A stretch of DNA of 49,214 nucleotides from Candidatus Poribacteria bacterium (GTDB lineage: Bacteria > Poribacteria > WGA-4E > WGA-3G). The DNA lies in the NCBI GenBank assembly GCA_022827885.1, contig JAJEIP010000049.1:1-49214 (forward strand), written 5' to 3'. The number at the start of each line of letters is the position of its first letter. Within the stretch, counting starts at the first letter, position 1. Shown one piece after another: positions 1 to 49,214 of this stretch. Both the position numbers and the translations under genes were made by a program. The notes beneath the pieces were generated by a model. The model worked only from the letters and a program-made list of their open reading frames with translations, searched no databases and was not told the DNA's origin.

Positions 1-70
1 CAAGCCCAAGTCTTTAGGCTTGGGTAGTTTGACGTTTAGAAACATACGAAAAAGTAACCCAAAGCGCGAA

Positions 71-156
71 GCCTGCAACAACGGCGCAGGCGACTCGAAC
101 GCGAAAACCATCAAAGCCCAAAAAGCCGTTATGCCTCCGCAAGGAAAAATTAAAAA
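71..156 (+). repeat. Gene-end repeat R1, copy 1 (leader of LLM oxidoreductase)
   Basis: The element starts with the hairpin GCCTGC-N9-GCAGGC (71-91) and ends in CTCCGCAAGG followed by an A/T-rich AATTAAAAA tract that abuts the ATG at 157. The AAGGA inside the conserved end is the only Shine-Dalgarno-like sequence for the downstream gene. The same 5' hairpin and 3' end recur at 22470-22553 and, in reverse, at 28297-28385. Confidence 0.8.
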
Positions 157-1215
157 ATGGAACTCGGATTTTTCACAATGCCTTTGCATCCACCCGGTAG
201 CGACACCACCAAAACGCTTGATCATGATATTGAGCAAATGGTAATACTGGACGAGTTGGGATATAAAGAGGCTTATGTTGGTGAGCATTTCACGTTTACG
301 TGGGAGAATATTCCGTCCCCCGACCTCTTCATTGCAAAAGCGGCTGCGATGACAGAAAACATCGTCTTCGGCACCGGGATTACCTGTATGCCGATACACA
401 ATCCTGCCGTTGTCGCACATCGCATCGCGCAACTCGACCATCAAACGCATGGACGCTTTCTTTGGGGGGTTGGGTCGAGTTCCACGCCAAGCGACGCGGA
501 GATGTTCTTGGCGGACGGGGACAGACGCCAGTCAACCCGGGAAGGGATTGAAGCCGTCCTCAAGATTTGGACGGATCCAGAGCCCGGACATTACAAAAGC
601 GATTTCTGGGAATTTAAGATCCCTGAGGACCGTCCGAATATCGTCAGTGTCCACATGAAGCCTTACCAGAAACCGCATCCGCCGATCGCAATGGCGGGAT
701 CGTCCGCGAGATCTGACACACTCGTTCTTGCGGGTGAACGGGGTTGGATCCCGATGAGTATTAATCTCGCACACGTGCCTATTATCAAGACCCACTGGGA
801 TGCCGTCGAAGAGGGCGCGGAAAAGGCTGGCTTGTCGCCGTCTCGTTCGACATGGCGTATCGCCCGCGAGGTCTACGTTGCGGATACCACCGAACAGGCG
901 CGGAAAGAGGCACTTGAAGGCACGCTTGGACGCGATTTTAGGGATTATTGGTTCAACTTATTTAGCCCGGGTAACTTCAAACCGGATCCGGATATGGACG
1001 ATGCCGACATGACCCTTGAACATTTGTTAGATACCTTGTGGATTGTTGGGAGTCCAGATCACGTCGCAAACCGTTTACGTGAACTCTATGAGGAAGTCGG
1101 TGGTTTTGGGGTTTTACTCGCCATGGGACACGAGTGGGAGCCGAAGGAACAGTGGTTGAACTCAATGACACTCCTCAAGAATGAAGTGATGCCACAACTG
1201 GCGGATCTGACATAG
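157..1215 (+). CDS. LLM-class flavin-dependent oxidoreductase
   Basis: This 352-residue protein looks like a member of the bacterial luciferase-like monooxygenase family, TIM-barrel enzymes using F420 or FMN to oxidise small organic substrates. Visible family features are the N-terminal strand MELGFFTMPLHPPGSD, the YVGEHF segment near residue 40, a GTGITCMPIHNP stretch near 90 and GRFLWGVGSS near 125. The C-terminal WIVGSPDHVANRL resembles the usual 'G(S/T)Pe.v...l' end of these proteins. Length fits the family. The start is fixed by the repeat-derived AAGGA upstream; the earlier in-frame region has no better start. The stop TAG is followed at once by another palindromic repeat. Substrate cannot be deduced. 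Confidence 0.9.
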   Translation: MELGFFTMPLHPPGSDTTKTLDHDIEQMVILDELGYKEAYVGEHFTFTWENIPSPDLFIAKAAAMTENIVFGTGITCMPIHNPAVVAHRIAQLDHQTHGRFLWGVGSSSTPSDAEMFLADGDRRQSTREGIEAVLKIWTDPEPGHYKSDFWEFKIPEDRPNIVSVHMKPYQKPHPPIAMAGSSARSDTLVLAGERGWIPMSINLAHVPIIKTHWDAVEEGAEKAGLSPSRSTWRIAREVYVADTTEQARKEALEGTLGRDFRDYWFNLFSPGNFKPDPDMDDADMTLEHLLDTLWIVGSPDHVANRLRELYEEVGGFGVLLAMGHEWEPKEQWLNSMTLLKNEVMPQLADLT

Positions 1216-1221
1216 TAGCAG

Positions 1222-1255
1222 GCACATAGTAGTAGGCACACGCCGTGTGCCGTAA
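1222..1255. repeat. Palindromic repeat R4, copy 1
   Basis: A perfect hairpin GGCACAC-GCC-GTGTGCC (1235-1251) preceded by CATAGTAGTA. Its left flank is partly duplicated (CATAGTAGCAGGCA then CATAGTAGTAGGCA), and the first copy overlaps the stop codon of the oxidoreductase gene. The same unit occurs at 47866-47896, there flush against a start codon. Confidence 0.8.
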
Positions 1256-1303
1256 AACTTTATGTCTTTACGACGTGTCGTGAACGAAACTAGGAGACTT
1301 GTT

Positions 1304-2548
1304 ATGACGACCCTTATGGCAGGGGCCGCAGAAACTGTCATTACCTCCATTAAGGACAGACCCGATGTTTATACTGAGTTGTATGCGCGCGTTTTGGTGC
1401 TCGCCGATGGTGAGAAACAACTCGCTATCGTAACAGCCGACTACGGGCAATTTTCACTGCAATACAACAGAGTGCTCCTTGAAGCGATTCAGGAGGCTAC
1501 AGGCATACCGCCAGAACATGTCGTCATTAACTGTAGCCATACGCATAACGCGCCGGGTGTAGATGGACGGGAGATGAGTGAAGCATCTGAGGCGTGGTTG
1601 GCGACCTGTCTTGCCGAATTGCTAAAAGATGCGGTGGGGAAACTCGAACCGGCGACCTTACGCGTCGGACGCGCGCCCGTCCAAGTCGGGTACAACCGTC
1701 GCATCATGAACGACGAGGGTTATATTGTCATGGCCCCTAATCCGGAGGGTCCCGTTGTGCCGTGGGTTGACGTGTTAGGGGCTTACGATGCAAATGGCGA
1801 CATCATTGCAGTGCTGTTCTCTCATGCTGCGCATCCGGTGATTGTCCACTGGTCGAGCGAGGAGATGGGGGCGGATTTCCCCGGCTATGCCGTTGAACAT
1901 CTCCGTAATTTCTTGGAATTGAAGCCGAAAAGTATTTTACTCTTCGCACAAGGTTGCGCTGCAGACATCAACGGGTATCCGTTGCGAGGCGGGTTTGAGG
2001 CGTGCGATGTCGCTGGATTCACACTCGCGTTTGCGACGCACCAAGCCTTGAAGACTGCGAAGGAGATCCCCGCAGCGCCCCTTAAAGCCTGTTCTAAACT
2101 CGTTAATTTGCCATTCCGAGATCCGCCATCGGTTGCGGAATGCGAACAGTTAATCGAAGAATTCCCTGACGATGAACGCTATGTCGCCTTACTGGAAGTC
2201 GCGAAAAGCGGTGAAAAGCGGACCCTGCCCTTCCCCATAAGCGCGTTTGCTGTCGGCGATGCGCTCTGTTTCCTATCTGTATCGCATGAACTCTTTTCGG
2301 AGTATCAACTTTTTGCCGACGAGACCTCACCGTTCTCACACACCTTCGTCTTTGGCTACACAAACGGCAGCGAGGTCTATATTGCGACCAGAGCTGCTTA
2401 CGAGTTGGGACTGAAGGCAGGGTATGAAGCGGGACCCCGGAACCATGCCCTCAGCGGTCCCTATCGATTAGCGCTGTTGCCGTCAGTCGAGGAACAGATT
2501 CACGCCGAGCTAACAGATCTGTTGGGGAATTTGAAGGGACTTTCTTAA
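1304..2548 (+). CDS. Neutral/alkaline ceramidase-like hydrolase
   Basis: The 414-residue product resembles the N-terminal domain of neutral/alkaline non-lysosomal ceramidases (PF04734 type), Zn-dependent amidases. Visible features are NCSHTHNAPGVDG near residue 80, matching the family 'SHTHSGPGG' metal-binding motif, the later HAAHPVIVH segment and LFAQGCAADINGYP near 215, which corresponds to the family 'FAQgnaGDv.P' motif. No signal peptide is seen, and the protein is shorter than the approximately 700-residue eukaryotic or Pseudomonas enzymes, so it probably acts on another amide substrate in the cytoplasm. The start at 1304 is chosen over the longer frame from 1262 because AGGAG lies 7 bases upstream of it. 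It follows the oxidoreductase on the same strand. Confidence 0.8.
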   Translation: MTTLMAGAAETVITSIKDRPDVYTELYARVLVLADGEKQLAIVTADYGQFSLQYNRVLLEAIQEATGIPPEHVVINCSHTHNAPGVDGREMSEASEAWLATCLAELLKDAVGKLEPATLRVGRAPVQVGYNRRIMNDEGYIVMAPNPEGPVVPWVDVLGAYDANGDIIAVLFSHAAHPVIVHWSSEEMGADFPGYAVEHLRNFLELKPKSILLFAQGCAADINGYPLRGGFEACDVAGFTLAFATHQALKTAKEIPAAPLKACSKLVNLPFRDPPSVAECEQLIEEFPDDERYVALLEVAKSGEKRTLPFPISAFAVGDALCFLSVSHELFSEYQLFADETSPFSHTFVFGYTNGSEVYIATRAAYELGLKAGYEAGPRNHALSGPYRLALLPSVEEQIHAELTDLLGNLKGLS

Positions 2549-2638
2549 CACTCCCACTTCTTTAGCCAAATCAACGGTATGAAGGTTCTCCGTATGGCAT
2601 TCCCCGGGGTCAGTCTCACGATAAATCAGTAGGCATAT

Positions 2639-2699
2639 TTGTAGCATAAACTGTTAGTTTGTGCCTCTTTAGCACGCCGCCTCACAGACTACGCTACAA
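2639..2699. repeat. Palindromic repeat R5, copy 1
   Basis: Outer arms TTGTAGC (2639-2645) and GCTACAA (2693-2699) are exact complements, and the interior has the near-perfect hairpin GCATAAACT-gtt-AGTTTGTGC (2644-2664). A related hairpin GCATAGAC-N5-GTCTGTGC lies at 11014-11034. It sits between two converging genes and has no T-tract, so I do not call it a terminator. Confidence 0.6.
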
Positions 2700-2731
2700 T
2701 AAGCCAAGTCTATTGACAATCCCAAAACTAC

Positions 2732-3739
2732 TTATTTTTTACCTTTCTTGAGTTTACCCCAGAGTGTTAGCTGTTTCTCCGCGGTGGGTGAGACGGAAAA
2801 GGCAGTCCCCGGCAGCCATGCTGGCATTGGTTGTAGTGGTAACCCATTTACGATTGCACGGGGTTCACTGGCAGTCCCTTTAGCCTTGACGATATAGATG
2901 GCACACTTACCGAAAACCTCATCAATCGGGACTCTTACACCGGGTGGTGGCAAATTCACTATCTTTTTCTGAGAATAGGCGATCCACTCGCCATCGGGAG
3001 ACCATGCGGGGTGCGTCGCCAATGACATCCCGCCGACGCGTGTTAGTTTTCGTAGATTGTTTCCATCAATGTCAATGACATAGATATTCACGCCGGTTTC
3101 AAATTCACGTCCAGTCGCAAAGGCGATCTGTTTACCATCTGGGGACCATGTGCATCCCGCTGCTGTGAATACACCCGCTTTCAGTTGTCTGCGTCCTCTT
3201 CCATCGGCAGTCATTACATAGAGGCCGGTCCGTCTGTCGTGAGTGGCGTTAAAAGCGATCCATTGACTGTCTGGCGACCAATCCGGTTCCCAGTTATTCC
3301 CTCGGTTTGTCAATCGCCTCACATTTGAACCGTCGGTATCCATTCTATAGACATCCAGATACTCTCCTGCTCGATCAGAAAGAAAAGCGATCCATTTTCC
3401 ATTTGGCGACCACGCGGGTCGCAGGCTTCTGCCCTCATGGTTCGTCAACCGCCGGGAATCCTTGCTGCGAATATCCATCACGTAAATATTGGGAGTGCCT
3501 TCGTGGTTAGATTGATAGGCAACAGACCGCCCATCGGGTGACCATGAGAGTGAACTCATATTAGGGACGTCCGTTTGAATACGGCGGATAATATTACCCG
3601 TGGTATCTGCACCATATATTTCAGCCGCTCCTGCTTGTTCGACACTATAGGAGATCACTGGCTCGGCAGATGCGTGTAGATGGCTACTGAGCAAAAAGGC
3701 AATACATAATACGATACAGGTTCGTGTGTATTTCATCAA
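2732..3739 (-). CDS. TolB-like beta-propeller protein (PD40 repeats), secreted
   Basis: A 335-residue protein with an N-terminal signal peptide (KYTRTCIVLCIAFLLSSHLHASA) followed by at least five PD40/WD40-like blades, recognisable by repeats such as LSWSPDGRSVAYQS, PAWSPNGKWIAFLS, PDWSPDSQWIAFNA, CTWSPDGKQIAFAT and PAWSPDGEWIAYSQ. These are the repeats of the TolB C-terminal propeller, and such proteins act in the periplasm as interaction scaffolds. The TolB N-terminal anticodon-binding-like domain is not obvious and there is no tol-pal context, so it is a TolB-repeat protein rather than TolB itself. The upstream ribosome site is weak. It stands alone on the minus strand. Confidence 0.85.
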   Translation of the reverse strand: MMKYTRTCIVLCIAFLLSSHLHASAEPVISYSVEQAGAAEIYGADTTGNIIRRIQTDVPNMSSLSWSPDGRSVAYQSNHEGTPNIYVMDIRSKDSRRLTNHEGRSLRPAWSPNGKWIAFLSDRAGEYLDVYRMDTDGSNVRRLTNRGNNWEPDWSPDSQWIAFNATHDRRTGLYVMTADGRGRRQLKAGVFTAAGCTWSPDGKQIAFATGREFETGVNIYVIDIDGNNLRKLTRVGGMSLATHPAWSPDGEWIAYSQKKIVNLPPPGVRVPIDEVFGKCAIYIVKAKGTASEPRAIVNGLPLQPMPAWLPGTAFSVSPTAEKQLTLWGKLKKGKK

Positions 3740-4299
3740 ATTTTACGGATTGGAGACCCAAGTCTTAGGTTTGAGAGGGAAATCCGCCTCCTGACTTTCT
3801 AACTTCTAAATTTTTTCAAACTCACGTTAAAAAAAGAACCCTTTGTCTATTAAAGACACAATTTTAGAGTGGAAAAGGTGCAAAATGTGAACAAAATTAT
3901 AGACATTGTCACTTCGCAACGATCGCTGGAAAGTTAATAAACATCAGCATCCCAGTTATCATAAGGTCTTATGATACTATTATTTAAAGACGAAGTTTTG
4001 GACAGGAAATTCGCATAATTTGAAAAAAATAAATTAAATCAGGATTTTTTAGAAGTTGTTCTGCGAATATTGGGTTCTGAACGTAGGATAAACCCAGATT
4101 GCGGCGGGAAAGCGCACGGCGAATATCCTTGAAAGGGTTTTTTGAGAGACAGGAGTGGGTACAGCGAAACCCAACGCCATCCCGTCCCCCTATGTAGGAT
4201 CTGAGAAAGAACACGTTGGGTTTCACTGCGTTTTTGGAGCTATATGTGGGTCTGTCAGATTTGAGGTATTTTCAAGTTCACGCAATTGCGTCCGTCCTA
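3740..4299. other. Non-coding spacer with inverted repeat
   Basis: No convincing gene is seen. The stretch is A/T-rich up to about 4080. It then carries an inverted repeat, AGCGAAACCCAACG (4163-4176) with CGTTGGGTTTCACT (4214-4227), one mismatch in 14. Similar GGGTT...AACCC palindromes occur near 48850-48925. A CCCAAGTCTTAGGTTTG hairpin-like motif near 3759 resembles one at positions 5-25. Confidence 0.5.
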
Positions 4300-5058
4300 T
4301 TAAAAGTAGGTTTCTAACTTCGCGCCTGCGCTTGCGACCCCCTCAATAATCGGTTGTGGGGTTTCCGCCTGCAACCCTAAATAGATAAGCATAATTTCTT
4401 CAGTGTAACCGACACGATCTATCTCCTGACAGATAGCAGGAAAATCCATCTCTGGTGCCCAGAACGGCTCGCTGCCTGTTCTTGAATCCACACCACAGTT
4501 AAAATAGACACTGAACAACCGTTCTGATAGGGTGCGTAAGGCGACAACGGGATCGTCCCCCGCGCGATGAAAATGGTAGGGGCTATAGTAAAAACCGAAG
4601 TTTTCAGCGGAGATCGCATTGAGGATGTGTTGCGTGCGTTCCAGATTGTAAGCCAGACTCCCTTCATGGGCGTAGAGCATAAGGGTTAGATTCCGAGCCT
4701 GTGCTTCTTCGGTGACCCTTTTGAGAAGATCAATGATCGTTTCAATCTCGCCCCCAGTGGCATCTTCCTTTCCACCACTCGCAATGCTGACCATTGGAAT
4801 GGAAAGCCTTTGGGCAGTGTCGAGAATTTCAATTAACGCCTCAAGTCCGTCTGGCGTGTCAACCGCCACAGTGCTCAACATAGATTTAAAACGGAGTCCG
4901 GTCTCCTCTCGGAGTGAAGCGATCGTTTCGGGATCCGCATCCGAGAAATGGGAGTGGGCGAGTTCAATCGCAGACACGCCATTTTGGGATAACCCACCTA
5001 CAAATTCCGTCAACTGAAAAGCGGAAAATGGGAGAGTGCTGGCACAATAGGCTCTCAT
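4300..5058 (-). CDS. Sugar phosphate isomerase/epimerase, AP-endonuclease-2-like TIM barrel
   Basis: A 252-residue xylose-isomerase-like TIM barrel (PF01261 type). Features include the opening AYCASTLPF, GVSAIELAHSHF near residue 30, the SIASGGKEDATG loop near 103, LMLYAHEGSLAYN near 140 and NFGFYYSPYHFHRAGDD near 168, typical positions for metal-binding Glu/His/Asp residues. Its start overlaps the stop of the upstream isomerase by 4 bases (ATGA), so the two are translationally coupled. Such pairs usually act in inositol or uncommon sugar catabolism, but the substrate is unknown. Confidence 0.8.
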   Translation of the reverse strand: MRAYCASTLPFSAFQLTEFVGGLSQNGVSAIELAHSHFSDADPETIASLREETGLRFKSMLSTVAVDTPDGLEALIEILDTAQRLSIPMVSIASGGKEDATGGEIETIIDLLKRVTEEAQARNLTLMLYAHEGSLAYNLERTQHILNAISAENFGFYYSPYHFHRAGDDPVVALRTLSERLFSVYFNCGVDSRTGSEPFWAPEMDFPAICQEIDRVGYTEEIMLIYLGLQAETPQPIIEGVASAGAKLETYF

Positions 5059-5831
5059 TTCCCCATCTCCTTAAGTGCTTTCAGGCAGCGTTCGACAGCC
5101 TCAAGCGGCGGGAAAGCATCGCTTTCATACTCAACGATATACCATTTCGTGCCGCCGGTGGCTTCACAAACTCGGAAAATCTCATCCCACGGCACGCTGT
5201 CCTCGCCGATGACAGGACGGAAACCCGCGTGTCTGTCTGCCTCACCCAGTGATTCGGTGTAGGGTTTGAGATGAACGGTGCCAGCGCGCCCGGGGTATCT
5301 CTCCAGAATCCCGACAAGATCCGCACCACCAGAGAGGGCATTCCCCATATCCAGCTGCATCACAACGCCTTCGTTCGTGTTGCCGAAAAAGGTATCCCAC
5401 GGCAGTTCGCCATCCAGCGGCGTGAATTCCACGTGGTGGTTATGATAACCCGTTACCATACCGTGTGCGGCGAGTTTATCGGCGATGCCGTTGAAAATAC
5501 CCGCTAATTTCAACCAGTCCGCCCGCGATTGACGGAGCTCCTCCGGAATACCCGGAACAATGACATAAGGGTTTTCCAAGACCTTGTTGAATTCTATCAT
5601 TGCGTCCAGGGTGTCCTCTTGGACGAGGGTGAAGGGGGTGTGCCAACCGCAGCAGACCAAGCCGAACTCATCGAGCAAGCCTTTCAATTCTTCTGCGGAA
5701 TGTCGCGGTGGACCCGCGAATTCGACACCTTCGTATCCCATCTCGGCAACCGCTTTTATCGTGCCGCGGACGTCTTCTGCTAATTCGTTTCGGACGGAAA
5801 ACAATTCTAAACCAATTGGTACTCTTGACAT
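5055..5831 (-). CDS. Sugar phosphate isomerase/epimerase (first of coupled pair)
   Basis: A 258-residue AP-endonuclease-2-like TIM barrel. It opens with IGLELFSVRNELAED and continues with MGYEGVEFAG, a CCGWHTPF strand near residue 60, TGYHNHHVEF near 128, VVMQLDMGNAL near 155, VHLKPY near 185 and WYIVEYESD near 232. The GYHNH, QLDMGN and final Glu segments are the usual metal-binding positions of this superfamily and of IolE/IolI-like enzymes. AAGGGAAATC precedes the ATG. It is the upstream partner of the isomerase that overlaps it by 4 bases. Confidence 0.9.
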   Translation of the reverse strand: MSRVPIGLELFSVRNELAEDVRGTIKAVAEMGYEGVEFAGPPRHSAEELKGLLDEFGLVCCGWHTPFTLVQEDTLDAMIEFNKVLENPYVIVPGIPEELRQSRADWLKLAGIFNGIADKLAAHGMVTGYHNHHVEFTPLDGELPWDTFFGNTNEGVVMQLDMGNALSGGADLVGILERYPGRAGTVHLKPYTESLGEADRHAGFRPVIGEDSVPWDEIFRVCEATGGTKWYIVEYESDAFPPLEAVERCLKALKEMGK

Positions 5832-5967
5832 GATTTCCCTTTCATCTCTTTTGACTGAGGCACGGGGACCTCTGTTGATAAAATTTGTTAACTCACAAAA
5901 TAAGGTAGAATAACCATTGCCTCATAGAGGCCACATCTATATTTTCATTATCGGACTCACGTATTTG

Positions 5968-7407
5968 TTATCGTGCCGTGTAATTCGGCGCGAGTGGACA
6001 TGTCCGGGAGAGTGCCAGCAGTGCGACGCGTGCCAACCCATGAATCAGATACGCCGCGCCCATTTGCGACTCATACCAGTCAATCCCAGAGGCACCGAGG
6101 GGGAGTGTCTCTGGAAAATAGACCGCCAACACCGTTTCTGCCAATTCAATCCCACCTTCCAACCACACCGATTCACCGGTAATATCGTAGAGATCGGCAA
6201 ATAATTCAAGCGTAAGACCCGCATCGGATGCCGGAATCTTAAACCCTTCGGTATGAACGCGAGCGACCGGAAACTTCTCGTCGAGATAGGTATTGCCAAC
6301 CACGCGCGCCCATTCCATCAACCTCTCATTCTGCGTCAATCGCCATCCACCGAGACAAAGCACCGCCGTGCTACACACGGTTCCGGCTCCATAGACGCTC
6401 CCCCAAGCCAACATACGTTCAAAAATCCGATGCGTCTCACACTCGCAGAGACTCACGAATTCGCGAGTTTCGAGGTTGTGCGGTGCCGCGAGGAATCCGT
6501 CAATGTAGACCAAGCCGTATTGCCGCATCTGGGCTGCCAATTCCGGTAAGAGTGGTTCCAACAGCGCTGCAGATTCCAGGAGGCTGACCCCTAACGAGAA
6601 TGTCTGTGTCGGCGCGTTCTTCTCAAAGAACCGTTCAGCTTCCGTCGGTGAGCGGCTCTCAATACGCAAAAGACCACGCGTGTCCCGCTTTTCCCACCAG
6701 TAATTGGTATAGTGCTGAATCTGTTGGCGGGTTTCGGAACGCTGGTCTTGGGTATACGCGAACGCCAGATCGAAGATGTAAAAGCCTGAATGGCGTGGAA
6801 AATCGCACGCACGGGCACCGCGAACGAGATGTGCTTTTGTATCAATGTTCGCATGCCGTATGTATTCAAGTCCATCACCCTCTGTCCAGTGATAATCCAA
6901 CCCGTCGGCGAAGCTTTGGATACAGTCAGGATTAAACGTATTCAGTTTCTGCCAGAGCCAGAGCGGTGCTTGACGTAGATGGTCATGAATAGCACCACCA
7001 CCCTCCGGATTCCGCGAACACCCAACCCGTTCCTCAATAAGCTGCCAAAAGGCGTGTTCACCCCAAGGGAATAACCCAGTTGCGGTATTTGTGCAATTCT
7101 GGGCAAAATGCTTCAGGTATCGATCAGCGGCTTCAGTGTATTCCGGTTTGGACTGACTTGCAGCGAGTGCGTTCATCGTGGCGAGCAACGGTTCATCGTG
7201 AATCAAATTGGAACCGAGATGTGCCCTGTCGCCGTCCCGTTGCCCCGGAATCTTAGGCGGTTTCTCCATGAGCATCTCGCCTGTCTGCGGGTGCAGAATT
7301 GAGGGAAACAGTCCTTTGTAGGGCTCACTACTTTCGATAAGTTGGTCGATAGCATAGCATATTTTCGTTATCATTGCTTCTGGATTTATCACAAACCGGA
7401 CCTCCAT
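5968..7407 (-). CDS. Putative (alpha/alpha)6-barrel glycosidase-like protein
   Basis: I do not recognise an exact family for this 479-residue protein. It has no signal peptide and is rich in aromatic helical segments (LDYHWTEGDGLEYI, HYTNYWWEKRDTRGLL, LELFADLYDITGESVWLEGGIELAETV), a pattern typical of six-hairpin glycosidases, epimerases and polysaccharide lyases. The position among sugar isomerase genes supports a carbohydrate role. The start is uncertain: the frame opens at 7407, overlapping the preceding gene by 19 bases, but an internal ATG at 7374 (MITKICYAID) is also plausible, and neither has a strong ribosome site. Confidence 0.6.
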   Translation of the reverse strand: MEVRFVINPEAMITKICYAIDQLIESSEPYKGLFPSILHPQTGEMLMEKPPKIPGQRDGDRAHLGSNLIHDEPLLATMNALAASQSKPEYTEAADRYLKHFAQNCTNTATGLFPWGEHAFWQLIEERVGCSRNPEGGGAIHDHLRQAPLWLWQKLNTFNPDCIQSFADGLDYHWTEGDGLEYIRHANIDTKAHLVRGARACDFPRHSGFYIFDLAFAYTQDQRSETRQQIQHYTNYWWEKRDTRGLLRIESRSPTEAERFFEKNAPTQTFSLGVSLLESAALLEPLLPELAAQMRQYGLVYIDGFLAAPHNLETREFVSLCECETHRIFERMLAWGSVYGAGTVCSTAVLCLGGWRLTQNERLMEWARVVGNTYLDEKFPVARVHTEGFKIPASDAGLTLELFADLYDITGESVWLEGGIELAETVLAVYFPETLPLGASGIDWYESQMGAAYLIHGLARVALLALSRTCPLAPNYTAR

Positions 7408-7922
7408 CGCTTCAGATTCCGATAATATTCCACCGTTGCTTTGGACTGAAGTAAGTGGTTATGGCTGCGGATGCGTGCCATTCCTTTAAGTATGCGAATT
7501 GTCCTCCGCATTGTAACCTGCTTATCTCCAAAAGGGGCAGAAACCTTGCGAGATGTAGAAAGCGAGTTGTTTGTTGCATCAGTAGGTCGCCATAGGAGTC
7601 CGTCTGCAAAGATCGGAGCTGCCGCTTTAACGAGGGCGGTATGTATTTTCTGATTTGCGATCGCTTGTGTAGTTTCCGCTGATATCCGTATTTCGACTGC
7701 TTTGAGCAGCGCATCCAAGGTACTGATTTGAATCTCGCAATAGTAAAAACACTCGGCATCCGGTCTATTTGCTTGCTCAAGTATCTCCCGAATGTATGGC
7801 GGCGTGTCCGCGGGTAGGTGCCCCAGGGAAACAGGCATGAATTTGTGCTGATCGGATACTGCTGCCTTAAATGCCAGCAGCAATAGAAGCAGCCAACTGA
7901 GGATGGTGAATTTTTGTATCAT
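7389..7922 (-). CDS. Hypothetical exported protein
   Basis: A 177-residue protein with a hydrophobic N-terminus (MIQKFTILSWLLLLLLAFKAAVS) that looks like a signal peptide or anchor. The mature part has no family I recognise. It contains CFYYCEIQISTLDALLKAVEIRIS and a basic C-terminal third with many Arg and Lys. Its 3' end overlaps the start of the following minus-strand gene, so the two may be co-transcribed. Confidence 0.55.
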   Translation of the reverse strand: MIQKFTILSWLLLLLLAFKAAVSDQHKFMPVSLGHLPADTPPYIREILEQANRPDAECFYYCEIQISTLDALLKAVEIRISAETTQAIANQKIHTALVKAAAPIFADGLLWRPTDATNNSLSTSRKVSAPFGDKQVTMRRTIRILKGMARIRSHNHLLQSKATVEYYRNLKRWRSGL

Positions 7923-8274
7923 ACTTTTCCTTTTACATGGGATCCGGTGGCAGTTCAGTGCTCGGAACTCTTGCGTGTGAACTCGTCTCCCTTACCAAGC
8001 TATGCGATATAATCATACCATAATTTACTGAAAAATGTAATTTTTTTCAAAAGGACAAGTTAGGCAGTTAAAGTAGTGGAAGTATTAAAGGTCTCTATTA
8101 AAAATTGCTGATTGCCGGATTGATTTCGTTTAAAGGCTTTGAGAGGCTGAGGTTACGACGGATACGACCCCTCATTTTTTTCTTGTCATCTGCTCACTTG
8201 TTTTGTATAATCATCATGTATTTCTATACTTCAGGTTGAACCTAAAACGAACTATTATTTAACAGGAGAAATTT
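7923..8274. other. Divergent intergenic region
   Basis: This 352-base spacer separates a minus-strand gene from a plus-strand isomerase. Apart from the plus-strand promoter at 8183-8211 and the AGGAG at 8264-8268 I see no gene or structured repeat in it. Confidence 0.6.
8183..8211 (+). promoter_or_regulatory. Sigma-70-type promoter of the 8275 isomerase
   Basis: TTGTCA (8183-8188), a 17-base spacer and TATAAT (8206-8211) give a near-consensus housekeeping promoter. The predicted start is near 8218, leaving a leader of about 57 bases before the ATG at 8275. Confidence 0.75.
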
Positions 8275-9075
8275 ATGCACGTTGGACTTATGGGCGGGAC
8301 AATTCGACGCGAAACGCTCAGCGAGACGCTGGACGCTATTGTGGAACACGATGTCCATCATTTACAATATCATGTGCCTGCAGGACTATCGCTCGCAGAG
8401 GTTCGCAAGGAGATAGACGACCGACAGATCACGATCTCGGCACTCGGAGGCACCTACAACATGATCGATCCCGATGTTGAGAAACGGCACGCCGGATTAC
8501 AGATGTTGCGTTCTGTCGCGGAGCAGTGCGCGCCGATGGGGACATCCGTGATTACGATCTGTACCGGCTCGCGGAACCCGGACAGTATGTGGCGCGCACA
8601 CCCTGATAACAATACACCAGAGGCGTGGCACGATCTCGTTGAGTCTATGAAGCAGGCACTGGCGGTCGCCGAGGAATACGAGGTGGTGCTTGCGCTTGAA
8701 CCTGAAGTCGCGAATGTGGTGGATTCTGCCCAGAAAGCACGGCGGCTGCTTGATGAGATGCAATCGCCCTATCTGAAAGTTTGTATGGACGGCGCGAACA
8801 TCTTCCACAAAGGGGAACTCCCGAAGATGCGTGAGATTCTTGATGAGGCGTTCGCACTGCTTAAGGACGATATTGCCTTGGCACACGCAAAAGACTTGGA
8901 CCGCGATGGTGAAGCAGGACATCTCGCCGCTGGGACAGGGCTGCTGGACTATGATCAGTATCTCGGTCTGCTAAAGGAGAGCGGTTATGATGGGGCAGTC
9001 GTGTTGCACGGGTTGTCGGAAGAACAAGTGCCTTTCTGTACAGGGTTTTTGCGGGAAAAAATCGCTTCCTTATAA
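8275..9075 (+). CDS. Sugar phosphate isomerase/epimerase, TIM barrel
   Basis: A 266-residue xylose-isomerase-like barrel. MHVGLMGGTIRRE opens strand 1; later segments are ISALGGTYNMIDPD near residue 60, TICTGSRNPDSMW near 95, VVLALEPEVANV near 140 (metal-binding Glu), KVCMDGANIFH near 168 (Asp) and ALAHAKDLDRDG near 203 (His), in the order expected for AP-endonuclease-2-like sugar isomerases. The start is fixed by AGGAG six bases upstream. It is a single-gene unit with its own strong promoter. The residues are those of a metal-dependent isomerase or epimerase; the substrate is unknown. Confidence 0.9.
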   Translation: MHVGLMGGTIRRETLSETLDAIVEHDVHHLQYHVPAGLSLAEVRKEIDDRQITISALGGTYNMIDPDVEKRHAGLQMLRSVAEQCAPMGTSVITICTGSRNPDSMWRAHPDNNTPEAWHDLVESMKQALAVAEEYEVVLALEPEVANVVDSAQKARRLLDEMQSPYLKVCMDGANIFHKGELPKMREILDEAFALLKDDIALAHAKDLDRDGEAGHLAAGTGLLDYDQYLGLLKESGYDGAVVLHGLSEEQVPFCTGFLREKIASL

Positions 9076-9089
9076 TAGTTATCAGGTTT

Positions 9090-9194
9090 TTATAGTAAAT
9101 TCCAAAAATAAATACACACTTTCAACCCCCGGTAGGTGCGGTTTCCCAACCGCACCGATGCTGAGTGTATAAGTAATTACAGAATTTACTATAA
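9090..9194. repeat. Palindromic MITE-like repeat R3, most complete copy
   Basis: Terminal arms TTATAGTAAATTC (9090-9102) and GAATTTACTATAA (9182-9194) are exact 13-base complements. In the centre is a perfect hairpin GGTGCGGTT-tccc-AACCGCACC (9135-9156). A second inverted pair, TATAATAGTTAT (9071-9082) and ATAACTATTATA (9191-9202), brackets the left side and overlaps the right arm. Related copies lie at 25990-26066 and 46252-46434. No coding capacity. Confidence 0.85.
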
Positions 9195-9308
9195 CTATTA
9201 TAACGCCAGGTAAGAATTAACCAGAAACCACCGCGAAACATTGTCCCGCAGGTCTCCTCTATAGGAAACCTGCGCAAGGCGCAGTGCCCAGATTTAATCG
9301 TTTAAAAA

Positions 9309-10949
9309 TTAGATTTTCCCGGACATCCGTTCTGCCAACCGAGCGAGTGCGGGTGAAGTGTCCAATTTTTCGAGTTCCGCTTCGATCAGGGTAAAGTGTT
9401 CCGTCGCAGCGAGTGCGGTTTTGATGGCTTCATCGAATTCACCTTCGGTTCTGACATAGTAGCCGTGTCCTGTTCCAAAGAGTGTTGGCATGGCACTATA
9501 GTTCCAACCGCCTATGTCGTTAAAGGGACCGTCGAGGAGATGCCGTTCGGTCCCGTACCCGTGGTTGTTGAGGACAAGCACAATCGGATTGAGTCCGTAA
9601 CGGACGGTCGTTGAGAGTTCAGTGCCTGTCATTTGGAAGGCGCCATCTCCGACGATAACGAGACACCGCGCCTGCGGCATGCTCAGCTGCGCCCCAACGG
9701 ATGCCGGCACTGCAAACCCCATTGAGGTGTAGTAGGCGGGACTGATAAAGTTGGTATGTTGATGGATGCGCAGCTCGGCAGCCCCGAAGAGGCTGTCCCC
9801 GACATCCGCGATAACCGTCAATTCGTCGTTTATGAATTCATTCAGGTGTTGGAACAACCGGCAAGCTGTTAAAGGTTTATCGGGTTCGACCTTAAACGGT
9901 TCCGTATCCGGAAACGCCCATCCCAAATTCGGTTTCCGTCGCCTTCGGAGTTTCGGCGAATTGAGACCGTCGATAAAATCGTCGAACATCACCTCTTCGT
10001 AATTGTGATAACGGATTGCGATTTTTTCCGAGGTGGCGTAGATGGAATGTGCCCGATCGAGATTTGCGGTGTAAATCCCAAGGTTCACATCCGTCATGAA
10101 TGCACCGAGGATGATCACACAATCCGAGTCTTCAACAAATTGTCGGACCTCTTGTCTCCCCATCGCACCCTCGTATATCCCCAAGTAAAGCGGATGCGAT
10201 TCCGGCACTACCGACTTTCCAAGGAGCGTTGCCACGACTGGAATCCGTTTTTCATCTATGAGTCGGAGTAATTTATTTTGGTAGCCGAATCTGTGGAGTT
10301 CTACACCCGCGAGAATGACAGGTCTTTTACTGTGGTTGATGAAATCAATAGCCTCTTCGACGGCGACCTCCAGTGTCTCCGGATCGCTGAGATGTCCACC
10401 CGTTGACGGACGTTGGTAAAGCGTGCCGCGCACATCGACCATGTCGCGTGGGAGTTCAATGTATCCGGGACGTTTATAGCGATAAACGGCATCGAGCACC
10501 CTATCGATTTCATTGAAGGCGGTAAAGGGTTCATCGAGGAGTGCCGTTGCGACGGTTATCTCGTCATAGATGCGTTGCTGTGTATGGAAATCCCTGACTT
10601 TATGGTGGAGGAGTTCATCTTTTCCGTGTTCTCTGATGCCGGGGGCACCACTGATAACAACAACGGGTGATTTCTCTGCGTAGGCACCCGCGACAGCGTT
10701 CACCATGGATAACCCACCGACGCAATAGGTAACACAGGCGGCACCCATGCCTTTTATCCGAGCATAAGCATCAGCGGCGTAGCCTGCTGCGTCCTCACGG
10801 GTCATACCGATATGCTGAATTGAACTCTGCTCGATAAGGTCATAGAACCGCAGGACGTAATCCCCCGGAATACCAAAGATGTGTTCAATGTCATAACCCT
10901 CTAATTTTCTGAGTAGGTATTCACCGATCGTTGGAGGTCTGTTATACAT
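9309..10949 (-). CDS. ThDP-dependent 2-keto-acid decarboxylase (indolepyruvate/pyruvate decarboxylase family)
   Basis: A 546-residue thiamine-diphosphate enzyme. Residues match the pyruvate and indolepyruvate decarboxylase active site: Asp30 in GIPGDY, Glu52 in TREDAAGYAADAYAR, the His115-His116 pair in LLHHK, and Glu468 in NNHGYGTERH. The ThDP/Mg motif runs from GDGAFQ (434-439) to the NN at 461-462. The His pair and Glu separate it from acetolactate synthase and benzoylformate decarboxylase. It should decarboxylate a 2-keto acid such as phenylpyruvate or indolepyruvate to an aldehyde in the cytoplasm. GAGGTGCCACC precedes the ATG. A decayed copy of this gene's start lies at 11891-11952. Confidence 0.9.
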   Translation of the reverse strand: MYNRPPTIGEYLLRKLEGYDIEHIFGIPGDYVLRFYDLIEQSSIQHIGMTREDAAGYAADAYARIKGMGAACVTYCVGGLSMVNAVAGAYAEKSPVVVISGAPGIREHGKDELLHHKVRDFHTQQRIYDEITVATALLDEPFTAFNEIDRVLDAVYRYKRPGYIELPRDMVDVRGTLYQRPSTGGHLSDPETLEVAVEEAIDFINHSKRPVILAGVELHRFGYQNKLLRLIDEKRIPVVATLLGKSVVPESHPLYLGIYEGAMGRQEVRQFVEDSDCVIILGAFMTDVNLGIYTANLDRAHSIYATSEKIAIRYHNYEEVMFDDFIDGLNSPKLRRRRKPNLGWAFPDTEPFKVEPDKPLTACRLFQHLNEFINDELTVIADVGDSLFGAAELRIHQHTNFISPAYYTSMGFAVPASVGAQLSMPQARCLVIVGDGAFQMTGTELSTTVRYGLNPIVLVLNNHGYGTERHLLDGPFNDIGGWNYSAMPTLFGTGHGYYVRTEGEFDEAIKTALAATEHFTLIEAELEKLDTSPALARLAERMSGKI

Positions 10950-11010
10950 GGTGGCACCTCACTGTGGGGTTGTTGTTTCTATAAATCCATGCGTCCGACA
11001 TCATCTTTCG

Positions 11011-11045
11011 TAGCATAGACTGTGCGTCTGTGCTATTAGCAGCAT
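11011..11045. repeat. Palindromic repeat R5, copy 2
   Basis: Contains GTAGCATAGACTG...GTCTGTGC, with hairpin arms GCATAGAC and GTCTGTGC around a 5-base loop and one mismatched pair. It matches the repeat at 2639-2699 and lies between the decarboxylase and the Rpn-type gene. Confidence 0.55.
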
Positions 11046-11055
11046 GCCTTGACAT

Positions 11056-11844
11056 TTACGATTGTCTTAGTTTTTCGATATCTATTTCTGGGATACCTGT
11101 TGCTCTTGCGATAACTTCGGTGCTTACGCCTTCGCTAATCAGGGCGCGTGCAATGGTAATCTTTTCCTGTTGCCTTGTATCTATTAAGGTATCTTCCCAA
11201 GACTCTTCATCCTTAAGGACCCTGCGCTCCGCAGGCGAGATGTTGTCCAGTTTAACCGCATCAATCACCCTCTCAAAAATCGGGGAGTTATAGAGACTTC
11301 CGTCTATTTCTCCATCCAGAGAATCCAAAACGAGTTCCAACCACGCTTTAATGCCCGGTGGTGTCTTATCGTTGACCATCCGCGGGACCACAAACACGAG
11401 TTGATGCGGGTAGACATTGACTTTCCGGCTAAATTCGTTGACCGGGTTGAAATCCGCGATAGCCACACTAAAGTCGATGTCCGCCTCGCTATACGGACTC
11501 GTTAGGACAACAATCGTGTAAACTGTCCGATTGAATTGATACGCCTTGCTGTTTTTCACCTGTTCTACGAGGTTGATAAGATGATAGTATAGGAAACGAT
11601 CGTAGAAGTGTCGCTCTTTGACGTGTTGTATCTCAACCACAATACGAGATTCCGTATCCTCAGCAAACAAATCGTATTCAATATCAACCTGTCCGATGGG
11701 TTCAAGGAATTTGTAGCCGCGATGCACCTCATCGGTATGGAATTTGATGCCTAAGACATCTTCGACAAATTGACAGAAGATATCCGGTTGACCGAACGCT
11801 TTCTTAAAAGCCATGTCGTATCGTAAGGGAACAACTCGCTCCAT
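11056..11844 (-). CDS. Rpn family recombination-promoting nuclease / PD-(D/E)XK transposase-like protein
   Basis: The 262-residue product matches the Rpn/YhgA-like family. It opens with PLRYDMAFKKAFGQPD and has the nuclease core Asp58 in VDIEYDLFAED with Glu71-Ile-Gln73 in IVVEIQH, a PD-(D/E)XK-type site where Gln takes the Lys position, as is common in this family. A C-terminal EGVSTEVIARATGIPEIDIEKL segment looks like a helix-turn-helix. Escherichia coli Rpn proteins are DNA endonucleases that promote RecA-independent recombination. AGGGAGCC lies before the ATG. It is bracketed by the decarboxylase gene and a remnant duplicate of that gene's start, which suggests it arrived during a local rearrangement. 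Confidence 0.85.
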   Translation of the reverse strand: MERVVPLRYDMAFKKAFGQPDIFCQFVEDVLGIKFHTDEVHRGYKFLEPIGQVDIEYDLFAEDTESRIVVEIQHVKERHFYDRFLYYHLINLVEQVKNSKAYQFNRTVYTIVVLTSPYSEADIDFSVAIADFNPVNEFSRKVNVYPHQLVFVVPRMVNDKTPPGIKAWLELVLDSLDGEIDGSLYNSPIFERVIDAVKLDNISPAERRVLKDEESWEDTLIDTRQQEKITIARALISEGVSTEVIARATGIPEIDIEKLRQS

Positions 11845-11890
11845 TTTAGGCTCCCTTTTATAAAGTTTAAACAGGATTCTGGCTCAAGTC

Positions 11891-11952
11891 ATGTTCAATG
11901 TCGTAGTTCTCTAATTTTTTGAGTAGATATTTGCCGAAGGTCTGTTGTACAT
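11891..11952 (-). pseudogene. Truncated duplicate of the 2-keto-acid decarboxylase 5' end
   Basis: Read on the minus strand, this stretch starts ATG-TAC-AAC-AGA-CCT (MYNRP), loses 7 bases, and continues in another frame as GKYLLKKLENYDIEH. The intact gene at 10949 begins MYNRPPTIGEYLLRKLEGYDIEH. Similarity continues upstream of the ATG (GAGGTCTTATC against GAGGTGCCACC) to about 11979 and stops abruptly at 11891. It is therefore a relic of a second decarboxylase gene in the same orientation, with the Rpn-type gene now where its body would be. A weak promoter-like pair (TTGCCC, 18 bases, TACAAT at 11989-12018 on the minus strand) may be its old promoter. Confidence 0.8.
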
Positions 11953-12038
11953 GATAAGACCTCGTCGTGCGGATTTGTTTTTAACGGTATTGTACCATAA
12001 AGAGATAGACTGGGGCAAGCCTAAATCCCATGCACAAC

Positions 12039-13034
12039 TTAACAAAATACCGCCTCAAACAGTCTATGTTCTTCAAGGAAATGCGAGATTTCAGTTGTGG
12101 GACTTTCCGTTAGATCTGATCGGAAACGGACTCCACTAACACCGGAAGGAAGATTTGGGTTGACGGAGGGAATTACAGAAGTTTCATAAAATTCAAGTGA
12201 TTCTTCTGCTAATCTTTCGTCGAATCGTGCGTCGGATGCCTGTTGCCAAGTATTGCCGAGTGTAAGTGCTATGACTCTGTCAATGTGTAAAAGTGCATCA
12301 AAATTGTTACCGAGACGAATTTGTATCTTTTCTCTTAGTTCCTCAATAGAAACTCCGGCTTGCGAACTTTCAACAGGTACAGAGGCAACGAGTGCTTTTA
12401 CATCCTCTGGTGGATACAATTGTTCAAGTGAAAAATGATGTAGCCTGATAGTTCCAGAGAAACTTTTCACCTCAATTCGCTGGTTGTCCATAGCAAAATC
12501 GTAGCGATCCTCGGGGGCAGTATGCCATGCCTCTACTAAAATATCAGGTTGATGTGCTTGGGCAATTAGAAATAATTCTGCCCATAATCCTTGCACCGAC
12601 TTTTGAGACCCGTTCATCATCGCCCGAAATAATTCAATTAACTGGTTCATAGCATGAGCTACATCAGATTGATTCGGTTGATTTCCAAGAGATATGACGA
12701 TGGTAGACATAACCTTCAGGAAGTAATCTTGTAGTGTTGCGTCTGCCTCAGTACAATGGATAAGGGTGAATACTCCTTCTTCAAATGTTCCATCTGGACG
12801 AGAGACACGACAATTCAGGTTATACTGAACTCTGAGATGCTCAAGGACAATTGGTGGCAGTTGGCTTTGGCTTCTGACATTAAGTGTTGAGATTAGGAGT
12901 AGTGGTCTACCTTGACTATCTTTACCGAGGCGATGGGGTTCATATCCAGGAATTGGAGAGGCAGCAAAACGATCCTCGTCATTAGTTGTAGTAATGGAAT
13001 CAAATGATTGGAAAAGTTTAATTAGATTTAGCAT
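12039..13034 (-). CDS. PD-(D/E)XK motif protein (DUF4420-type nuclease of Z1 defence systems)
   Basis: A 331-residue protein with a restriction-like active site: Glu153 in GLWAELFLI, Asp179 in EDRYDFAM and Glu188-Val-Lys190 in RIEVKSFSG. The layout, a conserved early Glu, then 'D.a.' and 'iEVKs', is that of the PD-(D/E)XK family found with Z1 helicases and GHKL ATPases. It is probably the DNA-cutting subunit. The gene starts 2 bases after the Z1 stop codon and is the last of the operon. The final 60 residues (from about 270) show no known domain. Confidence 0.8.
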   Translation of the reverse strand: MLNLIKLFQSFDSITTTNDEDRFAASPIPGYEPHRLGKDSQGRPLLLISTLNVRSQSQLPPIVLEHLRVQYNLNCRVSRPDGTFEEGVFTLIHCTEADATLQDYFLKVMSTIVISLGNQPNQSDVAHAMNQLIELFRAMMNGSQKSVQGLWAELFLIAQAHQPDILVEAWHTAPEDRYDFAMDNQRIEVKSFSGTIRLHHFSLEQLYPPEDVKALVASVPVESSQAGVSIEELREKIQIRLGNNFDALLHIDRVIALTLGNTWQQASDARFDERLAEESLEFYETSVIPSVNPNLPSGVSGVRFRSDLTESPTTEISHFLEEHRLFEAVFC

Positions 13035-13036
13035 GG

Positions 13037-15283
13037 CTAACTTCCGATTTCATCGCTCCCCTGATCTTGGACAAGCCAATCAGTTGAAACATCTTTCGGA
13101 AGCCAAACCGCTACAGTTGGAACGTCCGAAAACTTTTTGTCACTCTCTTGAATCAATTCAAGAATGTGAATTTGGACAGTCACACCTTTAGGTGCTTTTA
13201 TCTTTCTGTCGCCTGGGTATATCGTTCCTGTGCGGGGGCTTGGTCCCTGAAATAATGTAGGAATTTCATCGTTTTTGTTCAGTGTTCTTTTACGAGGATT
13301 ACCTCTACTCATGTAGTAGATCGTACACAAGGCATCAGGATGAGTATCAAGATAGGCAGCAATCTGTAGGCGTATCCCCGTAAATTTCTGTGAGTCAACG
13401 AGGCGCGTGACGCGCAACGGCACAAGTAAGTGTTCATAGACATCTTTGAGACGGACATCTGTTGATACATTATGCCAGGCTTCAATTCGACTTGTTCTTT
13501 GCGCGTCGGTTTGAAATGATAAGGTGTCCAAGAACTTCTGAACGATAAAGCGGTTTTCTTTAATTGCTGCTTCTGAATCGTGTGGGGCTTTTGGTTCGTA
13601 CCATCGACTGCTCAAATTTCCTTGCGTGTAATCTATGTCAAGAACGTTATGACGAGTCGGTTTAAGATTTCGATCAAGGAAGAATGCACGTTTCCAAGTA
13701 TTAAGAGGCGTACCAGTTTTATCGTGAGCAATTAAACGATCCCGAACATCCTCTTCGTGTATAATATAATCGTGATAAGCATCACTCACACTATTCTCTA
13801 GAAAAACTCTACAGTATCCAAAATAGGTTTGCTTATAACCGAAAAACCTTGCTCTCTGTTGGATCGTATCAGCGTTACCCATGCCAGGCCCCCTTGGCAT
13901 ATAGGTTACGGTTAAACCCTCAACGGTAAAGCCTCTATCCATCGCCTGACCACCAACCAAAATATGGGCATAAGTATTATGCCATGGAATACTCGGTGTT
14001 CGCCCACCAGCCGCATTGACTTCGTGAAGTTGAGTCTTACGAATTGCGCGCAAAAGCGAGGCTGGTAACTCCTCAAAAGATGGTAAGTTTGATACAGTCC
14101 TTTGAAGGCTTTCATAACTATTTCTAAATTCCTCAAGGAGGTCTTGGCGATCCGGATCATTTTCATCAAGGTTAAGGATTTCTATCCAATAGTTTCTTAC
14201 TTGCTCAACCCAAAAATAATATTCCCCGTGTCGGAAAGTTTCACGGGAAGGATGAACCATCATTGATCGGTTACCTTCAAGGTATTCACCTTCTAGGATC
14301 GTTGCAGCAGTGACTCCCAAAAAGAATATTCTCATTGCTTCAAGTAGACTCTCCGGTGGAGCATCTAACGGAGCATCTCGAGTTGGTATTTCGCTGTCTG
14401 GGATTGTATAGATGCGATTTGGTTGGTCGTGAAAAAACGCTTTACCGCCGATGTATTTTGCTCCAGGTGTTAACACTTTTGCAAAATTGGGAGATAGGAC
14501 ATCAATCAGATTAATAAGCAAAGGAGCTTGAGGTGTTGCCGTATATTGAAGAAATGTATGGTGTGGCAAATACTCTCGGAGAGTAAGAACACGTTGATAA
14601 GTGGTACTTGCTTCGCCCTTTTGAACCTTTGTGTTTAGGCTAGCTTGATCTGCCTCATCATCGATAATCAACGTAGGGACATTTGAAAGATTGTCAATCC
14701 GGGAAAGAATCTCACCCAAGTTTTTCAAATGTTGGTGGTGTTTCATAGTGGTAATGAGCACCGTTTGACGTTCCCAGTCTGGGACGCTTGCGTCTTGCCA
14801 GTCCGCTAAGACATTTGCGATCTTGGCATGATCACCCTCATTGAATTCATGACTTTTAAAGTGCTGCCATTTCCTATCTGCACGCGTAAGCAGATTCAAG
14901 TCGTCTTCAAGACGTTTAGTTGACTGATCTCGCAAATTTATAGATGTTCCTGCGATCGCGATTACCATCTGATAGCCATTATCTCTGGCAAGAGCAGCGA
15001 CAGTTGTAAATGACAGCGTTTTACCACTTTGGACGTGCCCGACAACAAGTCCAGTTTCCTGTTTTGGAGGGACTGTTGGATCTACGCATTTCGCTAACAC
15101 GGAAATAGCTTCGTCTTTTATGGTTTCCCATTCAGTTTTTGTAACACGTGATGGGCAAATTTGTCCTCTTAAAGTTCCTGTCGCTTTTCCTGCAATAGGC
15201 TGCCATGAACCGTCTATTTGATTGTTCGCTTCCCGTATGATTTCAACAGTTTCTACTTGAACTATGGTGTCTCTTTTGTTCAT
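13037..15283 (-). CDS. Z1 domain-containing ATPase/helicase
   Basis: The 748-residue product has superfamily II helicase-like motifs: Walker A VGHVQSGKT (81-89), Walker B LIIDDEAD (205-212), LQYTATPQ (245-252), and a C-terminal Z1 part with LVGGQAMDRGFTVEGLTV (442-459) and QQRARFFGYK (475-484), the motif VI arginine region. Z1 proteins are the motor subunits of MORC-linked restriction systems and Mza. The reading frame is open up to a GTG at 15325, overlapping the ATPase gene by 23 bases, but I prefer the ATG at 15283 (MNKRDTIVQV), which leaves a 19-base gap. The upstream ribosome site is weak for both. Confidence 0.9.
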   Translation of the reverse strand: MNKRDTIVQVETVEIIREANNQIDGSWQPIAGKATGTLRGQICPSRVTKTEWETIKDEAISVLAKCVDPTVPPKQETGLVVGHVQSGKTLSFTTVAALARDNGYQMVIAIAGTSINLRDQSTKRLEDDLNLLTRADRKWQHFKSHEFNEGDHAKIANVLADWQDASVPDWERQTVLITTMKHHQHLKNLGEILSRIDNLSNVPTLIIDDEADQASLNTKVQKGEASTTYQRVLTLREYLPHHTFLQYTATPQAPLLINLIDVLSPNFAKVLTPGAKYIGGKAFFHDQPNRIYTIPDSEIPTRDAPLDAPPESLLEAMRIFFLGVTAATILEGEYLEGNRSMMVHPSRETFRHGEYYFWVEQVRNYWIEILNLDENDPDRQDLLEEFRNSYESLQRTVSNLPSFEELPASLLRAIRKTQLHEVNAAGGRTPSIPWHNTYAHILVGGQAMDRGFTVEGLTVTYMPRGPGMGNADTIQQRARFFGYKQTYFGYCRVFLENSVSDAYHDYIIHEEDVRDRLIAHDKTGTPLNTWKRAFFLDRNLKPTRHNVLDIDYTQGNLSSRWYEPKAPHDSEAAIKENRFIVQKFLDTLSFQTDAQRTSRIEAWHNVSTDVRLKDVYEHLLVPLRVTRLVDSQKFTGIRLQIAAYLDTHPDALCTIYYMSRGNPRKRTLNKNDEIPTLFQGPSPRTGTIYPGDRKIKAPKGVTVQIHILELIQESDKKFSDVPTVAVWLPKDVSTDWLVQDQGSDEIGS

Positions 15284-15302
15284 AGCAATACTCAAAACAA
15301 GA

Positions 15303-16838
15303 TTAAGGTTTGGATAAAGCATCACGGAGGAACTTATTAATATTACGAATGAAAGTTCTCGTTTTGCTCACTCCGCTGTCTCTTGCTGTAATTTCTGCCA
15401 AGGCGATGGCAATAGCCAGTCGTTGCAGAGGTTCAATTTGGGATGCCTCAACACCACTATATTGTACCATAAATGGGTGTGCAAGCGACATACGGATTTT
15501 AACTCGTCTGACTTTTCCATCCCATGGATCGTCACTGACAGAAATCCAATCTCCAACTGCTTCATTATTCACTAGTTCTATTGAGATTTCCCATTTTTTA
15601 CCATCGATTTCCACCGGAACGGTTTTATTAGCAATAGGCATTTCTGTGGTTGACAAGTCCGACGGGGGCGGTTCATTTTCGGGCTTTTCATAGAGTTGTG
15701 CCTCAATAACGGGAGGTACATCATATTCTACAGTCCTTGAAGTACGCCAGGTTGAAGTTTTTGCCCCTGGCTTCAGATCAGGAGTTTTTTGTCTGACCCG
15801 GTGCCCTTCTGCTTGACTGAGTAATGGCATTGGGTCGGCATTAAGTTCTTCTTTCAGTAGCCCCAAAAAGGGTTCCTCGTTCTCATCCCACTGAAAACCA
15901 TCCTTAGTGTGGCTAACATCGAATCCTTCAAGATGAAGTTCACCAAAGAGTCGTTGATAAGTGTAAGAATTTGGGTTGCCAAAAATAAGTTTTGGTCGAT
16001 AGCCTTCGTCCGCGCTTCCCTGGATTAAACGATTTCTGCGGAACAGCGCAAATCCAGCATGTGATGTACTTCCGGTCTCACGTAGTGCTACAAAACCACG
16101 AGCACGTAGTCCAGTCCCAAAGTCAAAATCAATTTCTTTTCGCCACAATCGGGGTATTTCTGATGGTTTCTCGTGAAATGGAGCGCATAATATTTTGGGT
16201 TGTGAATAAGATAAAACTTCACTACCAAAGCGTAGTTCTAATAACCCTTCTCTAATAAATACGCGATAGATACTTGCCAAATGTTCGCGAATTTTACCTA
16301 TCGTTCTTCCTTGTGGGGGTTTGTGTAGATTAGATAAGATAATTTCGGTGAAGTGCGAACTAGAATGAGTGGGTCTTGATTCTACGGTTAATTCTTCTAA
16401 ATTATCTTCTACAATTTGAGAAATGTCGAAATGAACTGTCTTTTCTTCTAATTCACCCAGTGCCGTCGTCCGAACTGTCCAGTTTGGAGAAAACCAGCAT
16501 GCTGCACTCTTCATGCCCATCCCGAATTCCGATAATCCACTTGTATTAGGGGGCACTTCTGCAGGACGGAACGCATATGTGTAGTCTTTCTCGTGAATGC
16601 CCGCTGCATTGTCTCGAACAATCAAGCGACCGTCATCAGAAGAGTCCAATTCAATTTCAACACGTAATTTTGCATCGTTCTCGTCAAGATGCTCAATTTC
16701 TTCCTTATAGTCAAGAAAACTTTGGATTGAATTATCAACAAACTCTGCAATGGCAAACCAAGGTTTGTAATTGAGGTGGCTGAGAACAGAAAGTATCCCG
16801 ACCCCTGGACGGATCTGGACCTTCTGAGGTGTGCTCAT
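15303..16838 (-). CDS. GHKL (MutL/Hsp90/MORC-like) ATPase
   Basis: The 511-residue product has the Bergerat ATP-binding fold. The N box is AEFVDNSIQS (31-40) with catalytic Glu32 and Mg-binding Asn36; the G1 box is DNAAGI (76-81); the G2 lid is GLSEFGMGMKSAA (101-113). Similarity to the MORC/Hsp90 side of the family includes GVGILSVLSHLNYKPWFAIAE at the start. Such ATPases are thought to act as ATP-gated clamps on DNA that control the nuclease and helicase partners. AAGGATT precedes the ATG, which lies 5 bases after the methyltransferase stop. Confidence 0.9.
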   Translation of the reverse strand: MSTPQKVQIRPGVGILSVLSHLNYKPWFAIAEFVDNSIQSFLDYKEEIEHLDENDAKLRVEIELDSSDDGRLIVRDNAAGIHEKDYTYAFRPAEVPPNTSGLSEFGMGMKSAACWFSPNWTVRTTALGELEEKTVHFDISQIVEDNLEELTVESRPTHSSSHFTEIILSNLHKPPQGRTIGKIREHLASIYRVFIREGLLELRFGSEVLSYSQPKILCAPFHEKPSEIPRLWRKEIDFDFGTGLRARGFVALRETGSTSHAGFALFRRNRLIQGSADEGYRPKLIFGNPNSYTYQRLFGELHLEGFDVSHTKDGFQWDENEEPFLGLLKEELNADPMPLLSQAEGHRVRQKTPDLKPGAKTSTWRTSRTVEYDVPPVIEAQLYEKPENEPPPSDLSTTEMPIANKTVPVEIDGKKWEISIELVNNEAVGDWISVSDDPWDGKVRRVKIRMSLAHPFMVQYSGVEASQIEPLQRLAIAIALAEITARDSGVSKTRTFIRNINKFLRDALSKP

Positions 16839-16843
16839 AATTT

Positions 16844-18235
16844 CTAATCCTTCCCTATATCTATTGGCAAATCAAGCTGCCCTTCCAAGTTAGTTGATAC
16901 ATCAGAATTTGATGTCAGTGCTTTAGCAACGCGTTCAACGACATCTACATTGACAGCATTACCTAAGGCGGTGAAGGCACGAGATGGCGTTTCTGGTAAC
17001 TCTAGTGCCTCTTTATTCATGCCCTTCAGACGTTTCTTGCCCGGCTTGCAAGCCATACCTTGCAAGCGGGCACACTCCCGATGCGTCATGTATCGTTTTT
17101 CCCAACCGATAATGGGAACATTGCAAGCAATTGTCACAAGCGAAGGGGCAGTTGTCGCCCTTTTAACTCTAATTCCCGAAGCTCTGAATTGAATTACGAA
17201 GTCCCATAGATCCCATAGATTTCGGTCTTCGGTTTTACAATTCCATTCAAATTTCTGATAACTCGGCGGAAATTTCCGAATTTTGGGTTGCCATTCGTCA
17301 ATCCAATTCTTGTTATTTTCATAAAACACACGATTCTCTTGAATAAATTGGATTTTCCATGCAGGAAACTGCCCTTTTTCTCTTTTCGCATAAGATGGTA
17401 AACTCTGCCACACTTCATCATCTGTTAAGGCTTCTAAATCTTTTCCATGGCCCCACTTATGTTTGCGCAAATCTTGTATATCTAAGGAGTGAAGTGTACC
17501 ATCCAGCGGATAATTTGCTCCAAACTCCATGGACCAAATCGGTGCTCGAGGCAGATCTTCGTCTTCTGGAAGTAAATCGAGAAACTCTTTCCAGATAGTT
17601 AAACACTCTTTTTGTCGTTGGGTCAGCGGTTGAACATCGGAAAGATTCTCACCAAGGTACTCTCTAAGATTCGGTTCAATACAAGTGGAAGGTTCACGAA
17701 GAAGGCGTGGATAACCTTCCCGATCTCCGAGAATAAATACTCGCCGGCGGATTTGTGGGATTCCAAATTTATGAGGGGATAAACAAGTGTCGTCTACGTA
17801 ATATCCAGCGTTTTCAAGTGCTTTCTTTATTTTTTTCCATGTTTGTTCATTATCATGTTTTCTGAGATTTAGAACATTTTCCAAGATGAAATAACGTGGT
17901 TCCTTGGCCTCTAAGATTTTTATCACATAATCAAAGAGGTTTCCCTGATCTGGGTAGTCAAACCCTGTGCGTAATTCAGTTGGCGTAGCTTTAGAAAAAG
18001 GTTGGCATGGAAAACCCGCGCATAAAATATGGTGATCGGGAATGGAGCATGGGTCAATATTCCGAATATCACCGTTCGGTTTGAAATCAAAATTCTTCTC
18101 GTATAGTGCACGGAGTTGCTCATCTTTCTCGCATGCGAAAACACACTCGTGTCCAAGACGCTTTAGTGCTAAATGGAAACCGCCAAGACCAGCGAAAAGA
18201 TCTATGAATTTCATGCTTGTTTTTATTTCAGACAT
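16844..18235 (-). CDS. C5 cytosine DNA methyltransferase
   Basis: A 463-residue 5-methylcytosine methyltransferase. Visible motifs are I (FAGLGG, 14-19, SAM binding), IV (GFPCQPFS, catalytic Cys77), VI (ENV, 119-121), VIII (QIRRR, 161-165), then a long target-recognition region, IX (RECARLQG near 400) and X (ALGNAVN near 437). It should methylate cytosine in a specific site and so protect host DNA from the linked nucleases. The recognition sequence cannot be read from the protein. It lies 5 bases downstream of the PD-(D/E)XK-like gene; the ribosome site is weak, suggesting translation coupled to the upstream gene. Confidence 0.95.
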   Translation of the reverse strand: MSEIKTSMKFIDLFAGLGGFHLALKRLGHECVFACEKDEQLRALYEKNFDFKPNGDIRNIDPCSIPDHHILCAGFPCQPFSKATPTELRTGFDYPDQGNLFDYVIKILEAKEPRYFILENVLNLRKHDNEQTWKKIKKALENAGYYVDDTCLSPHKFGIPQIRRRVFILGDREGYPRLLREPSTCIEPNLREYLGENLSDVQPLTQRQKECLTIWKEFLDLLPEDEDLPRAPIWSMEFGANYPLDGTLHSLDIQDLRKHKWGHGKDLEALTDDEVWQSLPSYAKREKGQFPAWKIQFIQENRVFYENNKNWIDEWQPKIRKFPPSYQKFEWNCKTEDRNLWDLWDFVIQFRASGIRVKRATTAPSLVTIACNVPIIGWEKRYMTHRECARLQGMACKPGKKRLKGMNKEALELPETPSRAFTALGNAVNVDVVERVAKALTSNSDVSTNLEGQLDLPIDIGKD

Positions 18236-18240
18236 ACCAG

Positions 18241-19179
18241 TTAGTTAGGTGGTAATTGATTGATTCTTGGTGTTGCCCACTTGACAATTCGATTTGTCAA
18301 GATAGGTGATTCCCAGTGTTGACGATATTTTGCTGCCGCAAGCAATCTGTACCGATCTAGGAGCAACCCCTTTACAAGAATGCATGAGTCTCTGAAGTCA
18401 TCCTCAACAAGAGCGAACGGAATCGCGAATGCTTTCTGAGGTTTAACTACAAAGTCAATATAGTCTTGCCACAAATCGGGATCAGGTGTGTGGACCTTTC
18501 CATTCCAGTCTTGACCACTAGCACATTGCATTAAATATATCGGAAATGCTGCTCGATTGTCAGAAAAAGAATGGTAACACAGGAGGTCAAGTCCTGCGTC
18601 CTTACCATTTGACTTTGCCCGTTCGTTAACACCATGTTTGGGGGGAAGGCCTAACCAATCTGCAACTTGATGCACCATTTCGTGGAGTTTCACTGATTGT
18701 GTGTAAGACGAACCTGTACGTTTGATTTGCCAATCTAAAAATTGTTCTTTGAGCGATTCTTGGGTCAGTAACTCAAATAGTTCTGCTTGCTCGTTGTAGT
18801 CTGAACCGGATACGCGATTCCACCATCCTTTGTAGCATTGAGCGAGCGACAAAAGAACACAGAAACTATGGGCAGGAGTGTCTTGCCATGGGCTAACTCG
18901 TTTTAATCGAGAATTTTCAATGGAAAATGGGATCCTCGGGGCAACACACTTAAGTCGATGTTCCAATTCTTGCCAAGCATTAAGAACAATATCCATGGCG
19001 AAGTCCGGATCTGCGTAAATAGATTCGTCAATCAAAACATCAACGACATCCTGCATAGAAAATTCGTCTTCATTTTCGTCGAACAGGATGCTACTTTCTA
19101 TCCAGTCACATAAGAAATTAAACTTAATATTATGTTTCTTAATTGATCTGCGCATACCACTATCTGGAATTGGAAGCAT
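18241..19179 (-). CDS. Putative PD-(D/E)XK nuclease-like subunit
   Basis: I do not recognise a named family for this 312-residue protein. The centre carries AGLDLLCYHSFSDNRAAFP (195-213) followed by IYLMQCASGQDW (214-225). Asp198 and Gln218 followed by Cys fit a variant PD-(D/E)XK core, in which 'QC(A/K)' replaces 'ExK', and Glu133 could be the helix Glu. The rest is mainly helical. The gene overlaps the 3' end of the ParB-like gene by 20 bases and has GAGAGGG before its ATG, so the pair are coupled. A catalytically altered nuclease or specificity subunit is possible. Confidence 0.55.
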   Translation of the reverse strand: MLPIPDSGMRRSIKKHNIKFNFLCDWIESSILFDENEDEFSMQDVVDVLIDESIYADPDFAMDIVLNAWQELEHRLKCVAPRIPFSIENSRLKRVSPWQDTPAHSFCVLLSLAQCYKGWWNRVSGSDYNEQAELFELLTQESLKEQFLDWQIKRTGSSYTQSVKLHEMVHQVADWLGLPPKHGVNERAKSNGKDAGLDLLCYHSFSDNRAAFPIYLMQCASGQDWNGKVHTPDPDLWQDYIDFVVKPQKAFAIPFALVEDDFRDSCILVKGLLLDRYRLLAAAKYRQHWESPILTNRIVKWATPRINQLPPN

Positions 19180-20299
19180 CAGTCTTTCCCTCTCGTTCTT
19201 GAAGTTCTTGATGAATCTTTGGAAAGACCTTCAGCAGTTGCCTCACATCAATCCCTAATCTTTTGACTGCTTGCTGGATATCTTCTGAATCCTCGTGATG
19301 GTGAACATGGCCCAAGGCGATTTGGACATTAGAAGCGGCTTGGCTGAGAAGTTGGACAGTTTTTGATTTATTCATCCCTGCCAGTTGACGGGCATGTTCA
19401 AAAGATGGGTTTTCCTCTTGCTCAAAATACTCAACAATTGGAGGATTTTCAAGAAGTTCTCCGAAATCGTCAACACTCCGTGAATCCATAAAAACTGGCT
19501 TCTTATTCTTTTCCTTACTACCAAACAACCATCGCGCAAAATTCGCAAGAGCCTCCAAGTGAGTTTTAGGGACGGGACGTTGAGCCGCATTCTCATTTGC
19601 AAAGATATCAATATCAAGATACTTTTGTACTCCTTGTGTTCGAAGAGAGAGATACATAACACTGAACCGACCCCTTACATCTTCAGGTGAAAAATCCTCT
19701 AAACTATCCTCCATTTGTAATAGCAGCCTATAAGAAATATAATTCTGACGAACTGTCGGAGTTTTACTGCCAATTTTACGCATTACTTCTTGGTACGTCA
19801 TTCCCTCTTCATCTATTAATCGAGCAATGTATTGTGCCTTCTCTTCGGCATTCCATTGCTTAACCCCTGTGACGTGACGGAACCCTAAAAATGCCTCAAT
19901 TTCTTGGCGGGAATCAACCAGTATGTATGGTATCCGGTCAAAAAGAATGTCAGGGACTTCTACACCTATGACAAGGGACTTCCATTTAGAAGGGACATCT
20001 TTTTTTTTCACAGCATTGTATAAATACTTCAATGCTGCAAGTCGACGGTTTCCTTCCACAACGACAAATCGAGGTTCTCCATCCAATTCCTCTCGCGTTA
20101 CCAACAATGCCTCATGGGTCCAAAAACCGCTCTCCAAGTAGGATACAGCAAGTTCATCAAGTACCCAATCGCGCATCAAATCCAGAACTTCTTCTTGAGA
20201 AAGTTTAGCATTGACATAATGACGACCTAATCTCGGGTTCTTTGGATCAAGGTAAAGGTCATCAAGTTTCGCATACTTAAGTTTTGTACTTATTGCCAT
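19160..20299 (-). CDS. ParB/sulfiredoxin-fold protein of the defence operon
   Basis: A 379-residue protein with an N-terminal ParB-like nuclease/CTPase domain: LDDLYLDPKNPRLG near residue 12, PRFVVVEGNRRLAALKYL (76-93) with the diagnostic GNRR box. A helix-turn-helix-like stretch MTYQEVMRKIGSKTPTVRQNYISYRLL follows near 170. The first gene of the operon, it has AGGTG close before its ATG and a strong promoter about 100 bases upstream. ParB-domain proteins can bind CTP, slide on DNA or act as nucleases; here it may load the complex or sense DNA. No ParA partner is present, so chromosome segregation is unlikely. Confidence 0.85.
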   Translation of the reverse strand: MAISTKLKYAKLDDLYLDPKNPRLGRHYVNAKLSQEEVLDLMRDWVLDELAVSYLESGFWTHEALLVTREELDGEPRFVVVEGNRRLAALKYLYNAVKKKDVPSKWKSLVIGVEVPDILFDRIPYILVDSRQEIEAFLGFRHVTGVKQWNAEEKAQYIARLIDEEGMTYQEVMRKIGSKTPTVRQNYISYRLLLQMEDSLEDFSPEDVRGRFSVMYLSLRTQGVQKYLDIDIFANENAAQRPVPKTHLEALANFARWLFGSKEKNKKPVFMDSRSVDDFGELLENPPIVEYFEQEENPSFEHARQLAGMNKSKTVQLLSQAASNVQIALGHVHHHEDSEDIQQAVKRLGIDVRQLLKVFPKIHQELQEREGKTDASNSR

Positions 20300-20398
20300 A
20301 ATTCACCTTAATTTAGTAGAAGTTCCTGTTCACAGTAGGTGCTTTGTGATTCATTGTGAGTCTAATTCCCTTTATGCTGGTGAGGGCTATAAAAAACA

Positions 20399-20427
20399 AT
20401 GATACCATACCAACGTTAACTAGTCAA
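20399..20427 (-). promoter_or_regulatory. Promoter of the defence operon
   Basis: On the minus strand TTGACT (20427-20422), a 17-base spacer and TATCAT (20404-20399) form a strong sigma-70-type promoter, with a leader of roughly 90 bases before the ParB-like start at 20299. This implies constitutive or repressor-controlled expression of the six-gene operon. Confidence 0.75.
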
Positions 20428-20496
20428 GCGTCTAAAAATATCCCAAATCGCTGACCAAGTGAATTCCACTTTTGTAGATGTGTCGAACCTAACCTC

Positions 20497-21165
20497 TTAA
20501 AAAGTCTCAGTAGCAACAAGAGCAACATCAGGAATTTCATTGATGTCTATTACAACTTCTTTTCCCTTTAGTCCATTACTATCTGCTTCTATAGCACAAT
20601 CTTGGAGAAAGCCGCAACATTGGTGTATGGTTTCGTTATTGAAACAGATAAAATGGATTTCCTCTAAAATAAAAATTATTTTACGTGTTCGAGACATTAT
20701 ACCCCTGTTAATCTTGTTTGAGTCATACTTGCTAACTCCTCCTCTGAGTTCATCATGCCATTTTTTGAAGGATGTTTCTTTATCATCAAATTTTATGTCA
20801 CCTATAGCGAGGATTGTTCCATAATAGCCGTAATCGCTTATTGTGTTTGCTATTCCTTCTGCACCATTCGCAGTGACACTATAAGTTCCGGGATTAACTG
20901 AATCCGCCTTAAAATCCCACGAGATTTCACGAAATGCATCAAACCCTGTAATGCCATGTTGCTTGCCGGGCATTTCAATTATGCTACCGAAATGTTTTTG
21001 ACCCAGAAATTTAAAATAAAAATCTATCCATTCCATCTGTTTCCAATCCTTGAAACCAGCATCTTTCATCTCAAGGATAGATTCTCTGCCATTCCAAACT
21101 TTTGGCATGTTTTGAGAGGCAAGTCTCAATTTTTCTACTGTGTCAACTATTTTCTTTTCTACCAT
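20497..21165 (-). CDS. Putative restriction endonuclease-like protein (PD-(D/E)XK)
   Basis: A 222-residue protein with WNGRESILEMKDAGFKDWKQ (24-43) and then GITGFDAFREISWDFKAD (71-88). Asp76, Asp84 and Lys86 form a D-x7-D-x-K arrangement like the active site of type II restriction enzymes. The later VVIDINEIP tail is of unknown use. It lies 197 bases upstream of the ParB-like start on the same strand, outside the tight operon, and has an A/T-rich composition like the island. No strong ribosome site is seen. It may be an extra or older restriction enzyme paired with the nearby methyltransferase. Confidence 0.55.
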   Translation of the reverse strand: MVEKKIVDTVEKLRLASQNMPKVWNGRESILEMKDAGFKDWKQMEWIDFYFKFLGQKHFGSIIEMPGKQHGITGFDAFREISWDFKADSVNPGTYSVTANGAEGIANTISDYGYYGTILAIGDIKFDDKETSFKKWHDELRGGVSKYDSNKINRGIMSRTRKIIFILEEIHFICFNNETIHQCCGFLQDCAIEADSNGLKGKEVVIDINEIPDVALVATETF

Positions 21166-21272
21166 ATCTTAAATCCATCAATTAAACCTGCTACCGGCAT
21201 TAGGTTAAGGATTGTTGGCACTCCATCTCGGAAACCGAGACGGGGCATGGTATAACTCAGCCAAATCCGAAT

Positions 21273-22238
21273 CTATGTTGCCATTAAAATTTCGAGGAAT
21301 GCTGTCATATACCCGATGGCATACGCTCTGCCTCGGTGTCCCCAGTCTGTGTCATCAACGACGTGTGGCACATGGTCGGTAATCATAAAGCCTGTAAAAC
21401 CGACCTCTTTCAACGTCCGCATCACGTCAAACATATCGCAGTTGCCGTTGTTAACGAAGGATTCCGCAAATTTTGGGACATGCCCTTGGACATCTCGGAA
21501 ATGGACGTAAAAAATCTTGTCGCGTTCTCCGAAATAACGGATCGCGTCCGTCACACCCGGTCCCATTTCCGACCAGGAACCGACACAGAAATCGAGCCCG
21601 TGTATGGGGCTGTCGGCGATTTCCATCCCGCGTTTGAAACCCTCAAAGTTACGGAACAAGCGCGGCACACCTGCAAGGGATTCCACAGGCGGATCATCTG
21701 GGTGGAGCGCGAGCTTAACACCCGCCTCTTCTGCGACGGGCAGAATGGCGTTCATGTAGTACTCGTAGTTTTTCCATATCTCGTCTTCCGTGTAAACCCG
21801 ACCGTGCGTTAAAGGCGCGTCTTTAACCTGCTCCATATCGAAACTGGTAACAGCGGCACCGCCTCTCCCCAATGTCGTTCGGGAGGTCCGCCAGACTTCA
21901 TTGGGCATCCAGTGGTACCCGAATATTTCAACACCCGCCTTGCCGAGGTTGCGGATCGTCGTTACCATGTTCTCAATCTGGGCGTCGCGTCCGGGCAAAC
22001 CGAGCATCGCTTTATCGTAAAACGAGACAGGCACGTTCTCAAGTGCCGCTAACCGTAACCCGGCATTCTCTATCTCTGTCCGGAGATGAAGGATGTCCAT
22101 GAATTCCCAGCGTTCTGTGCCGGGGAGTTGGGGAGTGTTGAGCAGCACATCTTCAACCCCAAGTTGCTTGATGAATTTCAGCCGTTCTTCACTGAGGGCA
22201 TTGAACTGACCTAAGCCGAGACGCATTTTCTGTGCCAT
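21273..22238 (-). CDS. uxuA: Mannonate dehydratase (UxuA family)
   Basis: A 321-residue UxuA-type TIM-barrel enzyme, expected to dehydrate D-mannonate to 2-keto-3-deoxygluconate in hexuronate breakdown. Family motifs are LALHPDDPP (176-184), LDFCVGSWSEMG (215-226), HFRDVQGH (246-253) and ITDHVPHVVDD (286-296), which carry the metal-binding His, Cys, His and Asp. It is a little shorter than the approximately 390-residue E. coli enzyme, as are many homologues outside the Enterobacteria. AAGGAG lies 6 bases before the ATG. It is a single gene between the defence island and a MITE-like repeat at 22293. Confidence 0.9.
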   Translation of the reverse strand: MAQKMRLGLGQFNALSEERLKFIKQLGVEDVLLNTPQLPGTERWEFMDILHLRTEIENAGLRLAALENVPVSFYDKAMLGLPGRDAQIENMVTTIRNLGKAGVEIFGYHWMPNEVWRTSRTTLGRGGAAVTSFDMEQVKDAPLTHGRVYTEDEIWKNYEYYMNAILPVAEEAGVKLALHPDDPPVESLAGVPRLFRNFEGFKRGMEIADSPIHGLDFCVGSWSEMGPGVTDAIRYFGERDKIFYVHFRDVQGHVPKFAESFVNNGNCDMFDVMRTLKEVGFTGFMITDHVPHVVDDTDWGHRGRAYAIGYMTAFLEILMAT

Positions 22239-22547
22239 AGTGCTCTCCTTTGTGAGTCCAAATTCGCTGAATTTTTCCTGAAGAATAAACTATTAAAACC
22301 CAAGTTGCTACTTAACGGGTTTTGGACGTTTCAATAGCACTTTTCAAGTATTTTCGCACTCCAGCGGAGTGCTATGTCTATAGAAAATCGTGTGTTCAAC
22401 CTCTTGCACTCCAGCGGAGTGCTATGTTCATAGGTAGGTGGCAACTTAGGTTATTAAACCAAAGACGCAGCCTGCAACAACGGCGCAGGCGAATATACGG
22501 AGAAACGCATAAAAGCACAAACCCGCCTGACAGAACCGCAAGGAAAA
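22239..22547. other. Repeat-filled intergenic region
   Basis: This gap contains the R2 MITE-like element (22293-22457) followed by the R1 element (22470-22553). I see no protein gene or promoter of consensus quality. Confidence 0.7.
22293..22457. repeat. MITE-like element R2, copy 1
   Basis: Imperfect terminal inverted repeats TTAAAACCCAAGTTGCTA (left) and GGCAACTTAGGTTATTAA (right) enclose two tandem hairpin units, each GCACTCC-AGC-GGAGTGC followed by TATGT(C/T)(T/C)ATAG. Two more copies with the same order lie at 40647-40803 and 46462-46651. No transposase gene is present in the window, so any movement would be in trans. Confidence 0.85.
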
Positions 22548-22553
22548 TTAAAA
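22470..22553 (+). repeat. Gene-end repeat R1, copy 2 (supplies the dtd stop codon)
   Basis: GCCTGC-N9-GCAGGC hairpin at 22470-22490, then AATATACGGAGAA and the conserved right end ACCGCAAGG...AATTAAAA. The TTA of AATTAAAA (22548-22550) is the complement of the TAA stop of the minus-strand dtd gene, so the element end overlaps the gene end. Confidence 0.8.
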
Positions 22554-22997
22554 TTGTTTGGCGCTGTCCAGTAGAATGGTGACGGGACCGTCGTTAATGA
22601 GTTGAACATCCATCATCGCTTGGAAGGTACCACCTTGCGTGGGGACGTTTAGTTTCTCTAAAGCGGTGATAAACGCTTCATAAAGCGCATTCGCGACTTC
22701 CGGACGAGCGGCGTTGATAAAACTCGGGCGTCGTCCTTTGCGGCAATCCCCGTAGAGGGTGAATTGCGAGACAACAAGCGCAGCCCCTCCCGTTTCAAGG
22801 AGCGAACAATTCATTTTACCCGCTGCGTCCTCGAAGATACGTAAATTGGCGACCTTGTTGGCGATATATTCTAATTCTGTGGTTGTGTCCTCATGGGCAA
22901 CGCCGAGGAAGATGAGCACGCCTGCTCCTATTTCAGAGACGCGTTTACCGTCTACTGTAACACTCGCGGATTTGACACGTTGAACAACTGCTCGCAT
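22548..22997 (-). CDS. dtd: D-aminoacyl-tRNA deacylase
   Basis: A 149-residue DTD enzyme that removes D-amino acids (and glycine from tRNA-Ala) from mischarged tRNA in the cytoplasm. The two signature motifs are SQFTLYGD (77-84) and NDGPVT (135-140), including the Gly-Pro pair that excludes L-aminoacyl substrates. Length is typical (about 145). The leader ends AAGGGAAAATTAAAAAG directly before the ATG, similar to the right end of repeat R1. The stop codon lies within another R1 copy, so the gene is bounded by repeat ends on both sides. Confidence 0.95.
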
Positions 22998-23036
22998 CTT
23001 TTTAATTTTCCCTTAATAATTCTTTCAGTTTTTATG

Positions 23037-24056
23037 CTAAAAGAGCAAATTTTCATCGTCAAATGCTTGGGTCTCCTCGCCACCGAACGTTAGGTTAAAC
23101 TGAAATCCGGGCTGGCTGTTGAATCCGAGTTGGAACGCAAGCGTATTCGATAGTTCATAGCGGAATCCCATCCCGATGAGGTTTGTCACGTGTATACCGG
23201 CATACGGGAGTTCGCGCGAGAAGTCGGCTATCAACCACATGTTGTCAGAGACAGCGATCTCACCACCGACTTGCCAATTGAGTGTAAAGAAGTCAGTCGT
23301 TTTGAGTGCCTTTGAGGTTAAAAAGACGCCGACACCGGCATGGAGTTTAAAGAGGCTACCGAATCTTTGGGTGCCTACGAGATAGGTGTTGATACCGACA
23401 AACGGAAATCCATCGGCAGGGCTGTGGTCGAGGAATTCGTTGTCTGTGTTGAGGCGATCATCTGCGGTGAACCCGAAATGCGCGTCGCCACCGACAGAAA
23501 TACTGGGTAGATTGTCGTTCCGATCGGGTTTGATGTTATATTTGAGTCCAAGGCTACCGTCGAAAAGCGGCTGGTCGTAGACGCGACGATTGATGTTTGG
23601 GTCGTCAGCGGTTTCAGTGGCGGTATTGTAGAAGTCGTGGACGATTTTCCGCACCCCGCCTGTCGAGAAGGTGCCGCCGAGCACGAGGTCGAGTGTGTCA
23701 CTTAACCCGTAAGCGAATTTAACAGGGATAAGGAAGGTCTCGATTTCCAGGCTTACACGATGGGATTCCTCAAATCCGCCGATATCGACCCTCTGGTCGA
23801 AATCCGGTAGCAGATCCACTTTGGGATATTGAAAGAGTCCGAACGTGGTACTGGAGCCGCCCTTACCCACTGGCTCCGCAGTTTGGATAGTGCTGAGGTG
23901 TGAGATGGGAGGCAATTGTGCCCATAGAGGTGTTGTTATGCCTGTGAGCAGCAATAAAGTACAGATGATGAGAATGAAGGCTTGCGTGTTGTGCTGTCTC
24001 TTTTGCGGCGCATAACGGGTAAGCCCAGAATTTAATTGAGAAAAATTGGCGTGCAT
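23037..24056 (-). CDS. Putative outer-membrane beta-barrel protein
   Basis: A 339-residue protein with a long N-terminal signal segment (TQAFILIICTLLLLTGITTPLWAQ) and a body of alternating hydrophobic and polar strands ending FQFNLTF, then an acidic tail. Segments such as KFAYGLSDTLDLVLGGTF, MWLIADFSREL and GMGFRYELSNTLAFQLGF are typical of transmembrane beta strands. No named family is recognised. The start at 24056 is chosen over 24107 because AAAGGA lies 7 bases before it. It is the last of three envelope genes on this strand. Confidence 0.65.
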   Translation of the reverse strand: MHANFSQLNSGLTRYAPQKRQHNTQAFILIICTLLLLTGITTPLWAQLPPISHLSTIQTAEPVGKGGSSTTFGLFQYPKVDLLPDFDQRVDIGGFEESHRVSLEIETFLIPVKFAYGLSDTLDLVLGGTFSTGGVRKIVHDFYNTATETADDPNINRRVYDQPLFDGSLGLKYNIKPDRNDNLPSISVGGDAHFGFTADDRLNTDNEFLDHSPADGFPFVGINTYLVGTQRFGSLFKLHAGVGVFLTSKALKTTDFFTLNWQVGGEIAVSDNMWLIADFSRELPYAGIHVTNLIGMGFRYELSNTLAFQLGFNSQPGFQFNLTFGGEETQAFDDENLLF

Positions 24057-24112
24057 GAATGTATCCTTTAGTATTATGTCGTTCTTCGGGATGCTTTGCA
24101 GAGGCACTGCAC

Positions 24113-25252
24113 CTATCGCGATTTCGCCTCCACAAGCGCGCTTTCGTCGCGTCGTCCGTCAGGTCCGGGTGTATTGTCATAAGCGGTGATATAGTACTTC
24201 TTGAATTCTAATGCTTGACCTACGAGAATCGGGTCTTCACCGGGGATCGTGAAAGTGCGCTCCTTGGGTCCGACTGCGGGGCGCGGGAGGAGTTTCCCTG
24301 CGGCATCTCTCGTATAGAGTTGGTACCCAGCAAGATCGGGTTCCGTGTTCGGGGTCCATGAGATAACCGCGTCATATTTTGTATTAAAGAGAGAACGCGC
24401 CAGATAGCGCACCCGAACGTCTTTTGGTGAGGCAGGCGGCACATTTGGAACCGCTGCCGTAAGCGTAGTGATTGCCTCTGCCCCGAATTCATCAACTCCC
24501 GCAACGCGATAGACCTTTCGAGTGCCATCGACTTCAAAATCGTGGTCAAAATAGTAGAGCCGATCTCGCTTCGGCTCGGCAATAAGTTCGAAACGTAGCG
24601 GTTTGTCATCTTCGGTGTCGAGGGCAGCATAGACGCGGAAGATAGAAAAGTCGTAAGGGAATTCATAGCCGTCCCAAAAGAGTTTGATGGTAAGGTCGGT
24701 CGGATCCCCGAGTGTTACGTTCGGTGCAGGCGGTGGCACGCTTGGGGTCGCCAAAGCGGTTTTCCAGATGCGGCGTGGATCTTCAGTTTCAGCGGGCGGA
24801 TTTGCTGGGTCCGGCGTTTCAACACCGTTGGCATCAACGTAACTGATGCGATATTCGTAGGCGAGGAGCCGTCCAGACGCGTCGCGCCGGTCGTTTTCGA
24901 GATTCTGGGTGTCAGTAAATTCGTTTGCGGGGGCATCCACAGAGCCGACTTGTTGGAATTCCGTGTCTGCACCCCCCGTGGAACGTCTGTAAATGCGGTA
25001 TCCTTTGATACCCGTCTGTCCGGTGTCGTTCCACGTGACCCGGACCTGCTGATCGCCTGCATAAAGCGCGAGACCATCAGGCGCGCCGGATGTCCGCAGG
25101 TTCTCAGGGTCGAGCGGGTTCGCAAAGTCTTCGTTACTCGTGCAAGCATTAAAGAAAACCAACGCAAGCAACATAGGAAGACTTAACACAACCATAATCT
25201 TACTGGTTGGTAGTCTGCCGAAAAAATCTGGACTATGATTTTTATGATTCAT
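24113..25252 (-). CDS. Lipoprotein with fibronectin type III-like domains
   Basis: A 379-residue predicted lipoprotein. After the signal peptide the sequence FFNAC forms a lipobox, and the mature start is followed by ANPLDPENLRTSGAPDG. Fibronectin III-like repeats are visible: LALYAGDQQVRVTWNDTGQTG-KGYRIYRR, then TIKLFWDGYEFPYDFSIFRVY, then DAVISWTPNTEPDLAGYQLYTRD. Such proteins are surface or periplasmic adhesion or scaffold proteins. The start at 25252 has AAGGTG 6 bases upstream; the longer frame from 25303 lacks one. It lies 56 bases upstream of the barrel gene. Confidence 0.75.
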   Translation of the reverse strand: MNHKNHSPDFFGRLPTSKIMVVLSLPMLLALVFFNACTSNEDFANPLDPENLRTSGAPDGLALYAGDQQVRVTWNDTGQTGIKGYRIYRRSTGGADTEFQQVGSVDAPANEFTDTQNLENDRRDASGRLLAYEYRISYVDANGVETPDPANPPAETEDPRRIWKTALATPSVPPPAPNVTLGDPTDLTIKLFWDGYEFPYDFSIFRVYAALDTEDDKPLRFELIAEPKRDRLYYFDHDFEVDGTRKVYRVAGVDEFGAEAITTLTAAVPNVPPASPKDVRVRYLARSLFNTKYDAVISWTPNTEPDLAGYQLYTRDAAGKLLPRPAVGPKERTFTIPGEDPILVGQALEFKKYYITAYDNTPGPDGRRDESALVEAKSR

Positions 25253-25320
25253 GTGATTCACCTTGATTATCGGAGATTTTATCCCTATGGATTTGGAGAA
25301 CACTTCTTTACCGATGGCTA

Positions 25321-25863
25321 TTAAAAAAAGTGCAGCAGGCTGAGACCAGCGCGCCGAGTCTGGAAGTCGTAGTGCGGATGCAACTGGAACGGGGTCCTCG
25401 GCAGTAACAGACTCGTGTTTTCAGGGAGGCGGTTTCTGGTCCCTCTCAGACGTGTGAGCGGGATTCCGATATCGGGATTCCAGTTTTCCGCTGAAGATAC
25501 TCCGTCCTCGACAACTTCGGGTGTATCCAGTTGGTTGTAGATTGAGAAAAGCACAGCAAGTCCGACAAATCCAAAACCGACGCCGGACATAATCGTGCCG
25601 GCATTCCGCCGGGTGCGGAAGGCGTCTTTGTGTGTTTGGATGTCTGATTGGATTGCGGCGTTGAGATAGCTATCGTAATGGTTCTGAGAGGAGGCTTTTA
25701 GGAAACTGCTTCCGAACTGGAGACTCATACCTGAAGCAAAGAGGGCAATTGGAAGAACGTTCGAGCGGCGCGCAGCATCGGCGTGCTGGCCCGTTAAGAT
25801 GAAAATGAGAACGCAACTGCTGACAAATGCAATGTATTTCTGAGAGGTGCTATAACGTTTCAT
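25321..25863 (-). CDS. Hypothetical exported/membrane protein
   Basis: A 180-residue protein with a signal-like N-terminus (KYIAFVSSCVLIFILTGQHADA), a second hydrophobic stretch NAGTIMSGVGFGFVGLAVLFSI near residue 90 and a polar C-terminal region ending SLLHFF. No family is recognised. The start at 25863 has AAGGA 9 bases upstream; the longer frame from 25932 would begin inside the predicted promoter. First gene of the three-gene envelope set. Confidence 0.6.
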   Translation of the reverse strand: MKRYSTSQKYIAFVSSCVLIFILTGQHADAARRSNVLPIALFASGMSLQFGSSFLKASSQNHYDSYLNAAIQSDIQTHKDAFRTRRNAGTIMSGVGFGFVGLAVLFSIYNQLDTPEVVEDGVSSAENWNPDIGIPLTRLRGTRNRLPENTSLLLPRTPFQLHPHYDFQTRRAGLSLLHFF

Positions 25864-25989
25864 CAAGCTTATTCCTTTATTAAGAGATCCATTTCTATTA
25901 TAAAGTTTACTCCATTTTTTCTTGAAAGTCAATGCTTTTTGTTAGGATACGGGAGTATCGGTTTGAGGGATGCTCCTGTCGGAATGATA

Positions 25990-26066
25990 GTTCCCCCGGG
26001 GCCGGTAGGGTCTTTCACCTAACCGCACCTATGCTGAATGTCTAATTAATTCTAAGGTCTACCATA
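25990..26066. repeat. Palindromic repeat R3, partial copy
   Basis: Contains GCCGGTAGGGTCTTTCACCTAACC then GCACCTATGCTGAATGTCTA and ends AATTCTAAGGTCTACCATA, matching the right half of the copies at 9090-9194 and 46252-46434. The left arm is missing and the central hairpin is degraded. Confidence 0.6.
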
Positions 26067-26152
26067 GTCCTCGATTCTCAGTAACGAGGAATCTCTGTTT
26101 CCAGTTTACATCAAAGTAAAACTGAATATCCATACGGGGATGGTGAATTCTA

Positions 26153-26181
26153 TTGACAATCGGTGAAATGCATAGTAAAAT
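26153..26181 (+). promoter_or_regulatory. Promoter of the 26284 gene
   Basis: TTGACA (26153-26158), 17 bases and TAAAAT (26176-26181) form a near-consensus sigma-70-type promoter with a leader of about 95 bases. Confidence 0.65.
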
Positions 26182-26283
26182 TAAAAAGAACCTTTCTGAA
26201 ATCGAGAGTGTCTCAATTGTAAGAGATAGAAGAAACGGGTAGATAGGTAGGGACGCTGTCCTAAAGTTCAACGGAGAAGAGCA

Positions 26284-27132
26284 ATGCCATTGAAAATCGT
26301 TAGCAGTCGAAAAAACATCGTTGCGAAGTTAGGGCTCGGTTGTGTCGTGTGTCTACTCCTCGGGTGTGGGATATTACTTTACGCGCAAGACAAAACGAAA
26401 GTGGAATTTATTGCTGCAAAGCCGGATATAAACCCACTCAAAAAAACGGAGAGCGACTCGGCGAAAACACAAGCACTCCTGAAAATGAAGGCGCAAGCCG
26501 CAGCACCGGTCAATAGGTTTCGTGCACGTCAAAATCGAGGGAGCATCGACTTCGGGGAAAATGCGGCGTTCTACAAAGTAATTATTGACAACAATCTCTT
26601 TCGTCCGCTTGGCTGGACCCCACCGAATAACGAACCCGCCTATAGTTTAATCGGTACCGCTGTTGGAACAGAGGGGGCCGTGTCTCAGGCAACGCTGCTC
26701 GAGAAAAAATCCAATCGGTATCACTTTGTGACGATAGGGACAAAACTCGGCGATATGACCGTAAAGGACATTCAAGCAAAGCAGGTAACCTTGGACAACG
26801 CCGGGAAACCGATAACGTTGAAGGCAGGCGAGCTTCAGTTTCTTACAACTGCGCGCGGGCGCGAAACGGGTAGGGCTACGCAAACCAGCGAGGGTCAGTC
26901 CGAAAAAGCCGAAGGTAATAATCAGGGAAACCAAGCCAATGCTAAAATGGAAGCTGAAAAACGTAGACAAATGGAGATGAAAGAGCAAGCCGCGGCTTGG
27001 GGAATGAAACCCGGTGAATTAGCAGAGAAACTCAGGAGTGCGTCGCCAGAGGAACGGAGAGAGATAATGCAGAAAATGCGACGAGAACGGGCAGAACGCG
27101 GGGGTAGAAGAGGACGGGCGCGCGATCGGTAG
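26284..27132 (+). CDS. GspC/PilP-like inner-membrane protein
   Basis: A 282-residue protein with an N-terminal transmembrane segment (VAKLGLGCVVCLLLGCGILLYAQ), a linker, and a compact beta domain near residues 95-190: YKVIIDNNLFRPLGW, YSLIGTAVGTEGAVSQATLLEKKSN, VTIGTKLGDMTVKDIQ and VTLDNAGKPITLKAGE. This resembles the HR domain of GspC/PilP, which links the inner-membrane platform of type II secretion or type IV pili to the secretin. The C-terminal 80 residues are very charged (KMEAEKRRQMEMKEQ). No secretion genes are near, so the role is inferred. GGAGAAGA precedes the ATG, and a strong terminator follows. Confidence 0.6.
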   Translation: MPLKIVSSRKNIVAKLGLGCVVCLLLGCGILLYAQDKTKVEFIAAKPDINPLKKTESDSAKTQALLKMKAQAAAPVNRFRARQNRGSIDFGENAAFYKVIIDNNLFRPLGWTPPNNEPAYSLIGTAVGTEGAVSQATLLEKKSNRYHFVTIGTKLGDMTVKDIQAKQVTLDNAGKPITLKAGELQFLTTARGRETGRATQTSEGQSEKAEGNNQGNQANAKMEAEKRRQMEMKEQAAAWGMKPGELAEKLRSASPEERREIMQKMRRERAERGGRRGRARDR

Positions 27133-27161
27133 TCTATAGTTTACACATATTCGTCTTTTGC

Positions 27162-27195
27162 AAAGGCGCGGCTTTAAACCGCGCCTTTCTTTATT
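27162..27195 (+). terminator. Rho-independent terminator
   Basis: Perfect 10-base stem AAAGGCGCGG / CCGCGCCTTT with loop CTTTAAA, followed by CTTTATTT. It terminates the GspC/PilP-like gene and, being nearly symmetric, may also serve the converging minus-strand gene. Confidence 0.85.
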
Positions 27196-27202
27196 TCCAT
27201 AA

Positions 27203-28021
27203 CTACGCCGCTTCTTCGGTGTTCTCTGGCATGTTTTCAAGTCGGGAGAGCCAGTAGCCGATATCAAACGAGTCATCACCGGTGAGGAAACGCCATTGCT
27301 TGATACGGTTGACGATCTCAAGCCGAACATCGTTCCCATACCATCTGTGATTCCTGCCTAAAGCACCGTGAATCCCCGGTGTGTCTATATCGTCTGTGTT
27401 CCAGAGTTGGCACTGACGGACCGTTGGGTTGAGGCGGAGCTTGAACATGTAGCGCGTCCGATCCGTCAGGTTCGGTTGCGCGCAGTGCCACATCCCGTGA
27501 TGCACCACAATCAGGGTGCCAGCATTACAAGCGATAGGCAGTTGCCCGAGGAAGTTTTGATACCGCGCGATGTCCGTTTCACAGACACGGCGATAATGAC
27601 TCCCCGGTAAAATCATGGTCCCTCCCATTTCGCGCGGCGTGTCGTGCGAGAAATAGAAGAATTGGATGTCGAAGTGCATCCGTAGGTCGATAATCGCGTC
27701 GGCATGCCAAATTTGACCGATATCGTTTTGCGGACGGACGATGTGAACAGCGTGGTGATCGTAAAGTGGATTCTCACCGACCAGACTGTGGATGATGCCC
27801 TGTACTTCCGGAAGTCGGAAAACTTTGCCAACAGCAGAATCATCGTCCCAGACTTCGTTTAAAACCGTGCCACCGCGTCCACGCACAATAATCCCTTCTT
27901 CCATTTCGGCGTGTGCCGCTTCGTTCAAGGCGCGCGGGATGAGTTCGTCGAAGCGGAGATAACCGTCCGCTACGAAATTCGCCATCTGTTCCGTATTGAG
28001 CAAATACTTTTTGTCACTCAT
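27203..28021 (-). CDS. Phytanoyl-CoA dioxygenase (PhyH) family protein
   Basis: The 272-residue product is a Fe(II)/2-oxoglutarate oxygenase of the PhyH family. The iron-binding facial triad is visible: His106-x-Asp108 in IWHADA, and a distal His179 in HHGMWHCAQPN, with Arg190 (TDRTRYMF) in the position that binds 2-oxoglutarate. GGTMILPGSH (133-142) is the family strand motif. It hydroxylates an unknown small molecule. The start overlaps the stop of an upstream 92-residue gene by 4 bases (ATGA), indicating translational coupling. Confidence 0.9.
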   Translation of the reverse strand: MSDKKYLLNTEQMANFVADGYLRFDELIPRALNEAAHAEMEEGIIVRGRGGTVLNEVWDDDSAVGKVFRLPEVQGIIHSLVGENPLYDHHAVHIVRPQNDIGQIWHADAIIDLRMHFDIQFFYFSHDTPREMGGTMILPGSHYRRVCETDIARYQNFLGQLPIACNAGTLIVVHHGMWHCAQPNLTDRTRYMFKLRLNPTVRQCQLWNTDDIDTPGIHGALGRNHRWYGNDVRLEIVNRIKQWRFLTGDDSFDIGYWLSRLENMPENTEEAA

Positions 28022-28296
28022 GGGATTTTCTCCAATTTCTCCAGGATATATTCAAACCTGAGATATGAAGTATGATATTCCATGCCGGGGTAGGCAGGGA
28101 ATTGTTGTGGAAACTGAATCACCCGCCATCCGTCTTGCATCGCTTCCACAACCGAGTTATAGGGCGGTGTTTCGCTGTCCCCTGTGGTATAGCGTTTTTG
28201 ACCGGTGCCGTCATACAGTGCCCAAGCGACAACGCCACTGTTCAAGTCAGGCGTGTGCAGATGCAGCACGAGGAGTTGTTGTCTCAATTCAGACAT
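28018..28296 (-). CDS. Small hypothetical protein coupled to PhyH
   Basis: A 92-residue protein without signal peptide: MSELRQQLLVLHLHTPDLNSG at the start, then SGVVAWALYDG and DGWRVIQFPQQFPAYPGMEYHTSYLRFE. I do not recognise the family. Its stop overlaps the start of the PhyH gene by 4 bases, so they are made together; it may be a partner or a folding aid. The ribosome site (AAGGAAAG before the ATG) is supplied by repeat R1. Confidence 0.65.
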   Translation of the reverse strand: MSELRQQLLVLHLHTPDLNSGVVAWALYDGTGQKRYTTGDSETPPYNSVVEAMQDGWRVIQFPQQFPAYPGMEYHTSYLRFEYILEKLEKIP

Positions 28297-28385
28297 ACTT
28301 TTAACTTTCCTTGCGGAGTCACAACGGCCGTTTCGACTATCACGGACGTTCCTTAAACCCGCCTGCGCCGTTGTTGCAGGCTACC
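28297..28385 (-). repeat. Gene-end repeat R1, copy 3 (leader of the 92-residue gene)
   Basis: On the minus strand the GCCTGC-N9-GCAGGC hairpin lies at about 28373-28353, and the conserved end ACTCCGCAAGGAAAGTTAAAA abuts the ATG at 28296. It matches copy 1 at both ends, with a different centre. Confidence 0.8.
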
Positions 28386-28465
28386 GATTTGATTTTGACG
28401 ACTGCTGACGCTTTATCGCTAATTATTGACTGCCAACTGCCATCAAAAACTTTATCTCTTGGAAT

Positions 28466-29251
28466 TTACCGAGCTGCTTGTGATTTGATCTGGCTCCATG
28501 TCGTCACCAGTTTCCCACCGGGTTGAACGTCTAACGTAACGACCATTCCATCTTCGATTAATTCGTTGATTTCCTGCTCACTGAGGGCTCTGTCATAAAG
28601 CACTACCTCGTCAATAACGCCTGTCATCCAGTAGTTACCGATGTCGCATCCACCGATGAAAAGAAAATTATCGTGGTTATCGGGTTTCGTCCCTGGCGAC
28701 ACTTCGGCATCTACTTGCCCATCAAGATAGAATTTGAAATCAGAGCCATCGTAAGTGCCTGCGGTGTGATGCCAATCCCCATCCGTTGCAACGGTTTTGG
28801 CATCGAAGGATTTCCAACCGGCGTTTGTTGTGAAAGAGTAATGGATAACCCCGGTATTAATATGACCGAAAAGCCCGTAGTTTCTACCGGTAGGATTGCG
28901 GTTCTCTTTTGAAGCGATGATTTGCCACGCGCCGGAGACTTTTGGGATATTTATCCATGCGGCAATTGTAAACTCGCTCAGGTCAAGGGCATCGTCATCA
29001 TCGACCGTTACCATATCCGAACCACCGAATTCCATCGCACCATCAAACTTTCCTTTGACCCACTTCGGCTTACCTTGTGCGATTTTTCCATCCAACCCGT
29101 TACCGGAGGAATCCTTAACGACTTCCCCTTTGCCCTCATCCAGCAGCCACACACCAACGAGTCCGTCTGTATCGAGTGCCAAGGCATGCGGTGCCATGAA
29201 GTGTATTAACACTAAAAGACTCAGCGTTAGGACTGTTAGCAATTTGTACAT
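28466..29251 (-). CDS. Secreted LamG/concanavalin-A-like domain protein
   Basis: A 261-residue exported protein. The signal peptide (LLTVLTLSLLVLIHFMAPHALA) is followed by a single LamG/laminin-G-like sandwich: LVGVWLLDEGKGEVVKDSSG, FTIAAWINIPK, GDWHHTAGTYDGSDFKFYLDG, FLFIGGCD and GVIDEVVLYDRALSEQEINEL, a classic LamG_3 pattern. It probably binds or displays polysaccharide at the surface. The start is the ATG at 29251; an upstream in-frame TTG is less likely. It lies 51 bases after the glgC stop on the same strand and may be read from the same transcript. Confidence 0.85.
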   Translation of the reverse strand: MYKLLTVLTLSLLVLIHFMAPHALALDTDGLVGVWLLDEGKGEVVKDSSGNGLDGKIAQGKPKWVKGKFDGAMEFGGSDMVTVDDDDALDLSEFTIAAWINIPKVSGAWQIIASKENRNPTGRNYGLFGHINTGVIHYSFTTNAGWKSFDAKTVATDGDWHHTAGTYDGSDFKFYLDGQVDAEVSPGTKPDNHDNFLFIGGCDIGNYWMTGVIDEVVLYDRALSEQEINELIEDGMVVTLDVQPGGKLVTTWSQIKSQAAR

Positions 29252-29302
29252 CAGCAATTCCCCTTGTTAGACAACCTTGATTATGGAATTTAAGGCTATG
29301 GA

Positions 29303-30595
29303 TTAGACGACGGTTTCAGGAGGGATTGTTGCATCCTTTGGAACAATAACAATCCCATCCCGAATGTAGTAATCTTCACCATCCAGATTATCGACCCCGT
29401 CTCGGTTGACGAGTACAGAATTATCGCCGATACGCGCATTTTTGTCAATGATTGCATTCTGGATGAGGCAATTCTGACCAATGCCGATATTCGGGGTGCC
29501 TGCCTGTGCGTTCTCTGCTCGGGCTGCGTCCGATTCGTAGTAGTCTGCCCCCATCAGTACCGACTGATAAATCCGACTGCGGTTAGAGATGATACTCCGG
29601 ATACCGACAATGGTTCTATCGATCTCGGAATCATCAATGATAGAGCCTTCGGCGAGGATTGAGGATCGGACGCTACTGCTGTTGACTTTAGTGCTCGGTA
29701 GGTGCCGCCTGTTGGTATAGATCGGGGCCTGCTCGTCGTAGAAATTGAACGCAGGCGCGGTGTCGGTGAGCGCGATGTTCGCCGAATAGAAGGAGCGAAT
29801 CGTCCCTATATCCTCCCAATAACCATCGAAAAAGTAAGCAGAAACTGGGAGCGTCTGAATGCTTTTCGGGATAATATCCTTGCCGAAGTCAACGTTTGTG
29901 TCGTCTCGAAGGATCTCTTGCAGGACCTCTCTGTTAAAGATATAGATTCCCATTGAGGCGATGTATTCTCTACCGTGCGGTTCAATCCCTCGGGATGTAA
30001 AGACTTCGGGTTCAACACGTAACTGATCCAGTTCCTCTTCGGTTTGCGGTTTCTCGACGAAATCAACGATCCGTCCGTTGGTGTCCGCCTGAAGGATGCC
30101 AAGCCCGCTCGTGTCCTCTTTCTTTACTGGAATTACGGATACAGTGATGGCTGCGTTAGATTCGGTGTGAACTTTGAGCATCTCGCGGTAATCCATCCGA
30201 TAGAGGTGATCACCGGCGAGAATCAAGACATAATTGTCTGCGAAACGTGGGTTGAGGATGTAAGGTTGGTTGTGTTTGACGGCGTCCGCTGTTCCCTGAT
30301 ACCACTCTTCGCCCATCAGTGTTTGTTGTGCTGCGAGGATTTGGACGAACCCGCGGCGGTATGTATCAAAGCGATACGTCTGCGCGATATGTCGGTTCAA
30401 GGAGACGGAGTTAAACTGCGTCAGGACATAGATGCGTTCCAAACCTGAATGGAAGCAATTACTAATGGGTATGTCCACGAGTCGAAATTTGCCTGCGATC
30501 GGGACACTCGGTTTCGCCCGGTCGCGGGTCAGCGGAAATAGACGTGCACCGCGACCACCTCCAAGAATAACTGCAATAACGTTCCCATTACTCAT
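29303..30595 (-). CDS. glgC: Glucose-1-phosphate adenylyltransferase
   Basis: A 430-residue ADP-glucose pyrophosphorylase, which makes ADP-glucose from glucose-1-phosphate and ATP, the first committed step of glycogen synthesis. The nucleotide-binding loop LGGGRGARLFPLT (11-23), LVDIPISNCFHSG, the EWYQGTADAVKHN segment and FVEKPQTEEEL are diagnostic, followed by a left-handed beta-helix C-terminus. GAGGAG precedes the ATG. It starts 16 bases after the hisB stop, so the two are in one operon. Confidence 0.95.
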   Translation of the reverse strand: MSNGNVIAVILGGGRGARLFPLTRDRAKPSVPIAGKFRLVDIPISNCFHSGLERIYVLTQFNSVSLNRHIAQTYRFDTYRRGFVQILAAQQTLMGEEWYQGTADAVKHNQPYILNPRFADNYVLILAGDHLYRMDYREMLKVHTESNAAITVSVIPVKKEDTSGLGILQADTNGRIVDFVEKPQTEEELDQLRVEPEVFTSRGIEPHGREYIASMGIYIFNREVLQEILRDDTNVDFGKDIIPKSIQTLPVSAYFFDGYWEDIGTIRSFYSANIALTDTAPAFNFYDEQAPIYTNRRHLPSTKVNSSSVRSSILAEGSIIDDSEIDRTIVGIRSIISNRSRIYQSVLMGADYYESDAARAENAQAGTPNIGIGQNCLIQNAIIDKNARIGDNSVLVNRDGVDNLDGEDYYIRDGIVIVPKDATIPPETVV

Positions 30596-30611
30596 AAGCG
30601 TTCACTCCTCA

Positions 30612-31199
30612 TTATAAACTTCCCTTGGTAGATAAAACCCCTGTGATACGTTCATCAAGACGTGTGGCGATATGTAAGGCTTTCGCAACTGCCTTAAAGA
30701 TGGCTTCAATGATGTGGTGTTGATTTGTGCCGTAGGGGACGTTGATATGCAAAGTTGTCCCACTATGGTTCACAAGCCCGTGAAAAAATTCTTCGGTGAG
30801 TTCAATATCAAAATCGCCGACCTTCCCAGACCCAAGCGGTGTTTCATAATAGAGATACGGACGTCCGCAAACATCCAAGTCTACTTTGGCGAGGGATTCG
30901 TACATAGGGACGGTGAAACTGCCGAAACGTTGCATACCGGCTTTATCCAAGACCGCTTTTTGGAGGGCTTGCCCTAAACAGATACCGACATCTTCGGTCG
31001 TATGGTGGGCATCCACGTGTAAGTCGCCTTCCGCGTGGATTTCCAGATCGAAGAAGCCGTGTTTGGCAAAGAGCTCCAACATGTGATCCAGGAATCCGAC
31101 CCCGGTGTTAATATCGGAGACGCCTGTTCCGTCAAGGTCAAGCCGGAGGCGGATACGGGTTTCTGCTGTTTCGCGGGCAATTTCTGCTGTTCTATCCAT
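30612..31199 (-). CDS. hisB: Imidazoleglycerol-phosphate dehydratase
   Basis: A 195-residue IGPD, the sixth histidine-biosynthesis step, removing water from imidazole glycerol phosphate. Manganese-binding motifs are visible: GFLDHMLELFAKHG (35-48), HVDAHHTTEDVGI (61-73), with the second cluster NQHHIIEAIFKA near residue 160. Length is standard for the monofunctional enzyme. No other his gene is in the window. Its leader carries a repeat-R1 end, and a promoter lies at 31296-31324. Confidence 0.95.
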   Translation of the reverse strand: MDRTAEIARETAETRIRLRLDLDGTGVSDINTGVGFLDHMLELFAKHGFFDLEIHAEGDLHVDAHHTTEDVGICLGQALQKAVLDKAGMQRFGSFTVPMYESLAKVDLDVCGRPYLYYETPLGSGKVGDFDIELTEEFFHGLVNHSGTTLHINVPYGTNQHHIIEAIFKAVAKALHIATRLDERITGVLSTKGSL

Positions 31200-31275
31200 T
31201 TTTTAATTATTCCTTGCGGTTCGGTCAAGTAGGTTGGGATTTCGCATTCCTTTCTGTATATCCGCTTTCCACTTC
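31200..31275 (-). repeat. Gene-end repeat R1, copy 4 (leader of hisB)
   Basis: On the minus strand AGCGGATATACAGAAAGGAATG is followed by the conserved end ACCGCAAGGAATAATTAAAA, flush against the hisB ATG at 31199. The hairpin of copy 1 is absent; a stretch resembling the glgB copy (GAAACGAAGTGGA) lies upstream. Confidence 0.65.
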
Positions 31276-31295
31276 GTTTCAAGCTGCGTACTCTT

Positions 31296-31324
31296 ATTAT
31301 ACGCTTGGAAATGGTTTTGAGCAA
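31296..31324 (-). promoter_or_regulatory. Promoter of hisB-glgC
   Basis: On the minus strand TTGCTC (31324-31319), 17 bases and TATAAT (31301-31296). The transcript would enter hisB after a leader of about 90 bases made mostly of repeat R1. Confidence 0.65.
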
Positions 31325-31388
31325 CGCAAAATATGTTACCCGCTCCATGAAAATTAAAAAATAAATAAGGTAATTTCATAAAGAGGCT

Positions 31389-31505
31389 CGGTGCGGTTAG
31401 GGGATTTCGTCTGGGAATAGACTAAATCCGTTCCTTGTATTACATTTCCATAGCGCAAGTCGCGTGTGGACTTGCGGGACAGTGTATTACATTCCGCACC
31501 TACCG
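31389..31505. repeat. R3-related repeat with nested hairpin
   Basis: Outer parts CGGTGCGGTTAGG (31389 on) and CCGCACCTACCG (31494-31505) are related complements. Inside, TGTATTACATT occurs twice as an 11-base direct repeat, near 31436 and 31482, around a perfect hairpin CGCAAGTC-N7-GACTTGCG (31454-31476). Confidence 0.6.
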
Positions 31506-31521
31506 TGATTGAGGTTTACGT

Positions 31522-34131
31522 TTATGCCCATGTAATAAGCCCGAGTTCCTGCGGAGATTGCAAGTCCTCATGGTACGGTAACGCACGGAGGGTATAACCG
31601 TGTAATCCCGTCTGCTCCAAGGTGAGTGTCCCTTCAAAGAGATAGGCACCGCCGCCGAGGTCGGTTTTATATGCCATTGGGCGCACACTGCCATTGTGAA
31701 TTTCGCCTGCTTCGTCTAACACGCCGTGGTAAATTTGGACAGCGAGTTCGTGTGGAAATAGCACATCGGTGTGGACAACCGCTTCTACCGTTGTGGATTC
31801 ACCGACACCCAACTCAGGATTTTGGATCACAGAAGTTGTCGCATCGACGTGTTTCTCCTCAATCCGTAGATCGCCCCAGTGATCCTGAATATGTGTTTTC
31901 CAGCGGGTTAACGCGATACTCCGTTTTCCACCCGCTTCATTGAGATGCTGCCAACGCCGATGCGCTGGGAAGTACAACTGCTCTGCGTACTCGGCTACCA
32001 TGCGTTTCGTATTGAAGATAGGCGCTAGGTTCTGCATTGCAGTCTTCATCCGAGCCACCCATTCGTAAGGCACATCGTCAACAGGATTGCGCTGATAAAA
32101 GAGGGGCACAATCTCTTTCTCAAGGAGTTCATAGACAGCGTTAGCGTGTGCTGTGTCGGTGGATTTTGCGTCCCCATGCGTGACACCCGCATCAATTGTC
32201 CAGCCCCCACCGAGATGATTTGCCTCTGCCCACCATCCATCGGCAATACTGAGATTGAGGACGCCGTTCGCAGCTGCTTTCATACCACTTGTCCCGCTCG
32301 CTTCATTCGGACGTAACGGGTTGTTGAGCCAGATGTCAACCCCTTCAACGAGATACCGTCCGACACAGATGTCGTAATTCTCAATGAAGACGATTTTATG
32401 GTAAAATCGAGGTTCTGATGCGATACGAGAGATACGCTGAATGAGCAGTTTCCCTTCATAGTCATGGGGGTGCGCCTTGCCTGCAAAAATCAGTTGAACC
32501 GGACGTTCTGGATGGTTGAGGATTTTGTCAAGACGGTCGACATCTTGGAAGAGTAAAGTCGCACGCTTGTAGGTTGCAAACCGGCGTGCAAACCCAATCG
32601 TTAATGCCGCTGAGTTAAGAATCTTCGTTGCGACATTCTCGCTGTCCTGAGAACGTTTGCCATCCAAAAGAGTTGGGGCACTGCCAAGCGCATGTTTCTC
32701 CTCTTGTCGCTGGCGCGCGAATGTGATAAGCCGTTCGCGGCGACGTTCATGCGTTCGCCACAACTCAGGGTCCGGAATCTGTGAGATCTGTGTCCAGACG
32801 GCTTGATTCGTAAGTTCAACGATCCAACGCGGGCCCAAGTACCTGTCAAAAAGGCTCTGCATATCACCAGAGACCCAAGAACGGGTATGGATTCCGTTTG
32901 TTATCGCACCAATAGGCACTTCATGCACGGGGGTCCCGGGCCAGAGATCTTTCCACATGTCACGGGAGACATGACCGTGTAATTGGCTTACGCCGTTGAT
33001 CATGGCTGAGAGTCGGAGCGCGAGGAGTGCTGGACTGAATTCACTGTGTGTATTGGTCGGATTTGTTCTCCCAAGACCCAGAAAAGTGTCAGCAGAAACC
33101 CCGAGTTCCCCATAGTAACCGCTGAAGTAGTGATTCACCAACTCAGGTGGGAACCAGTCAATACCCGCAGGAACGGGTGTGTGCGTTGTGAAGATGTTTC
33201 CTGATTTCGTGGCTTCGCAGGCTTCTTCAAAACGGATGCCTGTTTCCAGCATGAGTTGCCGGATACGTTCGATGGTCAGGAACGCAGCATGTCCTTCATT
33301 CATGTGGCAGACAGTCGGTTGTATACCGAGCGCAGTCAAAGCACGGTATCCGCCGATACCTAACAGGATCTCCTGTTTAATCCGGAGGCGTTCGTCACCC
33401 CCGTAGAGGTAATCTGTTATGCTCCGTAATTCTTCACTCTGATTTTCTGGGATGTTTGTGTCGAGGAGATATAAGGGAACGCGTCCGACTTGGGCACACC
33501 AGACTTTCGCGAGGGCTTTACCTTCTGGATACGCGACTTCCACGAGAAGTGGGGTCCCATCGGCGCACTTTGCGGGCTGGATGGGCATGTTGTAGAAGTC
33601 ATTTGTTGGGTAATCCGCCATCTGCCAGCCATCCGCCGTGAGCGTCTGACGGAAATACCCGTGCTGATAGAGCAGTCCGACTGCAACAAAAGGCAGACCT
33701 AAGTAGCTTGTGGATTTCAGATGGTCGCCCGCCAAGACACCTAAACCCCCGGAATAGAGCGGCATACACTCCGTTAATCCGTATTCCATAGAAAAATAGG
33801 CGATTTTTAGCGTATGGAGCGTCTCGTCGTTATGATTTGTTTCAAACCATGACGCAGTGTTATGGTATTCTTTAAACTTTTTGTGGATAACGTCAAGACG
33901 GGCGAGGAATACACTGTCTTTTGCCGTGGCATCTAACTGTTCTTGGGAAATTTGACCGAGCATCGCAACCGGATTGTGATACGTCTTTTCCCACAACTCG
34001 GTGTCAAGGTGTCGAAATAAACCCAAGGCTTCACGATCCCAGGTCCACCATAGGTTTAAGGCAAGTTCTCGCAAAGGTTCAAGATTCGGCGGTAACGTCG
34101 GCACCACTGTTAACTGTCGAAGTGGCTTCAT
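31522..34131 (-). CDS. glgP: Alpha-glucan (glycogen) phosphorylase, GT35
   Basis: An 869-residue PLP-dependent phosphorylase that releases glucose-1-phosphate from glycogen. The N-terminal 100 residues (LPPNLEPLRELALNLWWTWDREALGLFRHLD) are the DUF3417 domain of the bacterial/archaeal AgpA-like subfamily. PLP Lys618 lies in NEASGTSGMKAAANG. Other family segments are CHMNEGHAAF, HTPVPAGID and FIENYDICVGRYLVEGVDIWLNNPLRP. Length fits the subfamily. AAGGAG lies 11 bases before the ATG. It follows the winged-helix gene with a 24-base gap. Confidence 0.95.
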   Translation of the reverse strand: MKPLRQLTVVPTLPPNLEPLRELALNLWWTWDREALGLFRHLDTELWEKTYHNPVAMLGQISQEQLDATAKDSVFLARLDVIHKKFKEYHNTASWFETNHNDETLHTLKIAYFSMEYGLTECMPLYSGGLGVLAGDHLKSTSYLGLPFVAVGLLYQHGYFRQTLTADGWQMADYPTNDFYNMPIQPAKCADGTPLLVEVAYPEGKALAKVWCAQVGRVPLYLLDTNIPENQSEELRSITDYLYGGDERLRIKQEILLGIGGYRALTALGIQPTVCHMNEGHAAFLTIERIRQLMLETGIRFEEACEATKSGNIFTTHTPVPAGIDWFPPELVNHYFSGYYGELGVSADTFLGLGRTNPTNTHSEFSPALLALRLSAMINGVSQLHGHVSRDMWKDLWPGTPVHEVPIGAITNGIHTRSWVSGDMQSLFDRYLGPRWIVELTNQAVWTQISQIPDPELWRTHERRRERLITFARQRQEEKHALGSAPTLLDGKRSQDSENVATKILNSAALTIGFARRFATYKRATLLFQDVDRLDKILNHPERPVQLIFAGKAHPHDYEGKLLIQRISRIASEPRFYHKIVFIENYDICVGRYLVEGVDIWLNNPLRPNEASGTSGMKAAANGVLNLSIADGWWAEANHLGGGWTIDAGVTHGDAKSTDTAHANAVYELLEKEIVPLFYQRNPVDDVPYEWVARMKTAMQNLAPIFNTKRMVAEYAEQLYFPAHRRWQHLNEAGGKRSIALTRWKTHIQDHWGDLRIEEKHVDATTSVIQNPELGVGESTTVEAVVHTDVLFPHELAVQIYHGVLDEAGEIHNGSVRPMAYKTDLGGGAYLFEGTLTLEQTGLHGYTLRALPYHEDLQSPQELGLITWA

Positions 34132-34155
34132 TTAATTCCGTACTCCTTCCGAAAT

Positions 34156-34380
34156 CTATACGACTTCTGCGTTTGATTGTTGTGTTTTTAAAGTGATATA
34201 GGTGCCCTGTTTCCGTCGCTCGAAATCTAATTTTCCTTCCCGAGCAAGCCAACCGACACCCATTAAAACCGTCCGTTCGGTTTCGCCGATTTCGCGTGTT
34301 AATTTTGTAATAGTGGCTTCGTCGTTATCTTCGAGATAGTGCCATATCGCACCAGCCACGCTTCCAATATTTTCTAACAT
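34156..34380 (-). CDS. Winged-helix DNA-binding protein (DUF2582-like)
   Basis: A 74-residue protein forming a single winged helix-turn-helix: GAIWHYLEDNDEATITKLTREIGETERTVLMGVGWLAREGKLDFERR, with wing residues near YITL. Proteins of this type act as small transcription regulators. GGAGG precedes the ATG at 34380 by 5 bases; a longer frame from 34392 would include this ribosome site. It lies directly upstream of glgP and divergent from the GlgA-like gene, so it could control glycogen genes, which is inferred from position. Confidence 0.75.
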   Translation of the reverse strand: MLENIGSVAGAIWHYLEDNDEATITKLTREIGETERTVLMGVGWLAREGKLDFERRKQGTYITLKTQQSNAEVV

Positions 34381-34446
34381 GCCTACCTCCATTTTACTAT
34401 AGGCTTAGTTTTCTCTTCTAACGTTGAACACACCTTAACCAATACT

Positions 34447-34491
34447 TTGTGCGACGTGCGCCGAAGTCTCTCACGCAGCGGTGTCGCACAA
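34447..34491. promoter_or_regulatory. Inverted repeat between divergent glycogen genes (possible operator)
   Basis: TTGTGCGAC (34447-34455) and GTCGCACAA (34483-34491) are exact 9-base complements separated by 27 bases. They lie between the winged-helix/glgP unit and the plus-strand GlgA-like promoter. This could be an operator or a hairpin in the minus-strand leader; function is not shown. Confidence 0.45.
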
Positions 34492-34552
34492 CCTTCACTC
34501 TAATATTATAGTGGCTTTTGGCGAGGTTGTCAAGAGCAAAGGTTTACGGAAT

Positions 34553-34582
34553 TTGACACCTGTGCGGATGTCGTGATATAAT
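34553..34582 (+). promoter_or_regulatory. Promoter of the GlgA-like gene
   Basis: TTGACA (34553-34558), 18 bases and TATAAT (34577-34582): consensus elements with a slightly long spacer. The leader of about 80 bases contains a palindrome GGCTTGCAAGCC near 34631 and GAGGTGAGG before the start. Confidence 0.75.
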
Positions 34583-34671
34583 CTTTCGTAAAGAATGCGA
34601 TTTTATGATTTTTTCATCCTTTTGGGTTTGGCTTGCAAGCCCAGATAAAAAACATGAGGTGAGGTAAAAAA

Positions 34672-36420
34672 TTGAGTATTGTTGTTCATGTGACACACGA
34701 GGCTATCCAAAAAATGGGCGGTATCGGGGCGGTTTTAGAAGGGTTGCTGACAACCCGCAGCTACAACGAAGCGATTGAACGCACTTTTCTTGTCGGACCT
34801 CTCTTTTCTGGTGCCGATTTGTCGGACTTGGATGCCGTCCTGTATCGGGCAAGTGAGGGGATAGCAAACACACCCCACGCAGATGCTCTCAGTGAAATTG
34901 AGCAGATCTATCATGTAGAACTCGTTTACGGACAGCGAGAGTTTGTAGATAAAAATAAGAACGTTACGACCCTCACGGATGTCCTTCTGGTGAACGTATC
35001 CAATAGCAACGAAGTTCGGACGAGTCAGTTTAAGTGGCATCTCTATGAGCATTTTGGCATCGAATCAACTCGGTATGAGAGTGAATGGGAATATGAAGAG
35101 TATATCCGCCTTGCAGAACCTGCGTATGATGCCTTACAGGTGCTTATCGGCGGAAAGACGAAGACCCCAGTGTTCGTCATCTCACACGAGTTTATGGGAA
35201 TGCCGCTTGCCCTCAAGACACTGATTGAACGCGATACCAACGAAGACGCGGCGAACATGCGCACCGTCTTTTATGCCCATGAAGTCGCGACGATACGTCC
35301 TATTGTTGAGGGACATCCCGGACATGATATACGCTTTTATAACGTATTGGAGCAGGCAAAAGCGAAAGGACAATCGATCCGTGAAGTCTTCGACGATCCG
35401 TTTTGGTATTTCAAACACGCCTTGATCGATAAAGCGCATCTCTGTGATACAATCTTCGCAGTTGGGGATCTGGTTGTGGATGAGCTGCGATTCTTGGCAG
35501 AGCCGTTTGAGGCGTTCCCAATTAACCTCGTCTACAATGGCATCCCGGCGTTTGAGGTGAGCCTACAAGAGAAATTGACATCAAAGGCACTCCTCCAAAA
35601 ATACGCGAAGACCCTGCTCGAGTATCGTCCCGATTACGTCTTCACACATGTAACACGGCTCGTTAAAAGTAAAGGATTGTGGCGCGATTTACAGGTCCTC
35701 ATGCACTTGGATGATTTACTCGCTTCTAATGATAAAACAGCCGTGTTGTTCATCCTTTCCACGGAAATTGCGACAGGTCGTCCCCACGAAAGTATTCATG
35801 AGATGGAGGAGGCGTATGGGTGGCCCGTATACCACAAAATCGGTTATCCTGATCTCGTTGGTGCCGAAATTGAACTCAACAACGGCGTTTCTGCCTTCAA
35901 TCTACAGTCTAAGGCGATTAAGGTCGTTTTCGTCAATCAGTTCGGATGGAGTCAAGCCGCGTGTGGGAAACGGATGCCGATAGAAATGGAATTTATGGAC
36001 ATCCGCAAAGGGAGTGATGCGGAGTTTGGGCAATCCATTTATGAACCCTTCGGAATTGCGCAGGTAGAGCCCTTGAGTTTCGGCGCGATCTGTGTGGTTA
36101 GCAATGTATGTGGGTGTTGCGGCTTCATTCAGCGTGCCACCGATAACCGTGAGGTCCCAAATATCGTGGTTGCCGATTATACGCAGCTGAATATTCCGCC
36201 GAAGTCGTTAGATGATGTAATTCATATCGGATTGGCGGAACGGAATGCGATCGAGGTGGAGAATAGCAAAGACATCGCAGCGAAACTCTTAGGACGCTTG
36301 CCGCGTAAACCCCGTGATGTAGAAGATATGCTTCGAGAAGGTTACAATATCGCTTCCCGCATGAGTTGGGAAGTCGTTGTTAAGGATTATTTCCTGCCTG
36401 GATTGGACAGGGCACTTTAA
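34672..36420 (+). CDS. Glycogen/starch synthase-like GT-B glycosyltransferase
   Basis: A 582-residue GT-B protein likely to be the glycogen synthase partner of glgC. Near the start, THEAIQKMGGIGAVLEGLL is the 'K-x-GG-x' nucleotide-sugar loop of glycogen synthases; YVFTHVTRLVKSKGLW opens the C-terminal domain near residue 325, and GQSIYEPFGIAQVEPLSFGAICVVSNVCG near 452 is the E-x7-E motif. It diverges from GT5 GlgA in between, so the acceptor is less certain. The start is TTG at 34672, with GAGGTGAGG seven bases upstream; no in-frame ATG fits. A PhyH-like gene follows after 11 bases. Confidence 0.75.
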   Translation: MSIVVHVTHEAIQKMGGIGAVLEGLLTTRSYNEAIERTFLVGPLFSGADLSDLDAVLYRASEGIANTPHADALSEIEQIYHVELVYGQREFVDKNKNVTTLTDVLLVNVSNSNEVRTSQFKWHLYEHFGIESTRYESEWEYEEYIRLAEPAYDALQVLIGGKTKTPVFVISHEFMGMPLALKTLIERDTNEDAANMRTVFYAHEVATIRPIVEGHPGHDIRFYNVLEQAKAKGQSIREVFDDPFWYFKHALIDKAHLCDTIFAVGDLVVDELRFLAEPFEAFPINLVYNGIPAFEVSLQEKLTSKALLQKYAKTLLEYRPDYVFTHVTRLVKSKGLWRDLQVLMHLDDLLASNDKTAVLFILSTEIATGRPHESIHEMEEAYGWPVYHKIGYPDLVGAEIELNNGVSAFNLQSKAIKVVFVNQFGWSQAACGKRMPIEMEFMDIRKGSDAEFGQSIYEPFGIAQVEPLSFGAICVVSNVCGCCGFIQRATDNREVPNIVVADYTQLNIPPKSLDDVIHIGLAERNAIEVENSKDIAAKLLGRLPRKPRDVEDMLREGYNIASRMSWEVVVKDYFLPGLDRAL

Positions 36421-36431
36421 GGAGAAAATCA

Positions 36432-37271
36432 ATGTCAAATCAAACTGTAGCAGATACACCGGTACCGATGACACCGGAACAGAAGTTTTTCTTCGATCTC
36501 CGCGGTTGGATCCTGTTGCCGTCGGTATTATCAGAGTCAGAAATTGAGGAGATGAAAGCAGAGGTCTATGCCGGCGCGAGACAGAGTTATCAAGGGGCAC
36601 TCCAAACGCTCCTCGACCATCCCGCAGTCGTGGGCATCCTGAACGAGATTCTGTCCGAAGATCCTTTTGTGCACGACGATTGCTACGGATTTCGGTGTGA
36701 AGGATCATTCACGACTGTGAGACCCCCGGGGTGGGGTGTGGCAGAACGTGGTGATAACGGGCTCCCACACGTTGTGCGGCCACCACAACAGGCAAACGCC
36801 ATGCGGTATCAGGTCGCTGGTGGCAAGATTTTCGCGGGACTGACGCGTGTCGTCTGGGAACTTGAGGAGGTCAAGTCAGGGCAAGGGGCTACCTCTTTTC
36901 TCAGTGGCTCGCATAAGGCGCACTTCAATTACGGCGGTCCTGACCGGTATCGTCCGAATATCAGTGAGTCGCCCTGGGAGCCGAATATGCGCGAAGTGAT
37001 GGACGACTACAGTTGCCCACCCGGCTCCGTTGTCATCTTCACCGAAAGCCTCGTCCATGCAGCAAATGATTGGACGAATCCCGCGAACCCGCGGTGTGCA
37101 GTCTTCAATTGTTACAACTCCATTTGGGCGCAATGGCATCGGCTCAACCTGAGCCACGAGATCATTGAAACGATGCCACCGAAGCGGCAGTCCTTGTTCC
37201 GGGGCACATGGGCAATCGGCGGCGGTCCCGGTGGAAACCGTGCGTATTCGTTGGATAATAACACCACATGA
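36432..37271 (+). CDS. Phytanoyl-CoA dioxygenase-like protein with no obvious HxD
   Basis: A 279-residue PhyH-fold protein. It shares the N-terminal FFFDLRGWILLPSVLSESEIEEMK and later GATSFLSGSHKAHF and IFTESLVHAANDW (distal His). The expected His-x-Asp before the core strands is not seen: the corresponding stretch reads NAMRYQVAGGKIFAGLTRVV. The enzyme may therefore be inactive, use another metal ligand set, or belong to a divergent group. AAGGAG lies before the ATG. It is co-directional with the GlgA-like gene, 11 bases apart, so probably co-transcribed. Confidence 0.7.
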   Translation: MSNQTVADTPVPMTPEQKFFFDLRGWILLPSVLSESEIEEMKAEVYAGARQSYQGALQTLLDHPAVVGILNEILSEDPFVHDDCYGFRCEGSFTTVRPPGWGVAERGDNGLPHVVRPPQQANAMRYQVAGGKIFAGLTRVVWELEEVKSGQGATSFLSGSHKAHFNYGGPDRYRPNISESPWEPNMREVMDDYSCPPGSVVIFTESLVHAANDWTNPANPRCAVFNCYNSIWAQWHRLNLSHEIIETMPPKRQSLFRGTWAIGGGPGGNRAYSLDNNTT

Positions 37272-37318
37272 TAACAGCACTTTTAAGAGGTGTGGTTTCA
37301 TGAAGTTTCAGAAAATAT

Positions 37319-37481
37319 TTCGGTAATTTGATATTTTCCCCGTACCCGGTAGGTGCGGTTTCTAACCGGGGTCCCCGCCCGTTACTGGGGAGGGGGTTCC
37401 CACCCGTTACTGGGAAGGGACACCGGATTCGTTAGGAAATTACCGAATTAATAAATCAATCTTCATCTAACCGCACCTACC
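37319..37481. repeat. R3-related element with interleaved inverted repeats
   Basis: TTCGGTAATTT (37319-37329) pairs with AAATTACCGAA (37438-37448), and GGTAGGTGCGGTT (37349-37361) pairs exactly with AACCGCACCTACC (37469-37481). The pairs cross each other. In between, CCCGTTACTGGG occurs twice in tandem with GGGG-rich spacers. Confidence 0.75.
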
Positions 37482-37489
37482 GAGACATT

Positions 37490-37523
37490 TTAAATAAAAA
37501 AAGCTAAAGTGTCTGGCTTTAGC
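37490..37523 (-). terminator. Rho-independent terminator of the toxin-antitoxin pair
   Basis: On the minus strand GCTAAAG-ccagaca-CTTTAGC (37523-37503) is followed by a run of seven T and then ATTTAAAA. It lies 127 bases after the antitoxin-like stop. Confidence 0.8.
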
Positions 37524-37649
37524 AACCCAACATAGACATGCCGTAGCGGCAGAGGTCACGGTTGGCTGTCCCTATTTTTCCAGAGGGGAAAACACCGTCT
37601 ATACGGCACGTATTCGGGCAAAGATATTATCAAGGGATGGTGTTACACC

Positions 37650-37886
37650 TTAATCTGCAGCTTCATCACGAGTCGATTTTGTAGACGCGGGCTTCTCAGC
37701 AGGCGGTTCCGGATCAACAAACTTGTATTTGCCAGACTTCCGCATTTCCTCGCCTACTTTTTGGTAGTATGCAAGCAATCTATTAAGATCGTGCCCACAT
37801 TCTTCTGAAATTTTCATCCGTATTTCGCGAACTTCCTCAACGACTCCGCTTACTTCTTCGGTTTGATAATCTCTAATCTTTTCCAT
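37650..37886 (-). CDS. Small protein paired with VapC, probable antitoxin
   Basis: A 78-residue charged protein: TEEVSGVVEEVREIRMKISEECGHDLNRLLAYYQKVGEEMRKSGKYKFV. This resembles the small partners ('eiv.Evr.iReeya..f..dl..i...l...e...G') found next to PIN toxins of the YIET type. A Pro/Lys-rich tail follows. Its ribosome site GGAGG lies inside the last codons of the toxin gene, and the start is 1 base after the toxin stop, so translation depends on the toxin message. Confidence 0.65.
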   Translation of the reverse strand: MEKIRDYQTEEVSGVVEEVREIRMKISEECGHDLNRLLAYYQKVGEEMRKSGKYKFVDPEPPAEKPASTKSTRDEAAD

Positions 37887-37887
37887 T

Positions 37888-38364
37888 TTAACTCGTACCT
37901 CCTAAATAATCGGTGGGTGTTGTTAATATCGGCGTTGGCAAACCTAATTCTTGGTTAATCTTTATGATAAAATCAAACTTATTAGGATTGGCGAGATGTG
38001 CACAATTCCAGGTGAGCAGCGCGTCAACTTGATGAAAGGTGGCGAATGCCAAATGGAGAGCATCCCCTTGTGGCTCTTTTGGCATTATCAATCTATCAAT
38101 GTAAATTTGTGTAATTTGCGTGATCTCAACGGTAGGAACAAACAGTTCAATACCGGCGAGTAAATCAAGTCTCTTCTGTGCCGCTTCCCTCTCCCCTCGG
38201 CTAAGTTCCGTAGCGACAGCAGTACTTGAGGTTAAGGTAGACAGTTTTGCATATTCATGCCACCATTGCCGAGTCAATCTTTGCTTAACAAGCGATTCTT
38301 CATCGGTTCGCAACGTATAGTAAGAACTCGGAATTGTTGTTTCAATATAGATACGTTTTGGCAT
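37888..38364 (-). CDS. PIN-domain ribonuclease toxin (VapC-like)
   Basis: A 158-residue PIN protein. Acidic residues of the active site are Glu8 in YIETTIPSSYY (Glu in place of the usual Asp), Glu53 in ATELSRGE, Asp101 in GDALHLAFA and Asn120 in LLTWNCAHL. This is the 'YIET' subgroup common in cyanobacteria and Poribacteria. VapC toxins cleave tRNA or rRNA. Here the toxin gene precedes its partner, opposite to most vapBC loci. The promoter is only about 19 bases upstream of the ATG, leaving almost no leader. Confidence 0.85.
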   Translation of the reverse strand: MPKRIYIETTIPSSYYTLRTDEESLVKQRLTRQWWHEYAKLSTLTSSTAVATELSRGEREAAQKRLDLLAGIELFVPTVEITQITQIYIDRLIMPKEPQGDALHLAFATFHQVDALLTWNCAHLANPNKFDFIIKINQELGLPTPILTTPTDYLGGTS

Positions 38365-38382
38365 TGCTGATAACCTATGATC

Positions 38383-38411
38383 ATTATATCACATAAAAGT
38401 CTAATTGTCAA
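38383..38411 (-). promoter_or_regulatory. Consensus promoter of the toxin gene
   Basis: On the minus strand TTGACA (38411-38406), 17 bases and TATAAT (38388-38383): a perfect consensus. Predicted transcription start is near 38376, about 12 bases before the toxin ATG, so a near-leaderless message. Confidence 0.8.
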
Positions 38412-38419
38412 AACAAATA

Positions 38420-40489
38420 CTATTTTTGAATTTGACTTTTTTCAGCCGCTAACACCAACGCGCTTCGGGCAGGGACATACAGTTGAATGGATTGTGTATG
38501 CCCCTCCATGGCGACATCTTGCCACGGATAATGCGCGCCCTCTACAGCACCATAGCCACTGTAAGCAGTATCATCGGTGTTCAAAATAAGGCGATAATCC
38601 GCCCTCTCAGGCACGGGGATACGCCAGTCCGTGACCGAAGCAGTCGGATGGAAGTTGAAGGCGAAAACAAGTCCACCGCGTTCATAGACGATCTGCTTTG
38701 CGTTCTCGTTAATATATAAAAGAGAGATATTTTCATCGGAAAGCAGAGAGTGGCTTGCGTCAAGGTGTTGCATGGCGCGATCAAAAGCGTTGAGATGTTT
38801 GTAGCGAAGCGTGTCATCGTCAACGAGGTGCCACTGCCTGCGCGCATACCAGTAGGAGTGATCGTTCCCCGCACGCGGAAAGTCGATCCACTCAGGATGT
38901 CCAAATTCGTTCCCCATGAAGTTGAGATACCCTTCGCCCCCTAAACTAAAGGTCAGCAGTCGGATGAGTTTGTGGAGGGCGATACCACGAGCGATGCGGG
39001 GACTTGTTGTGGAAACGCGCATGTGTGTGTAAAGTTCGGTCTCCATGAGTTGCATAGCAAGCGTCTTATCCCCAACGATGGCTTGGTCGTGGCTTTCGAC
39101 ATAAGCGATGTGTTTCTCGCCGATCCGCCGGTTACGCAACATGCCGTAAATCTCGCCGATATGCCAGTCTTCATCCACTTTCTCTTTCAATAACCGAATC
39201 CAGTAGTCTGGGATACCCATTGCGAGCCGGTAATCGAAGCCGAGTCCACCCTCCTCGATCGGACGCGCCAGACCCGGCATCCCACTCATATCTTCAGCAA
39301 TTGAAATTGCGGTCGGATTGACAGTGTGAACCATCTCGTTTGCCAACATCAGGTAGGCAATAGCGTCGAGTTCAACTTCGGCACTGAAATAATCCGCGTA
39401 ACCCTCGAATTCCCGATCTAATCCGTGATCGCTATAGAGCATGCTGGTGATGCCGTCAAATCTGAATCCATCGAACCGATACGTCTCCAGCCAGTAGCGG
39501 ATGTTGCTCAAGAGAAAGCGTTGCACTTCGTATTTACTGTAATCAAAGCATCGCGAGTCCCATGCGGTATGTTCACCCTTCTCACCGGCATGGAAATAGT
39601 GGTGTGCCGTGCCGTCAAAACGGTTCAACCCTTCATTGAGGTTTTTGACGGCATGACTATGGACCAGATCCATGATAACCCGTAGACCCATACCGTGCGC
39701 TGTATCAATCAGTGCCTTCAGTTCCTCCGGTGTCCCGAAACGGCTGGAAACCGCGAAGAAATTGCTCACGTGATACCCGAAACTCGCATAATACGGATGT
39801 TCCATGACCGCCATCAGCTGCACGGCGGTATAGCCTAAATCAACAATTCGGGGTAACACGTTGTGCGTGAACTCATCGAACGTTCCCACCTTTTCCGCTT
39901 CCTGCGCCATACCAATGTGTGCTTCGTAGATCCGCAGGTTCTCGGTGTGGACATCGAAACGAGGGGCGCGATGTTCCCACTGGTAGGGAGAGGGGGGCAC
40001 CCAATACTGTCCGGTGAAATCGGCATCTCCCTCCTGAATAACACGCTGCGCGTAAGCGGGGATGCGGTCGAGTCCACCGAGTTCTGATACGACATGCACC
40101 TTGACTCGACTGCCGTGTGTGAGCCGATCGGCGTAGTCTCTATCGGGTAGGAAGATGTGCCACACGCCGTAGTCATCAACGGACATCGGATGCGCCTCGC
40201 GATCCCAGCCGTTAAAGTCGCCGATAAGGGCAAGGGCATGTGCACCCGGTGCCCATTCGCGATACCAGACCCCAGTCTCACCGCTATTTTCCCCGCGATT
40301 GAAGCCGAAATATTGGTGTCCTTGGCTTATTTCGCCTAAGATACCGCCAGTTTTCTCAATCTCTGCTTTGAAACGTTGATAATGTGCGAACCGCTCACGC
40401 AGCTGCGCCGTATACGGTTTTAATAAAGGATCTATTTTGATGAGGGCAGTGCCGTCAACCGTTTTTAACGTGAAATGTTGCTTTCCCAT
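38420..40489 (-). CDS. glgB: 1,4-alpha-glucan branching enzyme, eukaryotic-type (GH13_8-like)
   Basis: A 689-residue branching enzyme that creates alpha-1,6 branches in glycogen. Domain order is a CBM48-like N-terminus (WYREWAPGAHALALIGDFNGWD, 75-96), GH13 barrel and an all-beta C-terminus. Catalytic residues are Asp345 in RFDGFRFDGITSMLY, Glu399 in ISIAEDMSGMPGLARP and Asp468 in YVESHDQ. The phrases IDPLLKPY, GFRFDGITSMLY, AEDMSGMP, GFDYRLAMGIPDYWI and FPRAGNDHSYWYARRQW match plant, fungal and animal enzymes, unlike the standard bacterial GlgB. The leader is an R1 repeat. Confidence 0.95.
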   Translation of the reverse strand: MGKQHFTLKTVDGTALIKIDPLLKPYTAQLRERFAHYQRFKAEIEKTGGILGEISQGHQYFGFNRGENSGETGVWYREWAPGAHALALIGDFNGWDREAHPMSVDDYGVWHIFLPDRDYADRLTHGSRVKVHVVSELGGLDRIPAYAQRVIQEGDADFTGQYWVPPSPYQWEHRAPRFDVHTENLRIYEAHIGMAQEAEKVGTFDEFTHNVLPRIVDLGYTAVQLMAVMEHPYYASFGYHVSNFFAVSSRFGTPEELKALIDTAHGMGLRVIMDLVHSHAVKNLNEGLNRFDGTAHHYFHAGEKGEHTAWDSRCFDYSKYEVQRFLLSNIRYWLETYRFDGFRFDGITSMLYSDHGLDREFEGYADYFSAEVELDAIAYLMLANEMVHTVNPTAISIAEDMSGMPGLARPIEEGGLGFDYRLAMGIPDYWIRLLKEKVDEDWHIGEIYGMLRNRRIGEKHIAYVESHDQAIVGDKTLAMQLMETELYTHMRVSTTSPRIARGIALHKLIRLLTFSLGGEGYLNFMGNEFGHPEWIDFPRAGNDHSYWYARRQWHLVDDDTLRYKHLNAFDRAMQHLDASHSLLSDENISLLYINENAKQIVYERGGLVFAFNFHPTASVTDWRIPVPERADYRLILNTDDTAYSGYGAVEGAHYPWQDVAMEGHTQSIQLYVPARSALVLAAEKSQIQK

Positions 40490-40632
40490 TCTTTAATTAT
40501 CCCTTGCGGAGAAGTAACGAGTTTTGAGACTTAGAGGTTTCCGCATTCGAACTGAAGAAACACCCCGCTGAATGCCACACGCGCATTCGGCGTTGATTCG
40601 CAAAAACACCTCCACTTCGTTTCGGACTAAGT
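40490..40632 (-). repeat. Gene-end repeat R1, copy 5 (leader of glgB) with nested 33-bp hairpin
   Basis: The conserved end TCTCCGCAAGGGATAATTAAA abuts the glgB ATG. Inside is the hairpin CGCTGAATGC-N7-GCATTCGGCG (40566-40592) followed by TTGATTCGC, which is absent from copy 6 at the matching place (between TTTTTGC and GGGG). Confidence 0.7.
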
Positions 40633-40646
40633 TTTCGTTGCTATTT

Positions 40647-40803
40647 TAACCCAAGTTGCTACTAATGAATTCTACCCGTTTGAAAAAGTTTTTTGGCATG
40701 TTTCTTCACCCCAGCGGGGTGATATGTCTATAGAAAGCAGCGTATTCAGATTCTTGCACTCCAGCGGAGTGCTATGTCTATCAATAACTGGCAACTTGGG
40801 TTA
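40647..40803. repeat. MITE-like element R2, copy 2
   Basis: Exact terminal TAACCCAAGTTGC with GCAACTTGGGTTA. First hairpin CACCCC-AGC-GGGGTG, second GCACTCC-AGC-GGAGTGC, each followed by TATGTCTAT. Flanked on the right by TTAGTGTGTC as in copy 3. Confidence 0.9.
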
Positions 40804-40872
40804 TTTTAGTGTGTCTGAAGTTTATCACAGGGCGACTTGTAATGCAAATGCGATGTATGCTACGATGTGAGA

Positions 40873-41937
40873 ATGCGAACCCCCTTCCATCCAACAACGA
40901 TATATTTTATATGGATAGTGCTGGTGGTCTGGCAGTCTTCAGACGTTACTGCGGTCGAGAACCCCTTTGAAATTCGGGTGTTTGACGGGCACGTAGAAGT
41001 CATGCAACCCTATAGGCTGGTGTCTGGGCAGCACTACCGACTTCAAGCCGTCTCCACAGATCGTGAAGTGCTTACAGCGCAATGGTTTCTCGCCGGGAAT
41101 TTAGGTAGAATTACGACAGGGAATCAACCCACGCTAACCGCTGTTTTTGTAGGCGAGGGATATCTTATGTGCCGTGTGAACGGAGTGGAGCAGCGCGTCC
41201 GGTTAAGCGTCCTTCCAGCAACGGGCACCATCGGAAACCGGGGTGGAACGCTCAAAAGTCCAGCGGGCATCGAAATCTCACTGCCCGAAGGCGCACTCCT
41301 GATTGAACGACACATTGGGATAGAAATCGTGGCATCGCCAGGGTTAACGCCAACGGCGCAGCAGCTGATCCGTGTTGTCCAGGTCTCACCCGCACGGCTT
41401 GTCTTGAAACGTCCTGCGCAACTTACATTTCTCTTTGGAGGCGATGTGTTTCCAAATATAAAGCCACGCCTCTATTTTTGGGAGCCGTTTGGGAAACAGT
41501 GGGTCCCTTTACAAAGTCGCGTGAACACTATTCAGGGGAGTGTGACCACCTCTATTAACCACTTCGGTATCTATACATTGATGGTGCCGACTCCGGTCAA
41601 TGTGGAACACCCGGATCGGTTGCAAATTCAGAACGTTAAACTTTCGCCGCGTGTATTTTTCGCACCCGACAGGCATCGGCTAACAATCGCGTATCAACTC
41701 AACGCACCGGATGCGATGCAAGCGTTTGTAACGATGGATATTTTCGATCTTCGGGGCAAACGGGTTCGGCGACTCCTTGAGAACGCGCCGCACTACATCG
41801 GTCCCCACGTTGCACAGTGGGATGGATTGACAGATGAGGGAAGGCTCGTCCGAAACGGACGTTATTTTCTTATAATTCGTGCGAGGATGGGTTCACAGCG
41901 CACGGTATACCGGAAGTTAGTCGTGGTCTTTAAATAG
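40873..41937 (+). CDS. Exported protein with FlgD-like Ig C-terminal domain
   Basis: A 354-residue exported protein. Signal segment IYFIWIVLVVWQSSDVTA is followed by a beta-rich body: GGTLKSPAGIEISLPEGALL (near residue 135) resembles a ZU5-like strand, and the C-terminal YQLNAPDAMQAFVTMDIFDLRGKRVRRLL...WDGLTDEGRLVRNGRYFLIIRA is the FlgD Ig-like repeat used in many bacterial surface proteins. The last repeat would be an anchoring or adhesive domain. A GTG at 40867 is in frame, but the ATG at 40873 is preferred. No clear ribosome site is seen. Confidence 0.65.
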   Translation: MRTPFHPTTIYFIWIVLVVWQSSDVTAVENPFEIRVFDGHVEVMQPYRLVSGQHYRLQAVSTDREVLTAQWFLAGNLGRITTGNQPTLTAVFVGEGYLMCRVNGVEQRVRLSVLPATGTIGNRGGTLKSPAGIEISLPEGALLIERHIGIEIVASPGLTPTAQQLIRVVQVSPARLVLKRPAQLTFLFGGDVFPNIKPRLYFWEPFGKQWVPLQSRVNTIQGSVTTSINHFGIYTLMVPTPVNVEHPDRLQIQNVKLSPRVFFAPDRHRLTIAYQLNAPDAMQAFVTMDIFDLRGKRVRRLLENAPHYIGPHVAQWDGLTDEGRLVRNGRYFLIIRARMGSQRTVYRKLVVVFK

Positions 41938-41946
41938 ATAATCCAT

Positions 41947-42789
41947 CTATTCCGATGAAAACAACTTTGCAATTTCTACCGATAGATCCTTCTTCTCAAG
42001 CGTTGAGAGCCTTTGAAACGCTCCGTCTGTCAGTTTCTCAAAAAGTCGGTCGATCTCTCCATACAATTCGGATGTATCCTCTGTCATTTCCATATCAGTG
42101 GGAGTATCCAAGTCGACGGTATACGCGTTTCCGTAGTGGTCAACAATCTGAACGACACCGCGTTTCGCCCCTTCCGGCCATGTGAATGAACCATCTGCCT
42201 CAAAGATCCAGTGGTTACCGCCAACCCTTCCAGGACCAGACGCGACGCCAAAGCGCATCGTTGGGTCTTTTTGTCTCGGACGAAACGGAAGGTCTTGGAC
42301 TTCTTGAAGATATATCTCAACGCTGTTTTTGGTGAGGCGTTTTTCGAGTGCGTCAAGATGCGATATTATAGATTTTCTGCTACCGGCGGGTAAATCAGCC
42401 AACTTGGTTTTGGCAATCAAGGCGAGGATACCGAAGTGCCGTATATAGGGCTCGACATCAATATCGGTAAGGAGAGGTCCATAGTCCCTGAAGAAGAGTT
42501 CAGGATTGTTTCGGTACAACGTCATACTATGTGCTTCCAATTGAAGTCCTTCGCGTTCGGGCAGCGTGTATCCTTTTCCCTCGACAGTTTTGAGCTCTAT
42601 TGAATGGACAAGTTCAGAAAAGCGTTTTTGTTCTTCTGGGGTGAGTCTCCCCGAATATTCATAGAGAGGCGCGAAAAGTTCCCGCGTTTTTGCGTAGTTG
42701 GCTTGGCGTTGCGTATACCAATAGAAGAGCCCTACGCACAAGGTCAGGATACCCAGCAGGCTGGTGAAGAGTATCAGTTTTTTGTTCAA
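41947..42789 (-). CDS. Hypothetical membrane-anchored protein
   Basis: A 280-residue protein with an N-terminal transmembrane or signal segment (KLILFTSLLGILTLCVGLFYWY), a helical middle (LTPEEQKRFSELVHSIELKTVEG) and a C-terminal part with IFEADGSFTWPEGAKRGVVQIVDHYGNAYTVDLD. No family is recognised. It is the last gene of the export operon, 18 bases after the outer-membrane barrel gene, so it may be a periplasmic helper. Confidence 0.6.
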   Translation of the reverse strand: MNKKLILFTSLLGILTLCVGLFYWYTQRQANYAKTRELFAPLYEYSGRLTPEEQKRFSELVHSIELKTVEGKGYTLPEREGLQLEAHSMTLYRNNPELFFRDYGPLLTDIDVEPYIRHFGILALIAKTKLADLPAGSRKSIISHLDALEKRLTKNSVEIYLQEVQDLPFRPRQKDPTMRFGVASGPGRVGGNHWIFEADGSFTWPEGAKRGVVQIVDHYGNAYTVDLDTPTDMEMTEDTSELYGEIDRLFEKLTDGAFQRLSTLEKKDLSVEIAKLFSSE

Positions 42790-42807
42790 TTTGTTTCCCT
42801 TTATGGT

Positions 42808-44070
42808 TCAAAAATAGACACGGAATGAGGAGAAGAAAAGGTTGGGATAACTACCAAATTCCGATCGCAATTGCGTAGAATCGCCGTTCTTCGGTCGCTT
42901 TCCGAGGCTAATGAAACCGCCGACAGAGAGATGAATATCCTCTGCGACATTATATGCAATCTGTGGTGCGATCCAGGTCGATGGATCGGAGAGGTTGAAC
43001 AACATTTGACCGCTGAAACTGATGAGTGGCGTGAGTTGATGGGTGACACCGGGCGCGAGATAGTGGACACCCAGCAAGTAAACCCCACCACGCGTATAGG
43101 CTGGCTTCTCTAAATTGGTAAGAAAATTTTCGGGGTTCTCCGCCCCTGCTCCGTTGAAATGGTATTCGATGAAGGCATACATCTCGCCACCGAAGCTATA
43201 GTCGAAACCGACGGAGGTCCGAAGGTAGTTCTTCCATGCCTCCGAGCCGTCATCGAACGGTTCGGTGAATACATAAGCCGTTTCGAACCAGAATCCCGCA
43301 CCCCCTATACCGCGTGCTATATCGAAACCGACAAGCAGATCCCTTTGAAATTCCAAGAATAGAATGGAAAAATCTGTTTCTACGGCGTTCAATTGTGTTC
43401 GGAGAAAGACCGCACTTTTATCAAAATTGAATGTGTCCCCAAAAATGTACCCCGTATCTACTTCCCCCATGACACCTATCGGAATACGAACCCGAATTGT
43501 ATCTACACCCACACGGTCTTCCGTATCCAGTTGATCGTAGGTGTAAGGCGCGATGATGTCGGTCGGATTGATGATCCGGGCGCTCCCCCACGCGATGGCG
43601 TCTCGACCGATGGAGAAATCCGCAAAATCTGTGCTGAACTGAACGGAAGCACGATCGAGGTTATGGTAGATGCCGACACTACCGACGGATGCATCTGTCC
43701 TTGGGTAAATCGGTGAGTCAAGGTCCGCAACGCGGTAACGGGACGAAGCGATACCAACGGCAATCGGAGACTGAGAAAAGAGCAAAGGGTCTTGAACCCG
43801 TGGCGTAAAGTCGTAGGCAAAGTCATAAGAGAGTGAATCTGTCGGGACGTAAGAGAGGTTGAAGCGCAGCCGATTGACCACGACTCCTGTCAGCGGGGCG
43901 TCTGGGAAGGGTGAATTGAATACGGTGGAAAAATTTTTGTAATAACCGTCGACTCGAAAGGCAGCATCAGCGATTCCAGAGAGAGGTCCTGTCATCAAAC
44001 AGAGGGTAAACACCACAATTCCTCTTAACTGACCACTGATAACTGACCCCTGACTACTATTTCGTTTCAT
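42808..44070 (-). CDS. Putative outer-membrane beta-barrel/porin of the export operon
   Basis: A 420-residue protein with a signal peptide (GIVVFTLCLMTGPLSGIADA) and many amphipathic strands, ending in SSFRVYF with a C-terminal aromatic residue as in barrels recognised by BamA. Other features are FRVDGYYKNFSTVF, RLRFNLSYVPTDSLSYDFAYDF, FSIGRDAIAWGSARIINPTDI and FLEFQRDLLVGFDIA. The 'GRDAIAWGSARIINPTD' part resembles alginate-export/DUF1302 type barrels. It overlaps the ATPase gene by 14 bases. A role as the outer-membrane channel of the ABC exporter is inferred. Confidence 0.75.
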   Translation of the reverse strand: MKRNSSQGSVISGQLRGIVVFTLCLMTGPLSGIADAAFRVDGYYKNFSTVFNSPFPDAPLTGVVVNRLRFNLSYVPTDSLSYDFAYDFTPRVQDPLLFSQSPIAVGIASSRYRVADLDSPIYPRTDASVGSVGIYHNLDRASVQFSTDFADFSIGRDAIAWGSARIINPTDIIAPYTYDQLDTEDRVGVDTIRVRIPIGVMGEVDTGYIFGDTFNFDKSAVFLRTQLNAVETDFSILFLEFQRDLLVGFDIARGIGGAGFWFETAYVFTEPFDDGSEAWKNYLRTSVGFDYSFGGEMYAFIEYHFNGAGAENPENFLTNLEKPAYTRGGVYLLGVHYLAPGVTHQLTPLISFSGQMLFNLSDPSTWIAPQIAYNVAEDIHLSVGGFISLGKRPKNGDSTQLRSEFGSYPNLFFSSFRVYF

Positions 44071-44758
44071 CGCTGTCTATGTGCCCGTCGCGAAGCGTAA
44101 TGAGACGTTGAGCACTCTCCATCACCATTGGATCATGGGTTGAGAAGATGAACGTCATACCGGTTTCCGCGTTAAGGCGATGCATCATCTCAAGAAGATC
44201 GGCACCCGTTTTTGAATCAAGGTTGGCGGTCGGCTCATCGGCGAGGATAATTGTCGGTTCAGAGACCATAGCACGCGCAATAGCGACGCGTTGCTGCTGT
44301 CCACCTGAAAGTTGCGTCGGCATCCGGTCGGCAACGCCCTCTAATCCGACGGACGTGAGCATTGCGATAACCCGCGCATGCCGCTCTGCTTTCGGGACAC
44401 CCGCCAGGAGCATGATGTACTCAACGTTTTCTTCAACCGATAGCACAGGAATCAGGTTGTAAGCCTGAAAGATGAACCCGATATTATCCCGTCGAAAGTC
44501 AGAGAGTTCGTTGCCACTCATCTCCGATAGCACCTTGCCAGCAAGCCACACTTTCCCGTCTGTCGGACTGTCCAACCCAGAGATAATGTTGAGAAAGGTT
44601 GTTTTGCCTGAACCCGAAGGACCCACCAGCGCCGTGAATTCTCCCGATTGGATGGTTAAATCGATCCCGTTAAGGGCGTTAACGGGAATTCCATCCGCTG
44701 CATACACCTTTGTTACACTTTCTGTGACGATGACATCTGTCTGCTGTGTCTGTTCCAT
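44057..44758 (-). CDS. ABC transporter ATP-binding protein (LolD/MacB type)
   Basis: A 233-residue ATPase. Walker A is GPSGSGKT (46-53), the Q-loop Gln98 lies in [19 protein letters not shown], signature LSGGQQQR (150-157) and Walker B ILADEPT (171-177). The sequence around the Q-loop is of the MacB/LolD/FtsE branch, which drives mechanotransmission by FtsX-type permeases. The leader ends TAAATTAAAAG just before the ATG and a 10-base hairpin lies at 44808-44833. It completes the two-permease exporter upstream. Confidence 0.95.
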
Positions 44759-44807
44759 CTTTTAATTTATGGGTCTCTGATCTGCGCTCCAAATGTAAAG
44801 CTAAGAC

Positions 44808-44833
44808 AAATTATGCCATTTAAGGCATAATTT
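44808..44833. other. Hairpin upstream of the ATPase gene
   Basis: Perfect 10-base stem AAATTATGCC-atttaa-GGCATAATTT, about 50 bases before the ATPase ATG. It has no T-tract clearly suited to termination and could be an operator, an RNA stabiliser or an attenuator. Confidence 0.5.
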
Positions 44834-44894
44834 CATTACGCGCAGGTTGTTGGTAAATTCGCGACTGAAATAAGGATATGAATAGTATAACACT

Positions 44895-45035
44895 AAAACC
44901 GAAGCCTGCAACAATACGCAGAAATACTCAAGCAAAAACACGCAGGGTTTTTGCTGGGGGGTTTCTTCGACTCGAACACGAAAAGCGTCATAGCACAGAC
45001 TCTGTTATTTCTCCGCAAGGTATAATTAAAAACTT
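44895..45035 (+). repeat. Gene-end repeat R1, copy 6 (supplies a permease stop codon)
   Basis: Runs from GAAGCCTGCAACAATACGCAG to CTCCGCAAGG-TATAATTAAAAAC. The TTA of the right end (45026-45028) is the complement of the TAA stop of the minus-strand permease. The middle shares TTTTTGC...GGGGGGTTTCTTCGACTCGAAC with copy 5. Confidence 0.75.
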
Positions 45036-46249
45036 CGGCGCATTGCGTCTACGGGGGCCATTTTCGCGACGTGCCGAGCCGGGTACAGCCCGGCAATGAG
45101 CGTAAAAATGAAAACCCATATAGGATAAATGATGAACTGCTGAACCTCCAGGACCGGATAGATGAACTCCTGCATTGTCACGCCCATCATTTCAATACCG
45201 GTATAATCGATACCCACATGTGCGAGAACACCTGTCAGAACGAAACCGAGTATTGTTCCCAATCCAATGCTCACGATTGCCAAGGCACCCGCCTCAAATA
45301 AGATAACTCGCGCCATCCCGAAAGGACGGGTTCCCACGGCACGTAACACGCCAAACTCAAACATCCGTTCATACAACGACATGAAAAGTGTGTTGATAAT
45401 TCCGAAGACAACCACACCAAACAGTATAACGCCCATGATATATTTACTGTATCTTGTCATTTCTAACACAACGGTCAATTGCGACATCAGTTCCGTCCAG
45501 CTTAACACTTCGTTGCCGTGCTGGGAATAGGTGTCCCAAAATGGGAGGGTTGTCTCCTGAGAGTAGGCGATGGAAGTAAATTTAATCGCGATTTCATGAA
45601 TATCCTTACCGAGAGCAAGCATCTCTTGCGCTTTTTCGAGCCGAACGAACGCCATACCGCTGTTCATCGCCGCGTCGGCAAAGTGATAGATCCCCGAAAT
45701 ACGGAACATCTCTTGTGAGAGTTCTCCGCTTCCGGCTTGTGCGACCGTCACGACCACGCGGTCCCCAAGCCCGATTTCTAAGATTTCAGCGAGCTTCGCA
45801 CCGATGACAATATCGCGGCTATTATCCCCTTCAAAGTAAGTACCCTCTGTTATCGCATCGTCAATCAAGGACAAGAATTTCTCTGTCGGCGGATGGACAC
45901 CGACGAGGCTAATCGCGCTGACATTCGCTGGAGACGTGATCATACTCGAAGCAAGCGTCCGCTGCGTAAAATGCGCAACACTCTCTTCTTTGGTGAGACT
46001 TTCAGTCACCGAGCCGAGTGCCTGAACTGTCAATGATACCTCTTGCGCGTCTCGGAAACCTTCACGATGGATCTGCGCATCCCCGAGGAAAGAAGCGGTT
46101 GCTGTGCGTATCATCGTCTCTTCCATCCCTATCATGAAGGCATCAATAAAAATCAGAGCGGTCAGACCGATACCGATCGCTGTCGCGGCGATGAGGGTGC
46201 GGCGTTTATTCCGAAAGATATTTCGCCATGCAAGCTTGACTAAAATCAT
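45026..46249 (-). CDS. ABC transporter permease, FtsX/MacB type
   Basis: A 407-residue permease. The N-terminal MILVKLAWRNIFRNKRRTLIAATAIGIGLTALIFIDAFM is a transmembrane start typical of MacB-like proteins, followed by a periplasmic MacB core domain (to about 265), then three transmembrane helices (YIMGVILFGVVVFGIINTLFMS, AIVSIGLGTILGFVLTGVLA and FIIYPIWVFIFTLIAGLYPA). It moves lipoproteins or hydrophobic molecules from the inner membrane. The upstream R3 repeat end TTTAGGATTTACTATAA abuts the start. The last codons (SF-stop) come from the R1 end. Confidence 0.9.
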   Translation of the reverse strand: MILVKLAWRNIFRNKRRTLIAATAIGIGLTALIFIDAFMIGMEETMIRTATASFLGDAQIHREGFRDAQEVSLTVQALGSVTESLTKEESVAHFTQRTLASSMITSPANVSAISLVGVHPPTEKFLSLIDDAITEGTYFEGDNSRDIVIGAKLAEILEIGLGDRVVVTVAQAGSGELSQEMFRISGIYHFADAAMNSGMAFVRLEKAQEMLALGKDIHEIAIKFTSIAYSQETTLPFWDTYSQHGNEVLSWTELMSQLTVVLEMTRYSKYIMGVILFGVVVFGIINTLFMSLYERMFEFGVLRAVGTRPFGMARVILFEAGALAIVSIGLGTILGFVLTGVLAHVGIDYTGIEMMGVTMQEFIYPVLEVQQFIIYPIWVFIFTLIAGLYPARHVAKMAPVDAMRRSF

Positions 46250-46251
46250 AT

Positions 46252-46434
46252 TTTATAGTAAATCCTAAAAATATATGAACAGTTCTCGTAGGGGTGTTTT
46301 TGCTGGGGGTATTTGCTTGGGGCTTTTCTGCGGATTTCCCCCAACCCTAAACACACCCCTCATCTCGGTAGGCGAGGTTTCTAACCTCGCCGATGCAGCG
46401 TGTCAAAGTAATTCTAAAATCTACCATAATTTTA
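46252..46434. repeat. Palindromic repeat R3, copy with internal insertion
   Basis: Left TTTATAGTAAATCCTAAAAATA, central hairpin GGCGAGGTT-tct-AACCTCGCC (46371-46391) and right AATTCTAAAATCTACCATAA. Between the left arm and the centre is an inserted inverted repeat AGGGGTGTTT ... AAACACACCCCT. Its left end lies flush against the permease start at 46249. Confidence 0.75.
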
Positions 46435-46461
46435 CCTTTGACTGATAACTGACAACTATCT

Positions 46462-46651
46462 TAACCCAAGTTGCTACTAATGAATTCTACTCGTTTGAAA
46501 AAGTTTTTCGGCACGTTTCTTCACCCCCGGGGAATGCCATAAGGCATTCATACCGTTGATTCCGGGGTGATATGTCTATAGAAAACAGCGTATTCAGATT
46601 CTTGCACTCCAGCGGAGTGCTATGTCTATAAATAACTGGTAACTTGGGTTA
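46462..46651. repeat. MITE-like element R2, copy 3 with nested hairpin
   Basis: TAACCCAAGTTGC (left) and GTAACTTGGGTTA (right). Compared with copy 2 it is 33 bases longer: the first hairpin's loop contains GAATGCC-ATAA-GGCATTC...CGTTGATTC. The right end lies two bases from the stop codon (TAA at 46656-46654) of the minus-strand permease. Confidence 0.9.
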
Positions 46652-46653
46652 TC

Positions 46654-47868
46654 TTAGTGTGTCCGCATCGCGTGTGCAGGCAGAATTCGAGCGGCTTTTA
46701 TCGCAGGAAATAGACTCACAACCGCCGCTGATAGCATAACGGTGAAAGCCGGAACAATCAGACATCGAACGTTGACTTCGGCATATAACGTCTCGAATTT
46801 CATACCTCCGAAGCTAATTGGCTCGGGATATGTAATGCCGTATATGGATAGCAGATAATTGGCGAAAACCCCAAGGATCACGCCAACTGCGATACTGCCG
46901 ATAGCGATGATAATTACTTCACAGATGACCAGCCAGAAGATTTGCGACGGCTTCGTCCCGACCGCCTTCAGCACACCGTATTCACGCGTCCGTTCCAGCA
47001 CTGACATCAGCACTGTATTAAGAACCCCGATTGCCACAATAAGCATAATCACCCAGCGTGCAATCGCGTCTCCCTGTTGATCGGCTTTCATGGCGCGATA
47101 AAAGGATTTCGCGACCACTTGCCACGGTGCGACCTCAAGCCTCGGATCGTCGAGACTCGCTTCGATTGCGTTCCTAACTTTATCCACCTGATTGATATTT
47201 GAAACAATTACAACAATTTCGTGGACGCGTCCCTCAAGCACAAACAATTCCTGAGCATCGTCGATGTGTAGATAACACGCCACGCGGTCTGTCATGTCGT
47301 CTCCACTCTCTGCGATACCAACGATTTGATACACATCATTTGCGATTGAACCATCCGCACCCTGCGAAAAAATCACAATCTCGCTACCGACCTTTGCAGA
47401 AAGAATCTTCGCCAAACCTTTCCCAATAACCGCTTCATGCGTAGCGATTTCCGCTAACGCCTTACCTTCAATCACCTTTTTGTCAAATCGAGTCGCTTGG
47501 ATCTCCCGCGCCACATCAATACCAATAATTTGGACACCCGTGCTCTTTTCACCGACCGATCCGAGTCCGGCGGCGTACATTCTCGGGGTCCACGCATCAA
47601 CACCCGCAGTCCCCTGAATCGTCTCACCGATAGCAGCGTAACCATCAATCGTCTCGTAGAGTGACGGCTTATCAAGATACCCTTCACGGTGCACCTGAAT
47701 ATGCCCCGTGCGATTTCGTGTGAACATCTCAATAATACCGCCATACGCCCCGTCGGACAAACCGATGGTTACCGACAAGAGCGTAAAACCGACAATCATT
47801 GCGAGTCCGGTCAGGATTGTCCGCCGCTTTTGGCGGAAGGTGTTACGAAACGCAATCTTAAGTATCAT
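46654..47868 (-). CDS. ABC transporter permease, FtsX/MacB type
   Basis: A 404-residue permease with the same architecture as the downstream one: MILKIAFRNTFRQKRRTILTGLAMIVGFTLLSVTIGLSDG at the N-terminus, a MacB-like periplasmic core, and C-terminal helices (IARWVIMLIVAIGVLNTVLMSVL, IIIAIGSIAVGVILGVFANYLL and CLIVPAFTVMLSAAVVSLFPAI). The longer frame begins with GTG at 47880, but the ATG at 47868 aligns with the sister permease and is chosen. No normal ribosome site lies before it; the R4 palindrome abuts the ATG and AAGGAG lies about 45 bases upstream. Confidence 0.9.
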   Translation of the reverse strand: MILKIAFRNTFRQKRRTILTGLAMIVGFTLLSVTIGLSDGAYGGIIEMFTRNRTGHIQVHREGYLDKPSLYETIDGYAAIGETIQGTAGVDAWTPRMYAAGLGSVGEKSTGVQIIGIDVAREIQATRFDKKVIEGKALAEIATHEAVIGKGLAKILSAKVGSEIVIFSQGADGSIANDVYQIVGIAESGDDMTDRVACYLHIDDAQELFVLEGRVHEIVVIVSNINQVDKVRNAIEASLDDPRLEVAPWQVVAKSFYRAMKADQQGDAIARWVIMLIVAIGVLNTVLMSVLERTREYGVLKAVGTKPSQIFWLVICEVIIIAIGSIAVGVILGVFANYLLSIYGITYPEPISFGGMKFETLYAEVNVRCLIVPAFTVMLSAAVVSLFPAIKAARILPAHAMRTH

Positions 47869-47899
47869 AGTAGTAGGCACACGCCGTGTGCCGTAACAT
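47858..47899 (-). other. Possible upstream reading frame coupled to the permease
   Basis: A 13-codon frame, ATG at 47899 to TAA at 47858 (MLRHTACAYYYDT), preceded by AAGGAGATAATTCG. It runs through the R4 palindrome and ends 11 bases inside the permease gene. Ribosomes that terminate there could reinitiate at the permease ATG. Chance is possible for so short a frame. Confidence 0.3.
47866..47896. repeat. Palindromic repeat R4, copy 2
   Basis: CATAGTAGTAGGCAC followed by ACGCCGTGTGCCGTAA, with the same perfect hairpin GGCACAC-GCC-GTGTGCC (47876-47892) as at 1235-1251. The CAT is the complement of the permease start codon. Confidence 0.85.
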
Positions 47900-47907
47900 C
47901 GAACGAA

Positions 47908-48702
47908 TTATCTCCTTTTCTGGAGATTTCGACGAGTAAAAATTTTAGCATCTATATCTGCGTCGAAAGTAGCATTCCTCCATCGCACAACCGTCTTATG
48001 TCCCTCTTTGTTTTGCGGAATCATCTCCATCACAGAAGGCGCGATTTTATCACCAAAGGTCTGGATCTCTTTGAAATTCATCACCCGCATCAGGTTCCCT
48101 TTTTCGTCATAGAACCGCTGCCACACCGGTAGATAATCGCTGGATTGCACGGCAGCAACAATCTTTCCCCAAACGATCGGAGAATCTTCTTTCGGCATGA
48201 GTTGGACATAAATATGGTCAGGAGACGCATCTTCAGGCGTAACGAACTCATAAGTATAATCGTCGAGCATTGACGATTCCCTGACCAAGTCGTCATTCGT
48301 GAAGTCGGACCCCATCCACGACCCCATCATCATTGAGGGCGGAATCTTCATCACCTTATTGGTTTTCGGCAGATAGTTCCACATCTCGTTCCCGATACGG
48401 AGTGTTGCGACCCCTTGTTCCTTCTTCGGTGCCGTAATTCGGATAAACGTTTTATCCATTCCCTGTGACCAAACGTTCATCGCCAGCGTGCGTTCCCAAT
48501 GCGGCGTGACGATGTGCATCTCCATCTCAGCCTGACTGGTATCGCTGCGATAGAGTTGATCTATCTTTTTAACGATAGTTTCGACATCCGGAGTAGCTTC
48601 TTGGGCTGGCGCGAGCGCGGAGAAAAGAAGCATTGAGAGAAGGAAAGAATATATTATCAAGTTTCGTGTTGTTACCTGTATCCTGTTTCGGAATTTTGCC
48701 AT
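47908..48702 (-). CDS. LolA-like outer-membrane lipoprotein-sorting protein
   Basis: A 264-residue exported protein. After a signal peptide (LIIYSFLLSMLLFSALAPAQEA) the LolA-like fold shows VETIVKKIDQLYRSDTSQAEMEMHIVTPHWERTLAMNVWSQGMDKTFIRITAPKKEQGVATLRIGNEMWNYLPKTNKVMKIP, typical of the DUF-type outer-membrane lipoprotein-sorting family (PF17131-like). It would ferry a lipid or lipoprotein across the periplasm from the permeases. The start at 48702 is chosen because the longer frame begins within the promoter; AAAGGA lies about 11 bases before it. First gene of the export operon. Confidence 0.85.
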   Translation of the reverse strand: MAKFRNRIQVTTRNLIIYSFLLSMLLFSALAPAQEATPDVETIVKKIDQLYRSDTSQAEMEMHIVTPHWERTLAMNVWSQGMDKTFIRITAPKKEQGVATLRIGNEMWNYLPKTNKVMKIPPSMMMGSWMGSDFTNDDLVRESSMLDDYTYEFVTPEDASPDHIYVQLMPKEDSPIVWGKIVAAVQSSDYLPVWQRFYDEKGNLMRVMNFKEIQTFGDKIAPSVMEMIPQNKEGHKTVVRWRNATFDADIDAKIFTRRNLQKRR

Positions 48703-48778
48703 TTTCTTGCGTATCCTTTTTGATTTTTTGGAGTTTATCATAGGACGGCAAACATGGAAACTGTGCTTTCTATTCTTT

Positions 48779-48807
48779 ATTATAACGCAGAGTCCTTTAG
48801 AAAGCAA
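48779..48807 (-). promoter_or_regulatory. Promoter of the export operon
   Basis: On the minus strand TTGCTT (48807-48802), 17 bases and TATAAT (48784-48779). The start of transcription is near 48772, leaving a leader of about 70 bases before the LolA-like start. Confidence 0.7.
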
Positions 48808-49214
48808 GTGGTTCTTAGTTTGCTTTTATGTTGGTTCTGTTAATAGTAAGTTGGGTTGAACGTAGTGAAACCCATAGCCGTTGATTAGTGTATAGTCCCG
48901 TAGGTTGGGTAGAGCGAAATAGAAAGAGGCGGTCGCGATACCCCAACACTTCTCAATGCCAGCCCTACTCGTATTGCTGCAACTTTGACTTTATGATCAG
49001 TAGGTGTTTTTGATAGGGTATTTCCTGCAGGTAGAGCGTCAGCGAAACCCGACATCTTCGGGCATTTTTCACGGTAGGTGTATCAACGGAACCCCCATTT
49101 TCCTTGAAGGGATAGCGCGCTATTATTATCCGTCCTACCCCGCTGAATGCCACACGCGCATTCAGCGTTGATTCGCAAAGACACGCAGGCGGATATACGG
49201 AGAAGAACGTGAAT
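48808..49214. other. Terminal spacer with repeats
   Basis: No gene is seen. It contains palindromes of the GGTTGGGT/AACCC kind (GTTGGGTTGAACGTAGTG then AAACCCA near 48850) and, at 49141-49214, a GAATGC hairpin (CGCTGAATGC-N7-GCATTCAGCG) followed by AGGCGGATATACGGAGAA, which matches part of repeat R1 and is cut by the window edge. Confidence 0.55.

Follow-up and report, generated by a model that had tools for sequence, protein, structure and literature searches.

A mobile pair of a ParB-like protein and a predicted PD-(D/E)XK-fold protein beside a MORC-Z1 restriction-modification core in Candidatus Poribacteria

The six-gene operon described here is best read as a composite restriction-modification locus, in which one methyl mark would protect against two exchangeable modules, MORC-Z1-DUF4420 and ParB-X312. 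We put the probability of this reading at roughly 0.55. The operon lies in the window, by which we mean the whole 49,214-nucleotide stretch that was analysed (Candidatus Poribacteria contig JAJEIP010000049.1), and it probably cuts foreign DNA. Our reading builds on the gene content and motifs of the operon, the predicted fold of X312, the mobility of the ParB-X312 cassette, and the association of this cassette with methyltransferases that nest among those of core loci.

The operon and its four-gene core

All six ORFs are encoded on the minus strand (Table 1), with intergenic gaps across the operon of +2, -23, +5, +5, and -20 bp. This agrees with a preliminary description of the same DNA, which had listed six minus-strand genes with overlaps or short gaps, and the Pfam matches are also in keeping with the products that it named. 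The consensus promoter proposed in that description fared less well. It is the best-placed match and has an extended -10, but promoter-like matches in the region number 20 against 19.6 expected in shuffles, as many as chance would give, so that this promoter is no evidence on its own. Farther upstream, 197 bp from the operon, lies U222. Of 83 Poribacteria genomes, 27 have this gene, and most of these have no such operon, so that U222 was rejected as a seventh component. At the two loci inspected (L209 and L210), U222 directly follows an N4/N6-type methyltransferase gene; AlphaFold gave no usable model of its product (pLDDT 37).

Table 1. Features of the operon and its upstream flank (positions in the window).
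Feature	Position	Strand	Length	Basis
DUF4420 PD-(D/E)XK nuclease of the MORC-Z1 core	12039..13034	-	331 aa	Pfam DUF4420 5.1e-31
SF2 (DEAD-type) helicase with Z1 domain	13037..15325	-	762 aa, or 748 aa from internal ATG	Pfam Z1 2.3e-33
Prokaryotic MORC (GHKL + S5) ATPase	15303..16838	-	511 aa	HATPase_c_3 1.9e-14
C5 cytosine DNA methyltransferase	16844..18235	-	463 aa	Pfam DNA_methylase 2.9e-62, all C5 motifs
X312, predicted winged-helix + PD-(D/E)XK-fold protein	18241..19179	-	312 aa	AlphaFold2 model, PDB matches
ParB-like NTP-binding/HTH protein, X312 partner	19160..20299	-	379 aa	HTH_ParB 7.5e-5
Possible extended -10 promoter of the operon	20399..20427	-		TTGACT-17-TATCAT, 10/12, TG before -10
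U222, orphan restriction-type gene, neighbour outside the operon	20497..21165	-	222 aa	Occurrence across Poribacteria

Judged by its motifs, the core of C5 methyltransferase, MORC ATPase, DEAD-Z1 helicase, and DUF4420 nuclease is the known third-type MORC restriction-modification operon. The DUF4420 protein retains an intact E-D-EVK (WAE-YDF-EVK), and its gene adjoins that for Z1 in most of 80 loci. The Z1 protein, which is the only one in its genome, carries an intact Walker A (GHVQSGKT), Walker B (IIDDEAD), and Z1 signature (DTIQQRARFFG at 486), and also matches a ResIII-like profile and PADLOC Helicase_II (1e-54). In the MORC protein, the N box, G1, and G2 are intact and are accompanied by the MORC-specific S5 motif GFALFRRNRLI at 262; a search of genome contigs found 356 relatives of this gene among about 85,000 genomes. 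The methyltransferase is the only C5 enzyme found in its genome, which is 96.7% complete and has a single PF00145 match. These results uphold the DUF4420-type nuclease, the GHKL ATPase with its N box and G2 lid, and the C5 methyltransferase of the preliminary description. The Z1 motifs that it gave (Walker A at 81-89 and QQRARFFG at 475-482) are intact as well, but their numbering is offset by 14 because residues were counted from the internal ATG. Sequence searches for solved relatives of the ParB-like, MORC, and Z1 proteins returned nothing useful. Almost every one of the 80 best loci, which span many phyla, has the methyltransferase-GHKL-Z1-DUF4420 set.

The ParB-X312 cassette

The ParB-like protein has the sequence hallmarks of the ParB-CTPase fold, namely a nucleotide-binding P-motif and a helix-turn-helix. 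The P-motif (VVxEGNRR box) is nearly invariant among these proteins, and the HTH_ParB match is just above the cut-off. In PADLOC, the protein matches PDC-M38A (2e-21) and PD-Lambda-5_A (5e-17). Its gene is adjacent to that of X312 in 41 of 42 clusters.

X312 gave no significant match in the Pfam search. Its AlphaFold2 model (pLDDT 87.9) is predicted to combine a winged helix with a PD-(D/E)XK restriction-endonuclease fold of the QC variant; a QC-variant nuclease had already been proposed in the preliminary description. Most of the top PDB entries matching the model are restriction endonucleases, with Z of 5.5-7.5 over 110-150 residues, which is moderate support since Z is below 8. The X312 protein of the window has E136, D198, Q218-C219, W225, and K228. 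Across 55 sequences, the candidate active-site residues D198 and Q218 are invariant (55/55 each) and E136 is kept in 48. The canonical position 220 is a lysine in only four of the 55, and K228 is conserved in 51. The catalytic lysine has thus apparently moved, and K228 may replace the canonical K220. Catalysis would depend on K228 taking over, since the canonical residue is replaced in most X312 proteins; alternatively, X312 may have lost its nuclease activity and serve to bind DNA. A diverged DUF4420 protein was considered and rejected, as hhalign found no profile similarity (probability 0.2%).

Gene neighbourhoods indicate that ParB-X312 is an optional mobile cassette separable from the core. 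The pair is missing from 67 of the 80 core loci, and where it accompanies the core it does so in five arrangements: upstream or downstream on the same strand, upstream or downstream on the opposite strand, and, at locus L090, inserted between MORC and Z1. In each of 18 core-bearing genomes, X312 is either missing or present once, and then it lies at the core. Conversely, ParB-X312 accompanies a methyltransferase at over 60 loci that have no core. Of 42 non-redundant core-free clusters, 37 have a methyltransferase no more than three genes away (29 C5, seven Dam-like, and one N4-type), compared to a background of 5.6% (44 of 782 random ORFs). Among the hosts of the cassette are phage Wphi and P2-like prophages, as well as E. 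coli, where 84 of 5,426 genomes carry it; cassette-only examples with a methyltransferase are found in E. coli, in Wphi (gp98-gp96-mth), and at loci L178, L179, L224, and L225. In one genome (G084, locus L208), the pair sits at the same place in the chromosome but has no methyltransferase next to it, and loci L094 and L129 likewise have no adjoining methyltransferase. Recurrence of the gene order in other genomes had been set beforehand as a refutation test, and the six genes do recur: congeners keep their order, and elsewhere they are arranged differently. The proposed undescribed six-gene subtype nevertheless gives way to a different picture, in which the core usually stands without the pair and the pair is a separable cassette near C5, Dam-like, and N4-type methyltransferases. 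A fixed six-gene system is thereby rejected.

In a quick tree, cassette-only loci have methyltransferases that are nested among the core-locus enzymes, and the tree calls for at least 15 changes of state in the presence of the cassette and at least five in that of the core. In addition, the variable (target-recognition) region of the L178 or L224 enzyme is 62-66% identical to that of core methyltransferases, which suggests that core and cassette methyltransferases share specificity.

Two modules and one methyl mark

In the composite locus, the C5 methyltransferase would mark host recognition sites. The first module, for ATP-dependent restriction of the known MORC type, would consist of the MORC ATPase, the DEAD-Z1 translocase, and the DUF4420 nuclease. 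Upon recognition of unmethylated sites, the Z1 motor would move along the DNA, the MORC clamp would loop or trap it, and DUF4420 would cut. The second module, ParB-X312, would be an independently mobile restriction unit, whose ParB-like NTPase would bind DNA through its helix-turn-helix and load on unmarked DNA like ParB clamps, allowing X312 to cut. With both present, the host would have one self-mark and two restriction arms, each vulnerable in a different way. We infer DNA cutting by each module, the common mark, gating of the clamp by NTP, and any action against phages. Each module would work with methyltransferases of this family where the other is missing, and elsewhere, including in E. 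coli prophages, the cassette travels with its own methyltransferase; the two cutting arms here therefore probably share a self-mark. If so, a phage would be forced to beat two unlike restriction modules on one methyltransferase.

A more ambitious proposal, which we advance tentatively and with some doubt, is that ParB-X312 represents an undescribed class of restriction enzyme. Here, an NTP-gated ParB clamp would replace the motor or recognition subunit and deliver a migrated-lysine PD-(D/E)XK nuclease. The pair would partner C5, Dam-like, or N4 methyltransferases interchangeably and, in the window, would be stacked on MORC-Z1, with one mark licensing two mechanistically different cutters. Were this correct, a ParB-clamp-based nuclease pair would join the known restriction enzymes. 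Neither an earlier description of the ParB, PD-(D/E)XK, and methyltransferase trio nor an experiment on a ParB-X312 pair was found in the literature searched, mainly the main texts of published open-access papers.

The pair might instead serve the MORC-Z1 complex as accessory subunits or regulators instead of forming a restriction unit by themselves, the ParB-like protein as a specificity or loading factor or autorepressor and X312 as a structural or second-strand nuclease. The overlapping genes of one operon, the L090 insertion, and the confinement of X312 to the core in the 18 core-bearing genomes would suit such a role. However, the core-free loci with a methyltransferase, together with the majority of cores that do without the pair, make it somewhat improbable. 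Alternatively, ParB-X312 could differ from a conventional restriction enzyme and act as a second-line guard of the abortive type, triggered once methylation-based restriction has been subverted, similar to the RM+Abi arrangement proposed for PD-lambda-5. PD-Lambda-5_A is a relative of the ParB-like protein, PD-lambda-5 has been described as a compact RM+Abi system (PMC9519451), operons of ParB, DNA methylase, and HEPN were noted in 2013 (PMC3710099), and some cassettes have no methyltransferase. We regard this guard as improbable, because the X312 fold is predicted to be that of a restriction endonuclease and not HEPN, and swapping among C5, Dam-like, and N4 methyltransferases is a restriction-enzyme habit. 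An attack on modified phage DNA (type IV-like), with the neighbouring methyltransferase incidental, would recall the GmrSD-family ParB-fold DUF262 proteins, which act on modified DNA (PMC12373910), but is very improbable given how far methyltransferase proximity exceeds background and that an HNH domain is absent. A divergent Mza system, a kinship suggested in the preliminary description and echoed in weak similarity to MzaC (3.5e-26) and MzaD (2e-7), is hardly credible and was rejected, as the scores are far below the curated NCBIfam cut-offs (MzaC 91.5 versus 1500 bits, MzaD 30.4 versus 420 bits), the MzaB model has no match in the operon, and neither an AIPR protein (MzaE), correctly noted as absent, nor a sigma factor (MzaA) has a Pfam, PADLOC, or NCBIfam match there.

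Comparison with known systems

The Mza system (Gao et al. 2020; described in PMC9523054) resembles the operon by name, in its MutL-type ATPase, Z1, and DUF4420 proteins. The closer relative is the third-type MORC restriction-modification operon (Iyer, Abhiman, Aravind 2008, PMC2292703), as the preliminary description had recognised, and both signature motifs of this type are present in the core: GhXhhpXXRhl of the MORC ATPase corresponds to GFALFRRNRLI, and DThhQXuRhFG of the SF2 helicase to DTIQQRARFFG. The two also have in common an RE-fold protein with E-D-ExK, a cytosine methylase, and frequent Vsr, whereas the description of the third type, as read, makes no mention of the ParB-X312 pair.

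Miller, Stern, and Burstein (2022, PMC9523054) describe a putative defence system with a core of Z1, DUF4420, and cytosine methyltransferase, which is common to the window. According to their text, the system is associated with DNA-repair endonucleases, and Vsr occurs here too. Their type I has six genes, the core and three further genes that the text leaves unnamed, and identity with the six genes of the window is therefore only possible.

CglI/NgoAVII (PMC4267653) combines a DEAD-Z1 N-protein with an accompanying DNA methyltransferase, and its restriction needs ATP hydrolysis. The N-proteins hydrolyse ATP on unmethylated sites together with the R-protein, and may serve as a known analogue for the Z1 motor. 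However, the nuclease of CglI/NgoAVII is a PLD-B3 R-protein, with no MORC and no ParB-X312; in the window, Pfam found no PLD or B3 match in the operon, and the nuclease is DUF4420.

PD-lambda-5 (PMC9519451) is similar to the cassette in that a ParB-like N-terminal domain is encoded beside a DNA methyltransferase and is prophage-borne, but it has a single ParB protein of 450-500 aa, a Dam-like methyltransferase, and no X312. Consistently, the PD-Lambda-5_A match is not full-length, spanning residues 13-185 of 379 in the ParB-like protein and 17-184 of 473 in the profile, and the window's methyltransferase belongs to the C5 class rather than to the Dam-like PD-Lambda-5_B.

Phage Wphi (gp98-gp96-mth) and the P2-like prophages of E. 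coli have ParB-like, X312-like, and C5 methyltransferase genes in a row, as in the window, but without the MORC-Z1-DUF4420 core and with a shorter, divergent methyltransferase. Annotations of the cassette genes at these loci go no further than hypothetical protein or ParB-domain protein. If ParB-X312 is indeed a restriction unit, this would account for genes that lack annotation in Wphi and other P2-like coliphages, and likewise in about 1.5% of complete E. coli genomes.

The MORC-type operon and its core

The operon lies in a Poribacteria genome (G000:C71), whose closest named relatives are Candidatus Poribacteria. Its coordinates and intergenic gaps (+2, -23, +5, +5 and -20 bp) confirm the six minus-strand genes with overlaps or short gaps of the preliminary description; the promoter proposed there is well placed, yet such promoter-like sites are equally frequent in shuffled sequence. 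Pfam, PADLOC and NCBIfam identified DUF4420, Z1, a GHKL ATPase, a C5 methyltransferase and a ParB-type protein, and returned nothing significant for the 312-residue product (X312). The active-site motifs of the core enzymes are all intact.

A third kind of MORC operon combines a MORC ATPase, an SF2 helicase with DThhQXuRhFG in its C-terminal domain and a restriction-endonuclease-fold protein with E-D-ExK, with a cytosine methylase and Vsr as frequent companions (Iyer et al. 2008, PMC2292703). In the window, the MORC-specific S5 motif GhXhhpXXRhl of the GHKL protein reads GFALFRRNRLI and the helicase signature reads DTIQQRARFFG; together these argue for a strict-sense MORC operon and rule out a paraMORC operon. 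Judged by these motifs, the four-gene core is an already known MORC operon kind, in agreement with its earlier attribution to the systems of Iyer et al. Across about 85,000 genomes scanned, the MORC gene had 356 relatives; nearly all of the best 80 loci have the order methyltransferase-MORC-Z1-DUF4420, and their hosts include Poribacteria, Bacteroidota, Proteobacteria and Chloroflexota as well as one archaeal bin. Of 82 loci compared, 12 have a Vsr-type gene (Pfam PF03852). A second, distant MORC-type gene lies directly 3′ of a C5 methyltransferase at L012, in the same genome as L009, with the helicase absent.

X312 and the ParB-X312 cassette

The AlphaFold2 model of X312 is confident (pLDDT 87.9, pTM 0.89). 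Its N-terminal third resembles winged-helix domains; from about residue 100 to 290 the model matches the restriction endonucleases BsaWI, NgoMIV, EcoT38I, SdaI, Bse634I, MspJI and FokI at moderate Z (5.5-7.5), but the match list is almost uniform and further PD-(D/E)XK nucleases are also in it. D198 and Q218 are present in all 55 representatives, E136 in 48, C219 and W225 in 53 each and K228 in 51. Position 220, that of the canonical lysine, is K in only four members (QCK) and mostly A or G in the others, so the catalytic lysine has probably shifted to 228. The QC-variant nuclease originally proposed is consistent with Q218, C219 and the predicted restriction fold. Profile comparison gave no likeness to DUF4420.

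The ParB-X312 pair occurs at 13/80 core loci; ParB without X312 is found only in L032, and the remainder have neither. The pair lies upstream of the core on the same strand (window, L013-L015, L063, L068) or the opposite one (L024), downstream on the same strand (L023, L074, plasmid L093) or the opposite one (L044, L055, L056, L066), or between MORC and Z1 (L090). When 18 core genomes (11 with ParB beside the core, 7 without) were searched whole, X312 was single-copy and each time at the core in ten, and absent from eight. Because X312 is rare (5/83 Poribacteria genomes; 9/394 further genomes from Bacteroidota, the phylum of genome G089), its adjacency to the core at 13/80 loci is far beyond chance. 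The pair is a cassette separate from the core, which mostly lacks it; of the suggested undescribed six-gene subtype, what stands is that the same six genes recur (L008, L009). On the Neorhizobium plasmid L093, the methyltransferase ORF is in two pieces and a DUF262 protein replaces MORC, followed by Z1, DUF4420, ParB and X312.

Searching viral contigs, plasmids and genomes for X312 away from the core yielded 72 loci, which form 42 clusters at 60% identity; one of these, L093, has Z1 and DUF4420. ParB adjoins X312 in 41 clusters. In 37, a DNA methyltransferase is encoded no more than three genes away (29 C5, 7 Dam-like, 1 N4-type), against 44 of 782 random ORFs (5.6%) from the same loci. Many of the loci belong to P2-like prophages, where they occupy the variable locus that separates the portal from the replication genes and is known to be a hotspot of anti-phage systems (PMC9122126). 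Among 5,426 complete E. coli genomes, 84 contain DNA resembling the pair; there PGAP names the trio 'ParB N-terminal domain-containing protein', 'hypothetical protein' and 'DNA cytosine methyltransferase'; in phage Wphi the trio is gp98, gp96 and mth.

A probably shared methyltransferase and a variable chromosomal site

Loci L178, L179, L224, L225, L098 and L099 combine the cassette with a methyltransferase of the window's own subfamily and have no core gene in the available sequence, which in L098 and L099 stops shortly past the methyltransferase, so that a core may lie beyond. In a quick maximum-likelihood tree these cassette-only enzymes fall among core ones: that of L178 lies inside a starred 18-row clade of mostly core loci, that of L224 groups with L070 and L076 (starred), and cassette presence switches at least 15 times and core presence at least 5. 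Target recognition in C5 enzymes resides between motifs VIII and IX, where the L178 or L224 enzymes are 62-66% identical to the nearest core enzymes, slightly below the protein remainder. Sequence comparison points to one METHYLTRANSFERASE family with two modules, the core and ParB-X312, which are exchangeable. The window methyltransferase is the sole C5 enzyme found in its genome (96.7% complete), so the same enzyme would act for both modules if both are under a C5 mark.

Features of the operon site and of two other loci
Feature	Locus	Coordinates	Strand
Insertion hotspot for restriction genes (Poribacteria; also L208-L212)	window	9309-22238	
TPP-enzyme gene (flank)	window	9309-10949	
Rpn/PDDEXK_2 transposase-family gene	window	11056-11844	
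X312	window	18241-19179	-
ParB-like gene	window	19160-20299	-
U222 (222-aa ORF)	window	20497-21165	-
UxuA-like gene (other flank)	window	21273-22238	
Plasmid region with DUF262 protein	L093	2766-11982	
Second MORC-type gene	L012	2-2285	

Restriction genes between the UxuA-like and TPP-enzyme genes differ among Poribacteria relatives: L008 and L009 have the same six genes plus U222, L208 has ParB-X312 without a methyltransferase, L209 an N4/N6-type methyltransferase, U222 and a lone ParB gene, and L210 the latter methyltransferase type and U222, with ParB absent. We therefore regard this site as a layered defence hotspot in the window. U222 is a restriction-type ORF (FDAF..WDFK), an orphan endonuclease-like gene with no adjoining methyltransferase in the window; its cognate, missing there, is likely the N4/N6-type enzyme of L209 and L210. 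The transposase-family gene downstream of the operon keeps its position in relatives.

Proposed mechanism and known systems

The best-supported reading is a self-mark methyltransferase with MORC-Z1-DUF4420 and ParB-X312 restriction. The methyltransferase would place a self mark on host DNA, MORC-Z1-DUF4420 would form an ATP-driven restriction complex, and ParB-X312 would be a second restriction unit, its ParB-like protein finding or clamping unmarked DNA that X312 would cut; the units may have a common recognition sequence and confer phage resistance. The comparisons show the gene content, the exchangeability and the predicted fold, and cleavage, clamping, a common recognition sequence and phage resistance are inferred. 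The main uncertainties of this mechanism are the few cassettes with the methyltransferase missing beside the pair (L208, L094, L129) and the displaced X312 lysine.

The suggested kinship with Mza is not borne out, as model scores fall far below the cut-off and Pfam, PADLOC and NCBIfam matched neither MzaB, a sigma factor nor AIPR in the operon, the last as already noted. Z1, DUF4420 and a cytosine methyltransferase have been proposed as a putative defence system, type I of which has six genes, the remaining three unnamed in its text (Miller et al. 2022, PMC9523054). A studied relative of the Z1 motor is CglI/NgoAVII, whose N-protein hydrolyses ATP only with the R-protein, on unmethylated sites (PMC4267653). 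Viral contigs L156-L176 hold PD-lambda-5-type loci, with an about 286 aa Dam-like methyltransferase and a ParB-like protein (430-550 aa) distantly related to that of the window. Operons of ParB, DNA methylase and HEPN were noted earlier (PMC3710099). For the ParB-X312-methyltransferase trio, of which no description was found in the literature searched, the nearest described relative is PD-lambda-5, which has a ParB-like protein and a Dam-like methyltransferase (PMC9519451).
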